From Lachnospiraceae bacterium (GTDB lineage Bacteria; Bacteroidota; Bacteroidia; Bacteroidales; Muribaculaceae): DNA of 39,010 nt. The stretch is taken from NCBI GenBank assembly GCA_023663655.1, contig JAMPGZ010000027.1, forward strand, positions 1 to 39,010, written 5' to 3'. The first letter of the stretch is position 1, and every line of letters starts with the position of its first letter. Positions 1-39,010 of this stretch are shown here, piece by piece. Both the position numbers and the translations under genes were made by a program. Below the pieces are notes generated by a model that made no database searches, was not told the origin of the DNA, and saw only the letters and a program-made list of their open reading frames with translations.

Positions 1-52
1 CCGCGACCCCAACCTTGGCAAGGTTGTGCTCTACCAACTGAGCTATTTTCGC
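1..52 (-). tRNA. tRNA-Gly (GCC), 3' part cut by window edge
   Basis: The reverse strand reads GCGAAAATAGCTCAGTTGG from position 52, the usual acceptor and D-arm start, followed by an anticodon stem-loop CCTTGCCAAGG whose anticodon is GCC. The T arm and 3' acceptor half lie beyond the left edge, so the gene is partial. It is transcribed away from the two tRNA-Arg genes, from its own consensus promoter. Confidence 0.93.
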
Positions 53-82
53 AATCATCTGCGGTTTTCCGCGTTTGCGATG

Positions 83-113
83 CAAAGGTAGACATTATTT
101 TTTAATTGACAAA
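83..113 (-). promoter_or_regulatory. Promoter of tRNA-Gly
   Basis: On the reverse strand TTTG (113-110) is followed after exactly 19 nt by TACCTTTG (90-83), a full match to the Bacteroidetes -33/-7 consensus. The tRNA begins about 30 nt downstream. Confidence 0.75.
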
Positions 114-158
114 ACTTTTTTGAATATTTTTTGAGATAAAATTTTTCTTCACTTTTTT

Positions 159-190
159 GTTGCGCATTTCGGAAATATTATTTAACTTTG
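159..190 (+). promoter_or_regulatory. Promoter of the tRNA-Arg pair
   Basis: GTTG at 159-162, a 20-nt spacer and TAACTTTG at 183-190 match the Bacteroidetes -33/-7 pattern. The first tRNA-Arg starts 21 nt after the -7 box. It is divergent from the tRNA-Gly promoter. Confidence 0.7.
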
Positions 191-211
191 CAACCGCAAA
201 CGAGCAAAAAC

Positions 212-285
212 GGCTCCTTAGCTCAACTGAATAGAGCATCTGACTACGGATCAGAAGGTTACAGGTTTGAATCCTGTAGGAGTCA
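212..285 (+). tRNA. tRNA-Arg (ACG), copy 1
   Basis: A 74-nt cloverleaf. The acceptor strand GGCTCCT pairs with AGGAGTC, the anticodon arm TCTGACTACGGATCAGA carries anticodon ACG, and the T arm is CAGGTTTGAATCCTG. The anticodon reads CGN arginine codons after A34-to-I editing. The bases after the discriminator A are CCA, so this copy appears to encode its own 3' CCA. Confidence 0.95.
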
Positions 286-318
286 CCAAAAAGAGAAGGA
301 AATAGAGAGTTTTTTATC

Positions 319-392
319 GGCTCCTTAGCTCAACTGAATAGAGCATCTGACTACGGATCAGAAGGTTACAGGTTTGAATCCTGTAGGAGTCA
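319..392 (+). tRNA. tRNA-Arg (ACG), copy 2
   Basis: This 74-nt copy is identical to the tRNA at 212-285 but is followed by CGA instead of CCA, so its CCA end must be added by tRNA nucleotidyltransferase. The copies are separated by 33 nt of AT-rich spacer and are probably one transcript from the promoter at 159-190, ended by the hairpin at 395-424. Confidence 0.95.
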
Positions 393-394
393 CG

Positions 395-424
395 AAAGCC
401 GAGCAGTGATGCCCGGCTTTTTAT
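395..424 (+). terminator. Terminator after the tRNA-Arg pair
   Basis: AAAGCCG (395-401) pairs with CGGCTTT (414-420), followed by further T residues. It lies directly after tRNA-Arg copy 2 and upstream of the methyltransferase start chosen at 460. Confidence 0.65.
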
Positions 425-459
425 CTTTAAAATCATACCACTTGACACCAGCAACGCCA

Positions 460-1281
460 ATGAACTTGATTGAAATCTCATCCATCGACGACCCCCGCGT
501 GAGGATGTTTGCCTCAATGACAGAAAGAGAACTTGGAGACAAACGCAACTTCAGCGAGGGAATATTCATTGCCGAAAGCCCCAAGGTGATACGCGTGGCT
601 CTCGATGCCGGATACCTCCCCGCTGCTTTATTGTGTGAGAAAAAACATATAACCGGTGATGCCGCCGACATCATATCACGCATAGGCGACACTCCTGTCT
701 ACACCGGCACAAGAGAAATCCTCGCCTCACTCACCGGCTACACATTGACCCGAGGCGTATTGTGCGCCATGCAGCGCCCGGCGGCTCTTACGCCCGACAA
801 TGTATGCTCCGGGGCAAGACGCGTGGTCATCATTGACGGAGTGACCGACACCACTAATATAGGCGCGATTTTCCGCTCGGCTGCAGCCCTCGGAATAGAC
901 GCAGTTCTCCTCACCCCCGATTCTTGCGACCCGCTCAACCGACGCTCAGTGAGAGTGTCGATGGGTACAGTGTTTCTCGTGCCGTGGACCTGGATCGACT
1001 CCACCGCCGACACGATGAAACGACTCGGATTCAAAACCGTGGCGATGGCTCTGACCGACAACTCCGTGCCAATCGATCACCCGAAGCTGAAAAGCGAACC
1101 GCGCCTCGCCATAATAATGGGCACAGAGGGCGACGGTCTAAGCGCGAAGGTGATTGAAAGCGCCGACTACGTGGCACGCATCCCCATGTCACACAACGTG
1201 GACTCTCTCAATGTAGCCGCTGCCGCCGCAGTCGCATTCTGGGAACTCCGCGCCTCAGACCCCACGCAACAATACGATTGA
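460..1281 (+). CDS. SpoU/TrmH-family RNA 2'-O-methyltransferase
   Basis: This 273-residue protein has the SPOUT knot signatures of AdoMet-dependent ribose 2'-O-methyltransferases acting on rRNA or tRNA. Motif 1 is NIGAIFRSAAALG from about N133. Motif 2 is IIMGTEGDGLS from about M220. Motif 3 is PMSHNVDSLNVAAAAA near residue 245. The N-terminal 100 residues look like the substrate-binding domain that precedes the catalytic domain in RlmB/TsnR-type enzymes. The frame stays open upstream to 406, but an ATG at 406 would lie inside the tRNA terminator, so the ATG at 460 is preferred. The exact target nucleotide cannot be read from the sequence. Confidence 0.88.
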   Translation: MNLIEISSIDDPRVRMFASMTERELGDKRNFSEGIFIAESPKVIRVALDAGYLPAALLCEKKHITGDAADIISRIGDTPVYTGTREILASLTGYTLTRGVLCAMQRPAALTPDNVCSGARRVVIIDGVTDTTNIGAIFRSAAALGIDAVLLTPDSCDPLNRRSVRVSMGTVFLVPWTWIDSTADTMKRLGFKTVAMALTDNSVPIDHPKLKSEPRLAIIMGTEGDGLSAKVIESADYVARIPMSHNVDSLNVAAAAAVAFWELRASDPTQQYD

Positions 1282-1330
1282 TCAATTGTTACTCATATTA
1301 TAATACGTATAATCCCAAAAACATAAAATC

Positions 1331-1786
1331 ATGGAAATAGGTGATAAAATTCCGGAAATCCTCGGCTTTGACAACGCCGGCAACGAGGTGAAAAGCTTTG
1401 ACTTCAACGGCACTCCTCTTATAATATATTTCTACCCTAAAGACAACACACCCGGATGCACCGCCGAAGCCTGTTCTCTGCGCGACTACAACGCCGAATT
1501 GATCGACCTCGGATATAAAATCATCGGCATCAGCAAAGACTCCTCCGCAAGCCACGAAAAATTTGCATCAAAACACTCATTGCCATTCCTGCTCCTGAGC
1601 GATACCTCGACCGAAGTCAACCAGGCATTTGGCGTATGGCAGAAAAAGAAAATGGCGGGACGCGAATATATGGGCACCGTCAGAACAACTTTCGTGACCG
1701 ATGCCGACCACCGCATAACCCACATAATTTCAAAAGTAGACACTAAAAACGCTGCCCCGCAGTTGATTGACCTGCTTAAGAAATAA
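1331..1786 (+). CDS. bcp: Thioredoxin-dependent peroxiredoxin, Bcp/PrxQ type
   Basis: A 151-residue cytosolic peroxidase that reduces hydrogen peroxide and organic hydroperoxides with electrons from thioredoxin. The active-site stretch YPKDNTPGCTAEACSLRD shows the peroxidatic Cys43 and the resolving Cys48 five residues on, the atypical 2-Cys arrangement of the Bcp group. The end (QLIDLLKK) and length are normal. The gene follows the RNA methyltransferase after 49 nt and is closed by a hairpin at 1817-1856. No functional link to its neighbours is evident. Confidence 0.93.
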   Translation: MEIGDKIPEILGFDNAGNEVKSFDFNGTPLIIYFYPKDNTPGCTAEACSLRDYNAELIDLGYKIIGISKDSSASHEKFASKHSLPFLLLSDTSTEVNQAFGVWQKKKMAGREYMGTVRTTFVTDADHRITHIISKVDTKNAAPQLIDLLKK

Positions 1787-1816
1787 ACGGACACAATCGG
1801 TTCCGATTAAATTTTT

Positions 1817-1856
1817 AAAAGTCGCTGAAATTTCGTAATTTTATGCGACTTTTTTT
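1817..1856 (+). terminator. Terminator after bcp
   Basis: AAAAGTCGC (1817-1825) pairs with GCGACTTTT (1845-1853), and the T-run continues. The loop is long (19 nt), so confidence is moderate. Confidence 0.6.
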
Positions 1857-1911
1857 GCATAAAAAGCTATACTGAAAAAATCTCCTACCGAATCTATAAC
1901 ATTCATTGCAG

Positions 1912-3321
1912 ATGGAAAACTATATCCTCGGCTTAGCCGGCATCGCTACCGCCTTGAGCGCGTCAGCAACTGAAAACAATGGAGTCCCTGCCAAAGAAGC
2001 GACTCCCGAACAGCCCAACATCCTGTTCATCCTTGCCGATGACATGGGCTACGGCGACCTGTCATGCTTCGGAAGCAAACACGTCAAGACCCCCAACATC
2101 GACCGATTGTCGGAAACCGGCACCACATTCACTCAGTGCTACGCCGGAAGCGGAATATCATCGCCGTCACGATGCGCGTTGATGACCGGAAAGAATACCG
2201 GCAACACCACAATCCGCGACAATATGTGCCCCGTAGGCGGAATCGCAGGCTACAAAGTATCCACCACCGGCGACTCGACCATAGTGCGCAGAGCCAATCT
2301 CCTTCCCACCGATACCACTCTTGCCGACGTGGTGAAAACCGCCGGCTACCGCACCTGTCTCGTCAATAAATGGCATCTCGACGGCTACGACCCCACCGCA
2401 AGCCCCAACCATCGCGGATTTGACGAGTTCTACGGATGGACCATCAGCACCGTGCATTCCAACGCCCCTTATTATTACCCCTACTACCGTTTCCACGGCG
2501 ACAGCCTCATCAACATCGAGGCAAACGCCCATGACCGTCGCGTGATGCACAACACCGATCTCTCCACCGAAGATGCAATCAAGTTCTTAAACCGCAATAA
2601 AAACAACCCGTTCTTCCTATACCTCGCCTACGATGCTCCTCACGAGCCTTACATAATCGAGGACACATCATGGTATTACGACAAGGATGACTGGTCGATG
2701 AACACCAAACGCTACGCAGCACTCATCACCCACATGGACGCGGCTATAGGAAGAGTGATCGACGAGCTTGAAAAGCTGGGGCTGCGAGAGAACACCCTCG
2801 TGATATTCGCTTCAGACAACGGCGCAGCCAAGCAGGCGCCAATTGAGCAATTTAACTGCAACGCCGGATTCAAAGGCCGCAAAGGACAGCTCTATGAGGG
2901 CGGCATAAGGGTACCGCTGATTGTAAATCAACCGGGGAGAGTACCGGCAAAACGCCTTGAAAACCTAATATATTTCCCAGACATGATGCCTACATTCGCT
3001 GCACTCACCGGATCGACCTCCGCATTGCCGAGCGACATAAACGGCATGGACATTTCGCCTCTGTTCTTCGGAGGACAAGTTGACACCGACAACCGACTGC
3101 TTTATTGGGAATTTACCGGCAAGCAACGCGCGGCACGACGCGGCGACTGGAAATGCGTCACCATCAAGCGCGATGCTCCACTGGAACTCTACAATCTGAA
3201 AGATGACCCCGAGGAGACCACCGACCTCGCATCGAAATATCCCGAGCTTGTCGAGCAATTCGACCGCGAGATGAAGCAGATGCACAAACCCTCACCCTAC
3301 TGGCCGCTCCCCGGCGAATAA
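1912..3321 (+). CDS. Exported sulfatase, S1 family, serine type
   Basis: This 469-residue protein removes sulfate esters, probably from sulfated host or dietary glycans. It opens with a short hydrophobic signal-like segment (ILGLAGIATALSASA). The sulfatase core follows: NILFILADDMGYGDLS with metal ligands Asp43-Asp44, and the maturation motif S83-S-P-S-R87. Position 83 is serine, so the catalytic formylglycine would have to be made by a radical-SAM anSME-type enzyme; none is in the window. FASDNGAAK and GGIRVPLIV are further family motifs. The frame opens two codons earlier at a TTG (1906); the ATG at 1912 is preferred. Substrate is unknown. Confidence 0.9.
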   Translation: MENYILGLAGIATALSASATENNGVPAKEATPEQPNILFILADDMGYGDLSCFGSKHVKTPNIDRLSETGTTFTQCYAGSGISSPSRCALMTGKNTGNTTIRDNMCPVGGIAGYKVSTTGDSTIVRRANLLPTDTTLADVVKTAGYRTCLVNKWHLDGYDPTASPNHRGFDEFYGWTISTVHSNAPYYYPYYRFHGDSLINIEANAHDRRVMHNTDLSTEDAIKFLNRNKNNPFFLYLAYDAPHEPYIIEDTSWYYDKDDWSMNTKRYAALITHMDAAIGRVIDELEKLGLRENTLVIFASDNGAAKQAPIEQFNCNAGFKGRKGQLYEGGIRVPLIVNQPGRVPAKRLENLIYFPDMMPTFAALTGSTSALPSDINGMDISPLFFGGQVDTDNRLLYWEFTGKQRAARRGDWKCVTIKRDAPLELYNLKDDPEETTDLASKYPELVEQFDREMKQMHKPSPYWPLPGE

Positions 3322-3335
3322 ATACAGCAAAAAAA

Positions 3336-3362
3336 AAACGCGGATCAAATCCGCGTTTTTTT
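3336..3362. terminator. Strong terminator after the sulfatase, usable on both strands
   Basis: ACGCGGAT (3338-3345) and ATCCGCGT (3349-3356) form a perfect stem with a CAA loop, flanked by A-runs and T-runs. It can stop the sulfatase transcript and also anything arriving from the right. Confidence 0.88.
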
Positions 3363-3416
3363 CTGCTCCATGGCACCATATACAAGTATCATAGATATGT
3401 GCATGCTATCCCTCCA

Positions 3417-3442
3417 CGGCAATGACAGCAGCTTCGTGTTGG
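3417..3442 (+). repeat. Short dispersed repeat, copy 1 (GNDxxFVL motif)
   Basis: A 26-bp segment that recurs at 38969-38994 with four differences, all transitions. Both translate as G-N-D-(S/G)-(S/G)-F-V-L in one frame. Here it sits inside a tiny open frame (3397-3462, 21 codons), which I do not call a gene. The rest of 3363-3491 shows nothing recognisable. Confidence 0.45.
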
Positions 3443-3491
3443 AATCCGCCTATAGCGAATAGCAAAGCCTAAGTCGAATGTGGCAAGGGTG

Positions 3492-4067
3492 TTATTGAAT
3501 GAGCCCGAGGGTCTCGGAGAGACGAAGGATGGTGGAGATAACCGGCACACGGTCGTCAACCTGTCGATTCACATCGACACACTGCATGATGACCGAGAGC
3601 GAAGCGTAGGCGTCGTTCAATGCGGGATCATCGGGGTTGGAACTGCCCGTTTCATAATAAAATTTATACATCAGCGAGCCGATTGCCGATGTGAGTTGAG
3701 CCATATAATCACGCGCCATGCTGTCGGACGACGGCTCGGTGTTGGCAAGAGTGTGCTCAATTATCTGCCATGCTATAAGAGTAAGAGCGAGCAGTCCCGA
3801 CGCATCGACATTGTTTCGGGCTGTATAAGCGAGCGCTGTCATGCAAGCTGCGTATGCCTCCTGCTGACGCTGCATGGGGAGCAACGCCATGGCATAAGCG
3901 CACGTGGCGGCGATATAGCGGCAGGCAACAGCATCACTGCGGTCAGCACGCCACTCCTCCAATATGTCGGAGAGAATCTCCTCGCCAAGCATAACAGCCT
4001 CCGTCACCTCCTTTTCAGCGAGGTGACGGTAGACCTGAGATATTGCTTGATTAAATGAATCGGGCAT
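3492..4067 (-). CDS. Unknown helical protein in the hpt-adk operon
   Basis: A 191-residue protein I do not recognise. It has no signal peptide or membrane segment. The sequence is rich in Ala, Leu, Glu and Met in amphipathic patterns (for example EAVMLGEEILSDILEEW and AVACRYIAATCAYAMALL), so an all-helical, possibly TPR-like or four-helix fold is inferred. Its ATG lies 2 nt after the adk stop codon, so it is almost certainly co-transcribed with hpt and adk. Its job could relate to nucleotide metabolism, but nothing in the sequence proves this. Confidence 0.75.
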   Translation of the reverse strand: MPDSFNQAISQVYRHLAEKEVTEAVMLGEEILSDILEEWRADRSDAVACRYIAATCAYAMALLPMQRQQEAYAACMTALAYTARNNVDASGLLALTLIAWQIIEHTLANTEPSSDSMARDYMAQLTSAIGSLMYKFYYETGSSNPDDPALNDAYASLSVIMQCVDVNRQVDDRVPVISTILRLSETLGLIQ

Positions 4068-4069
4068 AT

Positions 4070-4675
4070 TTATACGGCGCTCGATTCAGCGGTTTCGAGT
4101 TCGATGACTTTGTCAAGAGAGCCTTTGATGGTCTTGAATATGTCATCCACATTGCCTGTGCCGGGGATTGCATGATATGTGCCCTCCTCCATGTAGAAAT
4201 CGCGCAGGGGTGAAGTCTGGTTATGATAAACTTCAAGGCGGCGTGTGATGGTCTCGGGATTGTCATCGCTGCGACCGGAATCCTTTCCGCGCTTCACGAG
4301 ACGCTCCATCAGCTCGCTGTCCTCAACTTCAAGACCCACTACGGCATGAAGTTTGGAGCTGCGTCCTTCAAGCATTTTCGACAGAGCCTTAGCCTGAGGA
4401 ATCGTGCGGGGGAAACCATCGAAAATCACACCTTTTTCAGTGTCGGGATTGCTGTCAAGCTCATGTTCAAGGATGTTGACCATCAATTCATCAGGAATCA
4501 ACTGACCTTGAGAGATGAACGAATCGGCAATCTTTCCAAGTTCAGTGCCGCGTGCGATATGGTCGCGAAGCACCTCCCCGGTTGAAATGTGGTAGAGCCC
4601 GTACTCATCAATAAGACGCTCGCTCTGAGTGCCTTTTCCACTTCCGGGCGCACCGAAAATCACAATGTTAAACAT
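4070..4675 (-). CDS. adk: Adenylate kinase
   Basis: A 201-residue cytosolic kinase that interconverts ATP + AMP and 2 ADP. The P-loop GAPGSGKGTQ is at residues 8-17. HISTGEVLRDHIARGTELG forms the AMP-binding region and GFPRT follows near residue 87. The LID region (RGKDSGRSDDNPETITRRL) is of the short type and lacks the zinc-binding cysteines of long forms. The gene lies 17 nt downstream of hpt and 2 nt upstream of the unknown protein at 3492-4067, so adenine nucleotide balancing and base salvage share one transcript. Confidence 0.96.
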   Translation of the reverse strand: MFNIVIFGAPGSGKGTQSERLIDEYGLYHISTGEVLRDHIARGTELGKIADSFISQGQLIPDELMVNILEHELDSNPDTEKGVIFDGFPRTIPQAKALSKMLEGRSSKLHAVVGLEVEDSELMERLVKRGKDSGRSDDNPETITRRLEVYHNQTSPLRDFYMEEGTYHAIPGTGNVDDIFKTIKGSLDKVIELETAESSAV

Positions 4676-4692
4676 GTCTGTTCAAGTTGTTT

Positions 4693-5238
4693 TTATAGAT
4701 TATTTTCACAAATAGAATAGATATCTTTCAGATTTCGGGCAAGACCGTCAAGGTCAAGACCATAGCCGATTATGAATTTCGACGGAATCTCAAATCCTAC
4801 ATAATCAGGCGTAATATCATATTGCACCGACTCAGGCTTGTAGAGCAGAGTCGCCACCTTGATCGATGCCGCACCCTTCTCACCCAAATCATCCACCAAT
4901 TTCTTTATGGTCTTTCCGGTGTCGATAATATCCTCAACCACAATCACGTGTCTGCCGACAAGATCCTCGGTCAAGCCCATCACCTCCTTCACCTTACCGG
5001 TGGTAGAGGTACCCTCATAGCTTTTAAGCCTGATAAATGAGATCTCGGCATCGATATTAAGCTCTCTGAAAAGATCGGCGGCAAAAGGAAACGCGCCGGT
5101 GAGCACGCAGAGAATCAAAGGGCACTTGCCGACATAATCATTACTGATCTGACCGGCTATTTCTCCTACGCGCTCGATAATTGTAGAGTTAGTGATGTAA
5201 GGCTCGAAAGTCAAGCCGTTGTATGTGACTTTTCCCAT
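4693..5238 (-). CDS. hpt: Hypoxanthine phosphoribosyltransferase
   Basis: A 181-residue type I phosphoribosyltransferase that joins hypoxanthine (and probably guanine) to PRPP, giving IMP or GMP. The PRPP-binding signature VIVVEDIIDTGKT is near residues 98-110. LTGAFPFAADLFREL supplies the flexible-loop side and DYVGFEIPSKFIIGYGLD the purine-binding C-terminus. It is the first gene of the hpt-adk-unknown operon and is divergent from the NAD(P)HX repair gene. Confidence 0.94.
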   Translation of the reverse strand: MGKVTYNGLTFEPYITNSTIIERVGEIAGQISNDYVGKCPLILCVLTGAFPFAADLFRELNIDAEISFIRLKSYEGTSTTGKVKEVMGLTEDLVGRHVIVVEDIIDTGKTIKKLVDDLGEKGAASIKVATLLYKPESVQYDITPDYVGFEIPSKFIIGYGLDLDGLARNLKDIYSICENNL

Positions 5239-5255
5239 TGTCCTTTAAGTTTGTG

Positions 5256-5263
5256 CAAAATTA
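5256..5263 (-). promoter_or_regulatory. Possible -7 box for hpt
   Basis: The reverse strand carries TAATTTTG, matching TAnnTTTG, 18 nt upstream of the hpt start. A clear -33 TTTG at the right distance is not present. Confidence 0.4.
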
Positions 5264-5296
5264 GTGAAAATATTCTTCACACGCCATATATTTTTG

Positions 5297-5304
5297 TAAA
5301 TTTG
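5297..5304 (+). promoter_or_regulatory. Possible -7 box for the NAD(P)HX repair gene
   Basis: TAAATTTG matches the -7 consensus 35 nt upstream of the ATG at 5340. The -33 region is poor. Confidence 0.4.
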
Positions 5305-5339
5305 CGTATGCTTTTGTCATTGGGCAATTTTTATCGACG

Positions 5340-6851
5340 ATGAAAATATTTACAAACCAACAAATAAGAGGTATCGAACAATATACGGTGGAACACGACA
5401 ATGTCACCACCAACGACCTTATCGAGCGTGCCGCCACCGCAATCACCTGCGAGATCATGTCGCGTTGGCGCCCCAACAAACCGATATGGGTATTTGCCGG
5501 ACAGGGCAACAATGGTGCCGACGCGCTTTCAGCATCACGGATGCTGATAGAGCAGGGCTACCACGTGGAGGTGCTTCTGTTCAATGTGTTTGGCAAGCTG
5601 AGCGACGGCTGCGCCACCAGCAAGCGGCGACTGCTCGAACTTGACAATGTGGACTTTACCGAGATAACCGGCGACTTCAATCCACCGTTCATTTCCACCG
5701 ACGCAATAATCATCGACGGGCTATTCGGTTCGGGACTTCGCGAGCCGCTGTCGGGAGGATTCCGCGCGCTTGTCGACTACATCAACAACTCTCAGGCGAC
5801 CATCGTGTCAATCGATGTCCCCTCGGGAATGTTTGCCGAATGGAACGCCGACAATCTCAGCCGCAACATCATCCATGCCGACCTGACCCTCGCCATGCAA
5901 TTTCCCCGTCTTGCTTTCTTCATAAGCGACAACGCCGAATATCTCGGCGAATGGAAAGTGCTTGACATCGAGCTCAGCCAGCAAGAGATCAAAAACACCC
6001 AGTCGCAATACTTCCTGCTTGAAAAGCACGATGCAAAGCGCATACTACAGCGCCGCAGCGAATTCTCATCAAAGAATGACTACGGCTCGGCACTCATCGT
6101 TGCCGGAAGCTATGGAATGCTCGGCGCCGCCCAGCTGTCGGCAAAAGGAGCGTTACGCTCGGGAATAGGACGGCTCACACTGCACGTGCCGCGATGCGGG
6201 TTCACCGCTTTGCAGACAGCCGTGCCGGAAGCAATGGTGCAAGTGGACCATAATGACGGCGGCGTCACCGAAATATCGCTCAAGCATGACTATGACGTAG
6301 TAGCCATCGGTCCCGGAATCGGCACCCACGACTTGACGATAAGAGCGCTTGAAACATTTATCCACACAGCCAAAAAGCCCCTTGTGATCGATGCCGACGG
6401 CATCAATTGCATCGCCATGCGCCCCACGATACTGAACTCGCTCCCCCCCATGACCATACTCACGCCTCATGCCAACGAGTTTGACCGTCTTTTCGGCGAG
6501 CACACTTCCCAGGAAGCCAGAATCCAGACCGCAATGGAGAAAGCCGAATATTACAATATCGTAATCCTGCTGAAAGGGCACTACACCACCGTAGTGCGTC
6601 CCGACGGGCGGCTGCTGTTCAGCGCCAACGGCACTCCGGCACTTGCCACTCCGGGCAGCGGCGACGTGCTCACCGGCATCATCACATCGCTCGTGGCACA
6701 AGGCTATCCTTCCGACATAGCTGCCGTAGCCGGAGCCTACATACACGGCTATGCAGGGCAGCTCGCCTCGGAAAAACATGGTGAATACGGAGTTCTTGCA
6801 TCCGACATAGCCCACTACACCGGAACTGCAATAAACGAAATCATGAAATAG
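5340..6851 (+). CDS. Bifunctional NAD(P)H-hydrate epimerase / ADP-dependent dehydratase
   Basis: A 503-residue fusion that repairs hydrated NADH and NADPH. The N-terminal YjeF_N domain (about residues 1-215) epimerises the R and S forms and shows GQGNNGADALSASRML and DGLFGSGL. The C-terminal ribokinase-like domain (about 225-503) dehydrates the S form with ADP and shows GSYGMLGAAQLSAKGALRSG, ILTPHANEFDRL and the nucleotide-site motif TPGSGDVLTGII with its conserved Asp. Fusion and length are standard for bacteria. The DUF4831 gene starts 34 nt downstream on the same strand. Confidence 0.95.
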   Translation: MKIFTNQQIRGIEQYTVEHDNVTTNDLIERAATAITCEIMSRWRPNKPIWVFAGQGNNGADALSASRMLIEQGYHVEVLLFNVFGKLSDGCATSKRRLLELDNVDFTEITGDFNPPFISTDAIIIDGLFGSGLREPLSGGFRALVDYINNSQATIVSIDVPSGMFAEWNADNLSRNIIHADLTLAMQFPRLAFFISDNAEYLGEWKVLDIELSQQEIKNTQSQYFLLEKHDAKRILQRRSEFSSKNDYGSALIVAGSYGMLGAAQLSAKGALRSGIGRLTLHVPRCGFTALQTAVPEAMVQVDHNDGGVTEISLKHDYDVVAIGPGIGTHDLTIRALETFIHTAKKPLVIDADGINCIAMRPTILNSLPPMTILTPHANEFDRLFGEHTSQEARIQTAMEKAEYYNIVILLKGHYTTVVRPDGRLLFSANGTPALATPGSGDVLTGIITSLVAQGYPSDIAAVAGAYIHGYAGQLASEKHGEYGVLASDIAHYTGTAINEIMK

Positions 6852-6885
6852 CCTTCTTTTCTGAACCATCAAACAAATTTTGATT

Positions 6886-7971
6886 ATGAAAACGACTATC
6901 ATATCTTTAGCTTGCCTGATCGCCGCCTCCACCGCAGCGCAGGCTCAAGCCACCAAAAAGCTGAGCGCGACAAAAGCCAATGACTATGGGCTCATCTACT
7001 CGCTGCCCACAACTGTGCTCGACATCACTGTAGAGGTAGAGAAGATCGAGAAGCATCCCGGACAATTCTATGAATATGCCCGCAAGTATCTCAACGAGAA
7101 CAATCCCGTCACCACCAACTCCGTGACATGGAAATTGAAAAGCGTAAATGTCAACGCCCGTGGCGTCATAAACCCGAAGGAACAGTATCTCATGACATTC
7201 CGTCCCGGCTACACTCCATACCTGTTGATGGATGAAAATGATCTGCCCCTCGCCATCAATACCGAGGATGTGGAATCGCCCGAAGCTCCGGTGCTTCCGG
7301 TGCCTGTTGCCGCCGAGCCCACTCCGCTCGAAACCAAAGCCGCCCGCCAGGTGGTGAGCGAAGAGATGCTCAGAAGCGTGTCAACGGCTAAACGCGCCGA
7401 ACTCGCCGCAACAAAAATATATGAACTGCGCCAGAGCCGCAATGACCTCATCACCGGTCAAGCCGACCAAATGCCGCCCGACGGAAAAGCCATGCAGATA
7501 GTCATGGACGAACTTGCAGCTCAGGAAGCCGCACTGACCGCCATGTTTATCGGCACCGAGCAGCACTCCACCGATGTGCGCACATTCACTTACACCCCAG
7601 GCGATGAAGTGAGCCGCCACGTGCTCGCGCGCATCTCGGCAATAGATGGAATCGTCGATGCCGACGACCTCTCAGGCGACCCCATCTACCTCTCCCTTGA
7701 CATAACTCAAAAAGGCGTTTTGCCCAAAAACGAAAAAGGAGAGCCCAAGGCTATGCCGAAGGATGGAGTGGCATATTGCATCCCCGGATCGGCGACAATG
7801 AAAATTGAATATCGCGGACGTAACTTCTGGGACGGCTCATTTGACGCCGCACAATATGGCGTAGTTTTCGGACTCGACCCCAAAATGTTCAGCGACAAGA
7901 AAGAACCCTCCTACGTGATATTCGACCCGATCACAGGAAATATCGTCGAATTAGGCAGCAAGCAGGAATAA
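6886..7971 (+). CDS. Exported DUF4831-family protein
   Basis: A 361-residue protein of the uncharacterised DUF4831 family, which I know from Bacteroidetes. MKTTIISLACLIAASTAAQAQA is a clear Sec signal peptide, so the mature protein should be periplasmic or surface-bound. The mature part starts with an NDYGLIYSLPTTVLDITVEVEK strand-rich segment, and a helical segment (about residues 150-220) separates it from a beta-rich C-terminal half ending DPITGNIVELG. The frame opens at a TTG at 6880, but the ATG at 6886 begins the signal peptide. Function unknown. Confidence 0.8.
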   Translation: MKTTIISLACLIAASTAAQAQATKKLSATKANDYGLIYSLPTTVLDITVEVEKIEKHPGQFYEYARKYLNENNPVTTNSVTWKLKSVNVNARGVINPKEQYLMTFRPGYTPYLLMDENDLPLAINTEDVESPEAPVLPVPVAAEPTPLETKAARQVVSEEMLRSVSTAKRAELAATKIYELRQSRNDLITGQADQMPPDGKAMQIVMDELAAQEAALTAMFIGTEQHSTDVRTFTYTPGDEVSRHVLARISAIDGIVDADDLSGDPIYLSLDITQKGVLPKNEKGEPKAMPKDGVAYCIPGSATMKIEYRGRNFWDGSFDAAQYGVVFGLDPKMFSDKKEPSYVIFDPITGNIVELGSKQE

Positions 7972-7999
7972 GTTAACAAAAGTTAATCAACTCTATTTG

Positions 8000-8032
8000 T
8001 TTGCATTATTTTAACAAATACTGATATATTTG
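8000..8032 (+). promoter_or_regulatory. Promoter of a candidate small RNA
   Basis: TTTG at 8000-8003, a 21-nt spacer and TATATTTG at 8025-8032 fit the Bacteroidetes promoter. It points into sequence without a convincing reading frame, with an expected start near 8038-8040. Confidence 0.65.
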
Positions 8033-8038
8033 CAATCA

Positions 8039-8178
8039 GTATTAACTGACTGATGCTGACTTAGCATTCATTTTTAAGTCGCCGCAGTCAGTGCCAACGA
8101 CGAAGCCAATAAAAAATATAATAAGTGAATCATAGGTTATGAATCCGGCAGCGCGAGAGCGTATCCGGATTTTTTTTG
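8039..8178 (+). ncRNA. Candidate intergenic small RNA (about 140 nt)
   Basis: A consensus promoter ends at 8032 and a hairpin plus T-run ends at 8178. Between them ACTGACTG (8045-8052) pairs with CAGTCAGT (8085-8092), and inside this the pairs ATGCT/AGCAT (8053-8067) or GACTT/AAGTC (8057-8080) compete. The stretch around 8100-8140 is A-rich and unpaired, as in target- or chaperone-binding regions. No convincing reading frame lies on the plus strand. Family not recognised. Confidence 0.5.
8142..8178 (+). terminator. Terminator of the candidate small RNA
   Basis: AATCCGG (8142-8148) pairs with CCGGATT (8165-8171), followed by a run of T residues up to 8177. Confidence 0.7.
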
Positions 8179-8530
8179 CCCGCCTTTCAGGCATTTTGCC
8201 GTCTGCATGACGGTAAGAGGTCAACCCGGGAGGTAGGGGCGATCCATCAACCCGGCATTTCGCTTCGCTCCATATCGCTAATATCTGGCGTTCCTACAGA
8301 ACGCATCCAAACATTTCCACAATATGCCATGACACGGTCGCCACAGGTGGCGAACCCTACTCTAATGATATATTACGCCGTGAAACGGCATTACAATCGT
8401 AGCCGCCACGAGGTGCGGTCAAAAATTACAGGAAAACACCATGGGTGCCGTGAAACGGCAATGCAATCGTAGCACCGCCATGAGGCGACAGCCGAGGTGC
8501 GGTGTAAAGCGAGACAAATGAGTGGGCATC
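8165..8530 (-). repeat. Degenerate inverted copy of the hairpin repeat family
   Basis: Read on the minus strand, this stretch follows the same order as the repeats at 25914-26290 and 29275-29617. It starts with a form of the GGTCGCC...GGCGACC palindrome (8335-8355) and ends with a CTCTT-CCGTC-loop-GACGGCAAAA segment and GCCTGAAAGGC (8182-8213). Other small hairpins are GCGTTC-CTACA-GAACGC (8288-8304) and two copies of a 27-bp unit starting GCCGTGAAACGGC (8377-8403 and 8447-8473). No gene is supported here. Confidence 0.6.
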
Positions 8531-8913
8531 GAAGATGTCCGCCAATCAAGACGTTGCAAAGTCTATGGTTCACCATCATTAAACCCCACCCCACAGCCTC
8601 GCAACCACAAACTTTAACAGGGTTTAATCATAATCCCGTGATAAAAAATGAGGTGACCCCAACTGAAATCAGTCGGGTAAATTATTAGTCCGGCAAAAAT
8701 TATATAAGAGAGCATTGAACCTGTATCGAGTGTACTAAGTGCCGCCAGGCACGGAGCTGTTTATTTCCCTGGCTGCCGCGAAGCAAAGCCGGGGGTGATG
8801 GATGGCATGACTCTATTTTGCACGAGTCCCGGACGGGACGAGACTGTTATGAACGATATTGACATGGAGGAAATCCGTTTTTTTATGCCTACGAAAATTT
8901 GAGCTATCGCAAA
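8531..8913. other. Non-coding stretch with three hairpins
   Basis: No reading frame is convincing. Visible structures are GTGCC-GCCA-GGCAC around 8739-8752, CCCTGGCT pairing with AGCCGGGG around 8770-8795, and GTCCC-GGAC-GGGAC around 8826-8839, then seven T residues at 8878-8884. It lies upstream of the lplA promoter, so it is not the lplA leader. It could be a decayed element or an unrecognised RNA. Confidence 0.35.
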
Positions 8914-8945
8914 ATTGGAATTGACAAAACAATTTTATATCTTTG
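8914..8945 (+). promoter_or_regulatory. Promoter of the lplA-gcv-lpd operon
   Basis: TTG at 8915-8917, a 20-nt spacer and TATCTTTG at 8938-8945. The transcript would start near 8951, about 25 nt before the lplA ATG, leaving no room for a glycine riboswitch. Confidence 0.65.
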
Positions 8946-8975
8946 GGAAAGTGATAAACCAATAAAAGGGATGCA

Positions 8976-9956
8976 ATGAATTATATAGCTCTTCCTGACT
9001 CTGAAAGCCGGAAACTTCCGTTCTATCTTGCCATGGAAGAGTATGTCGCGGAAAAATTTTCCTGTGATTCTTTTTTCTTATGGCAAGTGGCTCCTACCGT
9101 GATCTTCGGCAGAAACCAGGTGATGGAGAGCGAGGTCAATCTCGCCTATTGCCGGCGGCACGGAATACAGGTTTATCGCCGGAAGAGCGGCGGCGGATGC
9201 GTGTATGCCGACCTCGACAACATCATGTTCTCCTACATCGTGCCCGAGGATTCGGTGAGCACTGTTTTCTCAGCCTACACCTCACGGGTGGCATCAATGC
9301 TCAACGCAATCGGTATCCCGGCACACGCCACCGGACGCAACGACATCTTCATCGGCGACCGCAAGGTGTCGGGCAACGCTTTCTACCATATCCCCGGACG
9401 CAGCATCGTGCATGGCACCATGCTATACTCCACCGACATTGAGGCTATGGTCAAGGCACTCTCCCCCTCTCCGTCAAAATTGGAGTCCAAAGGGGTGGAG
9501 TCGGTGCGCAGCCACATCACAACCCTGCGTGAACACACCTCAATATCAATCGAGGAATTCAAGGCACACGTGCGCGATTATATGTGTGACGGCGTGATCA
9601 ATCTCACCGAAGAGGATGTGGCAAAAATCGAGGAATTATCGCAACACTACTACACTCCGGAATGGATCTACGGCAAGAATCCGCGTTTCAACCGCCGCAT
9701 ATCAAAACGCATCGAAGGCGTGGGCGAATTCTTTGTCGAGCTTGCCGTGAATCGCGGACACATCGAGTCGATAAACCTCACAGGCGACTTCTTCCAGCTC
9801 GGCGACATCGACTCGCAACTTCTTGACCATCTCAAAGGCTCCGAATACTCGCCGGAAGGAATCAGAAGAGCCATCGCCGGGATTGCCACAGAAAGCATCA
9901 TCTCGGGTCTTGACAATGAAAATTTAGTTAACCTAATATATAATAATCATGAATGA
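8976..9956 (+). CDS. lplA: Lipoate-protein ligase A
   Basis: A 326-residue ligase that activates lipoate with ATP and attaches it to lysines of carrier proteins such as GcvH. Family motifs are YRRKSGGGCVYADLDNIMFSYI (lipoyl-AMP pocket) and RNDIFIGDRKVSGNAFYH with its conserved Lys, followed by HGTMLYSTD. A C-terminal accessory domain is present. The gene overlaps the gcvT start by 8 nt and heads the operon whose third gene encodes the lipoyl carrier GcvH, so scavenged lipoate is probably loaded onto that carrier. No lipA or lipB lies in the window. Confidence 0.94.
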   Translation: MNYIALPDSESRKLPFYLAMEEYVAEKFSCDSFFLWQVAPTVIFGRNQVMESEVNLAYCRRHGIQVYRRKSGGGCVYADLDNIMFSYIVPEDSVSTVFSAYTSRVASMLNAIGIPAHATGRNDIFIGDRKVSGNAFYHIPGRSIVHGTMLYSTDIEAMVKALSPSPSKLESKGVESVRSHITTLREHTSISIEEFKAHVRDYMCDGVINLTEEDVAKIEELSQHYYTPEWIYGKNPRFNRRISKRIEGVGEFFVELAVNRGHIESINLTGDFFQLGDIDSQLLDHLKGSEYSPEGIRRAIAGIATESIISGLDNENLVNLIYNNHE

Positions 9957-11046
9957 CGATAAGAAAACCTGCTTATATGACCGCCATGTGAAGCTCGGGG
10001 CATTGATGAGCCCCTTCGGCGGATTCATAATGCCCATCCAGTACAAGGGAATCGTCGAGGAACACAATGCCGTGAGAACCGGTTGCGGCGTATTTGACGT
10101 ATCCCACATGGGCGAGGTGTCAGTCACAGGTCCTGATGCCGAAAAATTCGTGAACCACATCTTCACCAACGATGTCACTCCCGGCGAGAGCGGACAATGC
10201 TTCTACGGCATGATGCTCAACGAAACCGGGGGCGTGGTCGACGACCTGCTCATATACAAAAATAGCCCTGAAGACTATTTCCTCGTCATCAACGCATCCA
10301 ACATCGACAAGGATGTGGCTTGGATCAATCGGCAAGCCGAAGGATTCAACGTGACAATAGAAAATCTCAGCGACCTCCTCGGCGAGCTTGCCGTGCAGGG
10401 TCCCGAAGCCGAAAAAGCGATGACCGGAATACTGGGAATCGAATGCTCCGACCTCGAGTTTTACCACTTCAAGAAACTTCTCTATCATGGAGAGGAGATA
10501 ATAGTGAGCCGCACAGGCTACACCGGCGAAGATGGATTTGAAGTGTACGGCTCCCACCACATCATCGAAGAATGCTGGGACAGCCTCATGGACTCCGGCA
10601 AAGTGGAACCGTGCGGACTCGGATGTCGCGACACACTGCGCTTTGAAGTGGCGCTCCCGCTCTATGGCAACGAGCTTGCCGACGACGTGTCGCCGCTCGA
10701 AGCCGGGCTTAAAATATTCGTAAAGCTCGACAAGCCCGAATTCATCGGCAAAGAGGCGACTCTCGCACTCCTCGACAAAGGCGTGACACGCAAAATAGTA
10801 GGCATCGAGCTCCTCGACAAGGCAATCCCCCGCCACGGCTACGACATCCTCAACGACAATGACGAGGTCATAGGACACGTCACTACCGGCTATCATGCCA
10901 TATCGGTCGACAAAAGCATCGCGCTCGCCATGGTCGATGCCGATTACACAGCCCTCGGCACTCCGTTGAAGGTGCGCATACGCAAGAAAACCTTCCCCGC
11001 TGTGGTCGTAAAAAAGAAATTCTATACCAAAAACTATAAAAAATAA
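9949..11046 (+). CDS. gcvT: Glycine cleavage T protein (aminomethyltransferase)
   Basis: A 365-residue enzyme that transfers the methylene group from aminomethyl-GcvH to tetrahydrofolate and releases ammonia. Typical stretches are PFGGFIMPIQYKGIVEEHNAVR with GVFDVSHMGE, the folate-site region around YTGEDGFEVY, and the late GHVTTGYHAISVDKSIALAMV. Length matches the family. Its ATG lies inside the last codons of lplA and gcvH starts 14 nt downstream, so translation is likely coupled. Confidence 0.96.
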   Translation: MNDDKKTCLYDRHVKLGALMSPFGGFIMPIQYKGIVEEHNAVRTGCGVFDVSHMGEVSVTGPDAEKFVNHIFTNDVTPGESGQCFYGMMLNETGGVVDDLLIYKNSPEDYFLVINASNIDKDVAWINRQAEGFNVTIENLSDLLGELAVQGPEAEKAMTGILGIECSDLEFYHFKKLLYHGEEIIVSRTGYTGEDGFEVYGSHHIIEECWDSLMDSGKVEPCGLGCRDTLRFEVALPLYGNELADDVSPLEAGLKIFVKLDKPEFIGKEATLALLDKGVTRKIVGIELLDKAIPRHGYDILNDNDEVIGHVTTGYHAISVDKSIALAMVDADYTALGTPLKVRIRKKTFPAVVVKKKFYTKNYKK

Positions 11047-11060
11047 AAACCAACACAATT

Positions 11061-11426
11061 ATGAGCAAGATTTATTATTCTCCATCCCACGAGTATATCA
11101 TTGTCGACGGCGACACAGGTTTAATCGGCATCACCGACTACGCGCAAAAGGAACTTGGCAACGTAGTATATGTTGACCTCCCCGAAGAGGGCGACGAAGT
11201 TGTAGCCGGCGAAGAGTTCGGAGCCATTGAAAGTGTCAAGGCTGCAAGCGACCTCATCTCACCCGTATCAGGCGAAGTGATTGAGGCAAACGAAAATCTG
11301 GTCGACAACCCCGGAGCCATCAATCAGGATGCCATGGGCACTTGGATCATAAAGGTGAAAATCGCCGATCCTTCCGAGCTTGACTCACTGCTCGACGAAG
11401 CCGCCTACAAAGAATTGTGCCATTGA
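11061..11426 (+). CDS. gcvH: Glycine cleavage H protein
   Basis: A 121-residue lipoyl carrier that shuttles the aminomethyl group between P, T and L proteins. The lipoylation site is Lys60 in FGAIESVKAASDL. DYAQKELGNVVYVDLPEEG precedes it and SPVSGEVIEANENLVDNPGAIN follows, as in the family. It lies between gcvT and gcvPA in the operon and is the expected substrate of the lplA product. Confidence 0.97.
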   Translation: MSKIYYSPSHEYIIVDGDTGLIGITDYAQKELGNVVYVDLPEEGDEVVAGEEFGAIESVKAASDLISPVSGEVIEANENLVDNPGAINQDAMGTWIIKVKIADPSELDSLLDEAAYKELCH

Positions 11427-11447
11427 TATAACACATAAACATATACC

Positions 11448-12770
11448 ATGACTCACCGCTATTTCCCTCACACCCCCGAGGACATAGAGGCGATGCTTGC
11501 CACTTGCGGAGTCAAGAGCCTTGACGATCTCTATTCCGACGTGCCCGAGCAGCTTCTTCTCGGTCGTGAGTACAATCTTCCCGAAGAGATGAGCGAAAAG
11601 GAGGTCCGCGATTTCTTCAAAGCCCTCGCCTCAGGCAACAAGGCGCTCACGTGCTTTGCCGGAGCGGGATATTACGACCACTACACCCCTGCCGTGGTTC
11701 CGGCAATACTGTCACGCTCGGAATTTCTCACGGCATATACCCCCTATCAGCCTGAAATCTCACAGGGAACCCTCCAATACATCTTTGAATACCAGAGCAT
11801 GATGACGTCGCTCACAGGGCTCGACGTGTCAAACGCCTCGATGTACGACGGAGCCACCGCCACCGCCGAGGCTATGATGATGATGGTTGCCGCCGCCCGC
11901 AAGCGCAACCGCGTGTTAGTGTCATCCACCCTATTGCCTCAGGTGATGGATGTGGTGAAAACCTACGCCTCATATCACGGCATCACGCTCGACATCATTC
12001 CGGAAATCGACGGAGTGACCTCGATCGACGACCTGAAATCCATGCTCGCCGCTGATGTGGCGGGAGTGATACTCCCCACCCCCAACAAATACGGCATCCT
12101 TGAGGACTACTCAGGAGTAGCCGACGCAATACACGCCAACAAATCGCTGCTCGCCATGAACTGCGTAGCTTCAGCCCTCGGTGTCATCAAAACACCCGGC
12201 GAATGGGACGCTGACATTGCAGCCGGCGACGCACAATCACTCGGCATGCCGCTGAACTTCGGAGGTCCCTATCTCGGATTCCTATGCTGCAAGAAAGCGC
12301 TTATAAGGAAACTTCCCGGCAGAATCGTGGGAGCCACGGTCGATGACGCGGGACAACGCTCATTTGTGCTCACTCTACAGGCGCGCGAACAGCACATACG
12401 CCGCGAGAAAGCCACAAGCAACATCTGCTCCAACCAGGGGCTTATGTCCCTCTTCGTGTCGGTCTACCTGTCATTGCTGGGACCTGCCGGACTAAAGGAA
12501 GTAAACGACGTGTCGTGCAAAGGCGCCCGCTATCTCGCCGACAAACTCGTAAAGACCGGCAAGGTAAAACTCACATTCGGCAATCGCCCCTTCCTCAACG
12601 AGTTTGCCGTTACCACCGAATTCGACACCGCAACACTCATGGAACGGTGCCTTGAATGCGGCATCCTCCCGGGAGTGGCTCTCGACGACCACACCATGCT
12701 GATAGCTGTCACCGAGATGAGAACACGAGCTGAAATCGACCGATTAGTCGAAATTGTCACAACCTTATAA
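11448..12770 (+). CDS. gcvPA: Glycine dehydrogenase (decarboxylating) subunit 1
   Basis: A 440-residue protein equal to the N-terminal half of the P protein, which decarboxylates glycine with PLP. It starts RYFPHTPEDIEAMLATCGV and contains FAGAGYYDHYTPAVVPAILSRSEFLTAYTPYQPEISQGTLQ and NASMYDGATATAEAM, all family hallmarks. It lacks the PLP lysine, which is on the second subunit. The gene stops normally and is followed after 11 nt by gcvPB, so this is a true two-subunit arrangement, not a broken fused gene. Confidence 0.95.
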   Translation: MTHRYFPHTPEDIEAMLATCGVKSLDDLYSDVPEQLLLGREYNLPEEMSEKEVRDFFKALASGNKALTCFAGAGYYDHYTPAVVPAILSRSEFLTAYTPYQPEISQGTLQYIFEYQSMMTSLTGLDVSNASMYDGATATAEAMMMMVAAARKRNRVLVSSTLLPQVMDVVKTYASYHGITLDIIPEIDGVTSIDDLKSMLAADVAGVILPTPNKYGILEDYSGVADAIHANKSLLAMNCVASALGVIKTPGEWDADIAAGDAQSLGMPLNFGGPYLGFLCCKKALIRKLPGRIVGATVDDAGQRSFVLTLQAREQHIRREKATSNICSNQGLMSLFVSVYLSLLGPAGLKEVNDVSCKGARYLADKLVKTGKVKLTFGNRPFLNEFAVTTEFDTATLMERCLECGILPGVALDDHTMLIAVTEMRTRAEIDRLVEIVTTL

Positions 12771-12781
12771 AGAGCGCGATT

Positions 12782-14251
12782 ATGAACCGAGAATATTACG
12801 GAAAACTGATTTTTGAACACTCACATCCTAATCGCCGGGGCTACAAACTTCCCAAATGCGAATACAATGATGTCGACATAGAGATTCCTGCTTCATTGCT
12901 GCGCTCCTCGGCTCCACTTCTGCCCGAAGCCGACGAACTGACCGTGGTGCGCCATTACACCAACATGAGCGCCAACAATTTCGGCGTCGACACCGGATTC
13001 TATCCTCTGGGCTCATGCACCATGAAATATAATCCGAAAATCAACGAGGAGATCGCTGCCGGCAATTCCGTTGCGCCGCTCCATCCGTTCCAGCCCACCG
13101 ACACCGTCCAAGGAGCACTGGAAGCCTACCACACGCTCCAATCCTATCTGTCAGAGATAGGCGGAATGGCTGAATTCACCCTCAATCCCTACGCCGGAGC
13201 ACATGGCGAATTGACCGGATTGATGATAATAAAAGCCTATCACCGACAGAACGGCGACACCGGGCGAATCAACGTGATCGTGCCCGACTCGGCTCACGGT
13301 ACCAATCCGGCAAGCGCCGCCGTTGCCGGATTCAACATCATCGAGGTCAAAAGCCGCCCCGACGGCACTGTCGACGTGGAGGATCTCAAGCCGCTGCTCA
13401 ACGACACTATCGCCGCCGTGATGATGACCAACCCCAACACCCTGGGCATATTTGAGAAAAACATTCCTGAGATAGCCCGTCTCGCCCACGAAGCCGGAGC
13501 ATTGATGTACTACGATGGAGCCAATCTCAACCCCATGCTCGGAGTGGCACGACCCGGCGACATGGGATTTGACGTGATGCACATAAATCTCCACAAAACA
13601 TTCTCCACGCCACATGGCGGAGGGGGTCCCGGTGCCGGTCCGGTAGGTGTACGCGCCGGAATGGAGCATCTTCTACCCAATCCGAGAGTGGTGAAAAACG
13701 CCGACGGCGCCTACAGCCTCATCTGTGCCGACGACTCTATGGGACGCATATCAGGCACTTTGGGCAACTTCACGGTTATCCTCAGAGCCCTCGCCTACAT
13801 CCTGTCATTGGGCAGATCGGGACTCGACATAGCCGGAAAGCTCGCCACACTCAACGCCAATTATATCAAAGAGCACCTGCGCGACCTCTACCTGCTCCCC
13901 ATCGACACCGTGTGCAAGCATGAGTTCGTGTTCGACGGTCTCGCCGACAAGAGCACCGGAGTCACAACCCTCAACGTCGCCAAGCGTCTGCTTGATTACG
14001 GATTCCACGCTCCCACCATCTACTTCCCGCTCCTGTTCCACGAGTCGTTGATGATTGAGCCCACTGAAACCGAAAGCAAGGAAACTATCGACCGTTTCAT
14101 CGACGTGATGCGCGGCATAGCCATCGAGGCTAAGGAGAACCCCGACATAGTGAAACAGGCGCCTCACAACACCCCGGTGAGACACCCCGATGACACTAAG
14201 GCGGCTCTTAATCCCATCGTCACCTATCAAGAACTTATCGAAAATGCATAG
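12782..14251 (+). CDS. gcvPB: Glycine dehydrogenase (decarboxylating) subunit 2
   Basis: A 489-residue protein equal to the C-terminal half of the P protein. The PLP-binding lysine is Lys272 in NLHKTFSTPHGGGGPGAGPVGV. Other family segments are GFYPLGSCTMKYNPKINE, DSAHGTNPASAAVAGF and YDGANLNPMLG. It pairs with gcvPA to load an aminomethyl group onto GcvH and release CO2. Its end overlaps the lpd start by 8 nt. Confidence 0.95.
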   Translation: MNREYYGKLIFEHSHPNRRGYKLPKCEYNDVDIEIPASLLRSSAPLLPEADELTVVRHYTNMSANNFGVDTGFYPLGSCTMKYNPKINEEIAAGNSVAPLHPFQPTDTVQGALEAYHTLQSYLSEIGGMAEFTLNPYAGAHGELTGLMIIKAYHRQNGDTGRINVIVPDSAHGTNPASAAVAGFNIIEVKSRPDGTVDVEDLKPLLNDTIAAVMMTNPNTLGIFEKNIPEIARLAHEAGALMYYDGANLNPMLGVARPGDMGFDVMHINLHKTFSTPHGGGGPGAGPVGVRAGMEHLLPNPRVVKNADGAYSLICADDSMGRISGTLGNFTVILRALAYILSLGRSGLDIAGKLATLNANYIKEHLRDLYLLPIDTVCKHEFVFDGLADKSTGVTTLNVAKRLLDYGFHAPTIYFPLLFHESLMIEPTETESKETIDRFIDVMRGIAIEAKENPDIVKQAPHNTPVRHPDDTKAALNPIVTYQELIENA

Positions 14252-15515
14252 AAGCGACATTATAATCATAGGCTACGGTCCCGGCGGCATGGAGGTCGCC
14301 GGGAAAGCCGTGGCGCAAGGGCTCGACACCGTAGTGATTGAACGCGATCAACCGGGAGGCACCTGTCTTAACCGAGGATGCATACCCACCAAGTCATTAT
14401 GCTACTCGGCTGAACACACCTCAGGAAACCCTGATGAGTATGCACAAGCATGGGCTCGCAAAAATGCCGTGGTGACGGAACTCCGTGACAACCTCTCGGC
14501 AATGACCTCCAAAGTGACATTCGTCACGGGAGAAGCACGATTCACCGCCGCTGACAAAGTTGAGGTGAACGGAGAGACATATACCGCCCCAAAGATAGTT
14601 ATCGCCACAGGCTCCACACCGGCCATCCCACCGATACCCGGTGCCGAACTCGCAATAGACAGCGACCGGCTGCTTGAGCTTCAACAGCTCCCCGGCAGCA
14701 TCTGCATCATAGGCGGCGGAGTCATCGGAATGGAATTTGCCTGCATTCTCCATTCATTCGGAGTGAATGTCACCGTGCTCGAATTCTGCAAAGAGATTCT
14801 GCCCAACTTCGATAAAGATGTTTCAAAACGCCTTAAAACAGCATTGACACGCAAAGGCATCAACATCATCACGTCGGCAAAAGTCACTGAAATTCTACCG
14901 GGCAAGCAGGTCATGTATGAATGCAAAGGCAAGACCGCGACACTCTCAGCCGACGAAGTCCTGATAGCCGTAGGCCGCCGTCCGGTGATTCCGGCAGGAG
15001 CGGAAAAGATAGGCATAGCCATCGAACGCAACGCCATAGCTGTCGATGAGAACTACCGCACCAACATCGAGGGAATATATGCCATAGGCGATGTCAACGC
15101 CCACCTGATGCTCGCCCACGCGGCATCGGCGCAAGGCAGCATCGTTATGGGAACACCGATGAACTGCGATGTTGTTCCGGCTGCCGCATTCACCACTCCG
15201 GAATGCGCCATGGCAGGCTTGACCGAAGAGATATGCAAGGAACGCGGACTGGACTATGCGAGCGTGAAAGCCATGTTCCGATCCAACGGAAAGGCTGTGT
15301 CGATGGGCGAAACCGACGGAATCGTAAAACTCATAGTCGACAAAAATACTCGTGAGATACTCGGCACCCACATTTGCGGACCACACGCATCCGACCTGAT
15401 ATGTGAACCGGCTCTTGCTATGAGCTGCCGATTGCCAATAGATTCAATAGCGAAAACAATCCATGCCCACCCCACTCTCGGAGAAGTCATTCATGCGGCT
15501 GCAGCAGCATTATAA
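14244..15515 (+). CDS. lpd: Dihydrolipoyl dehydrogenase (L protein)
   Basis: A 423-residue FAD flavoprotein that reoxidises dihydrolipoyl-GcvH with NAD+. It has the FAD motif GYGPGG at 10-15, the redox pair Cys41/Cys46 in GGTCLNRGCIPTK, the NAD site IGGGVIGMEFA, the second FAD motif GIYAIGDVN, and the His409/Glu414 pair in HAHPTLGE. It is some 40 residues shorter than usual. The frame is open from 14190, but the protein starts at the ATG at 14244, inside the gcvPB end. Placement makes it the dedicated L protein of this operon. Confidence 0.92.
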   Translation: MHRSDIIIIGYGPGGMEVAGKAVAQGLDTVVIERDQPGGTCLNRGCIPTKSLCYSAEHTSGNPDEYAQAWARKNAVVTELRDNLSAMTSKVTFVTGEARFTAADKVEVNGETYTAPKIVIATGSTPAIPPIPGAELAIDSDRLLELQQLPGSICIIGGGVIGMEFACILHSFGVNVTVLEFCKEILPNFDKDVSKRLKTALTRKGINIITSAKVTEILPGKQVMYECKGKTATLSADEVLIAVGRRPVIPAGAEKIGIAIERNAIAVDENYRTNIEGIYAIGDVNAHLMLAHAASAQGSIVMGTPMNCDVVPAAAFTTPECAMAGLTEEICKERGLDYASVKAMFRSNGKAVSMGETDGIVKLIVDKNTREILGTHICGPHASDLICEPALAMSCRLPIDSIAKTIHAHPTLGEVIHAAAAAL

Positions 15516-15521
15516 AAAGAA

Positions 15522-15556
15522 AACACCGATGTTTCACAACATCGGTGTTCGTTTAA
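15522..15556 (+). terminator. Terminator of the lplA-gcv-lpd operon
   Basis: AACACCGATGTT (15522-15533) and AACATCGGTGTT (15538-15549) form a perfect 12-bp stem with a 4-nt loop, followed by a T-containing stretch. The remaining sequence to 15791 is AT-rich with no clear feature. Confidence 0.85.
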
Positions 15557-15791
15557 ACCTTTATCTTAATCTAATACTATGAAAAACACACATGCAAATG
15601 TAGTAATTATTTTAATTTCCACACAACTTTTTTGAGGGTTTTAACAAATTTTAGCCAAAAACAAGCTAATATTTTCATTCAAACCAAGCAAAAAGACATA
15701 ATTTAAGGATTACCTGAATCAAAAATTGACATTTTGATAAAGTTTCTCTCTATATTTTTTCTTTTGTATAGCAACACCAAAATTACAAACG

Positions 15792-16706
15792 ATGGACTAC
15801 AATCAAGTGATATCCCACATATACGATGAACTGAAACCATATCGCGGAAACGGAAAACTTGCCGATTATATTCCGGCTCTCGCCGAAGTCGACCCAATGA
15901 ACTATGGGATCGCTCTCGAATCATTTGATTCCGGGCTGAACCATGTGGGCGACGCCGATGTGAAATTTTCAATACAGAGTATATCCAAAGTCTTTACCAC
16001 GGCAATGGTCATACGCCGTCTCGGGCATGAATTGTGGGAATCAGTAGGTCGGGAACCCTCAGGCAACCCCTTCAACTCCCTCGTGCAGCTTGAACATGAG
16101 CAAGGCATCCCGCGCAACCCCTTCATCAACGCCGGAGCGCTCGTGGTGACCGACCGGCTGATGGATCTTTACGACCGCCCGAAAGAGGCTATTCTGGACT
16201 TTGTAAGAAAACTGTCAGGCAATGACGACATATATTATGACAAGCGTGTTGCCGTATCTGAACGTCAGCACGCCGACCGCAACATGGCTCTCGCCTATTT
16301 CATGAAAAGCTTCGGCAACATCCACAACGATGTCGAGTCATTAATCGACGTGTATTGCTACCAGTGCTCCATAGCCATGAGCTGCATAGATCTTGCCCGC
16401 TCATTCATGTTTTTTGCCAACGGAGGGGTCAACCCAGGCAACGGCGAACGCATCCTCAGCATGAGCCGGGCAAAGCGCCTCGGAGCCGTCATGCTCACCT
16501 GCGGATTCTACGACGAGTCGGGCAACTTCGCGTTCCGCGTAGGTATGCCCGGCAAAAGCGGCGTGGGCGGCGGCATAGTAGCCTACATCCCCAACACCCT
16601 GTCGATCGCCGTGTGGAGCCCGGGACTCAACAACCACGGCAACTCACTCCTCGGCATGGAAACCCTCGAACGCTTCACCACCGACATCGGCAACTCCATA
16701 TTCTAA
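15792..16706 (+). CDS. glsA: Glutaminase A
   Basis: A 304-residue beta-lactamase-fold amidohydrolase that converts glutamine to glutamate and ammonia. The catalytic S-x-x-K motif is Ser63-Ile-Ser-Lys66 in FSIQSISKVFT. NPFINAGALVVTDRL, the AYFMKSFGN segment and the late GMPGKSGVGGGIVAYIP are further family signatures. There is no signal peptide, so it acts in the cytosol. It stands alone between the gcv operon and a converging DUF4491 gene. A role in acid resistance or nitrogen supply is possible but not shown by the context. Confidence 0.95.
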   Translation: MDYNQVISHIYDELKPYRGNGKLADYIPALAEVDPMNYGIALESFDSGLNHVGDADVKFSIQSISKVFTTAMVIRRLGHELWESVGREPSGNPFNSLVQLEHEQGIPRNPFINAGALVVTDRLMDLYDRPKEAILDFVRKLSGNDDIYYDKRVAVSERQHADRNMALAYFMKSFGNIHNDVESLIDVYCYQCSIAMSCIDLARSFMFFANGGVNPGNGERILSMSRAKRLGAVMLTCGFYDESGNFAFRVGMPGKSGVGGGIVAYIPNTLSIAVWSPGLNNHGNSLLGMETLERFTTDIGNSIF

Positions 16707-16770
16707 CATCAACGCCATCCCATATAAACCTTCAACCGATTAACACGCATTCTGCCGCGATGATGATGCC

Positions 16771-17127
16771 TTATGTGGGAGTGTCGGTTGTGTCTGTGGG
16801 TGTGTCCCAGGGATAGGTGCGGCGGGGATTGCGGGGGAACCAGCCTTTGCGCACTCGTTCTTCTTGCTCGAGGACCTCTTTTATGGACCAGAATGATGAG
16901 AAGCCGATCACGCCGAGGAGCGTTGACCATAGAATGTCGCTCACGGCGACAGAGGCGATTGTGCATACAATGCCTAATGCCAGGAACCACCATCGGCACC
17001 GTGTGCCGAAATAGTATTCGCCTTTGATCACGAGTGGATGGAAGAGTCCTATGATAAGAAATGTGGAGAGCCCGATGACGAGCCCTAAGGCGTGGTAGTT
17101 ATGGAGTATCGCGGTCAGTTCGTTCAT
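16771..17127 (-). CDS. DUF4491-family small membrane protein
   Basis: A 118-residue protein with three likely membrane segments: around residues 12-30 (HALGLVIGLSTFLIIGLFH), 46-64 (WWFLALGIVCTIASVAVSD) and 66-80 (LWSTLLGVIGFSSFW). The conserved family portion is HPLVIKGEYYFGTRCRW and FWSIKEVLEQEERVRKGWFPRNPRR. The last 15 residues are Thr- and Pro-rich and variable. The family is uncharacterised. It lies downstream of rpsA on the same strand but beyond the rpsA terminator, so it is probably a separate unit. Confidence 0.82.
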   Translation of the reverse strand: MNELTAILHNYHALGLVIGLSTFLIIGLFHPLVIKGEYYFGTRCRWWFLALGIVCTIASVAVSDILWSTLLGVIGFSSFWSIKEVLEQEERVRKGWFPRNPRRTYPWDTPTDTTDTPT

Positions 17128-17154
17128 AGTTGTATAGTGGTAAATGAAATGAAA

Positions 17155-17185
17155 CGGGGTGGGTCAAAAAATTTAACCCACCCCG
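17155..17185 (-). terminator. Terminator of rpsA
   Basis: CGGGGTGGGT (17155-17164) and ACCCACCCCG (17176-17185) form a 10-bp stem about 30 nt after the rpsA stop codon. The downstream T-run is weak on the minus strand. Confidence 0.7.
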
Positions 17186-17216
17186 CTGTTATTTAGATAT
17201 GATATAATCTACAGGA

Positions 17217-18995
17217 TTATTTGCCTGAAAGTTTCTCCTTGAGAGCGGCAAGTTCCTCGAGGTCGCCGAGGGTAGTGCGTTCGATAGGAGCGTTAAGAGC
17301 AGGCTGCTCTTCTTTCTTGGTCTGACGGCGAGCCTTGCGAGCTTCGTTCTTCTCAGCCTTAGCTTCGTCTTCGAAGATGCGGCTGTGAGAAAGGAAGATG
17401 CGACGGTTGTCCTTGTTGAACTCGATCACCTTGAAGTCGAGCTTCTCGTTGACCTGAGCCTGGCTTCCGTCTTCCTTCACGAGGTGCTTGGGAGTAGCGA
17501 AGCCTTCAACGCCGTGTTCAAGAGCTACTACGCCGCCCTTGTCCTGCATTTCGATGATGGTTCCCGGGTGGATGCTGCCAACAGTGAATACTGATTCGAG
17601 CTCATCCCAAGGATTCTCTTCGAGCTGCTTGTGACCAAGGCTGAGACGACGGTTTTCTTTGTCGATTTCAAGAACCTGAACTTCGATGTCAGCGCCAACC
17701 TGAGTGAATTCAGAGGGGTGCTTGATCTTCTTGGTCCAAGAGAGGTCGCTGATGTGGATAAGACCGTCAACGCCTTCTTCGATTTCAACAAATACACCGA
17801 AGTTGGTGAAGTTGCGCACCTTTGCAGTGTGGCGGCTTCCGATGGGGTATTTGGTGTCGATGTTTTCCCAAGGATCGTTCTTGAGCTGCTTGATGCCGAG
17901 TGACATCTTGCGTTCGTCGCGGTCAAGGGTGAGGATGACAGCTTCAACTTCGTCGCCCACTTTCATGAAGTCCTGAGCTGAGCGGAGGTGCTGTGACCAA
18001 GACATTTCAGAAACGTGGATAAGACCCTCTACGCCGGGAGCGATTTCAACGAATGCGCCGTAGTCAGCCATAACGACAACTTTACCTTTAACCTTGTCGC
18101 CAACCTTGAGGTCGGGGTTAAGGGCATCCCATGGATGGGGCTGAAGTTGCTTAAGACCGAGGGCGATGCGCTTGCGCTCGTCGTCGAAGTCGAGGATAAC
18201 AACGTCGAGTTCCTGATCGAGTTGAACCACTTCTTCGGGGTGGCTTACGCGGCCCCAAGAAAGGTCGGTGATGTGGATAAGACCGTCAACGCCGCCAAGG
18301 TCGATGAACACACCGTAGGTGGTGATGTTCTTAACAACTCCCTTGAGCACCTGACCGCGTTCAAGCTTGGAGATGATCTCCTTCTTCTGCTGTTCAAGTT
18401 CAGCTTCGATGAGAGCCTTGTGTGAAACAACGACGTTCTTGTATTCCTGATTGATTTTCACAACCTTGAATTCCATAGTCTTTCCCACGAAGATATCATA
18501 GTCGCGGATGGGCTTAACATCAATCTGTGAGCCGGGAAGGAATGCTTCGATGCCGAATACGTCGACAATCATACCACCCTTAGTGCGGCACTTGATGTAA
18601 CCCTTGATGATTTCATCGTTTTCAAGAGCTTGGTTGACGCGCTCCCAAGAGCGAGACATACGAGCCTTGCGGTGAGAGAGGATCAGCTGACCTTTCTTAT
18701 CTTCCTGGTTTTCGATGAATACCTCAACAACGTCACCGATCTTGATGTCGGGGTTGTAACGGAATTCATTGACAGGGATAATACCGTCGCTTTTATAACC
18801 GATGTTAACCACAGCCTCACGCTTGTTGAGGGCGATGATGGTACCTTCGATTACTTCTTTGTCTTTTACGGTGTTGAGCGACTCATCATAAGTTTTGGTG
18901 AGTTCTTCGCGGCTCTTGTCACCGGCGGTTTCGCCTTTTTCATAGGCATCCCAATCGAAATCTGCGATTGGAGAATTCTTTAATTCTTCGTTCAT
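17217..18995 (-). CDS. rpsA: 30S ribosomal protein S1
   Basis: A 592-residue translation factor with six S1 RNA-binding domains starting near residues 47, 127, 213, 300, 385 and 470. The third to fifth are most canonical (GVFIDLGGVDGLIHITDLSW, GAFVEIAPGVEGLIHVSEMSW, GVFVEIEEGVDGLIHISDLSW). It helps mRNAs bind the 30S subunit, which matters in Bacteroidetes, whose mRNAs mostly lack Shine-Dalgarno sites. An acidic N-terminal tail and a charged Lys/Glu-rich C-terminal tail are normal for this lineage. A consensus promoter lies upstream. Confidence 0.96.
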   Translation of the reverse strand: MNEELKNSPIADFDWDAYEKGETAGDKSREELTKTYDESLNTVKDKEVIEGTIIALNKREAVVNIGYKSDGIIPVNEFRYNPDIKIGDVVEVFIENQEDKKGQLILSHRKARMSRSWERVNQALENDEIIKGYIKCRTKGGMIVDVFGIEAFLPGSQIDVKPIRDYDIFVGKTMEFKVVKINQEYKNVVVSHKALIEAELEQQKKEIISKLERGQVLKGVVKNITTYGVFIDLGGVDGLIHITDLSWGRVSHPEEVVQLDQELDVVILDFDDERKRIALGLKQLQPHPWDALNPDLKVGDKVKGKVVVMADYGAFVEIAPGVEGLIHVSEMSWSQHLRSAQDFMKVGDEVEAVILTLDRDERKMSLGIKQLKNDPWENIDTKYPIGSRHTAKVRNFTNFGVFVEIEEGVDGLIHISDLSWTKKIKHPSEFTQVGADIEVQVLEIDKENRRLSLGHKQLEENPWDELESVFTVGSIHPGTIIEMQDKGGVVALEHGVEGFATPKHLVKEDGSQAQVNEKLDFKVIEFNKDNRRIFLSHSRIFEDEAKAEKNEARKARRQTKKEEQPALNAPIERTTLGDLEELAALKEKLSGK

Positions 18996-19061
18996 TAAAT
19001 GGTTAGTAAATAAAATTAATTAATCTCGCAAGATGGTTTTCGCTCACCTTCTTGCATTGTG

Positions 19062-19093
19062 CAAAGGTACAACTTAATTTTCACTTGCACAAC
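19062..19093 (-). promoter_or_regulatory. Promoter of rpsA
   Basis: On the minus strand GTTG (19093-19090), a 20-nt spacer and TACCTTTG (19069-19062). The leader to the rpsA ATG is about 60 nt. Confidence 0.7.
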
Positions 19094-19169
19094 ATCTTTT
19101 TGATAGAGCAGGTAATTTTTTTTGCATAATAAAGTGGATGCATATTTTTACGTATTGCACTTATTTTCG

Positions 19170-19177
19170 TAACTTTG
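19170..19177 (+). promoter_or_regulatory. Possible -7 box for tgt
   Basis: TAACTTTG matches the -7 consensus only 9 nt before the ATG at 19187, which would give a nearly leaderless mRNA. No good -33 element is seen. Confidence 0.4.
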
Positions 19178-19186
19178 CTGCTAATT

Positions 19187-20317
19187 ATGGAATTTGAATT
19201 ACAAGCAACCGATAAGCTCTCTAACGCCCGTGCCGGAGTAATAACCACTGACCACGGGAAGATTGAGACTCCTATATTTATGCCGGTGGGTACGCTCGGC
19301 TCCGTAAAAGCAGTTCATCAGCATGAGCTGGAGGAGGATGTGAAGGCTCAGATCATTCTGGGCAACACCTATCATCTGTATTTGCGTCCCGGAACGGAGA
19401 TTCTGAATCAGGCGGGAGGATTGCATAAATTCAACGGCTGGAGCAAGCCTATTCTCACCGACAGCGGCGGATTTCAGGTGTTTTCACTATCGGCAAACCG
19501 CAAGCTCAAGGAGGAGGGCGCTTATTTCCGCAGCCACATTGACGGATCGAAGCATCTTTTCACTCCGGAAAAGGTGGTGGACATACAGCGCATAATCGGC
19601 GCCGACATCATGATGGCGCTCGATGAGTGTCCGTCGGGGAAAGCCGATTATGATTATGCCAAGAAATCGCTCGGGCTCACTCACCGCTGGCTGAAACGCG
19701 GATGGGAGCGCTTTAATTCCACCGAGGGGCTTTACGGGCATCGTCAGGCGTTTTTCCCTATCGTGCAGGGTTGCACCTATCATGACCTGCGCCGCGAATC
19801 GGCTAAGTTCGTTGCCGACCTTGGCGCCGAGGGCAATGCCATAGGCGGACTTGCGGTGGGAGAGCCTGCCGAAGTGATGTATGACATGATCGAGGTGGTG
19901 AACGAGATACTTCCCGCCGATCGTCCGCGCTATCTTATGGGTGTGGGCACTCCGGCAAATATCCTTGAGGCGATAGAGCGCGGAGTGGACATGATGGACT
20001 GCGTGATGCCCACACGAAACGGCAGAAACGGAATGCTCTTCACAGCCCACGGAATAATGAATATGCGCAACAAGAAGTGGGAAAATGACTTTTCGCCGCT
20101 TCAGGAGGATGGACCGAGCTATGTGGACCGCTTCTACAGCAAGGCATACGTGCGGCATCTTTTCGTGGCTCAGGAGATTCTTGCCATGCAGATAGCGTCG
20201 ATTCATAATCTGGCGTTTTACCTGTGGCTTGTGGGCGAGGCTCGCAAGCACATCCTTGCGGGCGATTTCAAGCCGTGGAAGGACGAGATGGTGGAACGCG
20301 TGACCCGAAGACTGTAA
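19187..20317 (+). CDS. tgt: tRNA-guanine transglycosylase
   Basis: A 376-residue enzyme that swaps G34 of tRNAs with GUN anticodons for a queuosine precursor. The catalytic and binding motifs ILTDSGGFQVFS, GADIMMALDECP, GGLAVGEP and CVMPTRNGRNGMLFT are present. The usual zinc-binding CxCxxC just before the YSRAYLRHL-like motif is absent: here the segment reads DGPSYVDRFYSKAYVRHLF. The frame opens at 19175; the ATG at 19187 fits the family start. The permease gene starts 15 nt downstream. Confidence 0.94.
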   Translation: MEFELQATDKLSNARAGVITTDHGKIETPIFMPVGTLGSVKAVHQHELEEDVKAQIILGNTYHLYLRPGTEILNQAGGLHKFNGWSKPILTDSGGFQVFSLSANRKLKEEGAYFRSHIDGSKHLFTPEKVVDIQRIIGADIMMALDECPSGKADYDYAKKSLGLTHRWLKRGWERFNSTEGLYGHRQAFFPIVQGCTYHDLRRESAKFVADLGAEGNAIGGLAVGEPAEVMYDMIEVVNEILPADRPRYLMGVGTPANILEAIERGVDMMDCVMPTRNGRNGMLFTAHGIMNMRNKKWENDFSPLQEDGPSYVDRFYSKAYVRHLFVAQEILAMQIASIHNLAFYLWLVGEARKHILAGDFKPWKDEMVERVTRRL

Positions 20318-20332
20318 AAAAAATGATTGACG

Positions 20333-21406
20333 ATGTTCAAGATTCTTGACCGATATATAATCAAGAAGTTTCTCGGAACTTACGTATTTGCGATCGCGCT
20401 GATTCTTGCGATCACAATAATGTTTGATGTCAACGAGAAGCTCGATTCATTTCTGAAGGCGCCGATAAAGGAGACAATATTTGACTACTTCCTGAATTTC
20501 CTCCCTTATTTCGCCAATCAGTTCAGTCCGCTGTTCACGTTTATCGCCTGTATATTTTTCACATCAAAACTTGCCGACAATTCCGAGATCATAGCGATGC
20601 TGTCGTCGGGCGTGAGCTTCCGCAGGCTCATGCGCCCATATCTTGTGTCGGCGGCGGTGATCGCGTCGTTGTCGTGGGTGCTCAGCGCTTATATAATCCC
20701 TCCGGCAAATGTGAAGCGCATCGAGTACACCAACACCTACGTCAGAAATAAGCGTGTGGATTACGGAAGCAATATCCAAATGATGGTGGCGCCGGGCGAG
20801 ATAGCCTATATCAACCGTTTTGACAACACCACAAGCACCGGCTACCGCTTCTCGCTTGACAAATTTGAAGGCAAGAAACTCGTGTCGCGTCTCACCGCCA
20901 CCTCAATACGCTGGGACTCGCTGAACCAGTGGACGGTGAGAGACTACATGATACGCGACATCAACGGACTTGAAGAGAAAATCACCCGTGGCACCCGTCT
21001 TGACACTATATTGAACATGGAGCCGCGCGATTTCATAATATCGAAGAATGACCAGGAGACAATGACCTCGCCCGAACTTGCCGAGTATATCGACAGTCAG
21101 AAATCGAGAGGATTTGCCAATATCAAGGCTTTTGAGATTGAGAAGGAGCGCAGGGTGGCTATGTGTGCCGCCGCGTTTATCCTCACGGTGATCGGTATGT
21201 CGCTGTCGTCGAAAAAGGTGAAGGGCGGCATGGGCATAAACATCGGCATAGGGCTGGTGTTGAGCTTCGGCTACATCCTGTTCATGACTGTCACATCGAC
21301 ATTTGCCGTGTCGGGCTACACATCCCCGCTTGTGGCGATGTGGATACCCAACATCATCTACACCATCATCGCCGTAGTTCTGTATTTCCGTGCCTCGGCG
21401 GGGTAA
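20333..21406 (+). CDS. LptF/LptG-family permease
   Basis: A 357-residue inner-membrane protein of the YjgP/YjgQ family, whose members extract lipopolysaccharide from the inner membrane as part of the Lpt export complex. It shows an N-terminal helix (YVFAIALILAITIMFDV), a second and third helix (PLFTFIACIFFTSKLAD and LVSAAVIASLSWVLSAYI), a periplasmic domain of about 170 residues, and three C-terminal helices (about residues 278-355). Start at the ATG 20333; a TTG two codons earlier is less likely. The gene follows tgt closely, so the pair is probably co-transcribed. Confidence 0.9.
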   Translation: MFKILDRYIIKKFLGTYVFAIALILAITIMFDVNEKLDSFLKAPIKETIFDYFLNFLPYFANQFSPLFTFIACIFFTSKLADNSEIIAMLSSGVSFRRLMRPYLVSAAVIASLSWVLSAYIIPPANVKRIEYTNTYVRNKRVDYGSNIQMMVAPGEIAYINRFDNTTSTGYRFSLDKFEGKKLVSRLTATSIRWDSLNQWTVRDYMIRDINGLEEKITRGTRLDTILNMEPRDFIISKNDQETMTSPELAEYIDSQKSRGFANIKAFEIEKERRVAMCAAAFILTVIGMSLSSKKVKGGMGINIGIGLVLSFGYILFMTVTSTFAVSGYTSPLVAMWIPNIIYTIIAVVLYFRASAG

Positions 21407-21420
21407 TATAATGGATAATA

Positions 21421-21463
21421 AAAAACAATAAAAGGAGGGCAGTGCCCTCCTTTTATTGTTTTT
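21421..21463. terminator. Bidirectional terminator between converging genes
   Basis: AAAAACAATAAAAGGAGGGC (21421-21440) is fully complementary to 21444-21463, with a 3-nt loop. The A-run and T-run arms serve both the permease gene on the left and the nucleoside phosphorylase operon on the right. Confidence 0.92.
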
Positions 21464-21470
21464 GGGGAGA

Positions 21471-22346
21471 TCAGATGCGGTCGAGGACTGTCTTGATGAG
21501 GTCGCGGATTGCGGTCTTGTAGTTGGGCGAGGCAGTGGTGTTGACACGGTTGGCGATGATTGAACACACGGTCATAGCCTTGTGACCCATGAGCAGCGCG
21601 AGCCCTTCGAGCGGCGCGCTCTCCATCTCGTAGTTGGTGACCGGCTTGCCGTGGTAACGGAATTTTTCAATCTTGGCATTTATGTCGGGGTCGGCGAGCG
21701 GCAGTCGCAGTTCGCGTCCTTGCGGTCCGTAAAATCCTACAGCGCTTATGGTGCATCCACGCACCATGTCATCTCTGCCAATGCGGTCCACGAGTTCTTC
21801 GTCAGATTTAACCACGTAGGGTGCGGCAAGTAGCGGATTCCAGTCCACAGCCTCGCAGAAGGCGCGTTCATAGTCGAGGTCGGCGACACTGTTGCGTCCG
21901 GCATAGTAGTTGAGCACGCCGTCAAATCCGATGGAGTGTGAGGCGATCACCGGAGTGCCGAGTATAAGCTCGGGCTGAAGTGCTCCCGAGGTTCCGATGC
22001 GCACCATGGTGAGTGTGCGGTGATGATCCTTGACCTCGCGGGTATTGAAATCGACGTTGGCAAGGGCATCGAGCTCATTGATCACTATGTCGATATTGTC
22101 GGGTCCTATGCCATGACTCAGGCACATGATGGGTTTTCCTTTATATGTGCCGCCTATTGTGTGAAATTCGCGGGATGACACCTCGAAATCTTTTGTGTCG
22201 AAGAAAGAGGCGACCATGTCGACTCTTCCGGGATCGCCCACAAGGATGATGTTGTCACGCAGTTGTTCGGGCAGGAGGTGGAGATGGAATATTGATCCGT
22301 CAGGATTTATGATCATCTCTGATGATTGAATGATGTGTCGGTCCAT
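21471..22346 (-). CDS. Nucleoside phosphorylase (uridine phosphorylase-like)
   Basis: A 291-residue NP-I family enzyme that splits nucleosides with phosphate into base and (deoxy)ribose-1-phosphate. NIILVGDPGRVD supplies phosphate-binding Gly-Asp-Pro, HGIGPDNIDIVINEL and VRIGTSGALQPELILGTPVIA are family core motifs, and NYEMESAPLEGLALLMG has the ribose-binding Met-Glu. It is the last gene of a minus-strand group headed by an exported 5'-nucleotidase. Uridine preference is a guess; purine nucleosides are also possible. Confidence 0.88.
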   Translation of the reverse strand: MDRHIIQSSEMIINPDGSIFHLHLLPEQLRDNIILVGDPGRVDMVASFFDTKDFEVSSREFHTIGGTYKGKPIMCLSHGIGPDNIDIVINELDALANVDFNTREVKDHHRTLTMVRIGTSGALQPELILGTPVIASHSIGFDGVLNYYAGRNSVADLDYERAFCEAVDWNPLLAAPYVVKSDEELVDRIGRDDMVRGCTISAVGFYGPQGRELRLPLADPDINAKIEKFRYHGKPVTNYEMESAPLEGLALLMGHKAMTVCSIIANRVNTTASPNYKTAIRDLIKTVLDRI

Positions 22347-22403
22347 TGTTTTCGGTTATGAGGTTGTTATTTTCTATTAAACGAAATTTTGGGGCGGCTT
22401 GTT

Positions 22404-23501
22404 TCATGCGAGCCTGTACTTTCCTCCGGGATAAGGGAGAATAAGGTTGTTGAACTCCATGTCGACAAGCAGTGGCATGAGGCGGTGCATGGGGATTCCG
22501 AGCGACACGCACAAGTGGTTGACTGATGATTCGCCTGACTGGCGCAGATGTTCAATTATAGCGTTCTCTTCCGGCGAAAGAGCCAAAGGCAGCTCTTTTT
22601 GCTCACCCTCTGATGCTTTTGCAGTCCAGTTCATCATTTCGATGAGGTCGTTGTCGCTCCCTATGAGAGTGGCTATGTTGGAGGCGATAAGCTTGTTGCA
22701 CCCCGCGCTGTACTTGTCGGAGGTGCGGCCCGGCAAGGCGGCTACATCGCGGTTATATGCGGTGGCGATGCGTGCTGTGACCAGAGCTCCGCCTTTTTCC
22801 GCCGACTCGGCTACCACCAGGCAGTCACACATTCCGGCTACGATGCGATTGCGTGCGAGAAAATTTCCTTTGTGCAACCGGTCCTGCGACATATAGTCGG
22901 TGATAAGGGCGCCCCCCGATTTCACTATCTCCGCCGCCGTGTTGCGGTGGGGAGCGGGATAAATGGTGTTGAGCCCGTGGGCGAGCACGGCTACAGTGGG
23001 CACATTGTTGTGAAGCGATGCGCGGTGGGCGGTGATGTCGATGCCATAGGCGAGCCCGCTCACGATGATAAGGTTGTCGAGCTTCTCCGACAACCCTTTT
23101 ATGAGATTTATCACGAAGTCGATGCCGTAGGGGGTGGCATGGCGAGTACCTACTATCCCCACCACGTGGCTGCTGTTGAAATCACACTCCCCGAGCGAGT
23201 ATAACACCATCGGTGCATCGTCGCAATGCCTTAGCCTTTCGGGATAGCTGCTGTCGTTGAAGCAGGTGACTCCGATGTTGTGGGCGTTGATGAACTCAAG
23301 TTCTTTCCCGGCTTTTTCGAGCAGAGTGTCGCGGTAGTTCCGGTCCAGAATTTTGCTCTTGAAGCCCAGAACGGCGGCAAGCCGTGACTCGGATTCGGCA
23401 AAGAATGTTGATTCATCGCCTATCCGGGAAAGAATTTCTGATGCGAGCTGCGGAGTGATGCCACGCAGAGCTGAGAATGCTATTTTATATATGTCGTGCA
23501 A
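22404..23501 (-). CDS. dprA: DNA processing protein DprA
   Basis: A 365-residue protein that loads RecA onto incoming single-stranded DNA during natural transformation. A helical N-terminal region (LRGITPQLASEILSRIG) precedes the Rossmann-type core: VVGIVGTRHATPYG, VSGLAYGIDITAHRASL and RNRIVAGMCDCLVVAESAEKGGALVTARIA. The C-terminal winged-helix domain (about 300-365, ENAIIEHLRQSGESSVNHLCVSLG) is present. It starts 29 nt after the thioesterase stop. The sequence shows one competence gene only, so transformability is not implied. Confidence 0.95.
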   Translation of the reverse strand: MHDIYKIAFSALRGITPQLASEILSRIGDESTFFAESESRLAAVLGFKSKILDRNYRDTLLEKAGKELEFINAHNIGVTCFNDSSYPERLRHCDDAPMVLYSLGECDFNSSHVVGIVGTRHATPYGIDFVINLIKGLSEKLDNLIIVSGLAYGIDITAHRASLHNNVPTVAVLAHGLNTIYPAPHRNTAAEIVKSGGALITDYMSQDRLHKGNFLARNRIVAGMCDCLVVAESAEKGGALVTARIATAYNRDVAALPGRTSDKYSAGCNKLIASNIATLIGSDNDLIEMMNWTAKASEGEQKELPLALSPEENAIIEHLRQSGESSVNHLCVSLGIPMHRLMPLLVDMEFNNLILPYPGGKYRLA

Positions 23502-23530
23502 GAGAAGAGATATTTGGCTGGGTGAATATG

Positions 23531-23935
23531 CTAAGGAAGGTATTGAGCGAAAGCCTCGGCGATCTCATCGCCGCGTGTCAGACGTCCGTTGAATGTCGAC
23601 ACACATGACACTTTTGCCTTCACGACAAGTTTTCCCGAAGAATTGTAGATGTCCTGAAGGAAGATGAATCGGGCGCCCTCGCGAGAGAGATTGAGGCAGC
23701 TTGTGAATTTTTCACCAAGCCCGAGTGGGGTTTTGTATTCAATCTCCACTTTGCTAAGCACCGGATCGATGCCGCGTTCGTGCATGGAGCGGAATGATGT
23801 GCCGACAAATTCACAGAACTCATGGCGGGTGTGCTCAAGGTAGTGCAGATACACGGCATTGTTGACAATCCCTTCCGAGTCCACTTCATAGTCCCTGACT
23901 TTCATCGGGAGTTCAAATATATATTTCTTTTCCAT
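23531..23935 (-). CDS. Acyl-CoA thioesterase, 4-hydroxybenzoyl-CoA type
   Basis: A 134-residue single hotdog-fold thioesterase that hydrolyses acyl-CoA or acyl-carrier thioesters in the cytosol. The signature VRDYEVDSEGIVNNAVYLHYLEHTRHEF carries the expected catalytic acid (Asp19) before the long helix. The rest alternates in beta-strand fashion. It sits 12 nt after the 5'-nucleotidase gene and 29 nt before dprA. The substrate is not visible. Confidence 0.85.
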   Translation of the reverse strand: MEKKYIFELPMKVRDYEVDSEGIVNNAVYLHYLEHTRHEFCEFVGTSFRSMHERGIDPVLSKVEIEYKTPLGLGEKFTSCLNLSREGARFIFLQDIYNSSGKLVVKAKVSCVSTFNGRLTRGDEIAEAFAQYLP

Positions 23936-23947
23936 GTCGGTGATCTT

Positions 23948-25666
23948 TTATCGAAGTAATCGTGCATCTTTTTCCGCCGCTTTTCGCGCCATATCTTCCG
24001 GAATGAATTTCCATGTGTCGAGTGTGCGGGGCGTGATGTGTCCTTTCTTGCGTATGCGGTCGGCTATGATCGAGCGCAAATCGGTCTTTGAGCGGTAGAT
24101 GATGCGGTCGGCTATGCCCTTGCTGTCGAGTCCCACGCCTTTGGTGAGATGCTCGCCGCCACCGTTGCCACGATATGAGCTGAGTGCCACCTTGTAGGTC
24201 TTATCCATGTCAAACGGAGCGCCGTCAGCCATGCTCATTATTGTGATTTTCTCGCCGGCAGGTTTGGTCACGTCGACCACATATTTTATGCCTGCGGCTG
24301 AGTCGAAATTATAGGGCGGATTCTTTAGCTTGGCTCTCATGGCTTCTCCGGCGCCCTGTTGCTCTTTGAACAGAAGCAGATGGTCGTTTTCGTCTTTCAT
24401 GCGGTCGGTCCACAATGAATAGGAAAACTCGAGGTAGTCCTTTATTTCTTTTCCGGTGAGCTCCATCACATACAGGGCGTTCTCATATTTGTAAAGGCTG
24501 AAGAGGTCGCTCATGTGGATTGTCCCCGCCTTGATTGAGGCGTTGGTTGATATCGGAGCGGCAAATGATATGTCGGCTCCTGTGCTCTCAAGCTGAAATT
24601 CATGGATGAGGTCGATGAGTTTGGAGGGTCCGAACAGGACATCGTCAGATGTGATGGAATCGGTGAAAAATCCCACCGGCTCCGACACATATTCACGCAC
24701 CGTGGCGATCTGAGGGGAGAATGTCGACATGAATTCATTGTCGGGTTGGTACTTGTTGACATCGGCAAGCGTGCCGGTGATCGACTTGTCGGTGACTTTC
24801 CCTTTTTCGTCAAGGCTTACTTTTATTGTCACATCGGTGATTACCTGCCCGGTGTTTGCCGGGTTCATCAGCAGCACGCTGTCACCGGCTATGTTCTCGA
24901 TCTTCTTGTTTTCCACGAGATGGTCGTGTCCGAACAGAATCAGATCAAATCCGGGGATATTGCGCGCGATCTCCATGCTCGGGTTCTCCTTGATACCTGA
25001 CAGCACGGTGCCCGATTTTCCGGCATGGAAAAGCCCCACGATGATGTCGGGATTCTCCTTTGATTTTATTATCGGAATCCATTTGCGGGCGCTCTCTTCC
25101 ATATCGACGAAAGTGAGCCCTTCCCACAGGTCTTCGGACAGCCACACGGGGATTGCCGGAGTTATCATGCCGAGCACTGCTATTTTCACACCGTCGCGTT
25201 CAAACACCTTGTAAGGCGTGAAATGCGGTTCGCCCGTGTTTTTGTCGAGGATATTGGCGCCGAGTATCGGCATCTTGCAGTCGGCGACCCAGCGGTCGAG
25301 TGTGCGTCGTCCTGTCTCCACATCGTGGTTGCCCACGTTTCCTGCGTCATATCCCATGTAGTTCATCACCTGCGCGGTGATATGGGGCGACAGAGTGTCG
25401 ACATAGTTATAATAATAAACCGACGGCTGTCCCTGCAATATGTCGCCGTTGTCAAGCAGAATCACATTGTCGCCATATTTTCCCCTGTAGTCCTTAACCA
25501 ACTTGGCGATGCGCGACATCCCCCCTTTTGCCGGAGTCATTGTGATGAAATTCTCCGGAAAGAGGTTACCATGAATATCACTGGTCTGTAGTATTTTTAT
25601 TTCAACGTCCTTAGCCGGGCACACTGCCGGCAGGAGGCATAAAAGAGCTGCTGCAAATATTTTCAT
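23948..25666 (-). CDS. Exported 5'-nucleotidase / bifunctional metallophosphoesterase
   Basis: A 572-residue UshA-like enzyme that dephosphorylates nucleotides outside the cytoplasm. A signal peptide (KIFAAALLCLLPAVCPA) is followed by the dinuclear metal centre motifs LQTSDIHGNLFP (Asp30, His32), LLDNGDILQGQPSVYY, GNVGNHDVETG and LILFGHDHLVENK. The C-terminal 5'-nucleotidase domain (about 325-530) binds substrate (MELTGKEIKDYLEFS, SYRGNGGGEHLTKG). The frame opens seven codons earlier, but the Met at 25666 begins the signal. With the nucleoside phosphorylase of the same gene group it suggests scavenging of external nucleotides. Confidence 0.92.
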   Translation of the reverse strand: MKIFAAALLCLLPAVCPAKDVEIKILQTSDIHGNLFPENFITMTPAKGGMSRIAKLVKDYRGKYGDNVILLDNGDILQGQPSVYYYNYVDTLSPHITAQVMNYMGYDAGNVGNHDVETGRRTLDRWVADCKMPILGANILDKNTGEPHFTPYKVFERDGVKIAVLGMITPAIPVWLSEDLWEGLTFVDMEESARKWIPIIKSKENPDIIVGLFHAGKSGTVLSGIKENPSMEIARNIPGFDLILFGHDHLVENKKIENIAGDSVLLMNPANTGQVITDVTIKVSLDEKGKVTDKSITGTLADVNKYQPDNEFMSTFSPQIATVREYVSEPVGFFTDSITSDDVLFGPSKLIDLIHEFQLESTGADISFAAPISTNASIKAGTIHMSDLFSLYKYENALYVMELTGKEIKDYLEFSYSLWTDRMKDENDHLLLFKEQQGAGEAMRAKLKNPPYNFDSAAGIKYVVDVTKPAGEKITIMSMADGAPFDMDKTYKVALSSYRGNGGGEHLTKGVGLDSKGIADRIIYRSKTDLRSIIADRIRKKGHITPRTLDTWKFIPEDMARKAAEKDARLLR

Positions 25667-25756
25667 CGTATGATACTTTAGCACCATAAAGTTAATACAA
25701 ATTTAGTTAACAGAAAAATATTGACGCCTCAGTTTCAATTCCCCCGCAACGTGGCC

Positions 25757-25960
25757 CCGCCACAACGTAGGGTCGCCACCTGTGGCGACCTCATCAACGC
25801 AACCGACCCACCACAACGCAGCCTCGCCACCTGTGGCGACCGAGTCAACACAGCAACCCCGCCACAACGTAGCCTCACCACCTGTGGCGACCTCATCAAC
25901 ACAGCAACCCCGCCACAACGTAACCTCGCCACCTGTGGCGACCGAGTCAACGAAGCAGCA
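25757..25960. repeat. Four tandem 51-bp repeats with a 20-bp perfect palindrome
   Basis: Copies start at 25757, 25808, 25859 and 25910. Each contains CCACAACG near its start and a form of GGTCGCCACCTGTGGCGACC in the middle (perfect in the first copy, one arm varied to CTCGCC or CTCACC in the others). The inner CGCCACCTGTGGCG is kept in copies 1, 2 and 4. Copy 4 runs into the long direct repeat. Since 51 is a multiple of 3, frames stay open here, but the translations look like repeat artefacts. Confidence 0.88.
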
Positions 25961-26290
25961 AATTAAGGATGGTGTTACAAAATTGAGCACAAGCACCGGA
26001 GGTGTGTCGTCATGGTTAACCCCACATGAGCAACGCGAGTGTGGGGCTGTTTAGCCATACCTATATATGAGCTTCGGAGAAGCGATGTAATGATATCTCA
26101 AGCTCAGGCGCATAGAGCTATTTGTGGTAGACATTGAAGATGATTCTTTCAGAATCACAACAACCCGATTCACTCCCTCCGTACGTCTCGCCTGCGGCTC
26201 GGCGTACGGCTACCGACAGATGTTTCCTTACGGAAACACAGGCACTTGCACACTCCATATCGACCCCTCTTGCCGTCCTACAGACGGCAA
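25914..26290 (+). repeat. Long direct repeat, copy A (left border of the LRR cassette)
   Basis: This segment matches 29275-29617 in the same orientation. About 100 bp (25948-26046) is identical by eye to 29311-29410. A diverged middle (26047-26110) follows, then about 175 bp (26114-26288) match with a few substitutions and one 2-bp indel. It holds the hairpins CCCCACA/TGTGGGG, GATTCT-TTC-AGAATC, GTTTCC-TTAC-GGAAAC and GCCGTC-CTACA-GACGGC. Confidence 0.85.
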
Positions 26291-26510
26291 AACACGCCTG
26301 AAAGGCGATGCCTATGGTTAGCCGGGTACAGCGAGCCTTTGGCGAGCTGTGCCCGGTTGGATCAAGATGTTGACGCACTCTGCAAAGAGTGCCCCTACGG
26401 CACAGGGCATCTCTTCTCAGAGATGAAATTTATTCGATAATTACCGGGCACAATTCGCCTACGGCTCATTGTACCCGGCTATGCGTAAGCACTGCCTTTC
26501 AGGCATCACA
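26020..26510. repeat. Dense array of short hairpins with small loops
   Basis: At least ten perfect or near-perfect stems lie in under 500 bp. Examples are GCTTC-GGA-GAAGC (26071-26083), GATTCT-TTC-AGAATC (26142-26156), CGCCT-GAA-AGGCG (26295-26307), GCACTCT-GCAA-AGAGTGC (26375-26392), CATCTCT-TCTC-AGAGATG (26408-26425) and GCCT-TTC-AGGC (26494-26504). Three larger stems share an inner GCC-NNN-GGC hairpin (26179-26209, 26322-26356, 26444-26478). Stem sequences differ while loops on one strand or the other are GNA or GNRA-like. No gene is supported in this stretch. Confidence 0.75.
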
Positions 26511-26526
26511 CCGTTAAAACACAACA

Positions 26527-26556
26527 GGAGCGGTGGGCATTTGCACCCACCGCTCC
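26527..26556 (-). terminator. Terminator of the LRR gene
   Basis: GGAGCGGTGGG (26527-26537) pairs with CCCACCGCTCC (26546-26556) across an 8-nt loop, 25 nt after the stop codon. On the minus strand it is followed by a T-rich stretch. Confidence 0.75.
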
Positions 26557-26580
26557 CGGATTATCGTAACGCCGGATGCA

Positions 26581-28359
26581 CTATCTCACCATCACCTTTA
26601 TGGTTTTGCCGGCGGCACGCACGGCGTAGATGCCCGGAGCGAGGTTGTCGGCACGACCGGCACCGCGATACACCAATTGTCCGCTCATGGAGTAAACCTC
26701 CATCTCGGCGCAACCCTCGGCTACGACAGCACCATCAACCACCTTCACCTCAACACCATCCCCGGCAACATCCTCAACACCTGCCGAGTAGTCAATCTCC
26801 TCGATATTCCAGAAATTCCTCCACGGATACACTTTCTCGTATACAGCGGTACAACCCTTAGGCACATACAGCACCGCAATATTAATCACAATTTCCGGGA
26901 ACTCCGTGCGGCACTCAATCGGCACTGTCCATTGGCAATAAACCGATTTAAGCGATTTACATCCGCCGAACGCAGAGGAACCAATCGAAGTCACAGAATT
27001 TGGAATCGTCACGCTCGTCAATTTGCGACAGTCATAGAACGCCATGTCGCCAATCGATGTCACAGAGTTGCCAATCGTCACGCTCGTCAAGCCGCGACAG
27101 CCCTCGAACGCATATTCGCCAATCTTGGTTACCGAGTTTGGAATAGCCACGCTCGTCAAGCCGCGACAGCCCTCGAACGCATAGTCGTCAATCTTGGTCA
27201 CCGAATTTGGAATCGTCACGCTTGTCAAGCCACTACAATTATAGAACGTATATCTGCCAATCGAGGTTACCGAATTCGGGATCGTCACGCTTGTCAAGCC
27301 GCTACAGTTCTGGAATGACCAAATGTATGTCACCGAGCTGGGTATCACAATTTCTCCCTTTTTGCCTTCAGGACAAATTATCAACATAGTTTTATCTTTG
27401 GAATAAAGAATCCCTGACTCGGAAGAATATTCCTGATTTTCTGCATCAACATTGATTTCTGTCAAGCCGCTACAACCATCGAAAGCAGTGCCGCCAATCG
27501 AGGTAACCGAGTTTGGAATCGTCACGCTTGTCAAGCCGCTACAACCATAGAACGCAGAGAAGCCAATCGAGGTCACCGAATTAGGAATCGTAACGCTCGT
27601 CAATTTGCTACAGCGTTCGAACGCAGAGTAGCCAATCGAGGTAACGGAGTTTCCAATAGTCACGCTCGTCAAGCCGCTACAACCCTCGAACGCATATTCG
27701 CCAATCGAGGTAACCGAATTTGGGATCGTCACACTTGTCAAGCCCCTACAACCATAGAACGCATATTCGCCAATCGAGGTAACCGAGTTTCCAATCGTCA
27801 CACTTGTCAAGCCGCTACAGCCCTCGAACGCATCCTTGCCAATCGATGTCACCGAATTTGGGATTGTCACGCTTGTCAAGCCCCTACAACCATAGAACGC
27901 GGAAAAGCCAATCGAGGTAACCGAATTGGGTATCGTCACGCTCGTCAAGCCGCTACATTTATAGAACACACAGGAGCCCATCGAGGTAACCGAATTTGGG
28001 ATTGTCACGCTCGTCAAGCCGCTACAGACCTCGAACGCATAGGAGCCAATCGAGGTAATTGAGTTCGGTATCGTCACACTTGTCAAGCCGCTACATGCCC
28101 TGAACGCACTGTAGCCAATCGAGGTAACGGTATATGTTGTGGAGTTATAAACTATTTTCTTAGGAATCTCCAAATTCCCCTTAACATAGTTTTTATTGCC
28201 ATTATAATATTCGCTAATATAAGTGACTTCCACCGTGCAATCCTCCTTCGACAAATAATTGTAGCACAATCCATCCACCTTGAAATCGTAGGCATCAGCG
28301 GTGGATGACACAGCCATAATTATGGCAACGAGAAATATTTTTAAGATATTAGTTTTCAT
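26581..28359 (-). CDS. Exported BspA-like leucine-rich-repeat protein with T9SS-type tail
   Basis: A 592-residue surface or secreted protein. A signal peptide (LKIFLVAIIMAVSSTADA) precedes about 16 LRR_5/BspA-type repeats of 23 residues with core GLTSVTIPNSVTSIG and a following x-x-AF-x-x-C. One longer insert (DAENQEYSSESGILYSKDK) interrupts the series. The last about 70 residues (VYSMSGQLVYRG and LAPGIYAVRAAGKTIKVMV) match the type IX secretion sorting tail. The repeats are near-identical in DNA (69-bp units), so copy number may change by recombination. The start overlaps the upstream 87-residue gene by 11 nt, suggesting coupled translation. Adhesion to host or other microbes is the family expectation. 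Confidence 0.9.
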   Translation of the reverse strand: MKTNILKIFLVAIIMAVSSTADAYDFKVDGLCYNYLSKEDCTVEVTYISEYYNGNKNYVKGNLEIPKKIVYNSTTYTVTSIGYSAFRACSGLTSVTIPNSITSIGSYAFEVCSGLTSVTIPNSVTSMGSCVFYKCSGLTSVTIPNSVTSIGFSAFYGCRGLTSVTIPNSVTSIGKDAFEGCSGLTSVTIGNSVTSIGEYAFYGCRGLTSVTIPNSVTSIGEYAFEGCSGLTSVTIGNSVTSIGYSAFERCSKLTSVTIPNSVTSIGFSAFYGCSGLTSVTIPNSVTSIGGTAFDGCSGLTEINVDAENQEYSSESGILYSKDKTMLIICPEGKKGEIVIPSSVTYIWSFQNCSGLTSVTIPNSVTSIGRYTFYNCSGLTSVTIPNSVTKIDDYAFEGCRGLTSVAIPNSVTKIGEYAFEGCRGLTSVTIGNSVTSIGDMAFYDCRKLTSVTIPNSVTSIGSSAFGGCKSLKSVYCQWTVPIECRTEFPEIVINIAVLYVPKGCTAVYEKVYPWRNFWNIEEIDYSAGVEDVAGDGVEVKVVDGAVVAEGCAEMEVYSMSGQLVYRGAGRADNLAPGIYAVRAAGKTIKVMVR

Positions 28360-28612
28360 TTGCGTTTTTATTTGTTTTTCTACTTAGATATGATTTTAAT
28401 GCGTTTTTGATATGTTTATCGGGGTGTTGCATAGGATGAGTTTTCCCGGGTTTTGTGTTGCACTCTTCTTTCAAATACTTATTCCAGCATTTACGATAAT
28501 CACCGGGATATGTGGCAATGAATTTGTCAAGAAAATCCTTTTCCACATAGTTTTCCGGCAACAGGGAGAGTACATGTGCAACCTTCTCGTCGACTTTAAG
28601 AATGACACTCAT
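28349..28612 (-). CDS. Small unknown protein (87 aa), middle gene of the LRR operon
   Basis: I do not recognise this protein. It is soluble with no signal peptide. The first part is helical (VDEKVAHVLSLLPENYVEKDFLDKFI), then an aromatic and lysine-rich part (YPGDYRKCWNKYLKEE) and a basic C-terminus (KNALKSYLSRKTNKN). Its ATG overlaps the stop of the upstream 84-residue gene as ATGA, and its own stop lies 11 nt inside the LRR gene. This tight linkage argues it is real and made with both neighbours. A nucleic-acid-binding or regulatory role would fit the basic tail but is unproven. Confidence 0.65.
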   Translation of the reverse strand: MSVILKVDEKVAHVLSLLPENYVEKDFLDKFIATYPGDYRKCWNKYLKEECNTKPGKTHPMQHPDKHIKNALKSYLSRKTNKNANEN

Positions 28613-28863
28613 GACGCAAATTCAATCGTTACAATTGACTCTACCAACACTCCGACTTCATTCATACAAGAATAGTCTTCCTTCATAGCAATATTTGCCA
28701 ACATCTCTCTGGTTTTTCCGGTTGGTCGAATTACCATCAACAAATCATTGCCCGGTTTGGCTTTCCTTAGGAAAACTCCTTCATAAACTCCTGCGGTTGT
28801 CTCAATTGTACAAAACTTATTTTCCTTGTCTTGCACCGTTTTACAATAGATGTCTTTATTCAT
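28609..28863 (-). CDS. Small unknown protein (84 aa), first gene of the LRR operon
   Basis: I do not recognise this protein. It appears beta-rich: FCTIETTAGVYEGVFLRKAKPG, then LLMVIRPTGKTREMLANIAM, and VGVLVESIVTIEFAS at the end. A small barrel (Sm- or SH3-like) is a loose guess. The frame is open to a TTG at 28911, but the Met at 28863 gives a compact protein. It follows a promoter and a roughly 370-nt leader that contains a predicted structured RNA, and overlaps the next gene by ATGA. Confidence 0.62.
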   Translation of the reverse strand: MNKDIYCKTVQDKENKFCTIETTAGVYEGVFLRKAKPGNDLLMVIRPTGKTREMLANIAMKEDYSCMNEVGVLVESIVTIEFAS

Positions 28864-28972
28864 AATGTTTTCATAGCTTCGGGACCTCCTCGTCGGCTTA
28901 CTATATTGCACAAAAAAAGCGCAAGGTCTGTACTTGTTGCCCGTCCCACGTTCTGAGGCCCTGGAATTGCCC

Positions 28973-29113
28973 GGATTAGTAGAACGAGCAACGATGCAGA
29001 GGCCTCACGCTGAATATGGATATGCCACACGTGACGATGCTCACACATCGCCGCATGGCTGAATATACATATCCGCTAAAGGCATCTACCGTTGCTGCAT
29101 CCTTGACTAATCC
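28973..29113 (-). ncRNA. Predicted rod-like structured RNA in the leader of the LRR operon
   Basis: Nested complementary segments are visible (plus-strand positions): 28973-28979 with 29107-29113 (GGATTAG/CTAATCC), 28987-28993 with 29090-29096 (AGCAACG/CGTTGCT), ATGC at 28994-28997 with GCAT at 29082-29085, 29018-29024 with 29068-29074 (GGATATG/CATATCC), and a terminal hairpin CGATG/CATCG (29035-29050). This makes one long rod with a central bubble. On the minus strand it follows a consensus promoter and is followed by a T7 run around 28911. It could be a separate RNA (6S-like in outline) or a regulatory leader. No known Rfam family is claimed. Confidence 0.55.
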
Positions 29114-29236
29114 AATGAAATTTTCCAGGTTTCAGAACGTCAAGAAAGAGCGTCGAGTAAACGCTTCTTAATCATGTTGTCGCTTTCCCGCCCCACATAA
29201 TCCCACAACCGGGCCTCCGCGTGCGGTCAGCAACCG

Positions 29237-29269
29237 CAAAGATAATAAATTATTTTAAAACACCGCAAC
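29237..29269 (-). promoter_or_regulatory. Promoter of the leader RNA and LRR operon
   Basis: On the minus strand GTTG (29269-29266), a 21-nt spacer and TATCTTTG (29244-29237) match the Bacteroidetes consensus. Transcription would start near 29230, about 370 nt before the first small gene. Confidence 0.65.
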
Positions 29270-29274
29270 AATCC

Positions 29275-29617
29275 ACCCACAACGTACGGTCGCCACCTGT
29301 GGCGACCTCGTCAACGAAGCAGCAAATTAAGGATGGTGTTACAAAATTGAGCACAAGCACCGGAGGTGTGTCGTCATGGTTAACCCCACATGAGCAACGC
29401 GAGTGTGGGGTTAACAACAATATCGCGGATGTGCCGCTCCTACAGAGCTATTTGTGGCAGACATTGAAGATGATTCTTTCAGAATCGCAACAACCCGATT
29501 CACCTCCTCCGTACGTCTCGCCTGCGGCTCGGCGCACGGCTACCCACAGATGTTTCCTTACGGAAACACAGGCACTTGCACACTCCATATCGACCTCTTG
29601 CCGTCCTACAGACGGCA
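29275..29617 (+). repeat. Long direct repeat, copy B (right border of the LRR cassette)
   Basis: This segment matches 25914-26290 in the same orientation and includes one palindrome unit (GGTCGCCACCTGTGGCGACC at 29288-29307) and the same series of hairpins. In place of the diverged middle of copy A it carries a GCTC-CTACA-GAGC hairpin (29436-29448). It is not a gene. Confidence 0.85.
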
Positions 29618-29664
29618 CCACCACAACACAAAACCGGGCACGGTCGACACCATTATAACACAAA

Positions 29665-29693
29665 ACCGGGGCGCTCATGATGAGCGTCCCGGT
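29665..29693 (-). terminator. Terminator of malQ
   Basis: ACCGGGGCGCTCA (29665-29677) pairs with TGAGCGTCCCGGT (29681-29693) with one G-T mismatch and a TGA loop, 24 nt after the malQ stop. The minus strand continues with TTTTGTGTT. Confidence 0.78.
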
Positions 29694-29716
29694 TGTTATT
29701 CACTGAGGGAATTATG

Positions 29717-32395
29717 TCAACGTCCGCAATTGCGGATTTTGTCACGCATATATTTGTTGAACTCTGTCGCCTCAAGCAGTTTTTCAACAGTGAGGTGCAT
29801 ACGGTAGCGCCAGTAATGACGCGGATTAGCCGGAATGTTGATAAGTTCCTCACGCGGATCCTGACGACGCAGCACTCCGTTCATCGAAAGCCAGTCCTGA
29901 AGCGGGAATATGGCAAGCATCGACGGCGACTGCAGATTGAGGGTCAATATCTTGTCGCATATCCAAGGCTCGGCATATTGAGGCGCCTCACCCTGCTCAT
30001 GGAGCATATTGTTGTAATACTTCTGCGTCACATCGCGGTTCTCCTCCCACCATTGGCGTATTCCGCCCATGTCGTGAGTGGATGTGGTGCAAACCGATAG
30101 ATAAGGATAAGCCCAGGTGTTGCCAAATTCCGATTGCGGATCCTTCGGCATACGCTGAATCTCCAGCGACAGCATCTGCAAGCGGTCCATCACTGCCGGA
30201 ACGCAGTCGGGAATCATGCCAAGGTCCTCGGCGCAGGTGAGCATCGAGGTCGAGTCGAGCAGAGGAGGCAGCTTCCACATCGCCTTACCATACCAGAAGT
30301 CATTGTGACGGCGGTAATAGAAATCATTGTAAAGGCGGTTGAAGCACCACTTCTCATAATCGGTCAACGAGCGGTATATGTAGGTGTGCTGTGCCGAAAT
30401 ACGCGGGTGATACTTACCCTTTTCGTAGGGATCCTCGATGAAGAGCACATCATCGATAAGTCCGAGAAGAGCGTTGCACAAGCGGGTGTTCTTCTCATTC
30501 TTGGCTTCAAGAGCAAAGAAATCGGCAACCTTGCGCTGAGTGTCAAACTCAGGACGCAGCTCATAGCAGCCGTTATCCTTCGCGATAAGGAAGCGGCGTT
30601 TCGCCTCGTCGGTATCCTCGCCGAAGAAATCATAGAGGAAATAATCGCGGATATAAGGACGAGTCTGAAGATCGACATTGATCCAGAAGTCGTAACTGTT
30701 GCGAAGCTCATCGGGCGAGAACGGAAGAGCCGGATTGAACACACCGAGCAAGCCATGAACGGCATCCATAGGAATCTGCCATATACGGAAGAATCCGAGC
30801 ACATGGTCTATGCGGTAAGCGTCGAAATACTCCGCCATCTTGCGGAAACGCGATTTCCACCACGCGAAACCGTCCTTGTTCATCTCCTCCCAGTTGTAGG
30901 TGGGGAATCCCCAGTTCTGACCGAGCACCGAGAAATCATCGGGCGGCGCTCCTGCCTGACAATCCATATTGAACAGACGCGGGTTGATCCATGCGTCGGC
31001 AGAATCACGCGAGATGCCGATAGGTATGTCGCCCTTGAACGCCACGCCATGCTCCCCGGCATAGTTGTGAACCTGACGCATCTGACGGTCGAGATGATAC
31101 TGGATATAATACACAAGGTTTATCTCATCAATATGCGAGGAGATGAAGTCGTTGACCTTTGCCGTGTCATACACCGCATATTCACCCCACTTTCCGAATT
31201 CTGGAGTGCCGTTTATGTCACGGAGCACACAGAATGCGGCGTATGGTTTCAGCCAATATTCATTTTCTGAAACGAAGTTCTTGAAGTCGAGAGAGTCGAT
31301 GGTCTTTTTGCCCACCTGAGCGTAAATCTCGCGTATATACTCACGCTTCGCATTGTTCACACGCTCATAATCGACCGTGGGCAACGCGTTCAACTCCCGG
31401 CGCAGATTTTCGTAATACTCCCTGCGATACACATCGGTAAGCTCGCCAAGCTCACTCAATCGCAGATACATGGGATGCAGCGCGAAAGTGGAATTGGCGT
31501 TATAAGGATAAGAATCGGTCCACGTGTGGGTCATCGTGGTATCGTTGATGGGCAGAATCTGCAAGAACTTCTGTCCTGTCTCCACAGCCCAGTCGACCAC
31601 CTTTTTCAAGTCAAAAAAGTCGCCCACACCGAAATCATCCTCAGTGCGCACCGAGAACACCGGAATCGCCACGCCGGCGCAATGCCATGCGGGGCGCGAA
31701 TTGATGAAACGCATTCCGCTTATCGACACAAGCGAATTTTTGTGCTCCGGGACAATGTTCATCACCCTGTTTTCGCCATTCTCCCACGCGAGAAGGCGGC
31801 GAGTCGCTTTATCAAGAATCACAAACTTGAAGCTGAACGGCACATGAATCTCCTTGAAGTCGACGGCAATCCTCCACTCAGGGAAATTACAATCATTCAT
31901 CACCAGAGCCTTGGAGGCATCCCACTCGCCAAACATCTCGTCGTCGCCGCATATCGCAAGAACCTCATCAGATCCTACCATCGGTGCGAGCACGCTCAGC
32001 TCAAGCTGTCCGCCATGAAGTGTCAACGGCTCATCGCGATGATCGCGGCGATTCATGCAGTCGGCAAACACTGCCGAATAATAAGGCTTATCGGCGGGCT
32101 GATCCTGCCAACTGTCATAAAGCTCGTAGCTCTGCACCTCATGTCCCGGCTGAAAGCGGCGGGGAGCGCCCCACTCACGACGCAAGGTGTCATGGTCGTT
32201 GCGAACAAGATAATTGTAATTAAACGCCTGTGTGCCGTCGGGCAGCTCAAGCGTGAGTGTCCAGAATCCGGGACGGTCAAGATTCAACTTCACAGCCTTG
32301 GATTCATCACCTGATCCAAGCGCGGGAATATCCCCTGTGAGGTAAATCGACTCACCCCAAGAAGTTCGATAATCAATATTAAAGTTCAGCTTCAT
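29717..32395 (-). CDS. malQ: 4-alpha-glucanotransferase (GH77) with two N-terminal starch-binding modules
   Basis: An 892-residue disproportionating enzyme that transfers 4-alpha-glucan segments in maltodextrin and glycogen use. Residues 1-100 and about 125-230 look like two CBM20 modules (YLTGDIPALGSGDESKAVKLN; ICGDDEMFGEWDASKALVM), the DPE2-like layout known from plants and Bacteroidetes. The GH77 barrel follows from about 245. Asp530 in YRIDHVLGFFRIWQIP is the expected nucleophile and Glu723 in CAEDLGMIP the acid/base. There is no signal peptide, so it acts in the cytosol. It is monocistronic and ends at its own terminator. Confidence 0.94.
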   Translation of the reverse strand: MKLNFNIDYRTSWGESIYLTGDIPALGSGDESKAVKLNLDRPGFWTLTLELPDGTQAFNYNYLVRNDHDTLRREWGAPRRFQPGHEVQSYELYDSWQDQPADKPYYSAVFADCMNRRDHRDEPLTLHGGQLELSVLAPMVGSDEVLAICGDDEMFGEWDASKALVMNDCNFPEWRIAVDFKEIHVPFSFKFVILDKATRRLLAWENGENRVMNIVPEHKNSLVSISGMRFINSRPAWHCAGVAIPVFSVRTEDDFGVGDFFDLKKVVDWAVETGQKFLQILPINDTTMTHTWTDSYPYNANSTFALHPMYLRLSELGELTDVYRREYYENLRRELNALPTVDYERVNNAKREYIREIYAQVGKKTIDSLDFKNFVSENEYWLKPYAAFCVLRDINGTPEFGKWGEYAVYDTAKVNDFISSHIDEINLVYYIQYHLDRQMRQVHNYAGEHGVAFKGDIPIGISRDSADAWINPRLFNMDCQAGAPPDDFSVLGQNWGFPTYNWEEMNKDGFAWWKSRFRKMAEYFDAYRIDHVLGFFRIWQIPMDAVHGLLGVFNPALPFSPDELRNSYDFWINVDLQTRPYIRDYFLYDFFGEDTDEAKRRFLIAKDNGCYELRPEFDTQRKVADFFALEAKNEKNTRLCNALLGLIDDVLFIEDPYEKGKYHPRISAQHTYIYRSLTDYEKWCFNRLYNDFYYRRHNDFWYGKAMWKLPPLLDSTSMLTCAEDLGMIPDCVPAVMDRLQMLSLEIQRMPKDPQSEFGNTWAYPYLSVCTTSTHDMGGIRQWWEENRDVTQKYYNNMLHEQGEAPQYAEPWICDKILTLNLQSPSMLAIFPLQDWLSMNGVLRRQDPREELINIPANPRHYWRYRMHLTVEKLLEATEFNKYMRDKIRNCGR

Positions 32396-32670
32396 GCTAT
32401 TTGTAATTTATAAAATCGCTATATGGGTAAACATATCACAGTTCCGTAAAGTTAATGAGATTTTCACAAAAATCCCTCATATTAACTTATTTTTTTCACT
32501 TATTCTTTTCAAGCTGTCAATCATTAACCGACCGGAACCCCTGAAAGTGTTGTAAAATTGTGTCAATCTTTTAAGAATATATTTCAAACTCACGTGCCCC
32601 GCTCCCAAGCTGAATCACGATTAAATCGTTTTCATTATTTTTGTGCGTCAACTTAAAATACAATCAAGTC

Positions 32671-33669
32671 ATGAAATCTAAATTTTTAATCGCAGCAGGT
32701 CTATGTCTGGCTCTTGCAGGACAAGCTCAGACCGGACTATCCAAACGAGAGATAATGGATCGGTTCCTTGACGGAACACTGGAGGAAAACTATGCTCCGG
32801 CAGCATTCTTCATGCACTTCGGAAAAGACGCAAAGACCGGAGATGCCGCCGTGAACGCTCATCTGAAATACTTTTTATCCACAGGGATGGATATACTGAA
32901 AGTCCAGTTTGAACAAGGCTACGGACGCATCCGCATTGAGAAGCCCGAGGACTGGGAGCAGATAAAACCACTTCCCGATGATTTCTTCGCTCCAACACTC
33001 GATGTGATCGACAACATCGTGAAGGTCGCCGGACATGACGCGATGGTGCTACCCACCATCTACTCGCCGTTCCAAATGCTGGTGCAGACCGTGGGCGCCG
33101 CCAATGTGGTGAAATACGCTCAGGAGGATCCTCAACGCGTCACAAAAGCATTGGAGATATTCACTGACGCGCTGGTGAAATTTGCAAAAGACGCAAAGGC
33201 GCTCGGCGTCGACGGCTTCTACACCCCATCGCAGGGAGGCGAGCAGAAATTCTATTCCGTGCCCGACTTCTTCAACCGTTTCGTCAAGCCCTACGATCTT
33301 ACCGTGATGAAGGAGTGCAACAACGGCACCCGATGCAACATTCTGCACATATGCGACTACGAGGGTCCATACGACGACATTGCGCGATTTGCCGATTATC
33401 CCGGACAGATTGTGAATACACCTAATGTGGTCGACGGAAAACCGTTCACGCTGAAGGATGGCAAAAGGATGTTCAACCGCATAGTGATGGGCGGACTCGA
33501 ACGCAAAAAGACTATTCATGACGGCACCCCCGAAGAGGTGGCCGACGCAGTGAAAAAAGTGAAGGCTGACTTCAACGGACCACTTGTGGTAGGAGCCGAA
33601 TGCACCATCAAACCTGACACACCGATAGAAAATATCCGCGCCGCCATAAACACGGCTCACGGAAAATGA
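32671..33669 (+). CDS. Exported UroD/MtaA-family protein
   Basis: A 332-residue protein with the TIM-barrel fold of uroporphyrinogen decarboxylases and corrinoid methyltransferases. It opens with a clear Sec signal peptide (MKSKFLIAAGLCLALAGQAQ), unusual for a family that is normally cytosolic. His226-x-Cys228 in LHICDYEGP and Cys311 in VGAECTIKPDTP match the zinc site of MtaA-type methyltransferases; the RxPxWxMRQ motif of true UroD is missing. The frame opens ten codons earlier, but the ATG at 32671 starts the signal. It converges on a GH95-like lipoprotein gene. Substrate unknown. Confidence 0.78.
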   Translation: MKSKFLIAAGLCLALAGQAQTGLSKREIMDRFLDGTLEENYAPAAFFMHFGKDAKTGDAAVNAHLKYFLSTGMDILKVQFEQGYGRIRIEKPEDWEQIKPLPDDFFAPTLDVIDNIVKVAGHDAMVLPTIYSPFQMLVQTVGAANVVKYAQEDPQRVTKALEIFTDALVKFAKDAKALGVDGFYTPSQGGEQKFYSVPDFFNRFVKPYDLTVMKECNNGTRCNILHICDYEGPYDDIARFADYPGQIVNTPNVVDGKPFTLKDGKRMFNRIVMGGLERKKTIHDGTPEEVADAVKKVKADFNGPLVVGAECTIKPDTPIENIRAAINTAHGK

Positions 33670-33678
33670 CAAAAAAAT

Positions 33679-33718
33679 CACCGCCCGAGGCTGATCAATC
33701 AGATTGCCTCGGGCGGTG
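33679..33718. terminator. Bidirectional terminator between converging genes
   Basis: CACCGCCCGAGGC (33679-33691) pairs with GCCTCGGGCGGTG (33706-33718), with an A-run on the left. It serves the UroD-like gene and the GH95-like gene. Confidence 0.88.
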
Positions 33719-33741
33719 TTTCAATATACTACAATCGGATA

Positions 33742-36057
33742 CTATATCTTGTCCATAATTATATTCTCACCTTCAGCGGTAGCAAACTCCAGGCGATCGC
33801 CCGACAGCGTCTCAGCCTTCTTTCCATTTCGCCACAGCTGCACTTCGCTTCCTTTCCATGGATTCTCCATCACACACGGGCGACCCTTCTCGCTGAACAG
33901 TTCCACCTGCTGCACATCACCATCCTTCAATGCGGCGCTCACAAGGAATGCTCCGTAGGCACGCAGTTTATTGAATGACGCGTCGCGCGACATCACCCAA
34001 TTAGGGAACACCCTCACCACACCCTCGTAACTTTGCAGCAACATCTCATTGATGGTGAGCGGGACTGCAGCAAGCGTCTCGATGCCGCCTCCACCCTGCG
34101 TGATCCACAGATTAGGATACACGGTCAATGCTATGCGCTTCTTCAACCGGTCAAGCAACTGTTCCGCGTCATACCCTACTCTCACGGCACCGGGGAAACA
34201 GGTCTCGATGCCATTATTGTGGGTGTTGCCCCAGTCATCAGCAATGCGCATCTTTCCATCCCAGTGGTTCACATCATCAAGCAGAATAGCGTTGAATGTC
34301 GAGTCGGTCATGGGTCCGGCTACTCCACCCGGCAGAATCAATCCGTGGATCGACACGCGATTCAACCCCGATGGTGCAGGCTCCACGCCCTGCGGACCAC
34401 GTTCCATATTTTTCAGGCTCATTCCGCCACGTTCATTCTCGCCCACGGGATAATCGCTGAGATTAGCCAGTATGTCACGCCACTTAGGCTGCCTGTCGGC
34501 ATCCAATCCGAGAAATTCGCTCATGTCCACCATTCCCTTAAAGAGCATTCTCACAAGCCCCAGTGAGAGCGTGGAATTGAAATCGCCAAGACGGTGCCGC
34601 CACTGCCCCTTGTTGCGGTGGTTGGGCATAACCTCGTTGAAATGGTCCATGTGGATCACATATCGCCCATCCTCCAGCTTCAGATAGTCCTCCCAAAAGT
34701 CGGCACAGGCAAGCATATAAGGATAGACTCTGCGGGCATAATCCTCGTCATAGGCGCTATAGTGACGCATCAACATATTTCCGGCGCTGAACACGGCGTT
34801 GATTTTCTGCCCGAGGAACTTATATCCGTTGTCGATGGTATTTTCACGAGTAGAGTATTTCGCCATCATCTCCTCGGGAGTCAGAGGCCACATAGATGTG
34901 CACAACCCCTTGGGACCAACGCCCACGGGATAGTATATTCCACGGCAACCGAGCAGTTCCGATGCGAGACGCCGCCCTTCATCCATATAATCGAGCAGAG
35001 GCTGGTCAAAATTGTCGGTCAGGTCGATATGATTGGATGAGTAGCAAGCCCAGTAAGGCGCCTGATAGTTATAGTTCAGATGATAGTCGCCACCCCACGC
35101 CGCTTCATCGCGAGTGACGAACGGACCCCATATACCGGGAGCGAATTTTCCCTTTCTTGATGAACTTGCAAAAAGATATTGCGACATATAGTAATAGCGT
35201 TCAAGCTCCTCATCGCCTATCGACACCGATGATTCGTTCCAGAAGTCATTCCACCACCGGCGATGCTCATCCTTCGTCTGTTCAAGCACCTCCACCGTCA
35301 CGCCGTTGGCATCGGCAAGAGCCTGCTCCTTCCATCGGTCAGTGTCATGATTGGTGTATGAAGCTATAGCTATCCATTGCTTCTCTCCGGGTGCCAGTTT
35401 TATCTCGCCTGAAGCCGGCATAGGCTTTCCGGGCATACCTGCGGCAAGGGCTATATGCGAGTCCCACCGCAGCAAGGGTGTGTTTTCAAATGAGCGTGTC
35501 ACCCAATTCACATTGCCATCGTTTCCGCCAGCGGTGACCGATGTGTTTCCCTCAGCCGCCCATAGGCGTGACGACACATCCAACGGTTTGTTTGATTCAA
35601 GCTCCACCACAATCATGTTGCGCGTGGCAGCAACCCACGCCGACATCTCAAGCACAGTATCACCCTTGACAAAGCGACCCTGAATCTCGGCAGTGCCCGG
35701 CAATTGCTCGACCTCGTAGCTCGCTCCGGCGAGAGATGTCGAGTAGATATCAAATCCGCCCGGCAACGCTATTCCGCCGGGATACACCGGATAGGCTCTC
35801 CAGAAATCATTTTTTCCGATGTAAAGACACAGGCTGTCGGGCGACCCGCCCAAAGTGATGCCAAGATCGCCATTTCCGGCAAGAGCCGCATCGGGGGTTT
35901 TAGTTGTCGGAACCATTGCAGGAGGTGCCGTGAGCACCGCCTTGTACCGGTTCATATCCTCGCCCTTTGTCACCTCTCCCGCTTCCGATGAAGCGCATGA
36001 GGCGACAACCAATCCTATTAGTGACGCAATCAAACTGTTGCTGTGATAATGATGCAT
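33742..36057 (-). CDS. GH95-like glycoside hydrolase, lipoprotein
   Basis: A 771-residue protein with a lipoprotein signal (IGLVVASC, Cys about residue 21), so it is anchored in a membrane facing the periplasm or outside. The N-terminal beta-sandwich starts AGNGDLGITLGGSPDSL. The (alpha/alpha)6 barrel shows WGGDYHLNYNYQAPYW, resembling the Asn-x-Asn catalytic segment of GH95 alpha-L-fucosidases. Near ITQGGGGIETLAAVPLTINEMLLQS the Asp-Gly-Asn that usually holds the helper aspartate is not seen, so activity may differ (another sugar, or loss of function). An acceptor such as fucosylated host glycan is inferred only. Confidence 0.75.
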   Translation of the reverse strand: MHHYHSNSLIASLIGLVVASCASSEAGEVTKGEDMNRYKAVLTAPPAMVPTTKTPDAALAGNGDLGITLGGSPDSLCLYIGKNDFWRAYPVYPGGIALPGGFDIYSTSLAGASYEVEQLPGTAEIQGRFVKGDTVLEMSAWVAATRNMIVVELESNKPLDVSSRLWAAEGNTSVTAGGNDGNVNWVTRSFENTPLLRWDSHIALAAGMPGKPMPASGEIKLAPGEKQWIAIASYTNHDTDRWKEQALADANGVTVEVLEQTKDEHRRWWNDFWNESSVSIGDEELERYYYMSQYLFASSSRKGKFAPGIWGPFVTRDEAAWGGDYHLNYNYQAPYWACYSSNHIDLTDNFDQPLLDYMDEGRRLASELLGCRGIYYPVGVGPKGLCTSMWPLTPEEMMAKYSTRENTIDNGYKFLGQKINAVFSAGNMLMRHYSAYDEDYARRVYPYMLACADFWEDYLKLEDGRYVIHMDHFNEVMPNHRNKGQWRHRLGDFNSTLSLGLVRMLFKGMVDMSEFLGLDADRQPKWRDILANLSDYPVGENERGGMSLKNMERGPQGVEPAPSGLNRVSIHGLILPGGVAGPMTDSTFNAILLDDVNHWDGKMRIADDWGNTHNNGIETCFPGAVRVGYDAEQLLDRLKKRIALTVYPNLWITQGGGGIETLAAVPLTINEMLLQSYEGVVRVFPNWVMSRDASFNKLRAYGAFLVSAALKDGDVQQVELFSEKGRPCVMENPWKGSEVQLWRNGKKAETLSGDRLEFATAEGENIIMDKI

Positions 36058-36085
36058 AAATTACTTATTGATTTTTAATTTTTAG

Positions 36086-36115
36086 CAAATTTAAATTCTG
36101 CCGACAGGATTCAAT
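36086..36115 (-). promoter_or_regulatory. Possible promoter of the GH95-like gene
   Basis: On the minus strand ATTG (36115-36112), an 18-nt spacer and TAAATTTG (36093-36086). The spacer is one nucleotide shorter than usual. Confidence 0.5.
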
Positions 36116-36207
36116 GTCACGATTGTCCCAATCATTTTGATTTTAGTCCCAAACCACGACCACAGGCAACATTATCAATGAGATCCCCGAAGTTTTCCAT
36201 ATAAAAG

Positions 36208-36242
36208 CAGTCAGGCTGCGACGATTTGTCGCAGCCTGACTG
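36208..36242 (-). terminator. Terminator of nrdJ
   Basis: CAGTCAGGCTGCGAC (36208-36222) and GTCGCAGCCTGACTG (36228-36242) form a perfect 15-bp stem with a 5-nt loop, 21 nt after the nrdJ stop. The minus strand then reads CTTTTATATGG. Confidence 0.9.
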
Positions 36243-36263
36243 TTATTATATTCTCAACCGGCA

Positions 36264-38798
36264 TCAGCCGCACTTGGAGGTGCCGCATGAGGTGCATATC
36301 AAGCAGCCTTCCTGATAGATGAGAGTCTCGTTGCCGCAATTGGGACAACGCTGACCGCTCGCCTTCATGCCATTGGGAAGATATTTCTTCAACGCGCGTT
36401 CAACACCCATTTTCCATGTGTTGATCGACTGGCTGTCAAGCTCAAGACCGCCCACGAGTTTAAGCACCTGGTCGATGGGCATACCGTAGCGCAACACACC
36501 CGATATGAGCTTAGCATAGTTCCAATATTCAGGATTGAACTTATCTGACAATCCTTCGATAGTGGTTTTGTAGCCACGCTTGTTGATAAACTGGAAGTCA
36601 TAACGCTTTGTGCCATTCTCATCGACAGCCTTTATGATCTTGCCTTTTGTCACGCTCTTCGGACAGAAAATTCCATCTTCATCATCGGCAAGACCGGTGA
36701 ATATCTCGTAAGGCTGACCGTCGACAAGACCCACGAAAGCGATCCACTTCTCCTTGTTGTTCTGGAAACGCACCACGTCGGCTTCCAGCTCCATGGGGCG
36801 TTTATGCACATGAGCGTCATTGATCTTCACGGGTGCGGCAGGTTGCTTTTTCTCCACCGACACAAGCACTCCTGAACGAGAGCCGTCGCGGTAGACGGTG
36901 CACCCCTTGCATCCCGATTTCCATGCCTCTACATATAGTCTGTTCACAAGCTCCTCGGTCACATCAGCCGGAAGATTGATGGTGACAGAAATAGAATGGT
37001 CGACCCACTTCTGCACCCTGCCCTGCATCTTCACCTTCTCCAGCCAGTCAACATCATTGGATGTAGCTTTATAGTAAGGTGAACGTGCCAGAATCTCGTC
37101 AAGCTCTTCCTGAGTGTAATCTTTCTTAACGGGAATGCCGTTGACCTCCATCCAAGTCACAAACTTGGGATGATATACGATATACTCCTCAAATGCGTCG
37201 CCTGTCTCGTCAACAAAGTCGATGTGCACCGCCGGGTCGTTGGGGTTCACCTTGCGGCGACGTTTATAAACGGGCAAGAACACCGGCTCGATTCCTGAGG
37301 TGGTCTGCGTCATGAGACTGGTGGTGCCTGTAGGCGCGATGGTGAGACACGCGATATTTCTACGGCCGTCGCGGAGCATCATCTCATAAAGTTCGGGATC
37401 AGCCTCACGCAGACGGTTGATGTAGGGATTGTTCTTCTCTCTCTCGGAATCATATACTTCAAATGCTCCACGCTCGGCGGCAAGCTGAACCGACGAACGA
37501 TAAGCGGCAAGAGCGAGTGTCTTATGCACTTTTTCCGAGAAATCGGTAGCCTCGGGGGTGCCGTAACGCAATCCGAGTGCGGCTATCATGTCGCCCTCGG
37601 CGGTAGTGCCCACACCTGTGCGGCGGCCTTTGGATGTCTTTGCCTTTATCTTTTCCCACAAGTGGCGTTCAGTCTGCTTCACCTCCGGGAACTCGGGGTC
37701 CTCGTCGATCTTTTCAAGAATGGTGTCAATCTTCTCCATTTCAAGGTCGATGATGTCGTCCATCATGCGCTGCGCCTTACCCACGTGCTCCTTAAACAGG
37801 TCAAAATCAAATTCAGCCTGAGGGGTAAACGGATTCTTCACGTAGCTGTAGAGATTGATGGCAAGCAGGCGGCAGCTGTCGTAGGGGCAAAGCGGAATTT
37901 CGCCGCAAGGATTGGTAGAGATGGTACGGAATCCGAGATCGGCATAGCAGTCGGGCACTGACTCACGGGTGATGGTGTCCCAGAAAAGCACTCCGGGCTC
38001 AGCCGATTTCCAGGCGTTATGCACAATCTTGTTCCATATCGCTGTAGCATCCACCTCTTTTTCAACGGCTGGATTATCAACTGCGTCGACCGGGAATATC
38101 TGACGATAGGGGGTGCCGTCTATCGCAGCACGCATAAAGTCATCGTCAATTCTCACCGATACATTAGCACCGGTCACCTTACCCTCGGTCATCTTAGCGT
38201 CGATAAACGCCTCGCTGTCGGGGTGCTTGATGTTGACTGTCATCATCAAGGCTCCTCGGCGACCATCCTGAGCCACCTCGCGGGTGGAATTGGAATAGCG
38301 CTCCATGAACGGAACAAGACCTGTCGATGTAAGTGCCGAGTTTTTCACCGGTGTTCCCTTTGGACGGATGTGGCTCAGGTCATGCCCCACTCCACCGCGA
38401 CGTTTCATCAACTGCACCTGCTCTTCGTCGATTTTCATGATGCCGCCATAAGAGTCGGGGGTACCATCGACACCGATCACGAAACAGTTGCTCAATGAGC
38501 CTACCTGATGATTGTTGCCGATTCCCGACATCGGGGAACCCTGAGGAACAATGTAACGGAAATTCCGCAACAGTCCCATCACCTCATCATGGCTCATGGG
38601 ATTGGGATAATGTTTTTCGATTCTTACAATCTCATCGGCTATACGCGAGTGCATATCCTCGGGAGTAAGCTCGAAAATATTGCCTGCGGAATCCTTGAGG
38701 GCATACTTTGTGACCCACACACGCGCCGCAAGCTCATCACCACCGAAATATTTCAGCGAGGCTTCGATAGCCTCATCATAAGTATAAATTTTTTCCAC
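36264..38798 (-). CDS. nrdJ: Adenosylcobalamin-dependent (class II) ribonucleotide reductase
   Basis: An 844-residue enzyme that makes deoxyribonucleotides with coenzyme B12, independent of oxygen. NPCGEIPLCPYDSCRL holds the active-site cysteine region, SLSNCFVIGVDGTPDSYGG and RGGVGHDLSHIRPKG form the substrate and effector core, and CLTIAPTGTTSLMTQTTSGIEP is the late barrel motif. A C-terminal redox and zinc-like tail has CPNCGNETL and CLICTSCGTSKCG. The frame is open to a TTG at 38828, but that TTG is part of the promoter -7 box, so the GTG at 38798 (V/M-EKIYTYDEAIEASLKYF) is chosen. No cobalamin riboswitch is seen upstream. Confidence 0.93.
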   Translation of the reverse strand: MEKIYTYDEAIEASLKYFGGDELAARVWVTKYALKDSAGNIFELTPEDMHSRIADEIVRIEKHYPNPMSHDEVMGLLRNFRYIVPQGSPMSGIGNNHQVGSLSNCFVIGVDGTPDSYGGIMKIDEEQVQLMKRRGGVGHDLSHIRPKGTPVKNSALTSTGLVPFMERYSNSTREVAQDGRRGALMMTVNIKHPDSEAFIDAKMTEGKVTGANVSVRIDDDFMRAAIDGTPYRQIFPVDAVDNPAVEKEVDATAIWNKIVHNAWKSAEPGVLFWDTITRESVPDCYADLGFRTISTNPCGEIPLCPYDSCRLLAINLYSYVKNPFTPQAEFDFDLFKEHVGKAQRMMDDIIDLEMEKIDTILEKIDEDPEFPEVKQTERHLWEKIKAKTSKGRRTGVGTTAEGDMIAALGLRYGTPEATDFSEKVHKTLALAAYRSSVQLAAERGAFEVYDSEREKNNPYINRLREADPELYEMMLRDGRRNIACLTIAPTGTTSLMTQTTSGIEPVFLPVYKRRRKVNPNDPAVHIDFVDETGDAFEEYIVYHPKFVTWMEVNGIPVKKDYTQEELDEILARSPYYKATSNDVDWLEKVKMQGRVQKWVDHSISVTINLPADVTEELVNRLYVEAWKSGCKGCTVYRDGSRSGVLVSVEKKQPAAPVKINDAHVHKRPMELEADVVRFQNNKEKWIAFVGLVDGQPYEIFTGLADDEDGIFCPKSVTKGKIIKAVDENGTKRYDFQFINKRGYKTTIEGLSDKFNPEYWNYAKLISGVLRYGMPIDQVLKLVGGLELDSQSINTWKMGVERALKKYLPNGMKASGQRCPNCGNETLIYQEGCLICTSCGTSKCG

Positions 38799-38825
38799 CT
38801 TATCTGTTATTTTTTTCTGTAGCCG

Positions 38826-38857
38826 CAAAGATACGAATAAGCGAGAGCAAAGTCAAA
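38826..38857 (-). promoter_or_regulatory. Promoter of nrdJ
   Basis: On the minus strand TTTG (38857-38854), a 20-nt spacer and TATCTTTG (38833-38826), an exact consensus match. The transcript would start near 38819, about 20 nt before the GTG start. This decides against the upstream TTG as start codon. Confidence 0.78.
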
Positions 38858-38901
38858 TTTATTTGAACTATGCCGAGCGAGAGTATCGTCAAATTTATTT
38901 G
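38841..38901. repeat. Pair of 25-bp direct repeats upstream of nrdJ
   Basis: GCGAGAG-(5 nt)-GTCAAATTTATTTG-type units occur at 38841-38865 and 38877-38901, spaced 36 bp start to start, and differ only at CAAAG versus TATCG inside. Each ends in the near-palindrome CAAATTTATTTG. The first copy spans the -33 element of the nrdJ promoter, so a regulator could act here. Confidence 0.6.
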
Positions 38902-38968
38902 TATTTTGTGACATCATTTTATAAACGATTGTTTTGCATTCACATAATAAACATGACGGGATCCCCGC

Positions 38969-38994
38969 CGGCAACGATGGCGGCTTCGTGTTGG
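38969..38994 (+). repeat. Short dispersed repeat, copy 2 (GNDxxFVL motif)
   Basis: This segment matches 3417-3442 with four transitions and translates as G-N-D-G-G-F-V-L. The window ends 16 nt later, so it may be the edge of a longer repeat or a degraded gene. Confidence 0.45.
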
Positions 38995-39010
38995 TGGTCT
39001 GTGCACATTG

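Follow-up and report, generated by a model that had tools for sequence, protein, structure and literature searches.

In gut Bacteroidales, surface proteins are heavily controlled and diversified, and the known surface switches of this group comprise invertible promoters and capsule antiterminators. Antitermination is the mode of action of JUMPstart/ops with RfaH, UpxY and LoaP, for which a conserved 5′ leader element precedes many unrelated genes, most of them encoding surface or exported proteins. At the locus described here, one leader likewise belongs to a family found before unrelated genes, mostly for exported-looking proteins, including a glycosyltransferase gene. It differs from them in being long, strongly structured and equipped with its own terminator-like hairpin. 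Riboswitch-type and other attenuators have mutually exclusive pairings, as predicted for this leader, in which one of the two would be a hairpin whose U-tract ends shortly ahead of the first gene, whereas the cargo of the leader is functionally diverse instead of belonging to one pathway as for riboswitch-type attenuators. The encoded protein resembles the BspA-like LRR_5 surface proteins in its LRR_5 repeats and export-like N-terminus; the difference lies upstream, where a leader and small genes without family match are present.

The DNA surrounding the locus is best compared to REP/RAYT systems and GTAG-tagged repeats, as GTAG-headed palindromes are dispersed in the genome and occur as inverted pairs around Y1 genes, but the four transposases scored fit IS200/IS605 and not the REP-associated NCBIfam model. 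In the parts of the two sources used here, RAYTs meeting the criteria of Nunvar (2010; PMC2817692) are confined to gammaproteobacteria, and the listed GTAG repeats stem from Proteobacteria, Cyanobacteria, Chloroflexi and the PVC group, not from Bacteroidetes (Di Nocera, 2013; PMC3733652).

The leader is the strongest feature of the locus and a bigger result than the repeats. If shared by unrelated operons for exported proteins in many families, a structured leader would add a further layer of control. Moreover, the LRR locus provides a worked case of a surface gene that was copied and probably recombined in one lineage, beside freshly spread palindromic repeats.

Organization of the leader-LRR unit

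The window, i.e., the whole analyzed stretch of 39,010 nucleotides, belongs to a Muribaculaceae genome of 2.9 Mb in 45 contigs. The preliminary description proposed that two long repeats enclose exactly one transcription unit, and this is what was found: a single minus-strand unit with a promoter-like box, the leader, two ORFs of 84 and 87 aa, the LRR protein and a candidate terminator hairpin lies between both repeats.

29237..29244, minus strand: -7 promoter box TATCTTTG, from motif comparison among aligned leaders
28912..29229, minus strand: leader RNA, conserved rod whose stems covary, followed by a terminator-like hairpin and a U-tract (28918-28912)
28609..28863, minus strand: 84-aa ORF, ATG start, no family match, relative of 39% identity in genome G012
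28349..28612, minus strand: 87-aa ORF without match in Pfam, NCBIfam or PADLOC, missing from the copy on contig C42
26581..28359, minus strand: LRR protein gene, 592 aa, exported-looking, LRR_5 (BspA-type) repeats, PF13306
26512..26571, minus strand: candidate terminator hairpin, imperfect, 73% complementary, directly after the LRR gene

The LRR_5 domain (PF13306) of the 592-aa protein was assigned with an E-value of 2.2e-143 and 470.9 bits compared to a gathering score of 27.7, and a 69-bp DNA repeat inside the gene corresponds to the LRR unit. Its N-terminus is export-like by eye and by a crude rule. The hairpin at 26512-26571 is a candidate for the terminator of this gene. For neither of the small ORFs was a name obtained from Pfam, NCBIfam or PADLOC. 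A longer version of the first ORF, with a GTG start and 100 aa (to 28911), overlaps the leader region, and a reading of its N-terminal part as conserved protein was dropped; since the matches of this ORF are partly leader-derived, the start is better placed at 28863 (ATG).

Structure of the leader RNA

The leader, whose 5′ end is estimated from the -7 box, folds into a rod; its length is about 320 nt and its minimum free energy -146.1 kcal/mol (z -8.5). The motif TAnnTT(T/C)G of the box is present in 46/52 aligned leaders. The leader carries compensatory base-pair changes beyond chance: across 49 distinct leaders and 43 pairs of the rod, 97.6% of the cells are paired compared to 84.9% in shuffled and 38.5-44.0% in slid versions, and 278 cells are double-changed compared to 21-48 in slid versions. 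None of 500 shuffles, which ignore the relatedness of the leaders, reached the rod for either value; one of five measures was weaker, as the number of further pair types was reached by 33/500 shuffles.

The terminator-like end, which precedes the first gene by about 50 nt, is far less supported than the rod. Its stem of 6 bp including G-U pairs is formed in 84.7% of the cells with double changes at one pair only, and the two helices counted together are paired in 90.0% of the cells compared to 89.3% in shuffles, 18/500 of which reach the value. The segment GUGGGA can pair either with an upstream segment, thereby closing the rod, or with UCUCAC right before the U-tract, and both pairings overlap clearly and would thus exclude each other. 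As GUGGGA can pair in two ways, the predicted function of the leader is most likely that of a transcription attenuator. The two most variable stems change in sequence while staying paired, which makes a ligand site within them unlikely.

Distribution and cargo of the leader

Leaders of this type were found in 220/297 genomes of the family and in 52/393 genomes of the order; within the genus, 11/14 genomes were positive by DNA search and 13/14 with the model R1. The cargo in related bacteria is diverse and consists mostly of exported-looking proteins, and a glycosyltransferase gene is found as well. The leader has a fixed position before the first gene: when ORF starts between about -20 and 140 nt are considered, the first ATG ORF begins 37-71 nt after the leader in 45/48 readable loci. 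A strict search pattern was applied to 28 leader loci, from which 12 that did not fit were left out. No Rfam match was obtained for 28580-29320 up to an E-value of 5, and at gathering score only tRNAs were detected in the window. The titles and abstract openings obtained from paper searches contain no description of the leader, with passages of Weinberg (2010; PMC2864571) and PMC8040213 covered as well; an unnamed entry in supplementary tables is possible.

Border repeats and Y1 transposases

Two long direct repeats of the same orientation, with one block of about 100 bp identical, had been described at the borders of the unit, and both observations hold.

25755..25957, no strand: tandem array, about 4 copies of a 51-bp unit that contains the palindrome CGCCACCTGTGGCG
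25914..26290, no strand: left border repeat, core of ~135 nt, module A (26114-26268) and 24-nt palindromic tail
26296..26504, no strand: module B, a long quasi-palindrome
29275..29617, no strand: right border repeat, core, module A and 24-nt tail, orientation as left repeat

The repeats share three blocks (25897-26046 and 29261-29410, 150 nt, 93%; 26114-26268 and 29444-29598, 155 nt, 95%; 26266-26289 and 29594-29617, 24 nt, 100%) and are 85% identical in a single alignment (E 1.1e-119), on which an identical run of 101 nt was counted. The tandem array contains three overlapping 101-nt copies with 51-nt spacing, two of them 81% and 87% identical to the reference. The RNA fold of the module B region (26290-26510) reaches -123.5 kcal/mol; copies of module B are present on contigs C42 (97%) and C5 (98%), and on contig C11 a Y1 transposase gene lies between related copies.

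The border repeats are mosaics of dispersed palindromic elements and not private to the LRR unit. In the window genome, 59 matches to the right repeat and 107 to the segment 25900-26510 were found, most to parts only, while 9/14 genomes of the genus have no match to the border region. Copies of the border modules also occur on C5, where no ORF between them reaches 120 aa. An origin of the inversion at 17.2-25.7 kb through the border repeats was considered and not supported, as the other end of the inversion, at 16.7-17.2 kb, has no copy of the unit or its borders nearby.

Inverted copies of module A lie on either side of Y1 transposase genes, and 4/9 such genes in the window genome have module A or B on both sides, inverted; of these eight matches, a single one, at L304, spans only 21 nt. 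By eye, a GTAG tetranucleotide is located at the palindrome end of module A in the window and in the flanks of L300, L302 and L304. Four of the nine transposases were scored: all four exceed the cut-off of the IS200/IS605 NCBIfam model, one by 0.2 bits, and for REP_Tyr_transpos (NF047646, cut-off 80 bits) one gave no match and three stayed below the cut-off. These IS200/IS605-type Y1 transposases are the likely transposases of the palindromic elements. The original statement that transposases and integrases are absent is therefore true locally, i.e., for the three ORFs of the unit, and does not extend to the genome. No target-site duplication was obvious by eye at the C42 junctions, and neither of the features of composite or cassette transposons, an internal transposase or integrase and a target-site duplication, was thus seen for the LRR unit.

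The ancestral site and the second copy

The three closest species (G006, G007 and G008) carry leader and LRR gene at the orthologous place beside GH77, and the fetched stretches around this orthologous unit have no match to the border repeats at E 0.001. Identity to the window leader is only 88% for the orthologous leader of G006 and 85% for that of G007. As the unit is present at the same place without the repeats in these species, the cassette was not founded by the repeats; at the GH77 site the unit is old, and the border repeats are later and lineage-specific. Among the genomes compared, repeats and second copy are confined to the window genome; many of the relatives named here are known as metagenome assemblies.

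A second LRR unit, diverged in sequence, lies on contig C42 between copies of the same composite, which corresponds to the predicted finding of one repeat pair around different cargo. The C42 site, between gtrA and the SDF symporter gene, is empty in 4/5 relatives fetched (G008, G006, G005 and G003), with only 29-32 bp separating the aligned coding ends of the two genes; G002, the fifth relative, showed no gtrA next to the SDF symporter gene. A single repeat copy had been expected at empty sites and was found at none of these. The C42 copy depends on an assembly in 45 contigs.

Between the window and C42 units, the leader block is identical (393/393), as are 143/149 positions on the repeat side, 214/221 (97%) in module B and 262/283 (93%) in the last 72 LRR codons with the 3′ hairpin. 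Ahead of its repeats, the LRR gene is 84% identical (195/231), and the LRR repeats are possibly aligned out of register, inflating the divergence of the LRR body. The near-identical ends around a divergent body make recombination between both units likely as judged from the alignments; strong constraint could account for part of the leader identity. Thus, the proposed recombination of the cassette gains support from the C42 unit, and a founding role of the repeats does not. No case of the unit being looped out between its repeats was seen. Co-transport of both borders to C42 would rest on the shared junctions seen by eye, since identities among the copies of the border core are all within 90-96% and no clear same-side grouping was found among them.

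Evolution and function of the locus

The explanation favored here, which we regard as reasonably probable as a whole, is that of an accessory surface-protein operon, in which the promoter would be followed by the ~320-nt leader, interchangeable small genes and the BspA-type LRR protein. The leader would be a cis-regulatory RNA found across Bacteroidales, in which the alternative GUGGGA pairings, closing the rod or forming the terminator, would allow attenuation to be switched by some factor. The unit would be old at the GH77 site, where repeat mosaics linked to IS200/IS605-type Y1 transposases arrived later; a bordered copy might then have reached the second site on C42, presumably by duplication. 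Exchange between homologous sequences, in the leader, at the 3′ end and possibly also in the repeats, along putative exchange tracts, would keep the ends alike and let the LRR bodies differ, with surface variation as a possible outcome. A bolder and tentative version, which we hold to be rather improbable, assumes that throughout Bacteroidales the leader serves as a termination switch controlled in trans, which would join several to about ten unrelated exported-protein operons per genome into one regulon and would moreover act as homology arm, swapping surface-protein bodies and small orphan genes under a constant promoter-plus-switch.

Alternatively, the leader might be a small RNA that acts on its own or an antitermination RNA that binds a protein (RfaH/ops- or LoaP-like) with the downstream gene merely co-transcribed. 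Its own promoter box, its terminator-like end and the occurrence of one leader family before very different cargo would agree with this, but the tight spacing to the first gene argues for cis action, and we consider this reading unlikely. As for the repeats, they might serve as homology arms between which a crossover leads to loss, duplication or exchange of the unit. The second bordered unit with its different LRR body, the empty C42 sites in relatives and the modules on C5 point in this direction; however, three sister species have the unit without match to the repeats, the empty sites keep no repeat copy and the fully identical tract is the leader, not the repeats, so that this role appears quite improbable. 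It is also doubtful that repeats and unit are associated by chance, although palindromic elements pile up in intergenic DNA where any gene may end up between two of them, as the number of border-region matches in a 2.9 Mb genome, their absence from most genomes of the genus and the modules flanking transposase genes would suggest. Yet four of the five best core matches adjoin the two LRR units, and the repeat-unit junctions look alike by eye at C19, the window site, and at C42.

The leader-LRR unit and its direct repeats

The window forms one complete contig (C19) out of the 45 that make up a 2.9 Mb genome of the family Muribaculaceae (order Bacteroidales) and carries the following features:

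25914-26290, left border repeat, built of core, module A (26114-26268) and a 24-nt tail
26296-26504, module B, a quasi-palindrome beside the left border
28912-29229, minus strand, leader RNA of the unit (5' end estimated from the promoter-like box)
29275-29617, right border repeat, same orientation as the left

The preliminary description presented two same-orientation repeats, with one block identical over about 100 bp, enclosing a transcription unit. This was confirmed, as alignment of the copies gave segments of 150 nt (93% identity), 155 nt (95%) and 24 nt (100%) and a single run of 101 identical nt. The make-up described for the enclosed minus-strand unit also held, i.e., it is headed by a promoter-like box and the structured leader, continues with two small ORFs and an LRR_5 protein of 592 aa (domain search) and ends in an imperfect 3' hairpin. 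Neither small ORF matched a family in Pfam, NCBIfam or PADLOC. A small, unrelated-looking ORF often lies between leader and LRR gene (window 28349-28863; loci L049, L053, L075, L078, L080 and L081), and none of the eight such ORFs scanned had a Pfam match at E 0.01.

The unit is older than its border repeats

GH77, the gene adjoining the unit, was matched in all 14 genomes of the genus, the window genome included, and its LRR side was fetched over 4.5-7.2 kb for 12 of the 13 relatives (G013, with the gene split over contigs, was omitted). In the three closest relatives, G006, G007 and G008 (GH77 92% identical), the leader lies within about 0.3 kb after GH77 and is followed by an LRR gene, and the border repeats had no match at E<=0.001 in any of the 12 fetched stretches. 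The unit is therefore older than its repeats, and this comparison with sister genomes speaks against the repeats having founded it as a cassette. The small gene between leader and LRR gene is a 57-aa ORF in G006, and no separate gene is present in G007 and G008. Leader positions 177-322 have been lost from the orthologous site of G008 (L103:1149-1379), which may leave the switch fixed in that genome. Seven of 80 GH77 loci taken from named genomes gave a match to the leader model. Three of the seven are G006, G007 and G008; at another, L244, from a more distant relative, the leader lies about 0.5 kb after GH77.

The segment spanning the S1 to 5'-nucleotidase genes (window 17217-25687) is inverted relative to G008 and G006 (in the latter over two contigs). 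One breakpoint adjoins the repeat array at 25.7 kb; no copy of the array was found at the other (about 16.7-17.2 kb).

Nature of the repeats

The right border repeat has 59 matches in the window genome, the left border with its neighboring module (25900-26510) 107. At E<=0.001 the latter was matched in 5 of the 14 genus genomes, namely the window genome, G006 (27), G007 (29), G008 (20) and G012 (3), and among the matches listed those in the four relatives are short and cover parts of it only. Relative to the unit, the repeats thus represent a later addition specific to this lineage.

Nine genes of the window genome encode a Y1_Tnp domain. Three of them (L300, L302 and L304, the downstream match of L304 being 21 nt only) are flanked on either side by inverted module A, by eye a hairpin with a GTAG head, and module B flanks a fourth (L301) on both sides. 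L303 and L307 have short or more distant module matches only, and none were found in the flanks of L305, L306 and L308. In the four Y1 proteins scored, the IS200/IS605 NCBIfam model exceeded its cut-off in all four, and the REP-associated model stayed below cut-off in three and was unmatched in one. We therefore refer to the border modules as REP-like elements associated with Y1 transposases of the IS200/IS605 type rather than as established RAYT/REP pairs. On contig C5 border modules are piled up with a UPF0102 gene on one side and an OstA-like gene on the other (L022:4711-5957); the pile includes copies of module B (98%) and core (95%) and contains no ORF reaching 120 aa.

A second unit on C42 and probable recombination between the units

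Contig C42 of the same genome carries, in order, a border repeat, the leader, a different LRR protein (624 aa) and a border repeat, lacking module A and the two small ORFs of the C19 unit. A search of 8 relatives located the flanking SDF symporter gene in 6, and its surroundings were examined in five of these (the sixth being G012). In G008, G006, G005 and G003 a distance of 29-32 bp separates the aligned coding ends of gtrA and symporter; the symporter gene of G002 had no gtrA match next to it. The border repeats were unmatched in all five fetched stretches. The C42 unit therefore represents a gain, about 4.1 kb long including repeats, so far seen only in the window genome. The preliminary description would be supported by one repeat pair bracketing different cargo, and within this genome similar borders do enclose a different LRR gene.

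Nucleotide identity between the C19 and C42 units
Repeat side: 143/149 (96%)
Leader: 393/393
LRR gene start ahead of its repeats: 195/231 (84%)
LRR repeats: 68%
Next 83 nt: 72%
Last 72 codons and 3' hairpin: 262/283 (93%)
Module B: 214/221 (97%)
Core: 194/205 (95%)

In a protein-guided alignment, 73 of 177 fourfold-degenerate sites differ in codons 1-520, a value likely too high, given possible out-of-register pairing of the LRR repeats. The first 78 codons are free of this problem but offer few sites (7 of 23 differing), so that their contrast with the last 72 codons (5 of 41) is modest. The leader provides the stronger contrast: constraint alone hardly explains its complete identity, because the window leader shares only 88% identity with its orthologue in G006 and 85% with that in G007. 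Taken together, these sequence comparisons strongly suggest recombination between the two leader-LRR units, in which, on the best reading, the ends were converted or the body was exchanged; antigenic or phage-escape variation would be a hypothetical use of it. Grouping of the border core copies by side was not found, so that the repeats are no more than possible arms of the exchange.

Structure of the leader RNA

For the window leader the predicted folding energy is -146.1 kcal/mol (z -8.5), and the consensus of 49 aligned leaders has 54 pairs, 23 of them with double changes. Covariation was counted on 43 pairs, omitting the outermost 11: 97.6% of 2093 cells are paired, compared to 84.9% in shuffled and 38.5-44.0% in slid alignments, and in 278 cells both partners have changed. 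Neither value was reached in 500 shuffles, which ignore relatedness and test a structure taken from the same alignment; the number of further pair types was reached by 33 of 500. In the stems at columns 31-35/252-256 and 63-66/225-228 the sequence varies freely and pairing is kept. GUGGGA (columns 257-262) closes the rod and has an alternative partner, UCUCAC (283-288), ahead of a U-tract; this stem is paired in 84.7% of cells with one double-changed pair, little above shuffles. A TAnnTT(T/C)G box occurs in 46 of 52 leaders (chance rate uncompared). From these sequence features we infer that the leader may act as a conditional terminator, most likely an attenuator.

Cargo and distribution of the leader

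We read the unit as an accessory operon for a surface protein, headed by a conserved RNA leader. Fifty leaders were examined (the 49 aligned and the window's), 48 with enough downstream DNA; this set includes several copies from the window genome, leans towards the window leader, as most loci are its best DNA matches, and is mostly cut about 1.5 kb downstream. With starts sought from about -20 to 140 nt past the leader, the first ATG ORF begins 37-71 nt past it in 45 of the 48, and no fitting ATG ORF was found in three. LRR-type proteins (by pattern) lie downstream of 13, as first gene in five, and a crude hydrophobic N-terminal stretch is present in at least one gene at 40. The window genome's cargo includes LRR proteins and lipoproteins as well as a DnaK-like and a glycosyltransferase operon, all identified by eye except a DUF6530 gene and the first glycosyltransferase, which have Pfam matches. 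The glycosyltransferase genes behind the leader at L299:690-1469 (Pfam match) and L071 (by eye) look like a polysaccharide locus. At L054, L076, L077 and L331, from three species of the genus and one genome of another family, the leader precedes a similar exported-looking gene pair, about 160 aa and then longer (by eye).

By DNA search, window 28870-29262 was matched in 11 of 14 genus genomes and in 220 of 297 sampled family genomes (27 of 30 genera). The leader model, which uses sequence only over the first 92 conserved positions, matched 13 of 14 genus genomes, with 10 copies in the window genome. Under stricter filters, which may miss weak copies, its matches in the order covered 52 of 393 genomes, spread by our count over 22 families (12 with E below 1e-9, several at weak E only); in the class they covered 7 of 395, five inside the order and two outside at weak E (6e-4 and 7e-4). 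Of 28 order-search loci read, 16 fit the strict pattern, four from the window's own family and one (L312) with the leader broken off inside; under loose rules, 15 of the 16 have a promoter motif and a terminator-like end.
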